From Cyanidiococcus yangmingshanensis (taxonomy: Eukaryota > Rhodophyta > Bangiophyceae > Cyanidiales > Cyanidiaceae): a DNA stretch of 64,000 nucleotides. Both the position numbers and the translations under genes were made by a program. The DNA lies in NCBI GenBank assembly GCA_013995675.1, contig VWRR01000011.1, positions 186,001-250,000 of the forward strand. The letters run 5' to 3'. The notes beneath the pieces were generated by a model. The model did not search any database and was not told the origin of the DNA. It was given only the letters and a program-made list of their open reading frames with translations. This document shows, piece after piece, positions 1 to 64,000 of the stretch. Position 1 is the stretch's first letter. The number at the start of each line of letters is the position of its first letter.

Positions 1-8
1 AGTGATGG

Positions 9-1268
9 ATGGAGGTGTCTAAGCAAACGACTGACTTGGAGTTTGCACACCCCCAGTTGTCCAAGTTTTTTGAATCCCTGCTGGTTGAGGAGGCGCGGGC
101 GCGTTCACCGCCAAAACCGGTTGCGGGTCTTGCGCGCTTGTCGGTCGCGACGATGCAGCCTGTAACCGACTCGTCACAAACTGCAGAATCGATCGACGCT
201 GTCGATGCAGAGATAACAGCGACGTTGAGAGTGATTGAATTGAACTTTTTGGGTGCGTTAGAGCAGGTTGATAGGATTCAAAGCGTAGCGAAGCGCTACG
301 TTCAGTGGGCTCGGAAACTGCAGGCCTTTGCAGCGCCTTGGCAGCAACGCTTTGTCGCGGTTGCGCAGGAACGCTGTGCGCTCGTTCTGGGTGAGGAAGA
401 CGCGGTTGGCAGGTGTGGAAGCGATCGGCGACCTGTTCAGGAGATAAACGGACGAATGGCTGGGTCGATGACTGACGCGGCGGCGCGAATACGAGCGCTG
501 CTGCCGAATCGGCCTCGGACGATAGACTGGGGGAACTTGTCCGCCCTTCTGGAGGACGACTCGCTCCTGTATGGTTCGCGTGAAAACTGGCTAGGGGTCG
601 TCTCGTCTCTCGACGATAGCGGTTTGTCGTTGCCCATGACGCCGCGGCTTGAGCGGAGCGCGCGGTGCCAGAGGCTGGCTCCGTTTCCGGATGAGTCGAG
701 TTCGTCCTCGGAAAACGCTGAGGTTTCACTTGACAAGGCTGGTGTTCTCGGCGCTCGAGATCGATGCTCAAGGGACGCTCCTCTGGAGTATGCAAGGGAA
801 CGCGCGGAGGCCATCGCTTCTCACAGCGAACATGCCTTGTCGTTGGCTCGCCAGTTAGCGGCCAACACCGACCTGTCGCTTGGAGCCGACTCCAGCATCG
901 ATTCCACCCCAGACGGAAATGAGATGGCCAACGCGTACGCGCTAGATGTAGAACGTTTTCCAGAAAAATTTCGTGATGGCCACGGGGCTCTCCAGTTGCA
1001 GCAGCTCTACAACCTCTTCTGTCGCCATCCAGGCCGCGCGTTCACCTCTTCTCAACTCGTGCGACGACTCGATGAGTCCTTTAACAGAGAATCCGTTGAA
1101 CTTCTCTGTGAGCTGCTTGCCAGCCGCCACTATCTCGTTGCCGTTTCGTCTTCAGCGACGCTCGTCAGCTGGACGCTGGCGGAGGAGCATTGCGATCGAA
1201 CTTCGACAAGACCGCTGGATAACGTTAGGCTCGTCGCGTCCGCATCCCAGACCGCCGATGATGGGTAG
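9..1268 (+). CDS. Unknown protein, 419 residues
   Basis: I do not recognise this protein. The frame is complete at its 5' end: an in-frame TGA lies at 3-5 and the ATG at 9 follows it. Residues about 65-125 are predicted helical (spacing of L, V, A, Q and R), residues about 215-300 are Ser/Glu-rich and probably disordered, and residues about 315-395 look folded, with a helix-turn-helix-like stretch (FTSSQLVRRL, then ESVELLCELL and HYLVAV) that resembles a winged-helix domain. That resemblance is only by eye. No transmembrane segment or targeting peptide is evident. Codon use and length favour a real gene over the overlapping minus-strand frames, which are shadows. The next gene downstream lies on the opposite strand, so the two converge. 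Confidence 0.6.
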   Translation: MEVSKQTTDLEFAHPQLSKFFESLLVEEARARSPPKPVAGLARLSVATMQPVTDSSQTAESIDAVDAEITATLRVIELNFLGALEQVDRIQSVAKRYVQWARKLQAFAAPWQQRFVAVAQERCALVLGEEDAVGRCGSDRRPVQEINGRMAGSMTDAAARIRALLPNRPRTIDWGNLSALLEDDSLLYGSRENWLGVVSSLDDSGLSLPMTPRLERSARCQRLAPFPDESSSSSENAEVSLDKAGVLGARDRCSRDAPLEYARERAEAIASHSEHALSLARQLAANTDLSLGADSSIDSTPDGNEMANAYALDVERFPEKFRDGHGALQLQQLYNLFCRHPGRAFTSSQLVRRLDESFNRESVELLCELLASRHYLVAVSSSATLVSWTLAEEHCDRTSTRPLDNVRLVASASQTADDG

Positions 1269-1812
1269 CGCGCAAGCCGAAATAAACCCATTTCCCAAGG
1301 ATGCTCATTTCATGCTGGATCGTCCCGCGTATCCATGGTTCGAATCATCAGCGCTCGGATGGGAACGAGGGGTCTGGTCATAAAGATGGCGTTTCGCGAC
1401 CACCTCCCCTACCAGGACGAGGCAGCACGGTAAGCGCGTCTACAAAGGACTTGCTTTTCGACGAGAGGGAAGCAATGCTCAAACTGTGCTTTACGGATAG
1501 AGTGCCCGATCGATGCGCTTCCGACTCTGGACCATACCCAATGGACATGGGTTCGGGCTCATCGTCCGCGCTCCGTGACGCCTCTTGGGACTGCTGGCCC
1601 GGTGCGTGAACACTCGAATGGATAGCCCTAACGCTCAGGGAAGTGGCAGAGACAGAGGATGGTTCCGGTGCCTCAGCTCTTGGTACCTTTCATCGGTGGT
1701 CGCTGACCTCGACAGACACACACGCACACACAAACTCAGATACCGCGAGCGACCAAAGCGTCATCACCATGGGATGGATGGCGTGCCCGATGATGTAGCC
1801 ACGACGAATGGT
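1269..1812. other. Convergent spacer, no gene recognised
   Basis: This separates the 3' ends of two convergent genes. It holds a short CA-rich run near 1712-1730 and several small frames with no recognisable product. Presumably it carries both 3' ends. I see nothing else in it. Confidence 0.5.
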
Positions 1813-2797
1813 TCAGGTCCCGGCGGCATCCACCTTTCGCAATCGATCCCCTGCCGATGCCTCCGACTGGACGTACTTCCGAAGCTGGCAACGCATGTAC
1901 CAGAACGAACCGAGTACGTTCAAGGTTAGACCCATCCCGAAAAAGAAGGTCATCGGGGCCCCCTCGAATAAGAAAAAACCGCCAATGCTCAGAATCGCCC
2001 CTTTCAGATGCCCGACAATCGTCACGGTCATTGGGTTCGCCACTGTTGCGCAGAGGAAGAGGGCATAGTTGAGCAGCATACCCACAGCGGGCCAGATCAC
2101 GAGCGGAACGAGGATCTCGACGCGTCCCCAGTGCACGTTCCGCACGGTCGAATCAACCTTGACCGGACAAGATGACGAGAGGAAGCAGCATGGGCACTGC
2201 TACAACACTATTCAGTTTCAGCATACTCGTTGTCGAGAGCGACTTTTCGTTCGCCGATCCGCGCACCTTCACCAGGACCATATAGGTCGCCTGACAGATA
2301 CAGCTGGCAAGACCAAGCAGGTACGCCCTCCATGAACTCGTTACATCAAAACGTGCCATGAACAGCGTTCCAATAACCATGACGAAGCAGGCAAATAGCT
2401 GGGACCAAGTCATGACCACGCCGCGAAGCACTCGATCAAGCGGCACAATACACAGCGGCGTCAGACGCTTGACTGCCGAGTACGCCGTCAAGTTCAAGTG
2501 CCGAATCGCAAGCAACGACACACCAACGTTCAGAACGTAAAACACCGTCACCGGAAGGATGCGACTCAGTGAGCTCCGTCGAACTGGTTCAAGACGGAGG
2601 CACTGGCAGTGCTCCAGGGCGCCTAGAAACACCACCGTGCAGCTCATCTGCCACAGCAGCAGCAACGCGGTTGCATCACCAGCATTCGTCCGCGTCACTG
2701 CTTTATTCAGCACAATCATAAACATGGACACGATTAAATACAACATACACGCAAGAATAGCCCTCCATACAGTGCCATCCTTCATCGCTGCTTGCAA
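1813..2797 (-). CDS. Nucleotide-sugar transporter, SLC35D/TPT type (frame break)
   Basis: A multispanning membrane protein of the drug/metabolite transporter superfamily that would exchange nucleotide sugars for nucleoside monophosphates, probably in the Golgi or ER. Read from 2797, the first 214 residues contain about six hydrophobic helices and the family-like stretches VMIGTLF and MLKLNSVVAVPMLLPL, the second recalling the FNN-type motif of GDP-mannose/UDP-sugar carriers. The last 110 residues, in another frame, continue with helices containing LLNYALFLC, NPMTVTIVGHLKGAIL and GLTLNVLGSFWY, exactly the expected order. The frame shifts by one base near 2150-2165 (around CAAGGTTG). Joined length, about 325 residues, is normal for the family. 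GDP-mannose, UDP-GlcNAc or UDP-glucose could be the substrate; the sequence does not decide. Confidence 0.78.
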
Positions 2798-3012
2798 GCG
2801 CTCGCGCTCTACAACGAATGCATAAACGCCATTCCGTTGCCTCGTGCGTTATCATTCATGAACGGAACCGCGCGGCACGTCATTGGTCGTATCGGCCACA
2901 CCATGGACGGATCACAGACGGTCCTATATGGATAAGCCGTCCTTTATCGGTTGCAGCGTTCAGACAGCACAAACAAACAAACAAGCCATCGGTCATGGAT
3001 AGCCAGTTAATT

Positions 3013-3318
3013 TTAGACGATTGCTCCTGATTCTATTGGCCCGCGACGATCTCCAGCCAGGGAACGCGCCGTCGCCGCCGCCGCCGATAATGTTGATGAT
3101 AATATTGATGATAATAATGATGATAATATTGATGATGATGATAATATTGATGAGGACGAGATCGGTGCCCGCCCCTCCCCTGGCCGAATGGAATGATCGC
3201 GCCAGCGAGGGCGTCGCTGCACGGCGAGCAACGACGGACGGACGGCCAGTTGGCTTGCCAGCCAGTAGAGGAGGACCGCGACGACCACGGTCGTAAAGAG
3301 CCAACGTGGACGTGTCAA
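3013..3318 (-). CDS. Possible small signal-anchor protein (uncertain)
   Basis: A 101-codon frame that starts with a textbook signal-anchor pattern: Met-Thr-Arg-Pro-Arg, then about 17 hydrophobic residues (LFTTVVVAVLLYWLASQLAV), then basic residues. The middle is a Ser/Ile/Leu repeat translated from the microsatellite at 3085-3155, and the C-terminus has no recognised domain. If real it would be a short type II membrane protein. The antisense and second minus frames across the repeat are equally open because the unit is near three bases long, so openness alone proves little. I infer a gene only from the N-terminus. It might be the 5' end of a longer gene broken by the repeat. Confidence 0.25.
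   Translation of the reverse strand: MTRPRWLFTTVVVAVLLYWLASQLAVRPSLLAVQRRPRWRDHSIRPGEGRAPISSSSILSSSSILSSLLSSILSSTLSAAAATARSLAGDRRGPIESGAIV
3085..3155. repeat. Imperfect (ATG/ATA)n AT-rich microsatellite
   Basis: About 70 bases of gatgat and aatatt blocks, roughly of the form GATGATAATATT repeated imperfectly. This is strikingly AT-rich against the GC-rich flanks. On the minus strand it reads as Ser/Ile/Leu or Asn/Ile repeats depending on frame. Confidence 0.85.
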
Positions 3319-3751
3319 CTGTGCTCGCAGCTGAACTCGAGACGAGTGTCTGTGGCTGGTGACAGTGCGCGAACAGGCGTATCGGTCTCGCTGGTGTAGT
3401 GGTGTTCCAAAGAACTGCGTTTTCAGTTGCTTGACGGACTCGTTGGCGAACCGTGTCTTTCGCCGTAACGGTATTGGCGTTGGCGCAAGGCTCTATCGTC
3501 GCCAGGGTTGCGTAGCCTCTGCGGCACCTAGTACGGTTTCGGTGCTGGGTGCTTCGATACTGTGCCAGGCCAGCGTCATTGTGACCAGGCTTTCGAGTTG
3601 TTCAGAGCAGGGTTTGTTTTAGGGTTCTCTTCGTTCGTTGTTCGGCCTGAGTTACTTTTACGAGTTCGCGGGACGGGCAGGGATATTGTCTGTGGTTTGG
3701 GACGGTCGAAGTAGAGGCATACTGGCGTCTCGAGAGGCTCACCGAGTAGAC

Positions 3752-5333
3752 ATGTGGGGACAGGAGGTGGCGTTCGATGAGACGGCCCAACACCCGGAGG
3801 GCAGCCACGAGGCGCATATCCTACCGGAGGCAGGCCACGAGCCAGGCGACGATGGTCATGAAGCCGTCTCGCAGCTTGTTGCGAAACTGGAACCGATCCT
3901 GCGAGCTGGTGACGAAGGCAACTGGCGTGACATGGTCTGCGTGCGCAAGCTGGCTGCACTGAAAGAGCGCCTTTTAGAGGAGCGACAACGTGAGCAGCAC
4001 CAGCACGAGGCGAATGCTGTTGGGGATGAGAGGTACCCTGCTGCCGAACCGCACGGCCAAGCACAAGCGTTACACACGGTGAATGCAGCACTCGAGAAGA
4101 TCAACCGTCGTTTTGAGTACATGCGCCAGCAAGGACATTCTTGGATGCTGGGTGCTCGCGTTTCCATGCCGGAACCGAAACCAGTGGCACGATGTTTGGC
4201 ACGCTCCGCCAGCGGAGGCAGCCTACTCCACATCCGCTTCTAGCAAGGTTCGCGTGCTTCGCCGAAATAATTCCACCCTGAGACTGGCACTCGCTGGTTC
4301 GCTCTTTATCGATCGGCTTGATGTCGAAGGACCTCAAGGTCGTCACTCGCCGGCTGGTGAAGGTGTTCGCGATGCCGTACTCTACGAGTACATGGATGCA
4401 GCCGAGTTTCGGAAACGGCAGCTCCTCGAAATGGAGCGGGCACGGCAAAGTCGGGAACTACACCTCAGTGATGATGTCCCGATACCGGAGGCCACATCCG
4501 TCTCAGAGGACGAGGATCGTGACGACCAAGAGTATGACCGCGAGACAACCTGCTCCCAAGCAGCAGGGGAAGAACAAGTCTCGGACCGAACGAGTGTATC
4601 TGGATCTTCGGTCGCGGCTAGGGTGGCTCCGTCACCATGGACAAGCTTGCCGCCAGGCGCTGGTCTACCGGTAGCGCCCACGATACCCCGAGTTTTTGCC
4701 AGCAATGAGGACGAGTACCGAGAACAACTCCTCGCCGCGTCATTACTCACCAGCCTTGATCGCCGCCGCAGCAGCGGCAGCCGAGGATACGGTCGCCCTG
4801 CGAACTCAATCCGCTCTGACTCGACGAGCCACACCAACGAGAGTGCCGAAGAGACCAGGCGCACCTCGGCGATCATATCGCAGAGTCCGCCATCGGAGTC
4901 AACCGAGAAAGTCCACCCGTCGACTGCACATGGCCACGTATCCGGCGTGTCGAGTGGATCAAGTGCACACTCAATGCCATCTGCAACTGTCCAGGAGTTG
5001 AGCGGCTCTGGACGTTATCGGCCGGGAAGCAATGCAGCACCGTCACGTTTCTGCCATGTTTGTGCGCGTACCAAAGACTTGCAGACCTGCGCGAATCTAT
5101 CATCTGGTTGTCGCAAGGTCACCTGTGCCAAGTGCTTTGAAGACCATCACTGGACGCGCTCCGATGCCTGGATATGTACGCACTGTCGAGGAGTGTGTCC
5201 AGAACGATCGCAGTGTCAGATATATCGACTATCGAACCGTAATCGAAATGCCAAGGGTCGACGTGGTACCCACTCCGGACAGGGAAGCGGCGTCGGCTCT
5301 GGACCGCGTCGCAAACGTGGTCGACTTGTCTGA
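3752..5333 (+). CDS. CDCA7-type 4CXXC zinc-finger protein (frame break)
   Basis: The C-terminus carries a cysteine-rich domain of the zf-4CXXC_R1 type found in CDCA7/CDCA7L and KDM3-like proteins: FCHVCARTKDLQTC, a CRKVTCAKC segment, then WICTHCRGVCPERSQC, giving four CxxC-like pairs followed by a YRLSNRNRN tail like the family's. CDCA7 proteins work with the HELLS/DDM1 remodeller on heterochromatin and DNA methylation; that role here is inferred from the family. The N-terminal half is charged and probably helical (LVAKLEPILRAGDEG, ALKERLLEERQREQ). It lies in one frame from ATG 3752 (a further ATG at 3638 is possible) and passes to a second frame somewhere in 4083-4243, a +1 shift. The middle is Ser/Glu-rich and disordered. 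An intron at the break is possible, but I found no GT-AG pair that clearly fits. Confidence 0.72.
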
Positions 5334-5696
5334 ACGCCAGACAATAGGACGCGCGCGCTTGCAGCCGCAGCAGACATGTGGTACGCTGACGCGCCCCTCC
5401 CAGGTGCAGCTGCGTCGTCGACCGCTTATTTGACTCTTCTGGTAGAATGAGACGGTCAGGTAAGCGAAGATGTCTATTCATGAATCTTTATAGAGGAGTT
5501 TGAATCAATGGTTGGTTGCGGGCTCCGGTCTCATACCCGATGGCATGAGTTTGCTCACGGATCTAGTCCGTGGATCTGGGATCCGTTGACCATTCGACAT
5601 GTCGCTTGTTGGACCTAAATATCCGGACTGGGAGTGTCGACCGGAGCGATTGCACCCCCTATGGTGACTTTGGTCGTCAGAGGTGTGCGCCCCTGT
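5334..5696. other. Convergent spacer
   Basis: Lies between the 3' ends of the zinc-finger gene and phytochelatin synthase. No gene, repeat or structured element recognised. Confidence 0.5.
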
Positions 5697-7367
5697 CTAG
5701 ATAGTCGGTCGCTGTGCAGCGTTCACGAAACCCGCAAATACATCGGCGATGCGTTTCGCCTCATCGTATGCGGGCCCGCTGCCACCGAGGAGTTGTTGGA
5801 TCTGGCTCTGGAGTACTTGCTGAAGCGGATCCGGGGATGCAGCAAGTGACGCTCGCGAGGCGTACTCGAGCATCCCCACCATGGTCAGGGCCTCGGCTGC
5901 AGTGCAAAGCGCCCGATCGGCAACGGTCGTGGTCTCGGTACTACCATTCAGCGTTCGATATGCCGCTAAGAGGGGGCTCCTCTCAAGGGCATCCAAAAGT
6001 AAACGTCTTGAGCTCGAGCACTCGCAATTTGTATTCGCATCGCGCACGCTGAGTGGCGTCACTGCCAAGTGCCGAGATAGATGTTGGGTCCAAATTCGAA
6101 TCAGATGGGTCATGGATGCCGTGGTGAGCTCGCTGTTCGCCGCAACCGCGCCAGCTTGCAGATGGTTTCGAATCTCTGTCCGAGCCGCATCCAACGCGTC
6201 AGCTGTCTCCTGCTGCGTTGAGAGGCGTTTCAGGAGCAGCAGCCGTGGCCGCCAAGCGCATGGTCGGCCCATTGTCTCGATCGGGTCGTGCAGTGGCGCG
6301 AGGGCTTCGGCGGGTCCCTCGGAACGCTTGTGACGGCGCACAACAGCGAGTCCGCGTGGTGACCCTGTGGCGGGATCGATCGCGCACATGGCACGATAGA
6401 GGGCGCTCAGGTGAACCCAATGCGGTGCATACTTGAAGCGAGCCACGTCAAGCACCAAGGCGCGGTCCGTCTCTTCATCGTAGGCAGCGATCGGCGAAAA
6501 GTGTCCGCTACCGGTCTGCTGGAGGGCCTCGCGCGAATAACAGAGCACCAGGAACCCGCTGCCTTGGCGAGGATCCGTGTCACTGCACATTCGCAGAACA
6601 ATCTCCCGGAACCGCTCCGGTGAAAGCTCCTGTGACTTGGACACACCGGGTGCTGGCGGCTGAACCGTTTCGACGAGCGCCCCGTTGCACTGACCTAGAC
6701 ACCGAAACTCATCCAAAGTAATTCCTTCACGGGCCACAACATGTAGTGGTAGACAGCAGTCTAACAGCTCTTCTGAAAACCAGCGCCAGGGGCCTTTCCA
6801 TGGCCGACCAGGATCGACCTGTAGCGCATTTAAGACCATCGCAAGCGAGCCTAAACCACAAAACGCAGGTTCGCTCTGCGTGGTGAACTGCGAAACCAAG
6901 GGCAAGAAAGGCTCTGCTCTCCCCGCCAGAAGACTGCGCTCAAACAGCTGGCGACCCTGGGTGGAGTCCAGCGCGATGCAGTCCGGAGGCAGCGGGCGGC
7001 GATAAAACGAGATCGCCATGACAGCGGTCTCCTTCCGGTTCGTCTCCGCAATCGATCGTTCTGATTCAGTCGTTCTTACAAGGGCCTCTTCGGCTCTTTC
7101 AACGAATGTAGAAGATACAGCCTCTTGTTGGCTAGCGTCTCCCATGATCACGCGGAGAATTTGATGGGCCGAGGTTCCTTTCAATCGCTCCGCTGCAGGA
7201 TCAAGCTCGTCGCCCGCAATCTCGTCGTGTTGGGACCCAGTGACCAACACACCCCGTAACCCGGTCTGAAGCCGTCTTGACACAAACCGAGCCCTCGTAG
7301 AGGCCAAACGCCCTAGGTGACGCTGCGCGCACAGACCGCTGAGAGGAACGACTGCACGCACAAACAT
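5697..7367 (-). CDS. PCS1: Phytochelatin synthase with N-terminal extension
   Basis: A glutathione gamma-glutamylcysteinyltransferase that makes metal-chelating phytochelatins from glutathione, using a papain-like Cys-His-Asp triad. All three are present: Cys170 in SEPAFCGLGSLAMVLNAL, His289 in GSGHFSPIAAYDE and Asp307 in ALVLDVARFKYAPHW. The His-Asp spacing of 18 equals that of the Arabidopsis enzyme. The family hallmark WKGPWRWFSEELLDCC follows the catalytic Cys. The variable C-terminal region (about 345-556) has only scattered cysteines (for example CEC) and is less Cys-rich than in land plants. An in-frame Met at residue 117 (position 7019), followed by a YRRPLP motif like the plant N-terminus, matches the usual start. 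The upstream 116 residues are Arg/Ala/Ser-rich at first, so they are either an organelle-targeting extension or partly 5' leader. Confidence 0.93.
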   Translation of the reverse strand: MFVRAVVPLSGLCAQRHLGRLASTRARFVSRRLQTGLRGVLVTGSQHDEIAGDELDPAAERLKGTSAHQILRVIMGDASQQEAVSSTFVERAEEALVRTTESERSIAETNRKETAVMAISFYRRPLPPDCIALDSTQGRQLFERSLLAGRAEPFLPLVSQFTTQSEPAFCGLGSLAMVLNALQVDPGRPWKGPWRWFSEELLDCCLPLHVVAREGITLDEFRCLGQCNGALVETVQPPAPGVSKSQELSPERFREIVLRMCSDTDPRQGSGFLVLCYSREALQQTGSGHFSPIAAYDEETDRALVLDVARFKYAPHWVHLSALYRAMCAIDPATGSPRGLAVVRRHKRSEGPAEALAPLHDPIETMGRPCAWRPRLLLLKRLSTQQETADALDAARTEIRNHLQAGAVAANSELTTASMTHLIRIWTQHLSRHLAVTPLSVRDANTNCECSSSRRLLLDALERSPLLAAYRTLNGSTETTTVADRALCTAAEALTMVGMLEYASRASLAASPDPLQQVLQSQIQQLLGGSGPAYDEAKRIADVFAGFVNAAQRPTI

Positions 7368-7656
7368 GAATACCTCGCACGCACGAACAAACGAACGAAC
7401 GGGGTTTTCCAGCGTTCGCTCGCCGTAGGAAGCCGTAGGCGCTGCACGACCGAGCAGGTGGGTGTATCAAAACTTGTTTTGATCAAGTGCGGTCCGCGGA
7501 CCACGCAACGTTCAACCAGTGAGACACAGAAACAGAACCTTTTCCCGCGTTTAGAACAAAGCACATGCGTGCGTGCGTCCATGCGTGCGTGCGCTGTCGA
7601 TCTCGTCTCCGTCGGCGCGAACGTTGGTGGGCGTGTGACATCCCGGGCCCAGCCAA

Positions 7657-8265
7657 TCATGAGCGCATGAGCGCGAGTGCTCGCTTCGCCTCGGCTACAT
7701 GGGATGCAAAGTCCATCTGACTATTGTGCACCTTAACAACCTTGCCCTCCTTATCAATGACATAAGTCACTCGCCCCGGTAAGACACCCAGCGTCGATGG
7801 AACACTGTAGAGTTTGCGCACTTTACCGCCTACGTCGGCGAGCAGACGGAAACGATAACCGTGCGTGTCTGCAAAACGTTTCTGTTCCTCGACGGTGTTC
7901 GAACTGATGCCCAGCACAACAGCCTGAACAGACTCAAAGTCCGCTAGTTCGTCTCGAAAAGCACAGAGCTCTTTCGTGCAGCCTGGGCTCGACGCTGCTG
8001 GATAGAACGCGAGCACGACCGGCTGACCTCGGAGTTTCGACAGCGTCACCGCCTCTCCGTTTTGGTCCAATAGCGTAAAGTCGGGTGCAATCGATCCCTC
8101 TGTGACTGATGCACTCCGTAAACTGAACAGCGCTCGGTGGAAGTCAGGCTTTGAAACGCCCACAGGCGTTCTCAGCGCGCGCCAACGACTCGCTGGAAAG
8201 AGAAACCTGGTCTGGTGCAACGGCGTTACGACCCGCCCGCAGAAAACCTCTGTAAGAGCAAACAC
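7657..8265 (-). CDS. PRXQ: Peroxiredoxin Q, probably plastid-targeted
   Basis: A thioredoxin-dependent peroxidase of the BCP/PrxQ class that reduces H2O2 and alkyl hydroperoxides. The peroxidatic Cys96 and resolving Cys101 lie in SSPGCTKELCAFRD, the five-residue spacing typical of atypical 2-Cys PrxQ. PDFTLLDQNG marks the start of the fold and GRVTYVIDKEGKV its later strands. About 55 residues precede the domain and are rich in Arg, Ser, Thr and Phe with few acidic residues, as expected for a chloroplast transit peptide (inference). Length, 202 residues, is usual for plant PrxQ precursors. A second PrxQ gene starts 0.7 kb away on the other strand. No frame break. Confidence 0.94.
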   Translation of the reverse strand: MFALTEVFCGRVVTPLHQTRFLFPASRWRALRTPVGVSKPDFHRALFSLRSASVTEGSIAPDFTLLDQNGEAVTLSKLRGQPVVLAFYPAASSPGCTKELCAFRDELADFESVQAVVLGISSNTVEEQKRFADTHGYRFRLLADVGGKVRKLYSVPSTLGVLPGRVTYVIDKEGKVVKVHNSQMDFASHVAEAKRALALMRS

Positions 8266-8967
8266 CGACGGTAAAACTAGGAACTGAGAGCGTGGTTAAC
8301 GAAGAGGCGAACATGGCAAACGGTGAGTTCAATATGATCACGTTCAAACCTAGGGAACGTGTCGTGTTGCTTTCGTCACGATGCAATATCGGAGAATTTG
8401 GCAAAGTGATCGGGCGATACGCAGCGTGGCGTCGAACGCGCCCCCCGTACGAACGCATCGACGCCCCAGACGCACAAGCCTCTTCAAATGACCTGCTCCT
8501 AGTGCACGAATTCGGCATCGAACAACCCCGAGTCATGGGGTATTCCCAGTGATCAGTGCAGCGACGCTCTGTGGACCGTTGACAGGTGCGATGCGCAGCA
8601 GACAAGAAGCGGCCGAGACGGACGCTGATCAGCTTTGACCAGGCCATTGGGCGGAGCCTGAGTCCTCATGGATACTGGTTTCTATTCCATAAACATGAAT
8701 CGTGTTTGAGAGACTATCCGCAGGATCTGTGCCTGAATAGAGAGACGGCAGTTTACCGTGTCGTTCGGTGCCCAAGCTGTCACCGTCATCGCGTGTATTG
8801 TGCAGTGGCCACAGCGCTGCTGGCAGAGCCACTCATTTCAGAATCCTGAGGCCGAGCCGCCCAATTACGCCTTCTTGCATGCCTCCCGTCACTGCACGCT
8901 ACTGCGACTCCCGTTGGTCTTCTTGTTCATTGACTTGTGACGATCAGACACTGGTGAACCCCTGGAT
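8266..8967. other. Divergent spacer between the two PrxQ genes
   Basis: This 702-bp region must hold the promoters of both peroxiredoxin genes. An 86-codon plus-strand frame (8292-8552) lies within it but has no recognisable domain, so I do not call it a gene. I identified no clear TATA box or palindromic operator. Confidence 0.5.
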
Positions 8968-9450
8968 ATGATTACAGACGAAACACTCGCGAAAGGCCAG
9001 CTGGCGCCGATCATTAAAGCCAAAGATCATAACGGCGTCGACGTGGATACCGAGTCGGCTCGAGGTCACAGACCCGTGGTTGTCTTCTTTTTTCCGCGAG
9101 CGTTCACTACCGGCTGTACTCGTGAGGCCTGTGCGTTTCGCGACTCGTTTGCAGCGTTCCAGTCGCTGAATGCCCAGGTAATTGGCGTATCGGCTGACCA
9201 GCCTGAGGTTTTGCGAGACTTTGCAGAAAAGTATGGTCTTCCGTTCCATCTAGTCTCGGACAGCGATGGGAGCCTGCGCAAGCTTTACCAGGTGCCTCGA
9301 TCTTTGTTTGGTCTCTTGACGGGGCGAGTAACTTATGTCATTGGACGCAGTGGACGTATTCTTGACATATTCAATAGCCAGTTGAGCTGGACGGAGCACG
9401 TAAACGTGGCTCGAAAAGCGATCGCCGCGGAAGAGGCGGACGCGACATGA
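8968..9450 (+). CDS. Peroxiredoxin Q paralogue without transit peptide
   Basis: A second PrxQ/BCP-type peroxidase of 160 residues. Peroxidatic Cys50 and resolving Cys55 lie in TTGCTREACAFRD, and GRVTYVIGRSGRILDIFNSQ matches the other copy. The domain begins almost at the first Met (LAKGQLAPIIKAKD), and an in-frame stop at 8938-8940 with no ATG between excludes a longer unspliced start, so this form is probably cytosolic or nuclear, like yeast Dot5-type enzymes. The two copies differ at many positions, so the duplication is old or they have separate origins. Thioredoxin or glutaredoxin would be the electron donor (family knowledge). Confidence 0.93.
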   Translation: MITDETLAKGQLAPIIKAKDHNGVDVDTESARGHRPVVVFFFPRAFTTGCTREACAFRDSFAAFQSLNAQVIGVSADQPEVLRDFAEKYGLPFHLVSDSDGSLRKLYQVPRSLFGLLTGRVTYVIGRSGRILDIFNSQLSWTEHVNVARKAIAAEEADAT

Positions 9451-10273
9451 GGGATATGCGCTCGACGCTGGGGACTCGGTCGAGCAAACGTCATTCGGTG
9501 ACGATACCATCCGGTTCCGAATTATGCTGCGAGCATGATCATCAAAACATGAAGAGAATCCCAGTGATGCCGACAAGAGGTCGTCGTTGAAGGCCCTGCA
9601 GTGACCTCTCATGCGAAAATGAATAAACGAACCCATTCTCCAGATGAAAAAAGACGCAGTCGATATGCAATGGCTCCAGCATTGAACGATATGACCCCCG
9701 GAGATGCCACCAATCGAGTCCACCAACAAGTAAATAGAGCTGCGAGCACGCCTCTAGACAGAGACGGACGAGAGTTCCGCTGACGACCCGCGACGGCCTT
9801 TCTAGCGCGACTCATGGATAGCGCCTCCGATACTCGTAGAGGTGCGTCGATCTCTTTAAACGATTGCTGTCGGTGGGAAGCAACACTCGGTAACTGAAGA
9901 GTACCTCTTCCGAGGCTGCGTCATGCAACCAGCTTTTACCGCTTCTGATCATGCCCGGCCAGAAGAGTCGGTGCTGGACGAATGCGTTTCTAGAGCGAAA
10001 ATCGATTCGGCATCCGGAACCAATCATGTTCGTTCTGATCGCTGGATGAAAGGCACCTACGCCGGTAACCGAATCGATCAGCATGCAGTTCTTGGAGACG
10101 TTGGCATCTTAGAATGCCAGGTTTATGCTCCGTTCCCGGTCCACAGCCGCGTTCGTCACGGTTCAACGCTGGTATTCCGGATGCGACGATGGAAACGGGT
10201 GTCGTGACGTCATCGTCGTCAACGGTCGCTTGCCCAGACAGCGTTGCTCCAGTGCGCTCGATGACCACAAAGT
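9451..10273. other. Convergent spacer, no gene recognised
   Basis: Lies between PrxQ (plus) and AMP deaminase (minus). Several 60-95-codon frames occur on both strands, none with a recognisable product. I see no repeat or structured element. Confidence 0.5.
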
Positions 10274-12722
10274 TTACCCGTCCGGATCGTGCATGTATCG
10301 CTCGTAGTAGAACTGGGCATACGTGGGCAGGACTCGAGTCGAGGAAAAGGCTTGTGTCGTGAGGTTGCTTGTTCCACGGTCGGGTAGAGCGGCAGGCTCG
10401 TTCTGATAAACCAGGGATATTTCGTTCAAAAGCGTCTCGTAGCGATAGCGGATCCGAATCGAAGGAACGTTCGACTTGTGTATATCGTTTCCGTGTTCAT
10501 GGTTCAGAAACCAACGAGAACCCAGCCAGTGCGCTTTCACGCAGGGCTCGTAACCGCTCTGGAGTACAGAGTTTCGCGCCAGCTCGCACAAATCCGAGTT
10601 GCTGAGTTTCCATATCTGGGCAGCGACCGAGTACTCCTCCATGAGCGGCTCGCGAGAGAAATGAAACATGAGCGGATCGTCCGTGCTGAGGCTCACATTC
10701 AGCCCACGCGCAATGAATGTGGCCACCGGTGATTTGGTATAGTCCACGAAAAGCAGATTGTTACTCAGAGGCGAAACAGCAAGACCGACCTGGCAGAGAT
10801 AATAGAGGTACTGGAGCACTGGCGCTCGTTTCAGATTAATACCATGATTGATGCCGTGTGCTAGCAATAAAGTCACTGCGAGGTGATCGACTTCGCCAGG
10901 CCTCGCCAGCATGCGGCCGGAATCGGAATTGGTTCAGCCCTCGCTGTTCACGGAACGCGTTCAGCACCCACAAGTTTGCGTAAATGTAGAAAGTAAAGTA
11001 AGCGTAGGGCATGACCGCAGCGGAACGCCACTGCGGCGGCGGCGGCAACGTCAGCAAATCGACGCGAGGCTGCGGGACGCTCTCGTCATCTACAGTGTCG
11101 AAGCCGACGACTTGCTGCAGAACCGTATGCAATTCCGGATGCGTCGCCGGGTCTTGAGTGACCTCAAATAAGGGCAAGAAGATATTATCCAACATTTCTT
11201 GAAACGAGTCCAGCAAGCCCGCCTGGTAGTACGCACCGAACAGCCGAGGGATCTGGATCAGCCAACGAGCATGATCCGAATAGATTCGATGCTTGGTAAA
11301 CCAGCGGGCCAGCAGATCCCACTCGCATCGTTTCTTGCCATAGATGGACATGCGTGGCTCAATATGCGCATACTTGTTCTCGGAGAGATCATCGAGAACC
11401 TCTCGCGTGATCTCCGCCAAGTAACGCCCCTCAATGCGATTGTCCGTCTTCAGAAACACTTCCCGCAGACGAGACTCTCCCAACGGAGAGTACTTGTTGT
11501 TGAAGCGATCAAAGCGTTGAACAGTCCGCTTATCCGCGTGCACATCGAGTGTGTCCACAGAGAGGTCGTAGGCCGTCATGCCGAGCGATTCGAAGACACC
11601 AGCTAGGGTCAGGATGCGGCCATCGCGCTCTAACACCGGCGTATTCGGCTCGGTCTTCAGTTTCTTCTTGATAAATCGTAGTAAATGTTTCTGGTTCATG
11701 CAGGAACTATGATGAATATGCGTGTCTACTTTGCGGACGTTGTAGAAATCCCGATGCGGCACCGTCATCTGTTCAAGACGTTCAGCCTCGTCGTTAAGCA
11801 GCATGTGCATCTGAAACCGTAAAGTCAGCAGCTGCAGACGTTTGTAGCAAAACGACCGTGAATCCGGATCATTCATCACTCCGGTGATGGTGTTCAAGTC
11901 ACGCACATAATCTGCATAGGTACCTGGGGCCATACACGAGGCGTGTCCTCTTGTCGCATCACCTGCCGGCAGCGATACCTCCATGATTCCGTCCCGAAAG
12001 CTAAACATGTGGCTGCTCGGGCCCACCTCCGGGCCGCGGAATGGATCATACGGCGGTGGAACATGGATACTCATATCGCACGCTCGATAAGAGGGCGCTG
12101 GACGGGCGAACTCTGGCACCTTGGGCAGATACAGGTACTTTTCGCGGAGAGCGATCGCGCTTCGGAGTAACGCGCAGACCCGCTGCTCCTCCGCGGTAAG
12201 CACAAGCTCATTTGTGACGCAGACTCTTTGGAAGCCACGTTCTGCAATCACTGAACCGATTGATCGAAAGGCTTGTCCGAGCGCTCGTCGCGTCTCGAAC
12301 GTCTCCAGCGCAATACGTGTTGACTCATCAATAGCCGCCGCCCGGTGCTGGAGCTGCACATCATCCCTTGGAGAGCTCGCGTCGTCCTTTAGTTCAGCCT
12401 CATTCTCTACGTTCGTCGCAACATCTGCCGGCGTCGAGGCTGATTGTGTCTGGGAGTCGGCGGCTACCTGCGCACTCACTAGTCGGCGCCAGTGTGGTGA
12501 GAGAGCGTGCCGCGCGAGAACAGGTTGCGTGTCCTCAGCCTCAGCACTGGCTGTCCACGGAAACTCTACGTTACCTCCGTGAAAACGATCCATCGAAATA
12601 GATAAATCAAATTGCTTTGTTCTCAAGTGATCATTGGTCGCACGGCTGGAGGTGCTCAAGCGCTGAGAATTGCCTGCGATACATCGGTATGGAATCTGCG
12701 ACGCCGCAGCCGTGGCCAGCAT
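10274..12722 (-). CDS. AMPD: AMP deaminase (frame break)
   Basis: Converts AMP to IMP in the purine nucleotide cycle using a catalytic zinc. The metal-binding HxH pair is in KVDTHIHHSSCMNQKHLLRFI. Family blocks follow in order: FNNKYSPLGESRLREVFLK, RMSIYGKKRCEWDLLARWF, RPHAGEA, HGINLKRAPVLQYLYYL, SPLSNNLLF, LSTDDPLMFHF and MEEYSVAAQIWKLS, the last being an AMPD signature. The first 628 codons and the last 212 lie in different frames. They meet at about 10895-10900, where removing one base from GAGGCCTGGCGAA restores the run HAGEAGEVDHL. Joined length is about 815 residues, normal for the family. The first Met is at 12722; a second at 12593 begins MDRFHGG. Residues before about 200 are Ala/Ser/Glu-rich and variable, as in other AMP deaminases. 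Confidence 0.93.
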
Positions 12723-13695
12723 GATCCGAGCATGGCGACATGGGTTCCTGGCGAGTCCGTCCGGACGACTTTGGTCGAGGTCTCGTACCCATAGGGCAAT
12801 CGCATTCTATTCATAAAGTCTGAACGCGTGCGTGTCCCCTAAGGAAATGCAATGGTCGCTGCGTAGCGATGCCTCAACAGCATCGCTACAAAACTGGTGG
12901 CGTGAGCAGCGGAGACGAGTGCCGGCCACAGCGGCTCCTAGCGGGGTTTTTGGCAACGATCCAAATGTGTCCGCTTGATCCAATGTCCGCTTGATCCAAT
13001 GTCCGCTTGATCCAATGTCCGCTTGATCCAATGTCCGCTTGATCCAATGTCCGCTTGATCCAATGTCCGCTTGATCCAATGTCCGCTTGATCCAATGTCC
13101 GCTTGATCCAATGGTGTACAGATTTTTAGTCGACGAGTGCTGGCCCGTGCACATCCGATCGATCGATCTTCAACACAGACTGTCCTGGAGCGCAAACGTG
13201 CATCGCAGCGAGGGCGGCTTGGTCAACACCAAAGACCTGTGAAGACAAGGGCGCTCATACAGCGAACGTGACTGGTTTTGATTTAACGAGGCGACTGATC
13301 GGGAGCATTTCATCAGGACGTGAACCGTTTAGAAGAGATCGGCGTGATCAGCGGATCAACAAGCGCTACGACAGCGTGACTGTTGCGTATCGACGGCTTC
13401 GAGGCGCACCCTTCGCACCGCGATCTTGCTGGCAATCAAAGTTCGTGTTTATTCTGAGAACACTGTGAACGAATTGGCTGGAACGAGAGTACAGCGCTTG
13501 TTGGTTTCTCGTCTTGCGTACTTGGATCTTTTTTGGAGACGCGACAGTAGGAGACAGCTATTTGTTTGTTTGTTGTCGGTGCGAGACGAAAGCGCGTCCT
13601 TGGGTGCGACTGTCTTTCCCAGTCGAGACCTGGGCGAGTGTTGGGTATCGGCAACCGTGTTGCACTGGGAGGTGCGTCCTGCCGTAGAGCTCTCC
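12723..13695. other. Divergent spacer with minisatellite
   Basis: Lies upstream of both AMP deaminase (minus) and isocitrate dehydrogenase (plus), so it carries both promoters. The only marked feature is the nine-copy 16-bp tandem repeat, listed separately. The open frame continues upstream of the chosen IDH start to 13426, but that part lacks homology I can recognise. Confidence 0.5.
12968..13111. repeat. 16-bp minisatellite, nine perfect copies
   Basis: The unit TGTCCGCTTGATCCAA is repeated nine times head to tail without a mismatch that I can see, 144 bp in all. It is flanked by partial echoes (CCAAATG before, TGG after). Sixteen is not a multiple of three, yet the minus strand stays open in all three frames and would encode a 16-residue repeat containing GHWIKRTLDQAD. 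That is a by-product of the unit rather than evidence of a gene. Perfect identity suggests recent expansion or active homogenisation. There are no spacers, so it is not a CRISPR array. Confidence 0.97.
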
Positions 13696-14838
13696 ATGGG
13701 ACCTGCCACCCTGAGCCGTCTCTGGTCTTCCCCCGTTGTAGGGTGCAGTTCGCGTCTCTTCGGTAGGAGATGCTGGGCCTTGCGGTCGCTCGCGGCGAGC
13801 GCCACGCAAACCTCTAGCAGTGTAGCTTCGCCAACGGATGCGCTTCATACCGTCGTGCTCATACCTGGGGATGGCATCGGGCCAGAGATATCCGAAGCGG
13901 TGAAGAAGGTCTTTGCTGCTGCGCGTGTGCCCATCCAATGGGAAGAGCATCTGATTAGCACAAAGAACGTTGTCCCAGGTCAAGACCTGATCCCAAGCAC
14001 TGCACTAGATGCTATACGCCGGCACGGATATGGCATCAAAGGCCCGCTGGAGACGCCTATCGGCAAAGGGCACAAGTCCCTGAATTTGACGCTACGCCAA
14101 GCGCTCGGACTATATGCGAACGTTCGTCCGTGCCGTACCGTACCCGGCATTCGGACTAAATTCGATCACGTCGATGTAGTCACGATTCGCGAGAATACGG
14201 AGGGCGAATACGTCGGCTTGGAGCATGAAGTGGTTCCCGGTGTCGTAGAGTCCCTGAAGGTTATCACGCGAAGTGCCAGCGAGCGTGGCGCTCGTTTCGC
14301 TTTTGAGTTCGCGCGGCAGAATAAGCGCCGTCGCGTAACAGCTGTACATAAGGCGTCCGTGCTGAAGCTCAGTGATGGCATGTTTCTGGAGTGCTGTCGG
14401 CGCACCGCCAAGGAGTATCCCGATATCGAGTTCAGGGAGGCGCTTATCGAGCTCTGCTGTGGCTACCTAATTAGCCAGCCGCAACGCTACGATGTGCTTG
14501 TGCTGACCAATCTCGCCGGCGATATTGTAAGCGACCTCGCGGCTGGCCTGGTTGGAGGCCTTGGCCTAACGGCTTCGCTGAACAAGGGGGAACACACCGT
14601 TCTGGCAGAGGCAGTACACGGAACTGCTCCCGATATCGCTGGCAAAGATCTGGCCAACCCGACCGCCTTGCTTCTTTCTGCAGTCATGATGCTGAGAGAA
14701 ATGAACTTACATGACCATGCAGACCGCATTGAGAGAGCGATTTACACCGTCATCAAGGAGGGTAAGAACCTCACGGGAGATCTGGGCGGCAAAGCTCGTT
14801 GTTCCGAATATACACGGGCAATCATCGACAAACTGTAG
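13696..14838 (+). CDS. NAD-dependent isocitrate dehydrogenase subunit, mitochondrial
   Basis: A TCA-cycle enzyme subunit of the IDH3 type. Motifs in order: IPGDGIGPEI (NAD site), SLNLTLRQALGLYANVRPC, TIRENTEGEYVGLEH, TAVHKASVLKLSDG, LAGDIVSDLAAGLVGGLG, AVHGTAPDIAGKDLANPTA and LLSAVMMLR, all close to the catalytic alpha subunit. I choose the ATG at 13696 because it begins an Arg/Ser-rich, acid-poor stretch (LSRLWSS, RLFGRRCWALRSLAAS) that looks like a mitochondrial presequence; the frame is open back to 13426. Two active-site-region positions differ from animal IDH3A: the metal-binding Asp before the CC pair appears as Glu (codon at 14449), and the usual NLYGD reads NLAGD. It may be a divergent catalytic subunit or a regulatory paralogue. 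Confidence 0.92.
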   Translation: MGPATLSRLWSSPVVGCSSRLFGRRCWALRSLAASATQTSSSVASPTDALHTVVLIPGDGIGPEISEAVKKVFAAARVPIQWEEHLISTKNVVPGQDLIPSTALDAIRRHGYGIKGPLETPIGKGHKSLNLTLRQALGLYANVRPCRTVPGIRTKFDHVDVVTIRENTEGEYVGLEHEVVPGVVESLKVITRSASERGARFAFEFARQNKRRRVTAVHKASVLKLSDGMFLECCRRTAKEYPDIEFREALIELCCGYLISQPQRYDVLVLTNLAGDIVSDLAAGLVGGLGLTASLNKGEHTVLAEAVHGTAPDIAGKDLANPTALLLSAVMMLREMNLHDHADRIERAIYTVIKEGKNLTGDLGGKARCSEYTRAIIDKL

Positions 14839-15481
14839 TTTTCGTGACTCATGTCCAGCATGGGTCGATTTCGCAAACGGCCAGAGGCCGTGCAGGAGAC
14901 AAGTTGACCGCATTTCCGCAATTTGGTGACGATGCTCTGCTTGACAGCCTTCGACTGGCCTGTGGCACTGATCAGGGAGGCGGATAATCCTCGAAACAAG
15001 TGGCACCTACTCCGACCCTTACCGGTAAACAGGCGCGGTGTGAAACAGAACGAAGCGGAAGGCAACAATCTACTCGATGGCGGCTCACAAATTTCCATCA
15101 GCGTCGCCGCGAAGTGATGCTTATCTCGTTGATCGTCACGGTATTTCATCCCGGTGATCCATCAAGGCTCGTATACTTGTTGGTCCTCGATTCTCTCTGC
15201 TCGCCGTGAATGCACGATCTCTCAGCATTGGTTACTGGAACTCACCGGGCTAAGCTAGCTCGTTCCTGTTTTCAAATAAATCAACCGTTCAAGGCGAAGA
15301 CTAGAGAATTCGACGCCCTTGCTTGGAACGCGCAGCTGCTACGTTAAGCGTCGTTCGTGTGCGGTACGGTAGCCCAAGTCGGCCTCCACTCGCAAGCCTG
15401 AGCTCGTTACGAGCTTCTATCCCAGACCGCTATCCCTGACCAGGACAGGCGCTATCTTCTCGTCGCGATGCACACCTCGAT
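14839..15481. other. Convergent spacer
   Basis: Lies between IDH (plus) and thioredoxin (minus). It contains a few short frames but nothing recognisable. Confidence 0.5.
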
Positions 15482-16120
15482 CTAGATCGGATGCGAGGTC
15501 TGGGCAAGACTCTCCCGAACTTCGCGCTCGAGCGTAGCCCCGTCGCGATACCCCAGCAGACGCCGTAGCTCCTTATTGTCCTTGAACAGGATCAAAGTCG
15601 GTAACGCCTGTATTTGAAACCGATCTGCAATGTCCGGGTATTTATCTACATCGACTTTCATGACGCGACAAGGCAACGCTTTCAACTTGGACGCCACTTG
15701 ATCCAAAGTCCTACCCATGAGCACACAAGGTCCACAAGTCGTCGAGTAAAAGTCAACAAGCGCCGGTTCAGGAGAGGCGCTCAGCATCTCATCAAAAGAG
15801 CGATACGTCTGCCGTCCAGCCAAGGCACAGAGAGACTGGCGCGTCTGTTCCCCGCGGGTCAGCGCAGGCTCTCGCGCAGGGCGCCGCTTGCCAAGAGCAA
15901 CGCTACCTGCAAACGCCACGCTCGCTCCTGCTCCAGCCCGACAAGGAGTCGTCTTGGATACTGCCGTCAACCCGAGCGAAGCGGTACGCGAGATGATCAC
16001 AAACATGGATGTTGATTGATAGAGACGAATCGTAGTATAGTGCCTCTGTGCGGCACCCCAAGGGGCGTTGAAGCGCTCACACAAGGCACAGCGGTCACGA
16101 CTCCAGAGAGCGGTCAACAA
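15482..16120 (-). CDS. Thioredoxin, organellar, y-type-like
   Basis: A disulfide reductase with one thioredoxin domain at residues about 105-208. The active site is CGPC at 129-132, but the residue before it is Thr, not the near-universal Trp (YSTTCGPC). The cis-proline loop is present (IQALPTLILFKD). VDVDKYPDIADRFQIQ resembles plant thioredoxin y, a plastid form that can reduce PrxQ; that pairing here is inferred. The first 100 residues look like a targeting peptide rich in Ser, Thr, Arg and Ala. Two starts are possible: 16120, or Met39 at 16006 (MFVIISRTASLGL), which gives a more typical precursor. No frame break. Confidence 0.9.
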   Translation of the reverse strand: MLTALWSRDRCALCERFNAPWGAAQRHYTTIRLYQSTSMFVIISRTASLGLTAVSKTTPCRAGAGASVAFAGSVALGKRRPAREPALTRGEQTRQSLCALAGRQTYRSFDEMLSASPEPALVDFYSTTCGPCVLMGRTLDQVASKLKALPCRVMKVDVDKYPDIADRFQIQALPTLILFKDNKELRRLLGYRDGATLEREVRESLAQTSHPI

Positions 16121-17214
16121 AGGATCGCGTAGGGCGCGCCAGACCCCCAGAGGCGTCTCGAAACGCTAGCGCCGATTCGGCGAGCCCGTCCAGTGCCGTG
16201 ACGCCCTTGTCGCATGCAAACCGTCACGGAATCTATACACAACTCGTTCCTTGCGGACCGGCTCACCTGGTGAGCTCCGTGCCGGTGACACAAATGCTCA
16301 TTTCGCCAGAACCAAGCACATAGAGATGAATCCGCAGATCCATGACACGGAGAAAGAGGCGGATCAAGGTCGCATAGGATTGCATTGTGAACGCTACCGA
16401 TGATCATGTTTGTAACTGGGTTGGCACCCGCATTCTTGAGCACGGGGATCCGGTAACCTCTATGGCGGTTAGTCTCTGCAAGTCCGCCCCACATTTTGTG
16501 ACGCGCAATTCGATCTGTATAGGGTTCGGTGATGCCGATGCTCCTCTGCGTTCCGTAACCGCAAAACGCTCCGCATCGTAAGGCAGACACACAAACTTAC
16601 CCTTGAATGATGCTGAGCTAAAGCATCAGCGCTTGCAGGGTCATTGAGGAGGAATTGCGTGCAAACATGACGGACGCGCGACGGGCCACACTCCCTCTGC
16701 AAGTCGAAACCATCGTCTCGAATGCGGCGCTATCGTGGGCGACTGGCTTAACTTCTCGCCTGTGTCACCGACCGGTCCTCGATCATTCGAAAACTAGATT
16801 CGATTTCATCTCAAATTTCCAACTTCAACAGGAAGAAATCAATATGCTGGTGCACAGAGGTCCCCGGAACGCCTCGCATCGAGCACGCAGCTGCGAATCG
16901 AATGCAGCGCACGCACGGCCATGCTGGCTGTCTGGCCCGCTTTTGGCGCCCGTCGATTCCAGGACGAACCCGAATCCCTTGTTCCCGTTTCGGCGCGCGC
17001 GCCTGCATGTCCGTTTCATGGTGAAAACACGGGATGCGCACCCGCCGGCGGGCCACTGATTCTATAGAGAACAAATTGGACACGACGCCCGTTGTCGTTC
17101 GCGTGCGCTCCCGACCTTTGGCTGCGGCCGGTTGCCCTCGCGCAAGCAGTAGCGAGCCAGCGTTCGAGCCTGCGTTGGTGACTACGGCAACCAGTCGTCA
17201 CGTAGAAAACTAGG
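16121..17214. other. Divergent spacer, no gene recognised
   Basis: Lies upstream of both thioredoxin (minus) and the ABC-F gene (plus). A plus frame of 134 codons (16655-17059) and minus frames of up to 158 codons occur, but none shows a domain or plausible composition. Confidence 0.5.
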
Positions 17215-19931
17215 ATGGACTCCGAGTTGGCGTTCGTTTCATCGTTTTCAGTGGTCACAAGACTAGGAAACCTTTTAGGTAAGGATGTAAGGAAGGTGGT
17301 TGTTGCAGATGGGGGTCGTCACGCTGCCGCGGCGAAGCGCTTGCGTCTCGGCCGTCGTGGTGGTGCGCTCGGCCTTGAGAGCAAGGGTAGGAAGCACCAC
17401 GAGAACACTGGGGCGTTCACATCGGGCTCCTCTCGTCGAGAGATGAGTGGTCTTGTGGCGTCGTCGGAGGAGGATACGAGCGACTCGCCGTTGGTCAGCG
17501 AAGACGAGGTTGAAGTGCTGGAAGGCTTTGAGGACCTTCTTCTGAATTCCAACAAGAAGAAGGTTGTCCCAAAGACCAAGAGTCCGCAAGCGACAGAAAC
17601 CAAAGTGCAGAGCGCTCCGAACCAGATTGAGGTGCTCGAGGGTTTCGAGGACCTTTTCGCAGATGCGAAGTCTGCCCAGAAGGGAAAGCGAGCGAAGGCT
17701 CAAGTCTCGTCACAGGATAAGTCGCAAGTACCCAAAGCGGGGGCTGGAGGCACATCGCTCAGGGAGGGCACCGAGATGACGAATGCATCCAAACAAGAAA
17801 AAAATAGAAAAGCTGGCTCTACAGCAGAGGAGCATGAAGATACCGGTTTCCCTCAAGGTCGAATGGATGCAGGTGCTGATGCATCCGCTGCCTCCGACAA
17901 GTCGTTTGACGTGAGTGTCAAGCGAACTGAGCGTCGGTCTGAAACGTTGCTGCAGGCAGCTGGTGGCGAAACGCTTGATTTTCATTCTGGTTCAAACACG
18001 GAGGACGACGAGAACGGCAAAGAGCGTCCTCAGAGCTCCTCAACGGCTGCCGGTCGGGCCGCGCTGAACCTGAGAGCTGGCGCTGGTGGCGACATCGCCC
18101 CCGAGTCGATCTTCCTTCGTCTGGCGGACGTAAGTGTTGCCTATCGTGGAGAAACCGTCGTGAAAAAGGCGAATCTGGATATTCGGACGGGAGACCGCAT
18201 TGCCATTGTGGGCAAGAACGGCTCGGGGAAAACGTCACTGCTTCGCATTCTCGCTGGGCTGCAGGAGCCAGCGCAGGGAGAGTTGATGCGTTCACCCCCG
18301 AGTCTACGAGTTGGTTTCTTGCGCCAGGAATTTCATGATGACTTGAATCCATCGCGGACGCTACGAGAGGAGCTGCTCTCTGCGTTGACCGAAGCAAACG
18401 CAGCCCTAACACAATATCACGACAGTCGAGAGCAAAGTTGGGAACGCGGGAAGCGACACGGAATACCTCGACAAACTTCTGCATGAGTTGGAAAGTGCTC
18501 GTCTGGAATGTGAGCGCCTCGGCGCCTTCATGATGGAGATGAAGGTGGATCGCATGATGGCCGCGCTGGGCTTTGTCTCGCCTGATGATCCGGAAAAACT
18601 GGTGGCTTCGTACTCCGGAGGTTGGAAAATGCGTATCGGTCTCGGCAAAGTGCTGCTACAGGAACCGCACGTACTGCTATTGGATGAGCCAAGCAACCAC
18701 TTGGATGTGGACTCCGTGGAATGGCTGGAAGAGTATTTACGGTCTCTGCCGATTCCCATGGTCATTGTCTCGCATGATCGAGAATTCATCGATCGCGTTT
18801 GCAACAGCGTTGTAGAAATCGAACGGGGAGAGACTGTCAAGTACACCGGCAACTATACGAGTTTCTTGAAACAAAAGCGGGAGCGCTTGGCTGCCTGGCA
18901 AGCCGCATACGAGCGGCAGATGAAACATATCGAAGACCAGAGAGCATTTATCAACCGTTTCAAGAACAATGCAGCCCGAGCAGCACAAGTGAAAAGCCGC
19001 GAGCGCGCGCTGGAGAAGTTCATGACCTCGGAGACGTTTGTGCAAGCCGCCGCCAGGGAACGAGAAAACGCTACGTTTTCGCTTCCCGCCTGCACCGCGT
19101 TCCGCGCGTGACCTAGTCACTCTGCGCTCGGTCACGATGCGGTACGGTGACCGAACCCTTTTCCGGAACATCGACTTTACCATTGAGCGAGGCGATCGTA
19201 TCGCGATTGTCGGCCCGAATGGTAGCGGCAAATCGACATTGCTGCGAATTATTTGTGGGATGGAAGCACCTGTCGAGGGCGAAGTAGAAATCGCCGAGTC
19301 TGGCACAAAAATTGCGTACTTCGAACAGAATCAAGCTGATGCTCTCAACATGAATCTGACGATCCTTGAGACAATGCAGCGATGCGCGCCACCAGAGATG
19401 CCCTATGAGCACATTCGAGCCCTCCTGGGCCGATTCCTCTTCAAGGGTGACGCAGTCCAAAAGAAGGTGGCCTCTTTGAGCGGTGGCGAGAAAGCACGGC
19501 TGGCCTTGTGCAAGATTCTGTTGGAGCCGGCCAATCTGCTCGTTCTCGATGAGCCCGGCAACCATGTGGACATCGAAGGTCGCGAGTGCCTGGAGGAGGC
19601 CCTCCAAGAATACGACGGCACGCTCGTCATCGTTAGCCACGATCGCTACCTGGTCTCGCAGGTCGCGACGAGCGTTATCGCTATCGAAAATGGTGAGCTT
19701 GAGTTCTACGACGGCGACTACCGTTTCTACTGCGAACAACATCTGGAGCTGCGCCAACGTCTTCGCGAGCGAGCGATTACTGGCGTGACCGACATCAAAT
19801 CAGCGCCGGTGGAGAACATGGCCAGGTCTGGTGACGGCAGACTCCACGACGAGCGAAAGAAAACGTTTGGCGGCTCGGGTGTCAGTAACAAAAAAGACAA
19901 CATGATGAACGCGAAGCGTTGGAGCGACTGA
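17215..19931 (+). CDS. ABC-F ATPase, GCN20/ABCF1-like (two frame breaks)
   Basis: A soluble twin-ATPase ABC protein without membrane segments; family members act on ribosomes and translation. The first 290 residues are charged and low in complexity and contain a duplicated motif, EVLEGFEDLL and EVLEGFEDLF (about 17509 and 17627). ABC1 follows with Walker A GKNGSGKTS, signature ASYSGGWKMR (YSGG in place of LSGG) and Walker B LLLDEPSNHLD. ABC2 has GPNGSGKST, SLSGGEKARLAL and LLVLDEPGNHVD. The ABC-F linker lies between them with KLRFRFP-like TLRFRFP. Frame changes occur at about 18448 (in CGCGGGAAGC) and about 19068 (in GAGAAAACG). Both are +1 and sit in homopolymers, and reading past one base restores ERGSDTEYLDKL and RERE-TLRFRFP. 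The joined protein is about 905 residues. Confidence 0.93.
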
Positions 19932-21509
19932 GGCGTAGCGTTTCACGCGTATGCTTGTGTAAACCCGCGCATCGTGGCCCAGACCTCGTTCAACGGTGTA
20001 TCACGCTCCGGGAATGTTGTTGTTGTTGCATGGCGCTGCTCGAGTACGACCATCGAGGCGGTCGATTTCGATGCTCTTCGTAGTCACGCTCAACGTACTC
20101 GATCGAGCAGTGGCCCTCGATCCGTAGATATCTGTCGCGGCTCCGTTAACGAGTCCAGTCGCACATGGGCCAGCCATCGTCGCAGGATCGTCTCCGAGCA
20201 ACAAGTGGGCCGTCGACTCCACACAACGGTGGCTTCGCTGGGACGCGTCTCATTCGCTGGTGTCGGCTCCAGCCAACGGGGTACTTGGTCCGAGTGTTTC
20301 GTATTCGAACGATTACCGACTATGAAAATCGGTCTCGAATGGTATGCGTCTATTCAGATCGGGCACCGTGCTTATCTGGTGACCGCCATCCTCGTCAGTG
20401 CACCTGTAGGTTGTATCTCCGGCGCCATCTCCAGGAACACTCTTGCAACACTTGCATCCTTTGAGCGCGGGTAACGAAAGACGACGGGGAGATGTTACGA
20501 AACCGAATGAATCGTTCAGAAATGCCACCGAGTTGCGATCACCTTGGGCGCGTTTCGTAACCACGTCGTCCTTGTGCAAACAGGGAGCAGAGACACGGCG
20601 CTTTGGTGGTGGTGGTGGTGGCGGCGGCGACGGACACCGAGCCAGATATGAACCGTGTCCCGATGTTCTTCTCCTGAATCATTCACAGATCGGACGTCTA
20701 AGTCTGGATAAAATCCAATCCGGTGTATAGTCCTGAGCTATGGCAAGCGGTACTTTGACCAGCACTCTTTCGCACTCGAATGATGGCATTGGTCTGTTTT
20801 CCATCCCGAAAACCCTCCTTCAACTGAGGAGTCCAGCACTGGTCTCTACTGGAAGCACGCATTTGCGCCCACGCTGTGTGTGCCTGAACACCACTGCATG
20901 TCATCTGGTAAATCAATCATAAGCACGTTGGAGAGATGCCAGGACCCGACCGGTGCTGGGCCCTCATTCCGCCATGCGCCTCCACGGTGCTTTGGGGTGA
21001 TCCCGAGTCACTCGTCCTGATTCATAGCGTGGCGAGAACCCTGCACCAGTGGCCAAGGCCATTTCTCTCACAAGTGGATAGAGAACGCTCGCTTTTAAAT
21101 GTATATGCGCAGGGGTGTTTGCGCGGTGAATCATCGAATGGGTTTCCTGTCGTGAGCATCAAAATGCAACGCGTCGGCGGAGCTTCCCAGCGACGTAAAT
21201 GTTTGGCAACCCGTCGCCGCAATGGTGATTGTCAAACACTGTTCAGTCCTTGCGACTATGGTGGCGGCGACGCTGCGCACTTCCACCTATCCAATGAGCG
21301 CCCACAGACTCAAACAGGGACCTGTTCTGGCTACAGAGCTATCTATCTTAACTCGAGAGGTGCACGGTGCTGCTCTCGTATGCGATTCCATCGTCGCCTA
21401 GTGCTTTTCATCAAGCCCGTGTCAATAGGCCTGGTCTATGATTCGTTCGAGCCCTCTCGGCGCCACAGTCTCCTGACACCATCCTCGAACGCCGTCCCTG
21501 CAAGAACGC
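19932..21509. other. Convergent spacer of 1.6 kb, no gene recognised
   Basis: Lies between the ABC-F gene and GRIM-19. It includes a GTT run at 20013-20026 and a GGT/GGC run at about 20605-20628. The longest frame, 206 codons at 20936-21556 (plus), has no recognisable domain and overlaps GRIM-19 antisense. I do not call a gene here. Confidence 0.45.
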
Positions 21510-21941
21510 CTAAAACGGGAAGAGCGCCGGTCCGTGTGAACGCGTCTTGTAGATAGGTTCATTCTTCTCTTTCCAGTCTGGAACATGCTCCATGACTTTG
21601 GACTCCCAGGCCTCCCACCGAGCTCTCGCTTCCAAGTATCGCTGGTCCTCCTCTGCTTGAAGAAAAGGCACTAGTGCCGCTCGAACTTGTTGTCGCTCCT
21701 CTAGCAGCTCTCTCCGGTGCACGTTAAAGGTGCCCACTCGCCAAAAGCCATAGGCCATAACAACTGCGCCGCCGAGAAAGAGAAAAGTCGCCGACGGTCC
21801 GACGTTACGCGGCAGGTTTCGTCGAACATCCAGCCGGGGGTAGCCGCCTGCTGGTGGTCCGTCCTGTACGTAGTGCAGCGGCGGCGGCTTCGGCGGTTCC
21901 GTGAGGCCCATAGAGGGCGGTCGCTCCCCAGTCAGCGTCAT
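21510..21941 (-). CDS. NDUFA13: Complex I subunit NDUFA13 / GRIM-19
   Basis: An accessory subunit of mitochondrial NADH dehydrogenase, anchored in the inner membrane by one helix. At 143 residues it is the normal size. Diagnostic stretches are DGPPAGGYPRLDVRRNLPRN at about 27-46, a transmembrane segment at about 50-66 (TFLFLGGAVVMAYGFW), and the helical tail with LVPFLQAEEDQRYL and a DWKEKNEPIYKT end like the family's W-K-x-G-E-x-VY-T. The first Met is reasonable because the GGY block follows at the usual distance; the protein needs no cleaved presequence. No frame break. Confidence 0.93.
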   Translation of the reverse strand: MTLTGERPPSMGLTEPPKPPPLHYVQDGPPAGGYPRLDVRRNLPRNVGPSATFLFLGGAVVMAYGFWRVGTFNVHRRELLEERQQVRAALVPFLQAEEDQRYLEARARWEAWESKVMEHVPDWKEKNEPIYKTRSHGPALFPF

Positions 21942-22569
21942 TGAGCCTTATCTCTAGGCGGCTTGATATGAAAGACAGCGCCTTCGCGCGACACAACCAC
22001 GGAGCGTTCAGTGCGAGGACGTCAAAGAGACGGCTTTGACGATGTCGCGCCGCCTGCAGCACCAACACGGCAGGGCTGTCGCTGCAGCCATCGGTGGTGC
22101 TCGGACCGCTTCTATGCTGCACTCCAGACGACACGAATGGCTCACCAGAAAACATCCAGTTTGGGACCAGAATTTTAGGGGAATTTATATCAAACCAGGA
22201 CTCTGTGTTTTTTGCACTTTATTCGAGTTTGATGCGGCATCATGGATTTCAACCCAATCAAGATCGATTGGAGGACGAAGCTTGCCTCATTGACGCAAGT
22301 CTCAGGTAAGATGCGAGTCAACACATCGGACAGGTCAGATAGTCTCCGTTGATCGACTTGGCACCAACAGATGATGGCTATCATATAGATCCATGTTGAT
22401 GCATTGAATATGCAGTCGCGTCAGGTGTGCGACCATGCCTATCTCGCTCCTCGAAAGCGTTCCTGGAAAATGAGCGGTGTCAAATCTATCGAAACTGCCA
22501 CGTCGTCACAGCTCTATCGAGCACTGCCTCAAGAAAGGTGCATGCTTTACGCCGAGCAGATCCATCGAC
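21942..22569. other. Spacer between GRIM-19 and the SNF2 gene
   Basis: Promoter side of GRIM-19 and 3' side of the SNF2 gene. Small frames only; nothing recognised. Confidence 0.5.
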
Positions 22570-25500
22570 TCAGGTGCTTCGCATGAGCCAGTGCAGGTCA
22601 CGAACCGTCAGTCGTGTCTCTACCGATGGACGTCGGTCGCTGTCGAGCACATGCTCGTAGAGCGCTCTCTTCTGCTGCTGTAACTGCATCACGCGTTCTT
22701 CGACCGAGTCGCGCACCACGAGGCGTGTGACTCGCACTGGTCGTCGCTGGCCTAGTCTGTATACCCGATCAATGGCCTGCTCTTCTACAGCTGGGTTCCA
22801 CCAGGGATCGATCAGCACCACACGATTCGCCTGCGTGAGGTTGAGTCCAACGCCGCCAGCGCCAATCGACATGAGCAGAATGGGATACTCCGAGCGGTGG
22901 AACAACTCCAGATTCAGTTCGCGCTCCTCGTAACGCATCAGGCCGTCCACGCGACACACAGCCTGACCGCGTTCAAGCAGCGCGTCCTCACAAATATCCA
23001 GAAAGCTTGGCCACTGAGAGAAGACAACCCATTTTTCGTCTGGGCTTTCGAGTCGCGATCGATCTAGTAGAGCAAGCAACGCTCGCAGCTTACTCGACTG
23101 ACCATCATGTACGCCAGTATCGCGTAACAACAGGCTGGTCCATGCGCTGATTGTTTCGTCAACTACCTTGGAGCAATCCGCTAATGAGTGCGGCTCGTAC
23201 CGAATGGGATCACGCTCAGAGAATGGGCGATCAAGCGGGTCGCCCCTATCTTCCGCCAGCGTCGAAGAAGGACTGCCTGTGAACGCCACACAGTATCCGC
23301 ACAACGCCTCCCTGGCAGCTGCGGTATCGTCCGTCTCGGAACGACCTCTCGGAAGCGGACTCAGTGGCGCACCACACGCGATACAGCACACCCCAGAATG
23401 CCGATCGGAGGTTCGCTGATAACGCTCGTAGCAAGGCGCTTGTCGGAACGATGCTTGTTCGGCCCGCAGCCTGCACATGTATGGCTCCAAGAGCGTATAG
23501 TGGTCACATATTTGTCGCAGTCGCGTAATCATCACCAGGACATGCATACAGACACCAGAGTCAGCAGCGGAATGCGAGAGCCTTCGCAGCGCTTCGCGGC
23601 CGAGTAACTCCATGCTCTCGTAGAGACGGCGCTCTGCTGGTGAGAGTTCCACGTATTCAGTGACTTCGAAGCGCCCGTGAAGCTCCAGCAGGGCGCGGCC
23701 CCTGATGCGATCATTCCGACAGCGCCGCAACAACACTGGTTGCAGAAGGCGACTGATGCGCTGTGTGTTCCAGCATGTGGGTGATCGCCCAGCAGAGCCT
23801 GACACCTGTTTGAGAAGACGAAGATAATCCTCGATGCCGTAACATTCCGGGTGGCGTAGAAAGACAAGTAATGCTAATAGATCGTGGATGCTGTTCTGAA
23901 TGGGGGTTCCAGTGAGGCACCATCGGAAACGACTCTCGAGGAGGCATATTGCTCGGGTTACTCGCGCATGCACATTCCGAATGTATTGCGCCTCATCGAG
24001 AATGATGCGTTGCCAGCGATGGTGAAACAACGCCCCCCATGCGGCTGCCTGAACATCGCCATCTGAGGTCGTCTGAGGGCACTCGGCGCAAACCACGGCA
24101 TAGGTCGTCAGGACAAAGTCTGCGCAGGCCGGTTGCGGCGTCAGACGGTTGCGATTGGAACCGTGATAGATGATCACCCGAGGTCCGAGGCTCTCGATTG
24201 TGTTGTTCCGAATTCTCTGGACCACTGTCGGAGTAATGATAACGGACAGATGACCAAAGTCGCCGGTATGGTTCGAGGATCTGCATCAGCATGAGATCCG
24301 TTTTTGTTCGCTAGGACAAGGGCGATGGCAGTGAGCGTTTTTCCAAGGCCAGGTTCATCTGCGAGAATCCCTCCAGCAAAACCGTGGCGAGCTCCCTCGC
24401 GCTCCCTGTCGATCATCCAAGCTAGGGCCTGTCGTTGGTGGCGAAGCAATCGCAACGAAGGTATGAACGCTATCGGTGTGTCAAATTCTGGTGCATCGGC
24501 CTGAAGTCCTATACTCGCCATCGACAGTTCCGCACATGGGCAGATCGCTCATCGACAGAGGTTGTGGCCCAGTTTGAGAACCAGATGCGAACGCGGGATC
24601 CGCGCGAAACTCGCTTGGAAGAGTTTCTGGTCGCTCTCCGTCCGCAACAGTCGCAGCAGCAGCGGCGCCATTGTCCGATGAGGGGCGATCTTCCGCAGAG
24701 ATCCCCGTCGACCCCTCTTCAGTGACAGGTGACCGTCGATGAGTCGAGGCATGCCGCAACACCGAATCTCGGGGGCTTTGTCTCGCACCTGAATTCTGCC
24801 GTGACTCGCTAGATCTCAAGTCGTTCTGCTCTGTCAACTCGAGGGTGTCGTCTGCGAACGGTTCTGAACTACTCATCGTATGCGGTACCAAGGTCTGTAT
24901 TCGATGCCGATACATATCTGCCAACGAAACCGTTCTCGTCATCGGTTGCGGGCCTGTCGTCGTTGCAGGGCGAGCCCCCAGTCTGGATGTCAGGCCAAGT
25001 CGCGCCAGTTCCATTGCGATTTGCTCACTGCTCGTTGCGGGCCCAGTGCGCTGCCGTTCCTCAGCAAGCTCAGCAGCATCTTTCCATGGGTGGTTGCCGA
25101 AGAGTTCTCGAGACGTCGCCGTGGAGGATGTTCCATCGGATTCCAAGTCGTCGACAAGCATATCGCCTACGCAGACTGACTCATCAGCCCGCATCACTCC
25201 AAGCCCGTCATTGTACTTGTCTCTTTCAGACAAGTCATCCGATCCCGAAAAATTTCCCATGGTACTTCTTGAACAGGCGTTCCAAGCATCGTGAGCTGAG
25301 CGCCTTTCAACAGAATCCGATGCACGATCGCTGGAGTCGGATGCTTCGCGGTGTGGCGGCCTCGGGGGCGACGCGCTCCCCATCGCATGCATTCGTTGAT
25401 GCGATTCTATGATAGCTAGATCACTATCCAGACTACCTGTCGACGAAATCTCAACGACCGAGTCACGGTCGTCGGACATTTTCAAATCGATGAAAGTAGC

Positions 25501-25581
25501 CGATGGATATTTCCGAGGCGGCTCCAAGAGGGACTCATCAAAACGACGCTCCGAGGCTGTGTTTACGCTGTTTCGTGACAT
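22570..25581 (-). CDS. SNF2-family ATPase, RAD5/RAD16/HLTF-like (two frame breaks)
   Basis: A DNA-dependent ATPase of the Rad5/16 branch, which acts in DNA repair, damage tolerance or transcription termination. The first 350 residues (from 25581) are Ser/Asp-rich and disordered. The ATPase core then shows RHQRQALAWM, Walker A DEPGLGKT (usually DEMGLGKT), ILDEAQYIRN (DEAQ box), LTGTPIQNS, PVLLRRCRNDR, WVVFSQWPSFLD, GAGGVGLNLTQANRV, DPWWNPAVEEQAIDRVYRLGQ and a C-terminal VEERVMQLQQQKR. A poor cysteine cluster (CCIACG, CGYC) sits where Rad5/Rad16 carry a RING finger. The frame changes near 24515-24525 (+1) and near 24205-24215, just after the SLLRQWSREF motif. The full product is about 1000 residues. 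Rad16, HLTF/RAD5 and TTF2 are the alternatives. Confidence 0.9.
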
Positions 25582-26403
25582 TCGTAGAAAGCACAGGGGC
25601 CGTATAAAGCGCCCTTTTCGAAATTCGTCTCAGAAACGTTCCTCAAGGCAACCGAGACGCTGCTCTCCGCGTCTTGTGCGAGCGCTGTCCTCAGCGAGTC
25701 CGTTCCAGTGCGCGCAGCGTGGTGTCCTCCCAGGGTCTCTGAAGGGATGCACCCGTCGATTGTTTATTCCTTGCGCTCTGGACGAACAGCCACTAGTGGC
25801 GCTCCCAAAGGCAAACTTTCGCAGCGGTCCCGAAGCAAAACCTCCAGCAAAAAGAGCTTCTCGTTTTATGGCTCCTGCTCGCTTATCAACCAGCTAAACC
25901 ACCTCAAGCCTACTCCAAAGCACCAGCAACTAGGTCACGCGGCATGCGTACGTATCGTCCCAGCAAGTCCAAAAGTTCTAATCACTTGTTCGCCCAGTGC
26001 AGAGCCAAGAGGTTGTTCGCTTCGTGGTTCGCTTCTCTTCCGTCGACGCCACTTAAAAATTCGTTTGTCCAGTAACCGTTCCCCATCGCCACGCTGCGCT
26101 GCGCGCTCGCCTGCGAACGCGCCACTGCTGGCACGCCCATGAGATTGCGTGTGCGAAAACGCCTTCGACTGGCCATCGCCCTTCCCCGAGCCGGTTCCCA
26201 GCGATGCTTGGCCGAGGTGGCGTTTTCGGCCACGCCAACGGTCGCTGTTCTGTGGCGCCGATCGCACGGCTGGCGGGACGCCAACGCATCGATCGCGTAC
26301 ACGCGCCGCCACGACGCAAGCCAGCGCATCACGGTTCGCTGCAGCGTGGCCGGCGCCGTTGCGTCGAAAAAGGATTACGCAGGCGTCCCCGTAGCGTTCG
26401 TGG
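25582..26403. other. Divergent spacer, GC-rich
   Basis: Promoter region shared by the SNF2 gene (minus) and the F-box gene (plus). The part at about 26080-26430 is very GC-rich, and open frames occur in several phases as a result. None is convincing. Confidence 0.45.
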
Positions 26404-28440
26404 GTGCCGCGCGCCATCCGAAATCCAGTGCACCGAACGTTGACGCGATCGCGTGATGGCTTCCGAACGGTTGCAGCGCCCGAAGCCATCGTCACGCGCA
26501 TCGGAATATCTGGCCACGAGCGCGAATTGATGTTCCGCCATGTGACATTGGACAGATCGGCGGAAGCTGCACGTGTACCGCAACGCTGTTGTGCAGAGAG
26601 GTCTTGGCGCGGAGAGCTCAGCTACTCAATGCGTTTGCAGCACCAAGCTGCAGAGGGTAACTCGAACGGAGTTAGCTCAGACACTCCAGCTGACTTGTGT
26701 GCAGAGGATGAGGTAGTGGAGTTGAGTGTAGGTCCTGCTGGGGCGGTCGCAACCACGAGTGGAACGCTTCCGCGATCTCTTCGCCAAGTCCCAGAGACAA
26801 GATTGATGTTGGAACTTGGCACATCCAGTAACCTTCTTGGCGTCATTGGCGAATCAGACATTGTTCTGCCGGTTTTAACGGTCGGACCGGAGGGATCGAG
26901 CGTCTTGCGGAGCGTTGGAAACGTGACGCGGCGGCGTTTCTCAACGGACGCTGCTGCGCGGCCACCAGACTGCGCCGAGCCAGTGACATCGGGCATCGAC
27001 TACACTGATGCGATAGAACTCTCGTCGAGCTGCCGCTCTTCCTTTGATCGCGATCCTTCGTTGTACTCGTCGGATGGGGTGTCCGCGGTTGTGGAAGACG
27101 AGGAGTTCGCCCAAGTGAAGGTGATCGACACCGATGACGAGCGCGAGATCGCCCGGAAAAGGCTGCAAGTCAAAGAGTTGCAGCGTCCAGGAAAACGTAG
27201 CTGGTCAACTACAGCGGATGAAGCGAGTATCGAAAGGTGCGATGAATCTGTCGTGGTTACGCCGCCTCGCGCCGAGAGTAATACCGTGCTCGATGCCCAT
27301 GTTGAGGGGCCCGCGCTCAAGACACCGCACAAGCGTCGTTCATTCGGAGCCGATGATGATATCGCCTCAGATAATCTGCGCACAATTAATCGAAAACAGC
27401 TTCGCCCACGGGGTACTGGTCAGGCTGCTCGTCGGCTCACAATTGAAGTTCTCTCAGCGGACATAATGCAGCAGGTTTTCCGCCACCTGAGTCTTCTACC
27501 CGATTTGAGTTTGCGTGCCGCCAACGTATGCAGAGCGTGGCGGAATGTCGCCCTCGATCCCCGCCTATGGCAAGAGCTTGATTTCGAGCATTTCGAAAGA
27601 GTGAACAACTCCATCGTGTTAACGTATACACAACGCGCTCAAGGTCAGTTGCGGCTTTTGGACCTCTCCAAATGCCACCAAGTTTCCAACACGGCTATTG
27701 TTCGGATCGCTCGGGAAAACCCCCAACTCCGGACGATTCGTCTGGCATGGTGCACTTCTGTAACTGATTTCGTGGTGACTGAGATCGCGCGAAGCTGCCG
27801 TGATCTGCAGGAAATCGTCCTAGCGTGTTGCGTCAATGTGACCAGTATAGCCGTTGATGCGCTCGCAGAGCATTGTCCTTCTCTGACCATATTGAATCTC
27901 GCATGCATAGGGAAGATAGAACCTCAGTCGTTGACCCGACTCTTCCGGAGATGCCCAAATCTGGAGCAGCTTCATATCGTGAATTCTTCAATGGTGGACG
28001 ATAGGGTTATTGCTCAAATGGCACGCCGTTTGCCTCGTCTCAAATATCTTGATATTTCATGGTGCAGTCACGTAACGGACGATTCACTTTGTCGGCTGGC
28101 TCGTTACTGTCGAGAGCTTGAACATCTTGAGCTGGGCGACACAAAGGTCTCATCACACGGCGTGCGGACGCTGCTGCGATGCTGCAAGCGACTGACCGGC
28201 ATTGGTCTGCCTCGATGCATCTTTGTTGACGATGAGCTCATCCATGCAATTCTTGCGTTCGCGGGGGATCGCCTAGAGTCGCTGAATATCGCTTCGTGCA
28301 ATCGCATCACTGATGAGGCCGTTCGTGTGCTCCTAGAGCAAAGCACGGCACTGAGGAAGCTCGACGTTTCCAAACTGCCGTGCCGCCAGTTGGGCAACCT
28401 GCTGCGGAAGACAAACCCGCACCTGGAGATATTCTATTAA
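26404..28440 (+). CDS. F-box / leucine-rich repeat protein
   Basis: A likely substrate receptor of an SCF ubiquitin ligase. Residues about 344-395 form an F-box (LSADIMQQVFRHL, LRAANVCRAWRNVALDPRLW), and residues about 400-670 are cysteine-type LRRs of the FBXL2/GRR1 kind, with repeated patterns such as LRLLDLSKCHQVSNTAI, LRTIRLAWCTSVTD, LKYLDISWCSHVTDDSL and LESLNIASCNRITDEAV. The N-terminal 340 residues are acidic, Ser/Thr-rich and probably disordered. The true start is uncertain: Met1 at 26404, or a later Met (for example at 26530, MFRHVTLDRS, or 26629). The substrate cannot be inferred. The frame is intact over 2 kb, unlike many neighbours. Confidence 0.9.
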   Translation: MPRAIRNPVHRTLTRSRDGFRTVAAPEAIVTRIGISGHERELMFRHVTLDRSAEAARVPQRCCAERSWRGELSYSMRLQHQAAEGNSNGVSSDTPADLCAEDEVVELSVGPAGAVATTSGTLPRSLRQVPETRLMLELGTSSNLLGVIGESDIVLPVLTVGPEGSSVLRSVGNVTRRRFSTDAAARPPDCAEPVTSGIDYTDAIELSSSCRSSFDRDPSLYSSDGVSAVVEDEEFAQVKVIDTDDEREIARKRLQVKELQRPGKRSWSTTADEASIERCDESVVVTPPRAESNTVLDAHVEGPALKTPHKRRSFGADDDIASDNLRTINRKQLRPRGTGQAARRLTIEVLSADIMQQVFRHLSLLPDLSLRAANVCRAWRNVALDPRLWQELDFEHFERVNNSIVLTYTQRAQGQLRLLDLSKCHQVSNTAIVRIARENPQLRTIRLAWCTSVTDFVVTEIARSCRDLQEIVLACCVNVTSIAVDALAEHCPSLTILNLACIGKIEPQSLTRLFRRCPNLEQLHIVNSSMVDDRVIAQMARRLPRLKYLDISWCSHVTDDSLCRLARYCRELEHLELGDTKVSSHGVRTLLRCCKRLTGIGLPRCIFVDDELIHAILAFAGDRLESLNIASCNRITDEAVRVLLEQSTALRKLDVSKLPCRQLGNLLRKTNPHLEIFY

Positions 28441-29313
28441 GGCGGCCTGGCTCCCGCACAGCGCTTCCGCGAACCGCCAGCCCCTGGAGCAGGCTCGCAA
28501 ACATGCTCGTTTGAACACGCTGATTATGCTGTTGCCTCTTGCGCCACAGAACCGACGTACTGCCTCCAAGAAAGCACGGCCACATGCATCCCTGCGCGCG
28601 TATTGCGGGGACATGAACCTGCTGAAATGCCCCGCCACTGAGGTCTCGCTCGCACAACGAGCTACCAAAGTAATGTGCGAAGCATAGAACATCAACACCT
28701 GGGTCCATGTGGCCACTTTTTGTCATGTTTCAGGGGAACATCTGCCCTGATTTCTACAATAGATATCGCTAAAGTGCCATGAATACATGCTCGCAGAGGG
28801 CATAATGCACTCTGACGAATCATGCGTGAACGGCGGCCCGCAGCCGAGCGCCGAACTCGTGGAAAGTATCCGATCCAAAATGCAGAAATCCAACGCGTCA
28901 CCATTGAACCATCATCTCGAATGATCTTCGTTACCAAGGGAGCATTCTGGAGTCGTCAAACGCATTTGGTAGTCGGCAACCGCTCTGTCGACCTGTTGCG
29001 AGATCGAATAGAGAAATCCGTGGCGTCATCTGTATGTGCGTGCTTCAAGCTCTGGCCTAGACACCTACCGAATGATCATGGAACCATCCTACGATATTCT
29101 TTCTGATACGACTCGCGGCGGGGCGGCATCGCCAGGCCTCTGGCACGGACGCGTTCTAGGCGCAGATAAAAGCACCCGCGGCCAGATTGATCATGGCGCG
29201 CCCTAGGGCTTACCAAGTCGCTGTTTGCGAACGCAACAACAAGGTTGCATGACGCGAGCTTTCTGTGCTCTGCGTAACTGCTGAGAGGGCCCTCAATACG
29301 ACGGATCAGTTCA
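28441..29313. other. Spacer between F-box and NST1-like genes
   Basis: It should hold the promoter of the NST1-like gene. Frames of 60-139 codons occur but none is recognisable. Confidence 0.5.
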
Positions 29314-31590
29314 TTGCGTATGTCACAGTTTTCGACAAGTCAAGTCGCTCGTTTGGCGGCAGCGTCCACATCCGAGTCTGTGCAGCTGTCTACACCCGCG
29401 CTCACTCGCGGCATCGAATTGATGGACGGCATCGAAGAGAATCCTCTGGACGTGTACACAGCGGAGAACAACGCTCTGGGGCTCCGCGTCGGAGTGGTGT
29501 CACAAAACTTTGAGCTGCTCTCGAAACTGCGCTCCAGAACGCTTTTGACGTCCGACCAAGAGTACATGGCCGAGTCTCTGCAGTGGTTCGAAAAGTTCCG
29601 CAAGCTGCTCAGCGTGGGCGGGTACGCCCGTTTGGGGCCCTGCGCAAAAACTATAGTCGATGCGCGCGATATCCCGCTTCTCGCTGGAGGCTGTATTGCG
29701 CTTTGCGATGTTCTCCTATACCGCTCGAGTTCGTGTAAAGCCGGTCAGACCAGCTTGGCTGAAGCACTTCGATCATCAGAGCTCGAGGAGGAACTACAAC
29801 TGCTACGTCGTAGTAGCGCCCGGTGTGAAGTTTCGCACCAGCTATGGGACTCTTTCCTGGAAGCCTTGCAGCAGCGTCGATTGCTTCCTGAGGCGGAGCT
29901 GCATTATCTCTTGCGACGGATACGAATTGGGCAGGAAATTCACCAGCACGACACCCACGGTAATCGAGACTCGGTCCTAGGCGACATGAATTCCCTAGGA
30001 GTAGTTCTGGATCACCATCTTCACTCGTTGTACAGGGTGCGGCCGCAGTTGTTCGAAGAGGCGTGTTCGACGGATCCGATCATTTCGACTCCGAAAGGTG
30101 CGGGGAAATCCAGCCGCGTCGAGATATCTGTGGTCTCTGCTTTCGACGGAGGCGTCGATTCCTCCATCGAGACAGCGACCGAGCGAAAACAGCTCACTGA
30201 CTGGGACTGCTGCCTGCCTCGTGGCGAGAGCGAGGGTTTATCCCGAGATCGTGTCTGCGGTCGAGTGTTGACCTCCGTAGTGGCAGCCGGGAATGGTGTC
30301 GATCTCGGGAGCGATGATGGTCGCTCTCGATTTGAAAAAGAACGCGAGGCGGAGCGAGTCGAGCGTTCTCCTCCAAGTGCTGATAGCAACGGATTTCATC
30401 GGTTCATCGCTAGCCTTGATGCGAGTACCTTGGCGCGATTATGCGCGATTCGGAAAGAGGATGTTGTTGCGCTTGCCCGGGATCTGCAGCCCGGTGATTG
30501 CTTCTGCAGCGTGTGCAGAAGACGACGTGCATTCATCTGGGAATCTCTGGGCAATCTGTTTGATCTGTATTATCAAATTCTGGAGAGTGACCAGAGAATG
30601 ACAGAGAAAAGCACTGCGGAGGAACTGACCTCTAAATCGAATGGTTGCCAGGTTTTTGACGAAGCCCCGCTTGTGCCGATCAGCGGCATCGATGAAGAAG
30701 ATGAAGATATCGAACGACCGTCGGTGGTGAATGGTGAGGCTTGTTTGCGCCAGATTCTAGAGGCCCGCTCAGGAGCGCTTGTCCTTTCTATTGACCGAAT
30801 GAATCAACAGGGCATGGACTTGAATACATTGGTGGAGCGGCTCTCTGAATCACGTTGGCGTCTTCGGTACGGGACCCTGGGCACTGGGCCATCTGGTGCG
30901 TTCGAGAACGTGGTCGACAGGAACGCCGCAGGCACTGAATGGCAAAGTGGTGATATTCGTCTGATCTCAAAACCAGACGCCGGTCGAGTGTCGGGTTTCA
31001 ATCTCGAGCACGACTCTATGCGGCAGGAGTTGAATCGCTTGGTGCTTCCTTTTCGAGAGGACTTTGTGGCGTATCGTGGCGTATGGGAAGAGGTTCTCGA
31101 ATGCTACATCTACTCTCGTGTACTCGAATTCGTGATGCGTATGCGACGAGAGGGCAAACTTGATATCAATGGAAATGTTGTCTGCGAAGCGGATGAATAT
31201 TCCAGAGCAAATTTGGCGCAGGCAGAGAAGCGCGAAACTACGGCAACCAACAGCGCAAGCTGCATACCTGGAACCGAGCATATACCCGGCGGGCGCAAAT
31301 TACTCGAAGTCTATCTCGCGCGACTGCTCGAGCGACGCCTAGTTGGTGCGTATCGGGAAATGAAAGCGTTTGAATGCCAAAAAGCACTTTTGGAAGAGGA
31401 GGCTGCAGAAGGTTTCCGCTCACACAAACAGCGCAAAAAATCCAAAAAGAGATGCGGCAAGGATCGGAAGGTCGCTGCACAACCACTTTATCGACTCGTT
31501 CGAGTCCCAATGGGTCTATCGGTGGAGAGAAACCGAAAATCGATCACGCCACGACGAGCGAAAAGAATGCTCATGCAACAGATGGCTTGA
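29314..31590 (+). CDS. NST1-family protein (salt-tolerance regulator-like)
   Basis: It resembles fungal Nst1 and plant NST1-like stress proteins. Residues about 370-420 match the Nst1 block: a helical FHRFIASLDASTLARL, then CFCSVCRRRRAFIWE and LGNLFDLYYQIL, equivalent to the family's C-x-C-x-x-C-R-x-R ... LYDxYYxELE. Residues about 659-700 match the second block (GGRKLLEVYLARLLERRLVG, AYREMKAFECQKALLEEE), followed by a Lys-rich stretch (KQRKKSKKR). Yeast NST1 influences salt sensitivity and binds splicing/P-body factors; the molecular role is poorly defined, so I claim only family membership. The N-terminal 280 residues are helical and unrecognised. The frame ends at 31590, but the family normally continues into a long low-complexity tail, and such sequence follows in other frames. 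The ATG at 29314 is the first Met; MSQFSTS at 29320 is equivalent. Confidence 0.72.
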   Translation: MRMSQFSTSQVARLAAASTSESVQLSTPALTRGIELMDGIEENPLDVYTAENNALGLRVGVVSQNFELLSKLRSRTLLTSDQEYMAESLQWFEKFRKLLSVGGYARLGPCAKTIVDARDIPLLAGGCIALCDVLLYRSSSCKAGQTSLAEALRSSELEEELQLLRRSSARCEVSHQLWDSFLEALQQRRLLPEAELHYLLRRIRIGQEIHQHDTHGNRDSVLGDMNSLGVVLDHHLHSLYRVRPQLFEEACSTDPIISTPKGAGKSSRVEISVVSAFDGGVDSSIETATERKQLTDWDCCLPRGESEGLSRDRVCGRVLTSVVAAGNGVDLGSDDGRSRFEKEREAERVERSPPSADSNGFHRFIASLDASTLARLCAIRKEDVVALARDLQPGDCFCSVCRRRRAFIWESLGNLFDLYYQILESDQRMTEKSTAEELTSKSNGCQVFDEAPLVPISGIDEEDEDIERPSVVNGEACLRQILEARSGALVLSIDRMNQQGMDLNTLVERLSESRWRLRYGTLGTGPSGAFENVVDRNAAGTEWQSGDIRLISKPDAGRVSGFNLEHDSMRQELNRLVLPFREDFVAYRGVWEEVLECYIYSRVLEFVMRMRREGKLDINGNVVCEADEYSRANLAQAEKRETTATNSASCIPGTEHIPGGRKLLEVYLARLLERRLVGAYREMKAFECQKALLEEEAAEGFRSHKQRKKSKKRCGKDRKVAAQPLYRLVRVPMGLSVERNRKSITPRRAKRMLMQQMA

Positions 31591-33133
31591 ATGAGCCATC
31601 CGTCGTGATTCGTAACCTTTCAGGAACGGCATCGACGCTTACGTCTCCGGGTCGTGGGAACAAGGTTCGGGATCCAGCTGCTCGGCAGCAGCGTGGCTCC
31701 GGGAAACTTGGTCGCAAAAAAGCTCATGCTGTTGCGGCCAACGAGGACCAGAAACCGCATAATAGCCGCAACACCGTGCCGTCCCAGCTCGGATGGAAAT
31801 CGCATCGCCGAGCACCGATGCTCTGAGCGTGAGAAAGCGAAAGTACCTAGCGGTCCTGTTCGTTCGGGAGATGAGTCTGTCGAAGAACTCCCCGGCAATC
31901 CCGAAAAGCCCACAGGCTCGGCCAACGCTCGCAATGTCGGAAAGCGTCGCCCCAGAGGTAGTCAGAGGGGCATCAATGACGCCTCTATCAAAATGAATGG
32001 GATGCCCTGCGCTACAACAGATCGGAAAATGGGTATGCGCAGTACCAATCACACTGAAATGACAAGATCGACGGTTCACGAGATTCGCAGCACGTCGACG
32101 CCGCCATCCAAGCCCTCTACTGCGTCCAACGAGACTACCGATATTCTGGAAAGACTCGTTGCAGACACAAAACCGGAAGGCGCTGCTCTGACCATTCCAT
32201 CGAATGGAATCGCAGAGCGGCGTGTCCATTTGCGTTCGCAGGTAGGAAAGGACAACACAGACCAGTGTGCGCATCTCTCGACAGCACAACGGCCTTCATC
32301 TACTCAGCGACAAGCCGTGTTCAGTGAGGCCGGCCGAACCACGCCTTATTCGTTGACGGATACTCCTCCGGCGGGTCCTGCTGTCACTCTAGCCGTGCAG
32401 TCAGCGTTCTGTGCGCGACGCGGAGAAAAGATCCGCTGGAAAAGTTTGCAGTGCGAACGAGCGCACACAAAGCGTTCGTCGCATCGCGTCTTCGATGCGA
32501 AAAATGAACTTGGCACCCAGCGCTGGTGAGCGCGGAGCACCGTCTCAATGTTCGCTCGATTCAGAATGGAACGATCTCATGTCAGATATTTCACGCACGG
32601 TCGGATGTGAGGAGGTCACAGGGCATGGAATATCTGGCAGCAATCAGAGAGGCAACAACACGACTGCGGCGGGGGGCCCTATCGCCAAGCATACAGCCTT
32701 TCATTGGTGCGGTTTACTCGACACTGCCCATACATCTGGATCGGCAAACCGAGCCTCAACGATTCCACGATGGTCTAGCGGCGCTGCAATTACTACCGCT
32801 TCCATACCGACGCCGTTGCCATCGCCTGTCGTTGCGTCCCAGATGAATGCGAGCAGTGCATCGCAATGGATGAGTGCTTTCGAGACCCGACCTTGCACAA
32901 GGCTCCTTCCCGACGAATGGAGGCAAGGGGTGGTCGCACCGAATTCCATCGGAGACCAGGCAAACCCTGGATGTAGCGCCTGCGAAACAGCGAGCAATCA
33001 CGGTCGGTATGAGCCCCCGCATCGAGTAGAATGTTTCCAGAGGCCGTACGCTCTATCGGCTCAGGCGCACCCGTTCTCCCTCGAGGTTCGATCGTCTGCC
33101 TCCGCGCAAGCCTCTAGTCCCTGGACACGCTGA
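31591..33133 (+). CDS. Probable frame-broken low-complexity tail of the NST1-like protein
   Basis: Downstream of the NST1-like frame, three successive plus-strand frames (about 31374-31826, 31800-32529 and 32450-33133) each encode hydrophilic Ser/Thr/Arg/Pro/Gly-rich protein with coding-like composition, for example NARNVGKRRPRGSQRG and SNETTDILERLV. Nst1 proteins have long tails of this kind. I therefore infer that these belong to the upstream gene, with about three frame changes, or form a separate disordered protein. No domain is recognisable, and the boundaries are approximate. Confidence 0.4.
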
Positions 33134-33270
33134 ATAGGGAAACCTGTAAAAAACTACGCTTCTGGGCCATGATGAAAGAAACTGACCCGAGTACGGCCAA
33201 GCGAGCATGTCAAGGCGAACGTCGCAGGTCGCCTGGAGCGCGTCACTGAGGTTCACTTGCCCTCCAACGT

Positions 33271-34002
33271 TCATGTCCGCAAACCCGTTCGATGCCTTCT
33301 AGAATAGGAGACCCCCGGCTCCGATGAACCTGAGCGACCAAAAGTGTCGTGCTCGGTGAGCACCGCTGTATTGCACCAGATATCGGCGGCCGAGTAGGGC
33401 GCACCAATACTTGCCAGTCGCCGCTGCACTTTCCTTCTCCTTCTTTGATCGCTTCGTGAACGATCCGCTCTAGCTTGGCCGCGGAGAAAACGCTCCCGTT
33501 CGAGCTGACGGGACTGCTCGAGAGCGCACAACGGTTTCGCCTCGCGGAAAACTGCCCGATGGATCTTCTCCAGAGGCACCTGCCGCACTACAAGTCGTTT
33601 TCCGAACATGAGATAACCGTCCATAGCATCCGCTACAATTCGAGCCACTGCAGCCTCAGCAAAGTGCACAAAAGCGTAGCCTCGTGAACGACCGGTTCGT
33701 TTGCTTCGGGAGAGACGCACCTGAATGACTTGCCCAAACTGGGAGAAGAATCGCTTCATCTCCTGTTCGTAGAAGCCGTGCGGAACGTGGCCAATATACA
33801 GCACGCCTCCTCTGCGTTGCTCGCTTCCCTTTTTTGTTCTCATGGCGTGCTCCACGAACCAGTGTCGGCTTGTCGAGGTCCTTGAAAGCGCAAATCCCTT
33901 GACGTCTTGTCGTACGGCAACCACGCTATCGCTCGCTGCGGACCGGAAGTACGCCGACGCCACTGCGACTCGCCCAGCAGTGTGGGTACAAACCCCGGAC
34001 AC
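33271..34002 (-). CDS. Nucleolar RRM protein, NIFK/Nop15-like
   Basis: A small RNA-binding protein with one RRM at about 66-142: RNP2 LYIGHV (68-73) and RNP1 SRGYAFVHF (106-114). The sequence VLYIGHVPHGFYEQEMKRFF with a FGQVIQVRLSRSKRTG loop is characteristic of the NIFK/Nop15 group, which acts in pre-60S ribosome assembly (ITS2 processing) in the nucleolus. The Arg-rich C-terminus (RSDQRRRRKVQRRLASIG) also fits. Two starts are possible: 34002, or Met54 at 33843 (MRTKKGSEQRRGG), which gives a more family-like N-terminus. The adjacent ribokinase-like gene is divergent, so the two likely share a compact promoter. Confidence 0.85.
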   Translation of the reverse strand: MSGVCTHTAGRVAVASAYFRSAASDSVVAVRQDVKGFALSRTSTSRHWFVEHAMRTKKGSEQRRGGVLYIGHVPHGFYEQEMKRFFSQFGQVIQVRLSRSKRTGRSRGYAFVHFAEAAVARIVADAMDGYLMFGKRLVVRQVPLEKIHRAVFREAKPLCALEQSRQLERERFLRGQARADRSRSDQRRRRKVQRRLASIGAPYSAADIWCNTAVLTEHDTFGRSGSSEPGVSYSRRHRTGLRT

Positions 34003-34043
34003 AAGTTTGGCCTTTTCGCACCTGTTGCCTTGTATAGACTTGT

Positions 34044-35396
34044 GTGCGAAATCAGTTGGTAATCAGTGTTCAATTGACAGTGATGGGTGGCGCCTCTGCT
34101 GGACAGGTCGAACGACGACTAACGCCCTGCAGCGTACTCGTGGTGGGCTCCTCGAACACTGATTACGTGCTGGCGGGGATCGCTCGCTTGCCGCAGCTCG
34201 GAGAGACGGTGCTTGTACAGGGTCCGAAAGTATCATTTCAGGTTACGCCGGGAGGAAAGTCTGCGAATGCGTCGATCTCCTCGAGCCGTTACTTTTCTGG
34301 TCGAAACGACGGCACGGTGTGCCTCATTGCGAGCGTTGGCAAGGACGAGAATGGACGCAACGCCCTCCAAAACTACGAGCGCGAGGGTGTGTTTGCGGCC
34401 TTGAGTAAGCAGTCTGGTGAGGAGGCTTCTGGGGTCGCACTCATTCTGGTAACGCACTCGGGCGAGAATGCAATTCTGGTAGCGCCTGGGGCGAACAGTA
34501 TCCTGACTCCCGACGACTTTCAGGACCATGCAGCGGATGGGCAAGGCAACGTTCGTCTCGAGGAACTGCGAACTGCATCCGTGGTTTTAATGCAGCTCGA
34601 AATTCCCATGGATACAGTCCGATGGGTAGCAGACGCACTGTTTACGCCTCCGCTGCCAGCATTGGGGCCTCTTCTGTTGCTCAACCTCGCGCCACTCGGA
34701 GCGGACGTCACAGAAGCGATGCTCGAAGCGCTTTTCGCACATTCACCAATCATTATCGTGAATGAGCTCGAGTGCAAACAACTCATGAAAACTTTGCTAG
34801 CGAGCAATCCAGAGGAGGTGTCCGTAGCGCTCAACCAGGCTGAACAGGGTGAATGGCGTGGATGTCAGACTCGAGTGATGGAGCGGGCCCCATCACTCCG
34901 GGCACTCATCGTTACCCTTGGTGCAGCAGGTGCATGTGCACTTCATCGGTTCGGTGCGCGTGTCGCTTCCGAGTCTAGTGCGTTGACAGAAACGTCGACG
35001 TCCCGTATGACGCTTGAATGGTTGCACGAACCAGCCGAACTACTGCCTGATTTCGGACCAGTGGTCGACACAACCGGTGCCGGGGATTGTTTCTGTGGAG
35101 TCCTGGCTGCCGCGCTGGCCGAGGAGCTTGCCAAGCGCTGTCAACAGACCGCTAGACCGATGAAGTCTTCGCCAACAACGGGTGTGGTTGACCTGGATGC
35201 TAAGGAGTTTGGGCGTGCTTTTCGATTCGCAACGGCTGCTGCAACCTTGTCCGTGACTCGAAAAGGCGCACAGCAGAGCTTTCCGAAACGTGAAGAGGTT
35301 GAGCGGTTCATTCGCCAGTTGCAAAAACGACCAGCCGCTCCATCTGTCCCGGTTCAGAGCGCTGCTTCCCCTTTCGGATATACTGCTTTGCACTGA
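34044..35396 (+). CDS. PfkB-family carbohydrate kinase, ribokinase-like
   Basis: It phosphorylates a sugar such as ribose at the 5-hydroxyl using ATP. The N-terminal sugar site reads VVGSSNTDYVLAGIARLP ... TPGGKSANAS, with the GGK/N ribokinase signature, and IASVGKDENGR follows. The C-terminal PfkB signature DTTGAGDCFCGVLAAAL begins at residue 342, with the catalytic base Asp348. An insertion of about 30 residues (Ser/Thr-rich, about 310-330) precedes it. The length of 450 is longer than bacterial ribokinase (about 310), because of this and other loops. The ATG at 34044 or 34083 (MGGASAGQ) may be used. No clear targeting peptide. Ribokinase is the best guess; other PfkB kinases are possible. 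Confidence 0.88.
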   Translation: MRNQLVISVQLTVMGGASAGQVERRLTPCSVLVVGSSNTDYVLAGIARLPQLGETVLVQGPKVSFQVTPGGKSANASISSSRYFSGRNDGTVCLIASVGKDENGRNALQNYEREGVFAALSKQSGEEASGVALILVTHSGENAILVAPGANSILTPDDFQDHAADGQGNVRLEELRTASVVLMQLEIPMDTVRWVADALFTPPLPALGPLLLLNLAPLGADVTEAMLEALFAHSPIIIVNELECKQLMKTLLASNPEEVSVALNQAEQGEWRGCQTRVMERAPSLRALIVTLGAAGACALHRFGARVASESSALTETSTSRMTLEWLHEPAELLPDFGPVVDTTGAGDCFCGVLAAALAEELAKRCQQTARPMKSSPTTGVVDLDAKEFGRAFRFATAAATLSVTRKGAQQSFPKREEVERFIRQLQKRPAAPSVPVQSAASPFGYTALH

Positions 35397-36007
35397 ATGC
35401 GTAAAGCCATCATTTTAAAGTTAAGTTCAGTTTCTCACAGTGCTTCGCTCGGTGCACGCCACAACCAGGACGCGACCATGCCCACTCGTTTCCTGGGAAC
35501 CCGAATATCGTGCTTCTGTGAACGAACACCCGAACTGCTCTTTCTAACGATTTTCGAAAGAGCAAAAAACGAGCCCGGGAAACGGAAATGAAAAGGCAAA
35601 ACCTCTCCAATGAGTGACCATCGATGGCCACGTCATGAGCAGCACGGCGGCACCTTCACCAGCTCAGCTGATCGTGTGCCTCAGCGCGTTCGCAAAGGGC
35701 GAACGAGCCCAAACCGCCAAAACAACAAAGCACGCCGCCCAAGGAGGCTACAAAGCAAGCACCACTTCCCCGCGTCCTCGAATCGTTTGGTTACGAGGTT
35801 CTGAACGATATCGACCAAAGTGCATCGCAGGGGCACCACCAACGACCATGCTTCGAGGCAGCCACACGGACACGGTGTTGCAGGCGACGCTGCGCGAAAA
35901 AACGGCGAAAACTCGCGCATACTTTGAGAACATGAATCTAGTGCTTACAGTCGTATCGTCATAGACCTTGTCTCCAGTGTCAAGATCGTGAGCAGATCCC
36001 CAGAAAA
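35397..36007. other. Spacer, no gene recognised
   Basis: Lies between the ribokinase-like and RUS genes. A 116-codon plus frame (35614-35964) and shorter minus frames lack recognisable features. Confidence 0.45.
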
Positions 36008-37736
36008 TTGTGCATCATAGCAGTGCCAGCTTCAGCACTGCTAGTTCGTGACCCAAGCCACAGAAACAGCCCTCTTATCGTTTTGGGGCGTCGCGGCGTC
36101 CGCAGTCTTTTGGCGCGAGCGTCAGCGACCGGAGTATGGGGACGTTGCCTCCTGGACAGTCGGGTGTCTCTAAGGCAACAGTATCTGAGAAATAACGCAA
36201 GTCGTTGCTGCTGGTCATGCGTGACGGCTAGGACTTGGGCCTCAGTCATGCCGAGTTCTTCACGTTTTCTCGACACAGCGCTCGTTATGGAAGGGAGTCC
36301 ATGGGTTTGTTCAACGACACCTGACTGGACGCGTCAGCGACGCGCTGGAAGCTTCGCTCGTTGGCTAAACTTGCCGCGCGAAAACCGACCTTGCCCCGGA
36401 GATGAGTCAAGCAATGCAGAAGAACGTTTTGAAGGCACGACGGATGCCCTTAGAGGGACACACCCACGTCAGGTTCCGCCGGCACTCGCGGTAGAACAAA
36501 TTCGATATGGTCAGCGAGAGTACCGCGTTAATAGTGCTGGACAGCTAGAAGTTGCCGAAGTGCGCCGTCAGAGACCCTGGGGTCTCAAAATCGCTGATCG
36601 GCTGGGGCGTATGTTTCTTCCAGAGGGCTATCCGGACTCGGTAGGGGCCCGACTATGCAGAGTATACCAAGTGGCGCGGACGAGCATTCTTCTTCGGGGG
36701 CATGGTGGGTGTCTTCAGCACCCAATCGCTGCTGCTCGCAGTCGGTGTTGGTCGACCGAGCGCAGCGCCTATTGCTGCGGCGCTGCAGTGGGTGATTCGC
36801 GACGGCCTCGGGCGGGCGGGACGCATGCTCTTTAGTCAGGTAGGCACTGGATTTGATGCGGAGACAAAACAATATCGACTGGCTGCTGCGTTTGTGCTCA
36901 ATGTGTCATGTGCGTTGGAGACGCTGACACCGTTCTTTCCGGATCTTTTCCTACCGCTCGCAAGTGTCGCAAACATGGCCAAGGGGGCCAGCACCATCGC
37001 TGCAGCATCGACGCGGGGTGCAATATATCGCTCCTTTATGCGCCGTGAGAACCTGGGTGATATCACTGCCAAACAGGAGACTGTGGGCGTGGTCGGCGAC
37101 CTGCTTGGCACAGCTGTTGGCGTCGTTCTAGCTCGAGTCGCGAGTCATTCTCATCGACTCTCTATGATCGCATTTGGAGGCGCGTCTCTCGGGCACCTCG
37201 TGAGTGCCTACTACGAAGTGAAGAGCGTAGAGCTCCGCACGCTGAACCGACAACGAGCGCACATGCTTATTTGGTCGTATCTGGAGGAGAACGGTACTGT
37301 ACTGCCGATCAAGACCGTCAACCGACGAGAACGACTCATCTACAGACCCTGGCTGGACTCGCTCCATGCACCGAATGTGGAGCTAGGTGCACGACTCTCT
37401 GACGCCGCCTCCGATGCCGAATCTCTCCGATACCTCCTTCGACTCTATCATGATGAAAAGTACATGTTGATCCTATGCTGGAGGTCGCGTACGGATCGTG
37501 CTCCGCCAGGATGCCACCCATCAGGACCAGCTCAAGGCATATTTCAGTCGCGAGCGTTTTGGCGTCTTTACAAATCCTCTGGAGACCGTTTTTCGCCGAA
37601 TCGAACGCTTATCGAGGAAAGCTATCGGGTCACGAACCGACTTTTCCCGACCTTTATCCACGATTGTCGTACAGCGGGCTGGAATGTCGACTGTGTCCTG
37701 TTGCGACCCATTGCACGACGCGTGCAATGGGACTAG
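36008..37736 (+). CDS. RUS (root UVB-sensitive, DUF647) family protein, frame-broken
   Basis: Belongs to the RUS/DUF647 family, plastid or membrane proteins linked in plants to UV-B sensing, vitamin B6 and auxin transport; the biochemical role is unsettled. Diagnostic parts are FLPEGYPDSV, then in the next frame FSTQSLLLAVGVGRPSA, LQWVIRDGLGRAGRMLFSQ, the hydrophobic LTPFFPDLFLPLASVANMAK, and AASTRGAIYRSFMRRENLGD followed by ITAKQE. Frames change at about 36698 (+1 in a run of five G) and at about 37480, where GGRVRIVLRQDATHQ continues in a third frame, and the C-terminal SYRVTNRLFPTFIHDCRTAG is back in the second. The N-terminal 150 residues look like a plastid transit region; the start may be 36008, 36242 or 36284. 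The ends converge on PI4K. Confidence 0.85.
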
Positions 37737-38006
37737 TCTGCCAACGACTGCGTTGTCTTCGAGATTACGATGTCGCTAACGTCGCCGCCCAAAACCGTTG
37801 CTCTTATGCTGCTGCATTCGATGATATACGCGAGCGAAGCATCAACCAGGGCCTAGGAAGCAAATAACCGTACGTCGCCGCATATCGATGCATCGTTCGA
37901 CTTAGTCCGCTGGGTCCGAACGATGAGACGTAGAAATCCTGATCTGCGTTATCCAATGGCCATGCAGTTCGGGTTTCGCGCATCGACGTTGCAGCCGTAT
38001 CTTTGT

Positions 38007-41000
38007 TCACAGGATACCGTTGGAGTAGAACTGAAATCGATCGTACTGCCTCGTGCGCCAGTTGTCGATGCTTTCATCAATCAGGTCCAGAACGGCGCGA
38101 ATACACTCTCGTTCTGGAAGCGATAACATCAGTCGTTGTCTGAGCCCGTCGACAACCGCCATGCCCCCGGCCATGCACGGCAAGCGCGTGCCTTCGAGCA
38201 TGATTTCGATGAGGGTCATGAGCTTTTCGTAATGTTTGCGGCATGCCAGAAACCCGCTTACAAACAACTCGCGGAAATAATGAAACGCTTTGCTGTGGAT
38301 GTCACCCATTACCTCCAGATACTCCGGTGATAGCTTGAACGGCGCTGCTTCGAAGCGGATAGATCCTGGCGAGTTGCCGAGCATGAATCCGAAATCGATG
38401 TGGATCACATGGCCACTTGCCGCAAGCATGATATTTCCGTTGTGTCTGTCCCGAACCTGGAACAAGTATGTCGCGAGTGAATAGCCCGCCATGCTCTCTG
38501 TGAAGTTGCGCACGGCTTTGGTAAACGCCGATGTTCCAGGCGCTCCGTACGCTCTTTCGAAATACTCTCGTAGGGATATGAAATTGGGCGTGCGCTTTTT
38601 GAGCGAATGAACGCTAACCGCGTCCGGAATGGTTTCGACAAGGCCGGCGTTGTTTCCGATGCAGACGATCGTAAAAGGACGCAACCACAAGGGCAGGGAT
38701 TCTTCCTCGAAAATCCGCAGCATCTGATCAATCAGTTGGACAGCCAGTTGCTCCTGACGCAAATCATCGCCAGCTTTCACAATGAACGAGGCCAACCTCC
38801 ACGTCGGCAGATGACCAAATGGTGAAGAGACGCGAACACGAGCTTCCTTCCATTCCCACATTTCACCATAGACTGCTAGAAGCGTCGCCTCGCGCGCCTT
38901 GCGCTCAGAGTCCTCGTCTTGATGAGCGCCCATTCTTTCCCGAAAGTTGACTCCTCGCGGTACATGTGGTGCCGAGTGCACAAAGCCACTGCCTCGGACT
39001 ACTTGACGTTGGCTCTGACGAGCGGGATGATACCGATCACCGGTTCGCGGTAGCGATCCGCCATGCTTCTCGTGCATTTTCTCCTCGATCGCCTCCAGAA
39101 CGAGTCGTCGCTGCAGTGCGCGGGGGTCAAGTCGGCGATGAACGGTTTCGTTTGACACCTGCTCGCCCTTCTTTGATGCCACCATTTCGGATGAATCGCC
39201 AGCCCCTTTGCCGTCTTGTTCTGTCTGTCGCGAGCCACGATTCGAGGCCTCTGTTCCACGAGCCGAAAACTGCAGTCGTCGCACCGTCTCAGAGCTCAAT
39301 GAGCGTGATCTCTTGAAGAGCGCACTGCTTGCATCTAGAAGGTCAGAGTAGCACGTAATGCTGCCGGAACCGAGTCCAGCTGGCAGACGATGCGCATAGC
39401 GCGGCAGAAGGCGCGAAGGTGCCGCATAGGCAGGTGGGCGGCTCGGTGAACCCGATACCGACCAATCCTTAACGTCAGTGGTGTTCTCCTGCTCAGAGTC
39501 GCTCGATTCACTATCACCATCCACGGATGGAAATCTTTCTCGCCACTCCTTTCGCCCAGATACGATTTCATCCAATCGAACAACTTCGACGGGTTCAAAA
39601 TTCACCTCGTCTGGTAGTATCGCACGCGCCGGTGATGCCGTATAGAGAAGCGCCTCCATCTCTCGGAGGCGGTCGTCACTAGCCAAGTGATGACAGAACA
39701 CGTTGCGATCAGAGCACTTCATATTGGTCTCGAGAACTTCGGCAAAGACCATGTATGGAACTCGATCCTTACTCGAAAGGATTGTGCATTCACCCGCTGC
39801 GATGCGCAACAGTCTGAGGACCGACTCATTGCTTCGCGATAAAGGCAGGTGGATCGAACGAAGTGCCGCTCGAGGGCAGTGTGGTGCGACCTGCTCAGCA
39901 GTTACGTTCAGCTCTTGGGCCCCCGAGACGCGTTGGCCGACCTTCAACGCCAGCGATGCGTCGATAAACGAGTCGAGAGAGGTCGTCCAATCGCGATCGA
40001 AGCATCCGCTCCCGTTTGGTTGGCGAGACCGTCCGTAGCTCGAGTGACAGGCGCACCAACGTGCGAAAAAAGTACAACATGTCGTTGAAGTAGTCAAAAC
40101 GCTCTTGCTTCGCTGCGAGTAGCCTTGTATGATCCAGTGCCGATGGTGGCCATTGCGGAGCAGTAACGTTTGCCGGCATCGAACGCGGCGGATCATCCCC
40201 TCTCATGGACGAAGGCTCGTGCACGCGCTGGATCCTCGACAGGCGCTCTGCAGCCTCATTGACAACCCATTCCACAAGTCGACGCACTGTTAGACTCGTT
40301 TCGAAATCTTCGGAGGATGCACCTGGAGCATCGCTATTCGCAAATGAGCAGGCATCGCGGTTCGTCCCCGCAGACGGGTTCTCGAGGCGTTCGCGTCCCT
40401 CTCTCCATTGAGCATTCCTGTCGTGGTCTTGGCTACCTTCGTCCGGCTCGCCATGTCTTGTAAAGGCGGTCAGAGAGCGCGCACGTCGGTGCCTGCTCTT
40501 GTCAAGGCCGTTCCCGTTCTCGAGATGTGGGTCGGATCGGCTCGTTTTCCAATGCGGTGAAGGAAACACTGGTTTCAGATCCGTCGCGACATCGTGCGTA
40601 CGCGATGGTGACTGCTCGGTATGAAATTCCGAGGATTTTGCGTCTTCAGCGCGCACTGGCGTAAAGTCGTAACCGATGAGCTCTGCTGCTGCGGTGGGCG
40701 AGCCCACAAAGACCGTGTCCGCGTAGCCGTTCACGGCAGCCGTCTCGCAACGTGTGCGCAGCAGTTGACAGCGCTTCAGCATCGCTCGATTCCGCGTATC
40801 TTCGCCTGCAGCTTGCAAAAACCAGTAAACCTGGAGAGCGAAATGCATGCTTTCAGCACATTTGTCCATGACGAACTTTTCGAGTGCATTCGTATCCTTC
40901 GCATGGAAGACGAGCAGGTGGCATAACTGAGGCAGGTAGAGCTCTATATCCTCCATATCCAGACTATATAATTCATTACATATGTAATCAAATACGCCTC

Positions 41001-41463
41001 GTGCGAGTCGATATCGGTACATATAGGTGACGGCCATCCAGGCGTCGAAAAAATCTGAACGAAACAACCGAAGCAACCAGCTCGAAGACAGATCCGTTGC
41101 TCGAGTTTTATCACCTGCGTATGCATCCCATGAACGCTCGGTGGCACCCGCGGTCTCAGCCTCCCTTGCACAAGACCGTTCATTCAGTGGTGTCTTGACG
41201 TCGAGATCCGATTCGTTGGTTCCGTTCTCGCTCGCAGTCTTGTGCTCGTGAGGAGGCCCCGTCCCAGCCGACGGTGCTGGCTTTTCACGGATTTCAGCCA
41301 GTTCGAGCGCTCTTGTCACGGTTGCTTCAACCAAAGTATAGATTTCAGCTGCAGTGCCATCGTCTCCTTTCCGGCAGTCCAGGTTTGAACCGAGCAGTAC
41401 CTGCTCTTCACAGAGCCTGGGTGCACGCTTCGAACCGTCTGCAGCGTCCTCGCCGCTTTCCAT
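38007..41463 (-). CDS. PI4KB: Phosphatidylinositol 4-kinase, beta type (frame break)
   Basis: A type III PI4K that makes PI4P on Golgi membranes. From 41463, residues about 125-225 form the lipid-kinase-unique (PIK) helical region (WLLRLFRSDFFDAWMAVTYM, YLPQLCHLLVFHA, SMHFALQVYWFLQA). A Ser/Asp-rich linker follows, then a second frame from about 40000 down carries the catalytic domain: SSKDRVPYMVFAEVLE, VKAGDDLRQEQLAVQLI, LVETIPDAVSVHSLKK, the catalytic loop VRDRHNGNIML, the DFG equivalent IHIDFGFML and the C-terminal NSPGSIRFEAAPFKL. The +1 frame change falls in 39895-40060, after the YFFRTLVRLSLEL helix. The two parts total about 1130 residues. The first Met at 41463 precedes an acidic stretch, and no targeting peptide is expected. 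Confidence 0.94.
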
Positions 41464-41913
41464 GGCAGCAAGTTTCAGCGAGCCAGAATTGCGCCGCCAA
41501 CAAAGTTGAGTCGCCGATCCTCACAGGGAAAACGTGCTTCCTGCTCTATCAAGCGTTGCAGTTTCAGTCCTGTTGGCTGCGTCCTTTGGGTGGCAACCAC
41601 AGCACGCTGGCGGTGATCGCAGTCTCTGTGCCGAAGCACCACTCAACCCAAGCACAGTAAAACTTAGTGAGCACCAGTTGCCTTTCTTGCTTCGTACTGA
41701 CTTCGCGTCCAGCGAAGAAAGCTGCTACACAATACAAAGTGACCCGCAACGTGCTGCTGCGATTGCCTACCGCAAAACGAGCTGGGAACGCTGAACACTA
41801 GACCGGAGAACGATCGCTGGCGGCGTTCCAAACCGGGGATCGTCAAGAAACGGTCACTTGCTGCTTGTGTTCCAGGTACGACGCTCGTTTTCTGAGTTTG
41901 AACGAACGTTTGG
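41464..41913. other. Divergent spacer
   Basis: Shared 5' region of PI4K (minus) and the GGCT-like gene (plus). Overlapping short frames only. Confidence 0.5.
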
Positions 41914-42645
41914 ATGCGTGTTCGTGCATCTTCAGTGGAAACCATAGCAGAGAACGATGATGTATCATGGGAAGATGTCAAGAACGGTGAGACCTGGATT
42001 CGTTTGGCAGGCTATGGTTCTTTGCTGAGTGCCAGCTCTGCCCGGAGAACGTGTCCGCGCATGCAGCGTCATCGCCTCGCTTGGGTTCGCGGTTACCGTC
42101 GCATTTTTTGCCTCGTCTCTCTAACCTGTGTACATCAAGGTGCGCCGTATGCAAAATGGCTTTCGAAGGAAGTTGCAGCTTGCGCCGCGTTTCCCAGTGA
42201 TTCTCGTGAGCTCCTCGTCGTTGCAGTCTTTGATATTCCCAAGGCGGAACTGAAGGCGTACTTGGATCGTGAGTCCCAGTATGACTTTACCTTGGTCGAA
42301 TGTTTCGAAGCAGAGACTGGAAAATGTGTAAAAGCGATCATGTGTGTTGCCCCGTTTGATCTCTGGACAGCGAGCCCGGACGTGCAGCCACCGAAGAAAA
42401 CGCCCCGCCGGGCGTATCGAACATGTTACAGTGGGCCTCTATGGCGACGTGACATCCTCCCTAGTCAGCCCTATCTCGATCTCTGTATGAGGGCCGCTAG
42501 GAGCCTCGGTGTCTTGGATTCATTCCTCGACAACTCCTATCTCGCCGATGGTCGCACCTGTTTACGTAAGTATGTGCAGGAACAAGAGAGGTTTTCATCG
42601 GGGCGGGCGGCGTTTACCAATGGTGAAGCATGGAACGGGCTCTGA
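41914..42645 (+). CDS. Gamma-glutamylcyclotransferase-fold protein
   Basis: A GGCT/AIG2-like protein. The family's substrate loop YGSL appears at residues 34-37 (RLAGYGSLLSA), and the conserved Glu is probably Glu120 in AYLDRESQYDF, matching the family's L-D-x-x-E-x-x-Y pattern. GGCT enzymes release 5-oxoproline from gamma-glutamyl compounds, including glutathione (ChaC branch). Which substrate is used here is not decided, since the sequence between the motifs diverges and the protein (243 residues) is longer than typical GGCTs. YRTCYSGPLWRRDILPSQPY near 167-186 and the following helix are extra. The ATG at 41914 is the first Met; no targeting peptide is evident. Confidence 0.65.
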   Translation: MRVRASSVETIAENDDVSWEDVKNGETWIRLAGYGSLLSASSARRTCPRMQRHRLAWVRGYRRIFCLVSLTCVHQGAPYAKWLSKEVAACAAFPSDSRELLVVAVFDIPKAELKAYLDRESQYDFTLVECFEAETGKCVKAIMCVAPFDLWTASPDVQPPKKTPRRAYRTCYSGPLWRRDILPSQPYLDLCMRAARSLGVLDSFLDNSYLADGRTCLRKYVQEQERFSSGRAAFTNGEAWNGL

Positions 42646-43015
42646 GCGCCAAACGAAACACCGTTCCTATTCGCTGTGCACCAACAGCATTGGTCGTAAG
42701 CATGAAAGGTCCTGCATCACGAGGCATGTCGCGAATGAGCGTGTAGACGCTGGAGACTGGTCTGCGGAAAGAGGCGAGTTTCACGAAAGCGTCGCTCCTC
42801 TTATGCTACAGTGGCCTATCAGACAGGACCCTGATCTTTTCATTGAAAACAAGCTCGTCGGTCGCGCTGGGCCGTGGCGAGAACGGATCGCTTTGCGGCG
42901 CCTTCTCCAAGGTCGGAGCCTGTGTGTATTGCGCTAACTGTTACTTTGAGAGTATGTTTGCCTTCGCATGAATGACGCCACCATACAAGCATCATTTCAC
43001 GGTTGAGGTTCTGGC
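42646..43015. other. Spacer, no gene recognised
   Basis: Short frames only, between the GGCT-like gene and an uncertain minus-strand gene. Confidence 0.4.
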
Positions 43016-43903
43016 TCAGGGGTTTCGTCGGCTGCGATGCTCCTGCGGTATCAACGCAACATCAAGCACAACTGGTGGCTGGGTACGCAAGTCGATCCAG
43101 CTCGTCGATGAGAGGCACATATGCTTACGAAACAATGCGAGATCACCCGATTCTTCAGGATATGCGTCCTCACTTTCAGGGAGTATGTCTTCAAACTCTA
43201 CTCGTTTCGATGTTTCCATCACAGGGCATGTTACGCAACGCAGCTGAAGATGCATATCTGCGCAGCCGACGAGTCGCACCTTGCTGGGCAGCAGCGATAC
43301 GCACGCGGCAACGTACGCAATGCCGAAAGTATACTGGTCCAGCTACAACACCGAGGAAGATTATTGAATCCACGAGATCTGTTACCGCAACCTGCTGCGA
43401 ACGGAGCACACGCGTAGACAGCGACATTTTGTCGTGAGCAGAGTTCTAGCACAGATGCCATCGGCTGCACATCGACGCGGGAAATATGTAGCACAGAGTT
43501 TCCGTTCTTTTCGTTCAGGCGAATCACACCTGGATCGAGCGTTGCGCCCTGCTCGAGGCTTGACCACTCCGCAGTGTTTGCAGCGCCGGTGGTAACAGTG
43601 GTTGTTCGCGGTTCAGGGACCGCCTGCTCCGAACGGTGCCTAAGAGCGAGGTGCGGCACTATTGCGGTTTTGCTTTTTCGATAGCCTGAGCCGTCCCTGG
43701 GGTTGCTTTCGAGCAGCAGACCGGGAAAGCAGACCTCGTGTCTCGTCCGAGTCGCGGCAGCATCTACGGCGGCCGAAACTGTTGACCCCCGCTGCGAAAG
43801 CGCTCCTAGCGTGAGAAGCGGTGCGGCTTTCGAATCCCCTTTTGTTTGTGAATTTTTTAATGTCTAGTTCTGGCCCCAAATCTCGGTCATAGGAGGCGTT
43901 CAT
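43016..43903 (-). CDS. Possible unknown gene, frame-broken
   Basis: No single frame spans this stretch, but the minus strand keeps coding-like composition in successive frames: 43903-43800 (MNASYDRDLGPELDIKKF), a frame open without stop from 43867 to 43231 (about 210 codons), and 43279-43016 (EFEDILPESEDAYPEE). The middle part contains VLELCSRQNVAVYACAPFAA, which by eye recalls the 'cryenigiavyaysPlxxG' segment of aldo/keto-reductase-fold proteins, but the match is short and may be chance. Because most neighbouring genes have frame changes, a broken gene is plausible. I do not assign a function. Confidence 0.3.
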
Positions 43904-44742
43904 AAAAACTAGAGGCCAAACAACTTGATTTCGAAAAACACGTCAATCCTGTCTCTATCTGCTGGCCAATCAAATGACCCTTGCCGGCGCACCATGATTA
44001 TCGCCAGTACGGAAATGCGCTCAGAGACGCCTGTGTCCAGAGAAACGGTGACGTACTTCAGACGAATTCAGTCGAGGGTGAGTTCTCTTTGCGGAAAGTC
44101 TTCGCGAACTTTCTTCACGCCCCAAGCGTTATCTCGGTCTCGTGCTCTGCCCGTGGCTAGAAAGATATGTTTAGCTACCGTAAAACATGACTTGCGCGGA
44201 GGAATCCAATGCTTGGCTCAACAGCCGTGACCCCTTTCATTGGTTGCGTCGATATGACGGGCATGAGCTGAACTTTCAACGGGATTTTATGGTGGCATCG
44301 ATTTGCCGGCCCAGATACTCATTTCATCCTTCGAGATGGCTTGACCTAGCAGGTGGCAATCGAACAAGATTCCAATCGACGCGCATCGCTTCGAATCTGA
44401 GGAGAGATTTCCTCAGTCCTTGGGCCCCACAACCACGGCTTACGTTTCGATTGCACCCAGATAGGTTCGTTTTTTTCGTGTCCAAACCATTCATTCGCGA
44501 AGAGGCTCGAACGATGCCGATGGCCTGCCCAGAGCGGCGCTGTTCATTCTCCAACTGGCGATGATTCATATGTTCACGGAGGCCAGAGAGAAGTGTCACT
44601 GCGTAGACATTGCCGCGTAAACCGATCTGATGTCAATATTGACTCATATATTCTTGGAAAGCTTTGAATCGTGACGTACCTCCCAATGATCGTCTAGTGC
44701 TCCTCTTCGACTGTGACCGGAGCAGCATAACGCGTGTGGAAT
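43904..44742. other. Spacer, no gene recognised
   Basis: Frames of 91-125 codons occur on both strands and overlap one another (43925-44230, 44187-44564 plus; 44324-44599 minus). None has a recognisable domain. Confidence 0.4.
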
Positions 44743-45315
44743 TTATTGCTGGCGCTCGACAACAAAGACAACGCATTCCAACAAATCATGAAGAATAAAG
44801 TGGAGAAACGCTCTCGTGTCTAGAGGCGCTCGAGGTCGATCGCTTGAGGATAATGAGTCAATAACCCACCACTGGAATGTTTGTTCTTCAGGGTGACGCC
44901 GACGAACTGCTGCAAGCCAATGTCTCTCCGAGCGCCATAACTGCCACCATCGCCGGTAGGGGACCACTTCACTTAGAAGCGCACCTATCACACAAGGGCC
45001 TTCCAGGCGCTCCAAAGCCAGTTCCTCATTACGGTAGCTCATCGTATCAACCATGAGGCCTTGTCGTTGGACCGCAGCGCAAACGACGTCCGCACTGTAG
45101 CAACCCATACCAAAGAGCGCCTTGTGTCGTGGCCCAGGCATCAAAGCTGAAATTTCCTCCGAAATGGTCTCAAAATCACTGGCACTGTAAACTTGCTGTT
45201 GCAAAAGGTTATTCACTGCGTGCACACCGCAGTGGTACCAGCGTTGTCGCTCGTGAAAGGTTGGCGGCTCCATGCAGGCCGTCGAAAGGCTGACGACAAC
45301 GCCCGTCACGCTCAA
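44743..45315 (-). CDS. Josephin-domain deubiquitinase (Josephin-1/2 type)
   Basis: A cysteine protease that removes ubiquitin. The whole 190-residue protein is essentially one Josephin domain, as in JOSD1/2, with no ubiquitin-interacting tail like ataxin-3. Catalytic residues: oxyanion Gln24 and nucleophile Cys29 in FHERQRWYHCGVHAVNNLL, His132 in RHWLAAVRR and Asp153 in WWVIDSLSS (Asp or Asn is allowed there). Met15 (45273) begins MEPPTFHERQ and would be a more compact start than 45315. No frame break. The next gene upstream is over 1 kb away. Confidence 0.92.
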   Translation of the reverse strand: MSVTGVVVSLSTACMEPPTFHERQRWYHCGVHAVNNLLQQQVYSASDFETISEEISALMPGPRHKALFGMGCYSADVVCAAVQRQGLMVDTMSYRNEELALERLEGPCVIGALLSEVVPYRRWWQLWRSERHWLAAVRRRHPEEQTFQWWVIDSLSSSDRPRAPLDTRAFLHFILHDLLECVVFVVERQQ

Positions 45316-46779
45316 AGGCTTGGATCAAACCTCTTGTCAGGTTTCAGAAGTAGCTCGTACCTGAACCAATATCGCGCAGGAAGAGACGCATAGATTGAAA
45401 CAAGTTCACGTCATATCTGGCCGAAAAGCCCGGTCGCCAACAGCGAGCAGTAGTCGTGAACGGCTGTGTCGGAAACAACCCGTTGTTGACCGCACACGAC
45501 CAACAACTAGAAGGCAAAGTTCGCACCGGCCTGGAACGCTGCAGCCTGCCGTGAAAAGAGCCTTCGGAGACAGCTCTGTAATCAGGACCTCTCTTTTCAC
45601 AGCTGTACTGCGTCTGTTCAGAACGAGGCAATCGAGTCCGAGTCTGTTAGCAACATAACGCCTTTCGACTACGGCACACTTGAAATGGATTCGTCTTTTG
45701 GCGTCCGTCGATTGATGATGAATGCTTCAACCAGATGCGGCGCTGAAGACGACTGCCTCGCATTCCTCGATGAACCCTTTCAGATTTCGCTGTTGTTTAT
45801 TTTCTGGTGTCTGTATCAAGCGACACAATGTCCAAGTTGTGCAAGGCTTTCACTCCAGCGTGATGAGAAAGTCGGTTGCGGAACTCACTCGCCCAGAGAG
45901 CGCACCGAGCCCTTTATTGAACGTTATTCCATTCTCGTCCCTGTTTATGTCGTGCGCAAATTAGAGCGTTGCTCCATGTCTCAAGCCACGATAGACTGGT
46001 TTGTTCAGTATAGACCACCGCTCGGAGGATGAGCGCGTCACCTGTTTCCAGAAACTCTCGATGGTAGCCAATCGCGGAAGTGCTTCCATGGTTGATTGGC
46101 TCGCTGCAGAGCCCCAGAGATCCGTTTGTTGTCGCGTATCGACCCGCGCGTGTGAAGCTAGGTTTTCATGCCCAGGTGGCACGTGACACAAGTCCGATCC
46201 AGAAGACCAGTATCCCCCGGGGCCTACGGGATCCAACCCGAGAGTTGAGTCGGTCCATCGCTCTATCTTCGCTACAACTGCACCGGTGAAATCAGGATAA
46301 GCATTCGGCATCAAGACGTTTACGCTCGCAGTTAGGGCGCGAAAGGCAGCATAGGCTCAAGGCGCGAACGACTCCCCTCTTGGGTCGCTGAGGCAACTGA
46401 ATGTAAGGAGAGTACAGGTAGGGGGAACCATGCACGATGCACGGATCTGGGTACTTCATCTGAATGAGCGTCCATCACGTTCTGCGACACAATGCAGAGG
46501 CGGGAGTGTGCCAGTTAAGGAGCGTATCGCGGTCCGAATCTTTGGGGAGTTTCCCCATCGGCTTCGCGTCTGTGCCCAATATACATTGCCGTCTGTGGAG
46601 TCATCTCATGTAATTGCCCGAGTTAGTTGGAAAAAGATTTTCGAAAAGCTAAAACGTTGACATTATTCCATCGCTGTGGATGCAAATAAGACATACTCAG
46701 TCATAATCCTAATGGGGTTGAGAAAAGCTCATTTGATCTTTGATCAAGGTCCGCTGGACTCTCTCAACGATAAAGGGGG
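45316..46779. other. Spacer of 1.5 kb, no gene recognised
   Basis: Several unrecognised frames occur, the longest 117 codons (45961-46314 minus, 45685-46032 plus), with antisense overlap. A 76-codon plus frame at 46430-46660 has basic composition but no domain. Confidence 0.4.
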
Positions 46780-47899
46780 TCATTGTCTCGAATCGTACAG
46801 AATCTTACACTGCAGATTAAAACACACTGCTGCGGAGGGTCTCAGTGGTCGAAACTGCCCACACACTGCACAGTGGCCTCGTCTCAGGAGCATTCGTTCC
46901 GCGCATTCCTCAATTAATGCCTCGGGGACCTCACCTCTGAGTGCGTCTGAATTGACTAAATGATCGCTGAATTCACCGCTCGGCTCTCGAAAGCGCTCCG
47001 ATAGTCCTGAAGCTCGCTTTCGAATGCTACGCCGCAACGGCGCTCCAGGCGGTGCGCGATCAGTCATAGACTGCGGTGCCACGGGCGTACATGGGCGCTC
47101 TACCGTCTCTAAAACTTTGTCGGGAGCAGCACCAAGCGCAGTTTCACATGACTGTGTTGCGGGATCTGTCGAATGCGTTCTGGTATCCGTAAGAATGTCC
47201 GTCTGGTTTCTCGCATCGCTTTGAGGTTGAACACCATTCCGTCCGGTGCTCGAGGCCCCAGAACCGGTACAAGATGAGGCATCCGAACATGAACGTCGAT
47301 GCGAGCCGCGTCTCTTACCCCGAACCCCTTCGAGAGAATCGTTTGAAACAGTCTCTTTCAGTGCCATGAAAATCAATCTTTTGCGGAGAACGGCCAGACT
47401 CAGAGCAACCCGAGCTCGGAGTCGTACTCCGTCTGCCCAAGGCTGCCGCCTGGCTCCGTCCTGTCGGGCTCGTCTCCCCCGGTTCACTCTCTCGAGAATC
47501 TCTCTCCGCCTCCATGCTGCCTTCGTCCAGACCTAAGCAACTCGAGATTGCGTTGTCTGAGCCTGTCCGGGCGTTGGATCGAGTACTGCGAACAGTTCGT
47601 CTGTCGGGGTCAGACAGACCTCTTGGTGCCGCAACTGCACCAACCTCCTTTGGTTTGGAAGCCCTTCCTGGTGGCCGCACTGGTCTCCGTGTGTCAGACT
47701 TATCGTCTGCAGTTTCCTTAGTAACTGCGGGCGTCTCTTCACCCAAGCCAGCCGCAGTTCGTTTCAGCGACGATGCGTCCGTGGCACGGCGGGGACTCCC
47801 TTCGCCCTGCGTCGAGGTGGAATCCTGCAAACAGTGCCAGCCTCTGCCAGCATATAGTGTCCTGCTCCTTCGCTTGCGTGATCCACCGCCGGTCGACAT
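46780..47899 (-). CDS. Unknown Arg/Ser-rich protein with CxxC C-terminus (frame break)
   Basis: I do not recognise it. From 47899 the first frame gives a hydrophilic, Arg/Ser/Pro-rich chain; near 47370-47390 (+1) it passes to a second frame that ends in a compact domain: VPEALIEECAERMLLRRG, then CAVCGQF and AVCFNLQCKILYDSR, four cysteines as C-x2-C-x11-C-x4-C, which could bind one zinc. Joined length is about 370 residues. Disordered basic region plus small zinc site suggests a nuclear protein (inference). Similar composition in both frames across the junction supports a single gene. Confidence 0.5.
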
Positions 47900-49360
47900 G
47901 AACGCCGCTCAGATGGGTCACGAAACAAGTCGGTGAGCACACGCACGCACACTCAACCAGTGCGCGTGTTTTCACTCTTTGAACACGAACCTTTGCCTCG
48001 TTCCGCCCCGGCTATGCGACACAACACGGCCGGCACTCTTAAGTGCGTAAAGTGTAGAGAACTTGCGGCTGCGCAAAGTTTACACTGGGCCACACCTCGC
48101 TGTACGCAGTCTTGTCGAAGAAGAATCGGTAAGCACACTTGACAGACACCGGAGGCGGAACAAATCATCTCGACGCACACCGCCGGCCGTTGCAAGATAT
48201 TTTGATTCGCGGTCGCAGGGGAGACACCCAGCATTTTCCAAAACTGGACACGGATGTAAATATATCCCATAGACGGACATCAGATCCAGAAGCGGCGGCC
48301 GCGACACGATCGCTAGTGGCCCAAAATGGCCCAGGCGATGGCCACTTTGGGGGCGTCTGTGCGCCTGGTGGGCGCTTCAGACATCCGGTCGCCATCGCGG
48401 CGGTGTCTGGTGCTGCGTCGATCAGCGCGGGGGTCGACGGACAGCGGACACGCCCAGTGTCCATCGCGGATTTGCGTGGCTGATGTTTTCGCGGTCGCGC
48501 TCATGGCGCAGGGGACAGCGCGTCGAGAATGCGTACTGTCCCGATTTCGACCGACTCCAGGATACTCCATTGCGCTAGAAAATCTGATGCATGTCTCTAT
48601 GTTCTGTGATTGCTACTAATTTTTATGTATTCAGAACAAGCAGCGGGCAAGTGACGCTTTTATCTGAGCGTACACGTTCATGAAAGCAGGACGAGGCTAC
48701 CTTGCAATAGACGAACGGCGACGCAAGCATTCAGTAGCTGGACGTCGACGATGCTTCTGCAGCATCGAAGCTCAGAAGCAGACAACATCGTTACGAGGAC
48801 CTTCCCCTGATCGCGTAGGTCCATGTATCAGTTCTGGAATACGGATCATACAAAGAGTAATTTTTCGAGTATCGAGGCTTCTTTGTAGCTGTTGAACGAT
48901 CTCTGTTCTCGGGAGGAGTTCTCCAATGTCTCAGTGAAGTTGCGCCTCCAGTCATGGAGAATCGACGAGTTATAGCGACGATGTAGACGCAATCATCGTA
49001 CTCCTCAAGGGGGCATAAACCGGGTTTCAGCCCTCAGAGAAGCATATATCTGCCGAGAAAACGTTCCTCGTTTTCTTCTTTATTGGCTCAGATTTGCTTC
49101 GGTCGTTTGTCTGTGGCGCACGCGAATCCTTTCATCCAGCGAACTTGAATCGATCATCGTGATGCACCGACAGAAACTTTCACAATCTTCCGTCTGTGCT
49201 GGCGTTCAATATTGCTGCCGCTTTCCAAGTGGAGAAGCATTGCTTTCGAAAAACGCAGATTGATTCGATGCGAGATCTATCGATGGCGACTTGTGCTGCG
49301 CGCTCACCGGAGAGCACGCATAGCTGCGACTGAACTTCTGTGTAGCACGTCGCCACCTAG
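47900..49360. other. Divergent spacer, no gene recognised
   Basis: Lies upstream of the CxxC protein (minus) and the M16 peptidase (plus). The part at 48320-48480 is GC-rich with runs like GGCCCAAAATGGCCC, a near-palindrome at about 48320-48334. Unrecognised overlapping frames (97-114 codons) occur on both strands. The 48600-49200 part is AT-richer. Confidence 0.4.
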
Positions 49361-51015
49361 ATGCATGGGAGCACTTCTGCGTTCTGCGCTGCGGACGCAC
49401 CAACAGATTTCCGACTCTCGGTGAAGCGGAAGATAACCTGTAGTAGAGGCAGCGGGAACAAGCCACTTGCGAAGCACTGGCACCATAGCACCCGATCAAG
49501 CTATCTTCCGTGCAGCCGAAGAGAGTTTCTTCGAGGTTTCCTCTTGACAGCCGGTGTGGTCTTCGGGGGTGATCGCTTCTCGTCGACTTTAGCGACAAGC
49601 GCGCCATCCAGCGACTTGGAGATCTTTACTGCCGAACAAACACGAAACTTGTACCAGTTTAGTTTGGCGAACGGGGCGCGTTTTGTTGTCTTTGAACGAA
49701 AAAATACACCAACGGTGAGTTTTACGAGCTTCGTTCGTGTTGGTGCCGTCGATGAGCCTGATGGCAAAACTGGAATGGCCCACTTTTTAGAACATCTGGC
49801 TTTCAAAGGCACGAGGCGTCTGGGTACGAAAAACTGGGCCGAGGAGTCACGCTTGCTCTGCCAACTGGATGCACTCTACGAGAAATGGCGGACGCAGCCG
49901 GACTCTGTACGCGATGAAATCCAATCTCTCTCAAGGCGTGCAGAAGCGTTCGTAGATGAGAATGCTTTCGGTCGACTTGTGCAGCGGAATGGAGGCGTCG
50001 GCCTCAATGCAGCTACCGAGGCAGATTCGACGCAATATTTCTATAATATGCCATCAAACAAACTGGAACTGTGGTTCGCGCTAGAGTCAGAGCGATTCAA
50101 AGATCCTGTCTTTCGTGCATTCGAACGAGAACGGCGGGTGATACTCGAGGAGCGTTTGCTTCGCGTCGAAAATGATGACATCGGCAAGTTTTTGGAAAAG
50201 CTTCTACAGGTGACATTTGAGCGTCACCCGTACAGACGTCCGGTCATTGGGTACAAAAACGATATCGAAAAACTAACCCCTGCAGATGTGCGGTCCTTTT
50301 TCCGCGAACACTATACTGCAGATCGTCTCACGTTTGCCATTGTCGGCGACGTGGAGCATGAGCGTGTTCGAGACTATGCCGAAAGATACTTTTGGACCTC
50401 CCAAATTCGCCTCTTGCATTGCGAGGTAAATCCAGCGATCTCACTGAGCCAGCGCAACAAACCGCGAAGCGCTTTGAAATGGATTTGTCTTCGAATCCGA
50501 TCTGTGTGGTGGCCTATCGAGTTCCACCATTTCAACACGAGGACACTGCACCCTTGCGCGTGATGGCTGACCTCCTCGATGGAGGGCGCCTCAGCCGGCT
50601 GTATAGGGCGCTTGTCGAGACAGGTATGGCATCGTCAGCGAGTTTTAGTCTTGGGTTTCCCGGCGAACGCTTTGCGAACTTGGGGATGTTCCTGGCATTG
50701 CCCTCTCCGGGCCAGAATATGCAGAAGATTCTGGAGGAATGGGAGCACATCATTAAGATGCTTCTAATTCCGAACAATATATCGGAGCAGGAAATACAGC
50801 GAGTCCGCAAAAGGGTCCGGGTTTCCTTACTTAACGCGATCATGGACAACAGCGAGATGGCTGGTCTTCTCGGCAAGTTTGCTTCGATGACCGGTGATGC
50901 CCTCGAGCTGTTTCGGTTCCTTGAACGTATCGGGACAGTTCGTCGCGAGGATATTTCCCGAGTGGCAGAAAAGTACTTGAGATCTGAGAACAGCGTGACC
51001 GGTCTCATTGTTTGA
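49361..51015 (+). CDS. M16 zinc peptidase with twin-arginine signal (frame break)
   Basis: An inverzincin metallopeptidase of the bacterial/cyanobacterial-like M16 group. Zinc motif HFLEH at residues 141-145 (GMAHFLEHLAFKGTRR); the distal Glu is probably Glu242 in LWFALESERFKDP. GGVGLNAATEADSTQYFYN and RHPYRRPVIGYKNDIEKLTP are typical of the cyanobacterial type. Residues 1-50 are basic and Ser/Thr-rich, and residues 52-70 form SRREFLRGFLLTAGVVFGG, a twin-arginine signal with a hydrophobic core. Together they resemble a bipartite signal for Tat export into the thylakoid lumen (inference). The frame changes near 50392-50420 (-1 or +2) before the second M16 half (GGRLSRLYRALVE), which is inactive in this family. 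Joined, about 545 residues; no sign of a second zinc site. Confidence 0.88.
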
Positions 51016-51784
51016 ATACCCGAGGCGCAGTTTCTTGAGAACAGACACTGACTCTCGGGTAGGCAGATGGCATAGGCGAAACGTGATCTCTCTACAGGAA
51101 TGATGATGCTCAATTTGGTCTCATCTAAGAGGCTAAACTTTCAGCAGAAATGGCTACAGCTGCATTCGATCAATGCTTGCGGAATAAAATCTACAATAAG
51201 CTAGAGATGTGGCGGAAAATGGACTCTCATTATAGCAGCCGAGGCATGTGGCCAGCTAGCACGATCGAATATGAATCAGTGTATGAAATTGAATAGCTCA
51301 TTCGCCTCAGTTTGGAATCACAGAGTTTCGGCGCTCCCTTCTTTGATGAGCGAAAGCGCATACTTGTTGCGCAAATGATCTTAAAGCTGGATTCCAAATT
51401 GAAATCCTAATGCGCACTGCTGCGTGTAGCTGGTCTCTATCGGGTTCAGCATCGGAAAAGCGAATCCAGAGCCAACGAGGCGCGGTCGAAGCTGCGAGAT
51501 CTTCTTCGCCGGCGCTTCTTTCCCGCACAGACTCCTACGGCTCGCGACACGCAGTTTAATATAGAGCGTTTCTTCGCTTGTGTTCGCAAAGGCATACAAT
51601 CATTCGCTTCGTTCGCCAAATGAGACGGGTGCGGTCCATCGGTTGACTCTTTCTACCACCGAGTGCCTGGTTTTTCACAGAGGCATCACCCTACAATCTT
51701 CTCGAAGAAAAACGGTTCGAGCCTTTCACGATAAAAGCCATTTTAGACCCCTGAATCCCTTTTATGTGCAGTGGTAAATCGCTA
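51016..51784. other. Convergent spacer
   Basis: Separates the 3' ends of the M16 gene (plus) and the FNR/J gene (minus). Only short frames; the region around 51130-51300 is relatively AT-rich. Confidence 0.5.
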
Positions 51785-53716
51785 TTAAATGCCAAGATCA
51801 TATCGGCGACGACTCGATTCATCGCGCAGCACGGAATACGCAAAAACAATGCGCTGCATGCGTCTCGTGGCCTCGTCGTTCTTGCCATGGTGCATATCGG
51901 GGTGCCATTCTCTGGCCAATGAGCGATACGCTCTTTTGATATCAACTTGCGACGCCGTCCTCGGCACGCCTAGCACAGCGTATAGATCCATATGTCCGAA
52001 TGTAGAGGCGAACCCCTGATCACTCTCACCAGAGCTGCTATTGGATGAGCCCTCTCCAGAGCTGTACGCCCCACTCCCCCAACCTTCTCGTCTATTTGTG
52101 TTGGATTGGTAAGCATTAGAATTTCTCTGCCAGCTATCTTGTGCGAAAGCAGTCCAGTCGCCACCAGACGCAGCCCAGCGAGCCTGCTCTTGCTCCCAAC
52201 GTTTCCAGTAATTGCTCCATATTTCGTCGTCGAAACGCACTGACCACGATTCCGCATTGGACGCAAACCATTCTTCCCATTGATCATTGTTATCCTCAGC
52301 CTCCGCCGCTGCAGTTCCTGGATCTCCAGTACAATGATCCGCATCCCCGTTTTCCTCAAAATCTTCGTCATTCACTGATCCAACCGCATCGTGAGGCGAT
52401 TCATCAAGGTCTTCAGGCTGACACCACATCCTCCAAGTAGAGCGGTCTACCTGCGTGCCGCTGACATTTTCAGTTGCAGAGCTGTACTCATTCGTGCGGT
52501 GATTGGCTCTGTCTGTGCGCACCGGTCCCCTTCGGGCCGTCATGCCGAACAAAACGTCATCATCCATGTCGTCGTTTTGCTCGCGACCGATGCGGACATG
52601 AGCCTGCGCCGTCGCAGAGATATCTGAGAGAATCGTTCTCTGGGTGATTTCCGCGATCGCGGATTCCATCAGACCTTGTTGACGCAACAGCGCGTGAATT
52701 TGCCGCCCAAACGCATCGCTGCTGGTGCAAACAAGAGCAGCGGTATTCTCTTTGTGGCGAATATCGAGGATACGCCGCTGCAGCAGGCTCTGCAAATCAA
52801 CCCCATGAGGCTGAGGATGTACTTGAATGCCGTAGGCGATCCACATCGGGAAGTGCGCATTAAACGGCACATGCTCCAAATGATCAACAAAGAATATCGC
52901 CCGTACCTCGCATTTTCGAACCGTGCCTTCACCACTACAACGACGCCAGTCATCCCACTCGAAAAGCGAATGTGCCGCCGCGAAACCGTGGACGTGATCC
53001 GCAAAGAAGAAGAGCATCTCAGGAAGAGACCCATGTGGGAGAGCAATTCCTCGCCCGAGCGCTTTCGAGACTCGAAGCGTCTCGCCGATGCGCAACGCTT
53101 CGATCCCTAAACGATTCCAACCACCGGTGACACCATGCCTGTCAACAAGGATCTGGAACCGCCCTGCCAGGTTTCCTGGCGGAGACGCAAGCGTTGCCAA
53201 AATTCTACGTTGACAATTCAAAGGACTTTCTATCTGAATAAACTGACCAGGAAGTTTGTGGCTTTGAAAGCACTCATTGCAAACTTGCAAAGTTACTAGA
53301 ATAAAGCGCTCATCCTTGGAAACCAACCGAATGCCAGTGACAACTGCAGTATCTTCGGTGAGATTCTTATTTGACCACAGAAACGAGGCTACTTCCGCGT
53401 CAGCGCGGAGCCGGTAAGCACCGCCCTCACCTGAGCTGGCGCCTGTGGCGAAAAGTGAAACATGACTTCGCGGGCTCGCATATTCCGAAGAATTCCGATC
53501 GTGCTGCCGCCAGGACAACGCGCGAAACCAACGGAACAGCGATCTTCCGCCCAATCCTTGCCATCGCACGCAGCACAAGGTACGAATACCTGTCCGCGGG
53601 CCCACAGCCGAGAGTCTGCTGCTGCGGCCCACAAAAGCCTCCTTTCCATGTTGTCCAAGTGAGCCTCCACCGTAGTTTGGGACGAAAACCGTATATTTGA
53701 CTTGTGCTTGCTGCAT
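51785..53716 (-). CDS. FNR-like domain fused to a C-terminal J domain
   Basis: One uninterrupted 643-codon frame. Residues 1-105 look like a plastid or mitochondrial targeting region (Arg/Ser/Phe-rich). Residues about 115-355 resemble a ferredoxin-NADP reductase-type FAD/NAD(P) module of the plant PKIWI502/At1g15140 kind: KLPGQFIQIESPL, ILATLASPPG, LGRGIAL, and AALVCTSSDAFGRQIHALLR near the end. The nucleotide-binding glycine motif (GTG/GSGISP in relatives) reads FADHVHGFAAAHSL, so NAD(P)H binding may be lost. Residues 360-570 are an acidic, Trp/Ser-rich linker. Residues 577-641 are a J domain (LYAVLGVPRTASQVDIKRAY, HPD at 605-607), so it should stimulate an Hsp70. The family assignment of the first module is by eye. 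Function is unknown; a redox-sensing or redox-scaffold co-chaperone is a guess. Confidence 0.8.
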   Translation of the reverse strand: MQQAQVKYTVFVPNYGGGSLGQHGKEAFVGRSSRLSAVGPRTGIRTLCCVRWQGLGGRSLFRWFRALSWRQHDRNSSEYASPRSHVSLFATGASSGEGGAYRLRADAEVASFLWSNKNLTEDTAVVTGIRLVSKDERFILVTLQVCNECFQSHKLPGQFIQIESPLNCQRRILATLASPPGNLAGRFQILVDRHGVTGGWNRLGIEALRIGETLRVSKALGRGIALPHGSLPEMLFFFADHVHGFAAAHSLFEWDDWRRCSGEGTVRKCEVRAIFFVDHLEHVPFNAHFPMWIAYGIQVHPQPHGVDLQSLLQRRILDIRHKENTAALVCTSSDAFGRQIHALLRQQGLMESAIAEITQRTILSDISATAQAHVRIGREQNDDMDDDVLFGMTARRGPVRTDRANHRTNEYSSATENVSGTQVDRSTWRMWCQPEDLDESPHDAVGSVNDEDFEENGDADHCTGDPGTAAAEAEDNNDQWEEWFASNAESWSVRFDDEIWSNYWKRWEQEQARWAASGGDWTAFAQDSWQRNSNAYQSNTNRREGWGSGAYSSGEGSSNSSSGESDQGFASTFGHMDLYAVLGVPRTASQVDIKRAYRSLAREWHPDMHHGKNDEATRRMQRIVFAYSVLRDESSRRRYDLGI

Positions 53717-54020
53717 CCGCAGGCTGTGCAGCGGTCGAACGAGGCTCCTCTGGGAGACCCTTCACGGGTACGCCAGGTACCCGCTGGTAGAACGAATCAT
53801 GTTGAGGCGGTAGAGGCCAGTGCGGCTTCCCGCTCCAATGGCTTACCCATTCCTCTTTGTCCAATATTGGCATGCTGGGCGTGCGCTCTAGAATGCGAAT
53901 ATGGCGCGAGCGCTCGTACTCGCGGATTCCGTACGTGCGTATTTCATGCTCTCGTGGCCGCTCGCTAATACACTGATGTAGCGTTTTCATGGCTGGAGTG
54001 CGTTCGTGAAGAGGCACCAA
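53427..54020 (-). CDS. Possible small protein upstream of the FNR/J gene (uncertain)
   Basis: A 197-codon frame whose first ~100 residues have a coding-like, Pro/His/Trp-rich composition (DKEEWVSHWSGKPHWPLPPQ, YQRVPGVPVKG). The rest overlaps the 5' end of the FNR/J gene in another frame and is probably a shadow. It may be a short separate gene, or a 5' part of the FNR/J gene lost by a frame change. I do not recognise it. Confidence 0.3.
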   Translation of the reverse strand: MVPLHERTPAMKTLHQCISERPREHEIRTYGIREYERSRHIRILERTPSMPILDKEEWVSHWSGKPHWPLPPQHDSFYQRVPGVPVKGLPEEPRSTAAQPADAASTSQIYGFRPKLRWRLTWTTWKGGFCGPQQQTLGCGPADRYSYLVLRAMARIGRKIAVPLVSRVVLAAARSEFFGICEPAKSCFTFRHRRQLR

Positions 54021-54394
54021 ACATAGCGCTTCGGGCCCTTTGGCCTGCCCGGCCCCAAACTTCCCACGCGATCCTTTTCTTTTAGAATATTCTACTGGTT
54101 GCGCTGTGCATCACTGCAACGAAAGATAAAAATTGCACTGTTCGAGGAAGCCTCCGAATATTTATTTTACTCACCCGAAAAGAAATGAAACTGACTCGTT
54201 CTCAAAGTATGCAGCGTGGATCGACGCTGCATATTTTGGTTTTTGATCCAGTTTCCACCAAGTTTGATTGCCTGAGAGTACCTGCTGAGATCAGCTGCAA
54301 CGTTTGACTACGAGAACGACACTAATGTCAGCGCTTTCGGAAATGGTCCGACGAGATCCGGCGCACCCCCAGCGCTCGCACCACCGGAATTACG
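54021..54394. other. Divergent spacer
   Basis: Presumed promoter region of SSB (plus) and the minus-strand unit. AT-rich stretches occur at 54100-54250; no clear motif. Confidence 0.45.
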
Positions 54395-55210
54395 TTGGAG
54401 TGCGTCGAGTCGACCGAAACAGTAGCAGCTTCGTTAGAAGTGACCACGAACTTGTATACTTTTTCGAGCCGGCTACCTTCACGAATCTTTTATATGCAGC
54501 TCTTCGCGCAAGTTTGGCGCCAGGCGCGAACAGGCTTTCTAAAACAGCGGTTACCGTTACGCTCCGCGACATCGGGCTCTGATTACGCCTCGCCGTTCGC
54601 AGAAATCGATGAGGCAGCAGGTGACTCTCCGTCGAAAGAGCGTAGCAAAAGCCCAGCGACATTGTCAACGACGAGCTCAACTTCGTCGAGAGTTGCTGTT
54701 GCGAGTGTAAACCGTGTTCTTTTGGTCGGGCACGTAGGCCGTGACCCTGTTACGAAACAGTTGACGGCAGACGGGAGCACCGTGACCCTGTTCCCACTTG
54801 CGACGAAAGAGGTGACTTCCGGATCGGCCAACAGTTCCAGCTCAGTCACTCAGTGGCACAACATAGCAGTCTACGACTCGAGGCTTGGTGAAATAGTGCA
54901 GAACGTCTGTCGCAAAGGATACCAAGTATATGTCGAAGGGAGGCTACAGAGTCGTCAGTGGACAGATGCTAAGGGGACTGTTCGCACTCACTTTGAAATA
55001 GCCGTGAACCCTTTCAAGGGCTCTGTGCTTGTTCTCAATAAGCCCTCGCCTGCATCGGCTTCAAGCGAAGGGTACCCGCCGACTGGGCGGACTGAGCGCC
55101 ATGCCGAATCAAGTGCTGATAACACTCCAGTGGCCCCAGTATCATTTCGCAGAAGGTCGAGTGGTCTCACCAAAGACTTGTTTCCCGAGCCTGACGAGCG
55201 CAGTAACTGA
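54395..55210 (+). CDS. SSB: Single-stranded DNA-binding protein, organellar
   Basis: A bacterial-type SSB that coats single-stranded DNA during mitochondrial or plastid replication. The OB fold is at about 104-215: VNRVLLVGHVGRDPVTKQL, TLFPLATKEV, TQWHNIAVYDSRLGEIV and GYQVYVEGRLQSRQWTD match the E. coli/mitochondrial pattern. The N-terminal 100 residues are basic and Ser/Thr-rich, the expected targeting region. Met34 at 54494 (MQLFAQVWRQARTG) begins the more typical presequence, while the ATG at 54395 gives an extra 33 residues. The C-terminal tail (Ser/Pro-rich, ending DLFPEPDERSN) lacks the bacterial acidic DDDIPF end. Complete frame. Confidence 0.92.
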   Translation: MECVESTETVAASLEVTTNLYTFSSRLPSRIFYMQLFAQVWRQARTGFLKQRLPLRSATSGSDYASPFAEIDEAAGDSPSKERSKSPATLSTTSSTSSRVAVASVNRVLLVGHVGRDPVTKQLTADGSTVTLFPLATKEVTSGSANSSSSVTQWHNIAVYDSRLGEIVQNVCRKGYQVYVEGRLQSRQWTDAKGTVRTHFEIAVNPFKGSVLVLNKPSPASASSEGYPPTGRTERHAESSADNTPVAPVSFRRRSSGLTKDLFPEPDERSN

Positions 55211-55386
55211 ACGAGAGCCGCCGGCGAGACGGCTCCGCTAGAGCCGGAGTTTTCTGATCAGTCGCCCGTGGATCATTATGCTGAGATTCCGGATAAAAGC
55301 ACGCCGATGGCATGATACCATTGCAAATGCCCATTCGCTAGGTGTGTCGCAATCTTGCTGTGTACCATATCCAGTGAAATTTGCCT

Positions 55387-57048
55387 CTATGGATCGACTC
55401 GAACCCTACATGCAAGCAGGACATCGGCATCTACAGGGTAACGTCGCAATTCCGGGTTTGAAGCAAAGATCCTCTCGCTTATCGGCACAATAAGGAGCAT
55501 GCGGCCCGTTTGAGGGATAGGCACCCGCGCCGCCTGTCGAGTCGATGCAAGCTCTCGACATAAATGCCGAAATCTCGAGCGAGTCCCCTCATGTGCTTCG
55601 GCTGCTGGGCTAAGCACAAAGATCACAGATGCAGCACCGAATAAGCGAGCAATACTGGGATCGTCGATGAATTCACGGCCCTGTACATATAATTCCTTTG
55701 GGAATCGCGCTTGTTCCTCGGCAAGTCGCCGTTTGTCCAAAAAAGGAACGCGAACGGCGATTTCGACAGATTGATTTTCCGCATCGCGTAGAGTACATGA
55801 CCATGCAGTCTCGATATTGTTCGTGCTAGTGACCCCATCGCCCTCTGCTTGTGATGCAAGAGCATGATTCGAGCCTTGCTGGAGCGCTTCAGTGAGAAAC
55901 GAGTGCTGCAAGTGCTCGCAGTAGGCGCTGAGGTCTTCATCTGTTACTTCATCGGCCGGATCCAGTTCCTGGCATGAAACGCGAAGCCAAGTGTCGCAAT
56001 CGTGATCCAGAATTTCACACCACCGTTGCCAATTCTCATCTGTTACCGGCTGTGGTCGAAACCATTGAAGCCGAGAAGAAGCGTGGAACGAGTCACCCGG
56101 CAGCAAGATTATCTCTCCTAGAACCCCCTCTATCACACGTTCTATGGCATATGTGAGTTCCGCCGTGACACCCTGTTCCTTCGGAATCTGATTCTCGTGA
56201 TGCTCCAGATAATCTAGTGCACGCCGTAGGAGCATACACATATTCTCTGGCGTTTCCATGTTTAAGAGGCACAAGGCGATATCATCATCAATCGCTACGC
56301 TCAAACGCTGAGGCATATGAGCCTGGATGAAGTCTTTCAAGGCGTGAGGCAGCCGTTCGCGAATATCCTCAGATACCAAAGGCAGAAAGAGGCGCGACTT
56401 TTCAGCGGGCCTCTCGACGGATTTCGAGTTTGGAATAGAGCCGATGCCGCGACTCTTGCGTAGGCTCTGACCGCTTTCACCCATCGCCAAGTGCTCGATA
56501 TATGCTATACGCTTCCTCAGGGGGACACGATCATCGATCAAGTGCTCAACTCGGACTCTCTCTAGGAAACGAAAGCTGCCCTCCTCGGCGAGTTTGGCGA
56601 CAGTTTCTAATATCTCGCGAGGGATTTTGCACGCAACGTCTGGCAAAAGATGAGGGAACAGCACAAATCGAAGAACGGCCTCATCAAGTGTCGACATAGA
56701 ACGAACTTGACGCACTTTTACTACAATATTTTTCACAGTAATAAAGAAGCCCTCTGAGCGTCTCCATAACAAACGCAGCGTGCGCTCACTCACGCGTTCC
56801 TCATTTCCTGCCATACCGAGCATGTTGTGCAGCCCTTGAACACAATCAGCAAAACTGGGGTACCTTTTCACTGCCAGCTCCATGCTTGGGCGTCGAGCGG
56901 TAGCTCCTGCGTGTCCTGACTCGTGGAGGGGCAACCGCCCTGACGCTGACGCTGGCGGCGGGGCTCGCTTTCGTTGCCGTGCTCTCTCAGGGACTTGTTT
57001 GATGAAGCCCTCGCTGCTCATTCCCAAGTTATCTACACAGATGCGCAA
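55387..57048 (-). CDS. Unknown 553-residue protein
   Basis: A single intact frame that I do not recognise. It is largely helical and soluble: charged helices at about 70-220 (LHNMLGMAGNEERVSERTLR, TLDEAVLRFVLFPHLL), a helical region at 270-320 (MCMLLRRALDYLEHHENQ), an aromatic segment at 345-380 (WFRPQPVTDENWQRWCEILD), and a mixed alpha/beta C-terminus (ASVIFVLSPAAEA, FRHLCRELASTRQ, MLLIVPISERIF) that by eye resembles a SPOC-like or other small domain; I would not assign it. Arg/Pro-rich residues 18-40 could be a nuclear signal. No membrane helix or clear targeting peptide. A Met at about residue 10 or 56 may be the real start. Confidence 0.65.
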   Translation of the reverse strand: MRICVDNLGMSSEGFIKQVPERARQRKRAPPPASASGRLPLHESGHAGATARRPSMELAVKRYPSFADCVQGLHNMLGMAGNEERVSERTLRLLWRRSEGFFITVKNIVVKVRQVRSMSTLDEAVLRFVLFPHLLPDVACKIPREILETVAKLAEEGSFRFLERVRVEHLIDDRVPLRKRIAYIEHLAMGESGQSLRKSRGIGSIPNSKSVERPAEKSRLFLPLVSEDIRERLPHALKDFIQAHMPQRLSVAIDDDIALCLLNMETPENMCMLLRRALDYLEHHENQIPKEQGVTAELTYAIERVIEGVLGEIILLPGDSFHASSRLQWFRPQPVTDENWQRWCEILDHDCDTWLRVSCQELDPADEVTDEDLSAYCEHLQHSFLTEALQQGSNHALASQAEGDGVTSTNNIETAWSCTLRDAENQSVEIAVRVPFLDKRRLAEEQARFPKELYVQGREFIDDPSIARLFGAASVIFVLSPAAEAHEGTRSRFRHLCRELASTRQAARVPIPQTGRMLLIVPISERIFASNPELRRYPVDADVLLACRVRVDP

Positions 57049-58719
57049 TTATGAGCTGGCAAAACCTGGCTCTAGCGCCTTACAAGATATCTCCGTGCTT
57101 GAAAAATAGTCCCTGGGCAGCAGGCGAGTTTTCGAAGTAGTGTCATGACGACCGCACGCCTGAACCATCATTGTCTCATATGCTGTGATCGTGCTGCCTT
57201 TGTGCGCCATTGCTTATGCTGTAGGCTCTACTGACAACGTCAGAAATGCTTTCAACTCTCTTCGTTCCGAGAAACATTGGCTCGCGTCGCGCATACGAAA
57301 TTTCATGGAAAACTAGAATTTGCTTACAAATGGATACGCCCCAGTGCACCGAAGACTGCGAGAATTTCACCATAGCCACCTGCACTAATAGTTTCAGTGC
57401 CCTTTTTGAAACGTTGCCACTATTGTCCCGCGACGCCTCTGCTGTTTTTTGTGACCACATCGTTCCATGCATCTTTCCAAAAAGGGTTCTCCGAGGTGAG
57501 CGAAACAAGCCCAGACTCATTTGCACCTCGATGTGCGCGATTCTCTGTGAACAAGCAGAAACGCAACGAGCTCTTGGCCCTTTTGCAGAGCTTTTAAAAC
57601 ACACCTACAAGAAGTACTCAAGCTTCTCTGGCAAACCCCCTGGTCACTGTGTTCAGACAACATCTTGGGACCTTGTAGGTCCCTTGCAACACCGCTGATG
57701 GGTCGTGAAAAAGAGCCTGGATGACACCATCGACTTCTGCGATGTAAATAGGTCCTTTCCGGGAAGTTGGACGCTGGCTCCTATCCCCGCTGGGTGCGCA
57801 GTTGTAAGAGCGATGATTTCGTTGGCGGACCTATGTGATCGCGAAGATTATACACGTATTGGTCGGAGAAAAATTCTCTCGCATCAGGCAGAAATCTCCG
57901 ATTGATTCCCGCTTGGGAACGCATTCTTTCTCACTGGCACAAAGACCGTAGATCTGGACGCAACACAACAGCTCGTAAGCCTATCGTCAAAATTGTAGCG
58001 ATTTCACGGGGAGCCCAACCCGCCAAGGTGCAATTCAACATAAGCGACAATTTCCATTTTAATGACACTTATCTGAGCCCTAGGGAGACATGTAGGTGAC
58101 AGCCTGTCTCTCATCGCCAACCAAGTTGTCAGTCTGCATGTTCAGGTGTAATTCATGATGGTATCGATCTCCCTCTAGGTTGAACGATCAGCGCAAAACA
58201 TGCTGCTGTGCTCTTTGAGAATCAGAAAAGTAACGTCTCGAGCATATCCCCTTAAAGGTCACGTCGGGAGCGTCCATTGGAGCCTCATGCGTGGCGCTTT
58301 TCCGAATTGCCGCAAACAATGCGAGTTGGGTGGCTCCTGTTCTCAGAACTGCCATTCACAAACGAATCTCTAACAAAGTTTATGACCTGGCCTGGAGTGA
58401 ATGTGCTGGCATGATATGGTAGTTCGAGAAGCGGTCACGCTGCGACAATGCTCTGCTTTTCAAGGCATCCGCAGATATCTCATGGATGCGTTCTTCCAGG
58501 TCTTGATGGAGGCGCCCGTTTGCATCCCTAGATTCATCGACCAGAACTTCAGTCAAAAGAAGCGCGGTTCAAGCTTCAGCCACTCAGCTTTGTGTCCGCC
58601 ACGGAAGAAAGCCAAATATTTTCGGGTTGCCTCCCGCTAGTCGCGCCTACATTCTTCACAGCGAGTTGGTCGTCCCGAATAACCAATGTGGTTGCTCGCA
58701 CCTCACTTGCATCCGCGTC
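57049..58719. other. Gene-poor spacer of 1.7 kb
   Basis: Lies between two minus-strand genes. Composition is more AT-rich than the coding areas. The longest frames (150 codons plus at 57246-57698, 142 codons minus at 57176-57604) overlap antisense and carry no recognisable domain. I see no repeat or RNA gene. Confidence 0.45.
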
Positions 58720-59523
58720 CTATCGGGAACCCTCGTCGTTATCATCCACGCCCTGCCAGAGCCCTTCAAGATCATACCGCTCTCGAGCAGCAGGGGTCAT
58801 GATGTGGACAATGTAGGAGCCGAGGTCGATCAACATCCAATCATCTGATTCGCGACCCTCGATGAAAGGGTCTTCGCCTTCCACAGTCACGTTCCTTTCC
58901 ACGAGTCGTCGCTGGATACTATCCGCCATATGTATTATATGGTTCGTGGTGAAACCGGTCGCAATGATGAACGTGTCCGTGAAACTCGCCTTCTCGGAAA
59001 CGTCGAGGACGACAACGTTCAGGGCTTGTTCCTCTTCGAGCCAGTGTGCAACTTCTGGCACAGACGGTAGGTCGCCGCGCACCTCTGGCAACGGAACTTT
59101 TTCAGGACCAACCAGTTGCAGCTCGCCTGAATCAACCGAGAGATCTTCGAATTTTCTAGCCGCAGACGAAAACGCTGCGTGAGCAGTCCAATGGCTTCGT
59201 TGCGGTCGCAATCTAAGCACGACTGATCCTTTCGAAACGCTACTCAGAACGCCTTGGTGGATCGAGGTTCGGGATTTGGCCATTCCAACCAGCAGCCTTT
59301 TGTTCACCCAGCCTTCTGCAACTCTTCCATAAAAAAATGGACGCAAGTCTCTGCAGCAACCCTCACTCAAAATCTGAAACCGCTCCGAAAGCCGCGCTGA
59401 CGGAACAGGTACCTGTTTCAAGGAGACCGCAACCGACGAAAAACTAGCGACGACCGACTTGCAGAACTTGAGGGACATGCCCGGTGCCCCCAGAGACGGG
59501 AGTCCAAGCCACACCTCCTTCAA
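58720..59523 (-). CDS. RsfS/Iojap ribosome-silencing factor, organellar
   Basis: Homologue of bacterial RsfS and of mitochondrial MALSU1 or plastid Iojap, which bind uL14 of the large ribosomal subunit and hinder subunit joining or aid assembly. The domain is at about 155-258: VPEVAHWLEEEQALNVVVLD, SEKASFTDTFIIATGFTTNH, DPFIEGRESDDWMLIDLGSY and IVHIMTPAARERYDLEGLW, all close to the family consensus. The first 130 residues are basic and Ser/Leu-rich, likely an organelle-targeting extension. Possible starts: 59523, Met16 (59478) or Met81 (59283). Mitochondrial versus plastid is not decided. Confidence 0.93.
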   Translation of the reverse strand: MKEVWLGLPSLGAPGMSLKFCKSVVASFSSVAVSLKQVPVPSARLSERFQILSEGCCRDLRPFFYGRVAEGWVNKRLLVGMAKSRTSIHQGVLSSVSKGSVVLRLRPQRSHWTAHAAFSSAARKFEDLSVDSGELQLVGPEKVPLPEVRGDLPSVPEVAHWLEEEQALNVVVLDVSEKASFTDTFIIATGFTTNHIIHMADSIQRRLVERNVTVEGEDPFIEGRESDDWMLIDLGSYIVHIMTPAARERYDLEGLWQGVDDNDEGSR

Positions 59524-60147
59524 ACCCTCTTATCAATAAGAAACGTTCTAGAATGAGTTCTCGGAGGAATATCGGATCAACTGTCCGGTGAGAGACGCCG
59601 CCGGTGACCTCAGGTAGCGGGCAATGCCTGCGGGGCTTCATCGAGAGCGCTTCAAATCATCGCCGTCGATGGTACGGAGCGAGCGACCACAACCCTGTTA
59701 CGGGGGTTGAGCGTACCGCAGAGGAGGCTGCAAACCCCCAAGTTTGTTTACACTCAATAAGCGCGTAAGCACTGTGCGGGAGGAACGTGTTCTCAAAAGG
59801 TCGCTTTTCTGGAAAGCTCCATTTCGCAAAAAAGTTGAGCGTCGTTGCGTGCTTGCCTGGTCTGATTCTTCCTGAAATTTGCTCTGTAAACGTTTGTCAG
59901 CAGCTCAAACGTGATATAACTGAAGAGCCTTATTTTTCGTTATTTCTGGGAGTCTTGGTGCTCGAGAGGATACCGAAGCTGCTGAAACTCTGCACTAAAG
60001 CTCCAACTGAAACTGGGTCTGCGCAGCGTCCAGACTTGGATTTGCTTCTTCAGGATAGCTGCGTTTCGACCTGCTACTCAAGTCACGATCATCTGCCGCA
60101 ATTTGTCGGGAGAATTGACTCTGTCGGATTGAGAAAGCTGGATCTGC
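59524..60147. other. Divergent spacer
   Basis: Promoter region of the RsfS gene (minus) and the MBOAT gene (plus). A 129-codon plus frame (59787-60176) overlaps the MBOAT start and has no recognisable feature. Confidence 0.5.
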
Positions 60148-61830
60148 ATGATGTCAACGTTGCTAATGAAGGCTGACTTGCTCTTTCAGCACGCTACACA
60201 GGCATACAATTATGTGCTTGCAGAGGCTGAACTTTTTGGGGCGTCGTACCTTGCACTGCCTGCGTTTTTCGACCATGCTGTGGCTAGAATTACCGAGTTA
60301 GGGATTGCCTCGGAGCGCGAAATCCGTTTCCTGCTCTTGCTTCTTCTCGCATACGTTTTCGCATTTGTATATCGGTGTTTACGTTCGCCACGCTGGCGCC
60401 ACGTGTTCTCCGTGTGCGCTGGTGCGGCATTGGGTCAAACTTTCTGTGGGGCCACTGGCTGGCTCTACCCGCTGCTTGCGGCTTTGGTGAGCTTCCAGTT
60501 TATCCATGTGCTGGGACCGTCCCGTGCTGCTCCCGCTGTCTTCGTATTCAATCTGCTCTTTCTGTTCGCGTTACACCTGCATCGGCAACTAACCGATCCT
60601 TTTGGATGGCATTTGGACGCGACTTTCATGCAAATGATCGTGACGCAGAAGCTGTCTGCCCTCGCGCTGAATCTTTCTGACGGACTGGAGAAACCATCCC
60701 GTGTGGATTCGCAATCGACACGAAATCAGAATGCGGTGAGGAAAACGCCGTCAATGCTCGAGCTCCTCGCATTCGTCTTTTTTCCTCCATGCTTTTTGAT
60801 GGGGCCCACAATCGAGTACATGGATTGGTACCAGAATGCGCATGACTTTTTGCCGCCACAACTGCATAATCGGCAAAGTACTGGGTCCGCCCCAGCAGGC
60901 GCAGCTCCGAACGCACGGCCAAGTATTCGTTCATCCGTTGCTGCGTCTTCGTTACGCTTTCTGCAGGCATTGCTGTTCCTCACATGCTTTCAGGCGGCGA
61001 ATGCGAAATTCCCGAGCGATTTACTCGCGGACGCAGGCTGGTTGCAGCAACACCGTGCCAGCGGTATTTTCTGGCTTTACATGCGCATTTGGCTTTCCCT
61101 GTTAGGGCTTCGTTGCAAATACTATTTTGGATTCAAAATCGCAGAAGGTGCAGCGATAATGTCTGGTGTCGGCTTTACTGGATATTTGACGCCGAGTACG
61201 CGTGAGTTGAACCCCCGCCAGACTGCGACGACGTTGAGGCGAGAATCGCTTGAAACCAGTGCACGCTTCGATCGTGTAACGACTATCGACGTACTTGGCT
61301 TCGAGCTCGCTGGTAGTATTCGAGATGCCGCCGCTGCATGGAACAAACCGACAAATACATGGCTCCGACGGTACGTGTATGAACGGTTGCCGCGTCGATA
61401 TCAGCTGGATTTATATGGAACCTACGTCGTTTCCGCATTGTGGCACGGAATCGCGCCTGGATACTACATGTTTTTTGTGACGAGCGCGTTTCTGACGAGT
61501 CTTGAACGACAGTGGAGGCGAGTTCTACGTGATTTAGGCCTCGATCGAAAGATACAACAACATCTTGTCCTCTCCGTCGCTGTTCGGACGTTCACCTGGG
61601 CATGGACGAGTGCAATGTTGAATTACTTCATCATCTCATTCGTTGTGCTGACAAGCGATCGTTCGTACTTGGTGTGGTCGACACTTTCTTGGTGGGGACA
61701 CAAACTCCTTCTTTTAGAGCTTATCATTACGATGTTTGCACGAATTTTGACGTTGTTGGCGACGAACGCCGCTCATGCTGCAAGGCCAAAGCCAACACCT
61801 GAGACGACCCGCAGGAAAATTGATGAATAA
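60148..61830 (+). CDS. MBOAT lysophospholipid acyltransferase
   Basis: A polytopic ER enzyme that reacylates lysophospholipids (the LPCAT/ALE1 class). About nine to ten hydrophobic segments are spread along 560 residues. The signature WNKPTNTWLRRYVYERL begins at residue 398 (W-N-x-x-T-x-x-W-L-x-x-YVY-x-R), and the catalytic His433 lies in VSALWHGIAPGYYMFF. The earlier FFPPCFLMGPTIEYMDW matches the family's G-P-x-x-x-Y motif. The hydrophilic loop at about 185-275 is poorly conserved. The C-terminus (KPTPETTRRKIDE) is basic and polar; no KKXX. Substrate preference cannot be read from sequence; plant LPCAT and yeast Ale1 are the nearest relatives I can name. Intact frame. Confidence 0.93.
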   Translation: MMSTLLMKADLLFQHATQAYNYVLAEAELFGASYLALPAFFDHAVARITELGIASEREIRFLLLLLLAYVFAFVYRCLRSPRWRHVFSVCAGAALGQTFCGATGWLYPLLAALVSFQFIHVLGPSRAAPAVFVFNLLFLFALHLHRQLTDPFGWHLDATFMQMIVTQKLSALALNLSDGLEKPSRVDSQSTRNQNAVRKTPSMLELLAFVFFPPCFLMGPTIEYMDWYQNAHDFLPPQLHNRQSTGSAPAGAAPNARPSIRSSVAASSLRFLQALLFLTCFQAANAKFPSDLLADAGWLQQHRASGIFWLYMRIWLSLLGLRCKYYFGFKIAEGAAIMSGVGFTGYLTPSTRELNPRQTATTLRRESLETSARFDRVTTIDVLGFELAGSIRDAAAAWNKPTNTWLRRYVYERLPRRYQLDLYGTYVVSALWHGIAPGYYMFFVTSAFLTSLERQWRRVLRDLGLDRKIQQHLVLSVAVRTFTWAWTSAMLNYFIISFVVLTSDRSYLVWSTLSWWGHKLLLLELIITMFARILTLLATNAAHAARPKPTPETTRRKIDE

Positions 61831-63403
61831 ACCACATTTCAGTGGCTGGATCTTAGTCGCTACCGTAATCAAATGAATCTCTAACGAGTTTCGGAGTTCG
61901 CGCATCTCATGACACAGCGATTGGCTACAGGCAGAGCCAGCTCCTGAGTTCGGATCGCCGCAACCCAACTTTTCCACTCCGATCCGAATACCGACGAACT
62001 TCAACTCCGTCGTGATGTGCTGTGATCGATGTTTGTGTGGGGCTTGAGCACCTGAAAGTACTTCCACAGAGTTCTAAACCATCGCAGAACCAGCAGCTGA
62101 ATGAATTTACTTACAAACAAACACCAGCGTGCCTCTAGTCACGTGCCTGCCGTCTGAAGATGCTAGTGCATCAGGGTATCCGCAGGCATAACCCGGCAAT
62201 GGTTTCGGGAAGTCATGACGTTGCCAAGTCCCTCCACAGACGCTCCCAAGAGTTTGCTAGGCTCAGAAAAATTCGATTTGCTTTAGACCAGCGCCAATGA
62301 AACCGAAAATACCAAATAGCTCAAACTGCATTTTCAAGAAACACCCTAACGCCTCCGAGGGACACGCCGTCCGCGTCTGCAACTGAGTGCACATCTACAT
62401 CGGCATTGTCTTCGAAACCGCTTACATCTGGTTCCTAGTGCTCGACATTCAGATACCGTCTCTCTGCAGGTCAAATCAGGTGGCGGGCTCCGCGGTTGTG
62501 GCGACAACACAACATTTGAGTATAATGTGCAGAATATAGAGAAGACACTGTACAACCGAGATGACGCTATACCAGCGCATAAAGCACATCCAGCATCCAA
62601 AGCAAGTTGAATGCAGAACGTATTGCTGATATCGGAGGTGCCGGATTCTCACGTTCTTGCCCCTATTTGCCCGCATCTCCGACTCCCTCTGAAGCTGCTG
62701 CACTTGGTATAGTCGTCTCTGAGCACTTAAGCTGTCCTTTCCAATTCTCGAAAACCACAGAGCAGAGCAGCTCTCGGAGAACAATAAAATATAGAAAGGA
62801 TCAATCTTACGCTAGTGCTCTGTGGCTCAAAGCAGGGGAACTCCAAAAAACTTCAAAAAAGCCCCTTGAAGATGACCTCTTCGTGATCGATCGACTGTTC
62901 CAGTGTCCCACCGAACCGAACACTCAACAAAGTCACTGGTAACTAGCTTCGATCAACGTGGTTTCCGATATTTCAAACCCATAGGATTCACCCACGCTAA
63001 GGTACGGAAAGCCGGACTTGGTCCCTGTTTCGGGTCGACCGTGCAACCTTACACGACTCGCATTCGCACAGTTACCGCTGGTCGCGGACCCATCGGCGAT
63101 CCCACTCAGCGAAAACACACTGAAAATTTTTCCTGGTCAAAATACCATGTATGATTGATAGTCGAGAACACCATTTCTCAAGGCGAGCCCCTCAGACAAG
63201 AAGCCAGTACATATCAGTAACAGTTCCAACCATTTCTCATGAAGGACATGCTCAAACAACGGATCCTGTTGTCACGTGACATGCGGCCTCGAGCCCGTCG
63301 ATCGCGCCGCGTCGCGTAGACAACGAAACCTAAGCGGCAAGTTTTCTAATACTTTACTCCGCTCGGCTTGCGTTAGAACAGCTGTTGATCACCACCTGCT
63401 CCA
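61831..63403. other. Gene-poor spacer of 1.6 kb
   Basis: Lies between MBOAT and ribosomal protein P1 on the plus strand. It should include the P1 promoter. The frames present (111 codons plus at 62607-62942 and 117 codons minus at 61714-62067, the latter partly under MBOAT) lack recognisable domains. Confidence 0.45.
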
Positions 63404-63751
63404 ATGGAATCTTTAGAAACAACCCAACTAGCGCTTGCGTATGCTGCACTACTACTGCACGATGCCGAAGCGGAGGTCAACGCAGACAATCTGAAAGCGG
63501 TTCTGACGGCAGCCGGCATTGACTTGGAAAACTTTTGGTATGGTATGTTTGCGCGGGCTATGAAAGGCGCTGACTTGGATGGAATGATAAGCTCGCTCGG
63601 TAGTGCTCCGACTGTGGTGGCTGCGCCATCTGCGGCCGCGTTACAGGGCAGCGGTACTGCAGGTGCAGCAGCAGCAGCAGCAACAGAAGAAAAGAAAGAG
63701 GAAGCGAAAGAGGAAAGCGATGAAGACCTCGGTTTCGGACTATTCGATTAG
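63404..63751 (+). CDS. RPLP1: 60S acidic ribosomal protein P1
   Basis: A component of the ribosomal stalk that recruits translation factors. At 115 residues it is the normal size. The N-terminal helical dimer domain reads LALAYAALLLHDAEAEV ... LKAVLTAAGIDLENFWYGMF, an Ala-rich hinge follows (AAAAAATEEKKEEAKEE), and it ends with EEDLGFGLFD-type residues (DEDLGFGLFD), the conserved P-protein tail that binds elongation factors. Start: ATG at 63404. No frame break. Confidence 0.97.
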   Translation: MESLETTQLALAYAALLLHDAEAEVNADNLKAVLTAAGIDLENFWYGMFARAMKGADLDGMISSLGSAPTVVAAPSAAALQGSGTAGAAAAAATEEKKEEAKEESDEDLGFGLFD

Positions 63752-64000
63752 GCTCGCGGCCGCCTTGCGCTGCCTACTTTCCTGAACGACAAACCGCACC
63801 GACTGTCAAAACGGTCGGGGGAATGCCCGAGTCGTGTTATTTGCTGTGGTTCATATTTTAGGAAGCCACGCTCGGCTACTGGGGACGCTCAGAGTGCGCG
63901 TGTCAAGACTTTCGGGAAATAGACTGCGTCGCAGATGCAAGGCCTTGAGTTGCCGGGCACCAGCAACTCTTCATTTTGTTTGACAGAATGTGCATGCGAG
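63752..64000. other. 3' region of RPLP1
   Basis: No gene recognised in the last 249 bases. Confidence 0.5.

Follow-up and report, generated by a model that had tools for sequence, protein, structure and literature searches.

A divergent FNR-like module and a C-terminal J domain in one open reading frame of Cyanidiococcus yangmingshanensis

Layout of the gene and its surroundings

The window (the whole 64,000-nucleotide stretch of DNA analyzed here) carries on its minus strand a single open reading frame of 643 codons plus stop, at positions 51785..53716. The frame starts with an ATG at 53716, contains no internal stops and ends with a stop codon at 51785-51787 on the same strand; the plus strand of this interval is interrupted by stops. 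The first-pass annotation had described an uninterrupted 643-codon frame without stating its strand, and that description holds. At the six-frame stop frequency of the window, an open run of this length has a probability of ~1.3e-8. As G+C content by codon position (0.60/0.48/0.53) is weakly periodic, the coding status leans on conserved relatives of the encoded protein.

Such relatives were recovered in a search that scored the 7988 candidates sharing the most words with the window protein (P0001), among which three protein clusters displayed the same architecture at E ≤ 0.001. More specifically, P0002 (644 aa) is 99% identical to the window protein and derives from a second record of the same species, taken as another assembly of C. 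yangmingshanensis, and P0003 (532 aa) and P0004 (659 aa) are diverged metagenome proteins with 67% and 54% identity, respectively. In all three, the J domain is C-terminal and the sequences can be aligned through the FNR-like part, the linker and the Trp-rich module described below. P0003 is without the N-terminal extension, its first residue being the equivalent of residue 113, and its N terminus is probably cut. Since the architecture is common to a second species record and two diverged metagenome proteins, a join created by assembly appears very unlikely, and the earlier treatment of the locus as one gene stands. Accordingly, the notion that two adjacent genes were fused through an assembly or gene-model error retains a close to negligible probability, given that the genomic frame is unbroken, the identical join is found in the second record and in both diverged relatives, and conservation of the middle module extends across it. 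None of the hits bore the name of C. merolae, Cyanidium or Galdieria, which does not argue for absence of the fusion there. We also scanned viral contigs, in which none of the 60 stretches with a pattern match encodes a relative, and prokaryote genomes, in which one locus (L021) was confirmed among 127 stretches. L021 was rejected as a prokaryote relative: it matches in the J domain only, its frame has the appearance of a standard DnaJ-type protein, and the WERWF motif lies in another frame.

The N-terminal extension (residues 1-112; 53381..53716, minus strand) is poorly conserved in the alignment, with 32 of its first 105 residues identical to P0004. Those 105 residues include 15 K/R and 4 D/E, a composition that would fit a presequence without specifying the organelle. 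It is followed by a divergent two-domain module of the FNR superfamily (residues 123-354; 52655..53350, minus strand). The next part had been described as one "acidic Trp-rich linker." Both properties are present, but they belong to two segments that differ in conservation, namely, a variable acidic linker (residues 366-475; 52292..52621, minus strand) with 26 D/E and 9 K/R in 110 residues and 28-30% identity between relatives, and a Trp-rich module (residues 476-552; 52061..52291, minus strand) with 10 Trp in 77 residues and 71-82% identity, which is above that of either half of the FNR-like part. The Trp-rich module is helical in a low-confidence model. Residues 430-573 have no other match in the host genome (12.07 Mb, 20 contigs) and none in Pfam or in PDB sequences at E ≤ 10.

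The J domain (residues 574-643; 51788..51997, minus strand) ends the protein. It was already recognized as a bona fide J domain with HPD at 605-607, and Pfam confirms this by a DnaJ match (PF00226) to residues 577-640 (E = 1.8e-20; 73.2 bits against a cut-off of 27.8), the sole Pfam match of the protein at E ≤ 1. H605, P606, and D607 are invariant in all four aligned fusions, and the domain is 83-89% identical between relatives. HPD-bearing J domains stimulate Hsp70; our search of the 20 contigs for Hsp70 gave nine matches at five places. Neither a Zn-finger nor a DnaJ C-terminal domain was detected by Pfam at E ≤ 1, and class C (type III) is the best reading of these domain matches, as class C J-proteins likewise share only the J domain with DnaJ. 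Thirteen other J-domain matches in the host genome align with the protein from residue 543 on only.

Eight nearby frames were scanned with Pfam, five having a match and three having none at E ≤ 0.01, and these neighbors give no functional clue to the fusion. An M16 peptidase (49361-51015, plus strand) is split across two overlapping frames, of which the first ends at position 41 of the M16_C profile and the second resumes at position 44, a few bases apart; the split looks like a frameshift, either real or due to sequencing, and not an intron. Long N-terminal extensions are found on both a single-strand DNA-binding protein (54395-55210, plus strand; PF00436, 4.1e-24) and an RsfS ribosome-silencing factor (58720-59523, minus strand; PF02410, 1.1e-26), either of which is possibly organellar. 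Between them lies a 553-codon frame (55387-57048, minus strand) that matched nothing in Pfam (E ≤ 0.01), and a 560-codon frame further on (60148-61830, plus strand) encodes a membrane-bound O-acyltransferase of the MBOAT family (PF03062, 4.3e-38).

Kinship of the FNR-like module

The FNR-like segment had been placed at about residues 115-355, with a domain search proposed as its check. Pfam returned no match, either at E ≤ 1 for the whole protein or at E ≤ 10 for the segment alone. The window protein does not reach the FAD_binding_6 or NAD_binding_1 cut-off (P0003 scores 17.3 bits against the FAD_binding_6 cut-off of 21.1), and NCBIfam gave nothing above cut-off for this part. Comparisons with a family profile were positive, as described next. 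The reference was the family of FNRL, a plastid NADPH-dependent oxidoreductase, which we take to be the same protein as pKIWI502 and At1g15140 of Arabidopsis, and which is reportedly the subject of work by Koskela et al. in 2018. The host's own FNRL-type gene (C4:227040-227351; P0005) was found via PF00175, and the family comprised 382 of 1218 candidates at E ≤ 0.001. In each of the at least 120 members listed, PF00175 is the sole precomputed domain; none of these is a J fusion, and one of them, from Brachypodium, bears the name fruit protein pKIWI502.

An HMM of this family, built from 30 rows (P0005 and 29 listed members), matched residues 123-354 of the window protein and scored 39.3 (P0001), 37.0 (P0002), 43.6 (P0003), and 45.2 bits (P0004), compared to 7.4 bits for the best of 2000 shuffled copies of the segment. 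Likewise, the profile of the FNR-like part aligned collinearly with the FNRL/pKIWI502 family profile over 221 columns with 98.7% probability (E = 3.2e-16) and 19% identity. Fold prediction gave a flavin barrel plus a Rossmann domain, with the caveat that the family alignment used partly imposes this fold, and structure matches of the predicted fold include canonical FNRs. A first AlphaFold run on four rows reached a pLDDT of 36.6, and Foldseek matched that model to FNR-type rows (best, 2.0e-8). As TM-scores by target were 0.12-0.35 and rmsd values 13-17 Å, and as low-confidence models can match meaninglessly, this may be counted as weak support for an FNR fold. Thus, the segment is a member of the FNR superfamily according to profiles and predicted fold, at residues 123-354. 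A profile made from three fusion rows found no match at E ≤ 10 among PDB sequences, nor among 7234 candidates of the protein database, where the length limits (0.55-1.75 × 255 aa) exclude full-length fusions.

The more specific PKIWI502-type placement fared less evenly. In a reverse search with the three-row fusion profile, Brachypodium pKIWI502 scored 22.5 bits and the host FNRL 8.6 bits, the latter being barely above the best shuffle (6.6 bits) and thus seemingly at the edge of noise; the six other host FNR-type frames were absent from the best 13 rows (to E = 9.7). Consistently, hhalign against this profile gave 93.1% for pKIWI502, 12.7% for the host FNRL and ≤1.1% for the six other frames. 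The host's canonical FNR (C14, named by its sequence) has the superfamily fold in common with the fusion and matches PF00175; against the fusion profile it reached 0.2% in hhalign, and it was also absent from the best 13 rows. While these reverse comparisons favor the FNRL placement, two other results do not. The forward FNRL profile gives 57 bits for C14 and 35 bits for a cytochrome b5 reductase-like protein, so that the fusion's 39 bits are not FNRL-specific. In a 22-row tree, the fusions fall on the FNRL side with support of 39/84, their stem measures 3.27 changes per column, and the tree carries warnings for long branches and for the letter make-up of the window row. FNRL ancestry of the domain is therefore weakly favored from these sequence comparisons.

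Loss of the nucleotide loop and conservation around it

We next consider the residues themselves, using the 51 positions at each of which ≥90% of 46 FNRL rows agree and scoring P0001, P0003, and P0004 (P0002, being of the same species, was left out of the count). Across the three fusions, 18 positions are kept, 7 partly kept and 26 lost; the last three of the 51 lie beyond the trimmed window row, and those cells are unreliable. At 17 of the 26 lost positions the fusions share one common replacement residue, and at 3 all of them have a gap; the 26 include mild substitutions (V to I, K to R, Y to F). Replacement of the usual GSG by ADHVHG, as pointed out in the first-pass annotation, is borne out at residues 239-244: the GSG/GTG loop and its Pro are not present, and DHVHGFAA stands in their place with the loop's last Gly retained. 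Compared to FNRL/pKIWI502 proteins, the fusion is 19% identical to the family profile, has lost 26 of 51 conserved positions together with the NAD(P) loop, and possesses a C-terminal extension with a J domain.

These losses bear on whether the protein could still be an active oxidoreductase, either with a modified site for pyridine nucleotides or fed by a different electron donor, to which the J domain is tethered to help the enzyme fold or to position it. The FNR fold is intact by prediction, and both Q313 of the GYVQ motif and C330 of the family's Cys-Gly motif are kept. However, all three fusions carry other residues at the first two positions of GSG (Gly and Ser), at the Pro that follows, at Y, G, and R of YYGxR and at G and Y of GYVQ, and two of the three do so at the Gly of Cys-Gly. 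We consider such an enzyme quite improbable, and loss of the NAD(P) loop supports the earlier view that a scaffold or sensor is likelier than a reductase.

The former nucleotide-loop region (residues 239-278; 52883..53002, minus strand) is at the same time the densest 40-residue stretch of conservation in the FNR-like part: P0001, P0003, and P0004 agree at 34 of its 40 residues, a density reached in 10 of 10000 shuffles. Between the window protein and P0003 or P0004, the nucleotide half is 76% or 68% identical, compared to 68% or 59% for the flavin half. We read residues 239-278 as a putatively rebuilt site and not as decay. Their conservation could mean an altered ligand site instead of a docking surface.

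A sensor, in which FAD or another nucleotide is still bound and its occupancy or oxidation state alters engagement of Hsp70 by the J domain, is a tentative alternative, in line with the first-pass annotation. Parts of the flavin half are retained (PG 156-157, P180, W200, G221, and G223), C269 and C330 are invariant in all four aligned fusions, and the green-algal proteins CDJ3-5, in which a J domain is combined with a ferredoxin domain, work together with HSP70B and possess Fe-S domains that are redox-active (PMC9407819). Against it, of 16 conserved positions in the flavin half 8 are lost and 8 kept, conservation is lower in this half than in the nucleotide half, and without the NAD(P) loop electrons have no obvious route. 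A thioredoxin-like CxxC at residues 146-149 was discarded as a candidate motif, being absent from P0003 and P0004.

A proposed recognition module for Hsp70

Our preferred reading, to which we assign a probability of about 0.5, is that the protein is a probably organellar class C J-protein whose retired FNR-like domain serves as a recognition module, docking or sensing an Hsp70 partner. The nuclear-encoded fusion would probably be imported into an organelle, most likely the plastid. The FNR-like domain would descend from a flavoenzyme of the FNR superfamily, most probably a duplicate of FNRL/pKIWI502, which lost the NAD(P)H loop and was retained to hold a partner or client, with the 239-278 region as the most likely place at which a partner or ligand is bound. 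The flexible acidic linker and the Trp-rich, possibly helical module may determine spacing or provide an additional contact. The J domain at the C terminus would then drive the Hsp70 of the compartment to hydrolyze ATP and to clamp or remodel the partner. A plastid location is favored, since Arabidopsis FNRL is reported to be a chloroplast oxidoreductase (PMC11500984) and the plastid genes of red algae are noted to include dnaK (PMC5010701); both arguments are indirect.

A cytosolic or mitochondrial adaptor J-protein, in which clients bind to the Trp-rich module and the FNR-like part is no more than a passive fold, would account for the conservation of that module (82% and 71%), which exceeds that of either FNR-like half, and it would agree with the weak presequence evidence. 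Such an adaptor leaves the invariant block at 239-278 unexplained, and we regard it as rather unlikely.

Regarding known systems, the recognition-module protein proposed here resembles in layout the DnaJ-Fer proteins (Chlamydomonas CDJ3-5, the Arabidopsis DJC76 clade and those of Thaumarchaeota), in that a J domain is paired with a plastid electron-transfer fold. The J domain of DnaJ-Fer proteins is N-terminal. Their partner is a ferredoxin domain, whereas that of the fusion is an FNR fold; no ferredoxin match was found in the fusion protein by Pfam at E ≤ 1. A pairing of FNR-like and J domains, unfamiliar to the first-pass annotation, was described nowhere in the literature that we searched, which consisted mostly of papers outside subscription. 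J-proteins set what Hsp70 acts on. Should the FNR-like part serve in sensing or docking, it would be the second fold of electron transfer with a link to Hsp70, and this in a lineage reported without a DnaJ-ferredoxin protein: in a DnaJ-Fer survey (PMC3564930), the protein is given as undetected in Rhodophyta and Glaucophyta, its authors cautioning that data are scarce. More speculatively, the Cyanidiococcus group may have evolved an independent link from a redox protein to Hsp70, in which the rebuilt nucleotide site of a retired FNRL would respond to flavin, to pyridine nucleotide or to a redox partner and control whether plastid DnaK is recruited, in parallel to the green DnaJ-ferredoxin proteins; we hold this to be doubtful.

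A flavoenzyme fold that lacks its nucleotide loop, yet is under its tightest constraint around that very loop, makes a clear case, and this combination renders a new role testable by simple binding and ATPase assays. The host's FNRL/pKIWI502-type gene on contig C4 (L012 1450-2730, minus strand), in which the nucleotide loop is intact (GSGIAP), can serve as a natural control for the fusion's degenerate domain.
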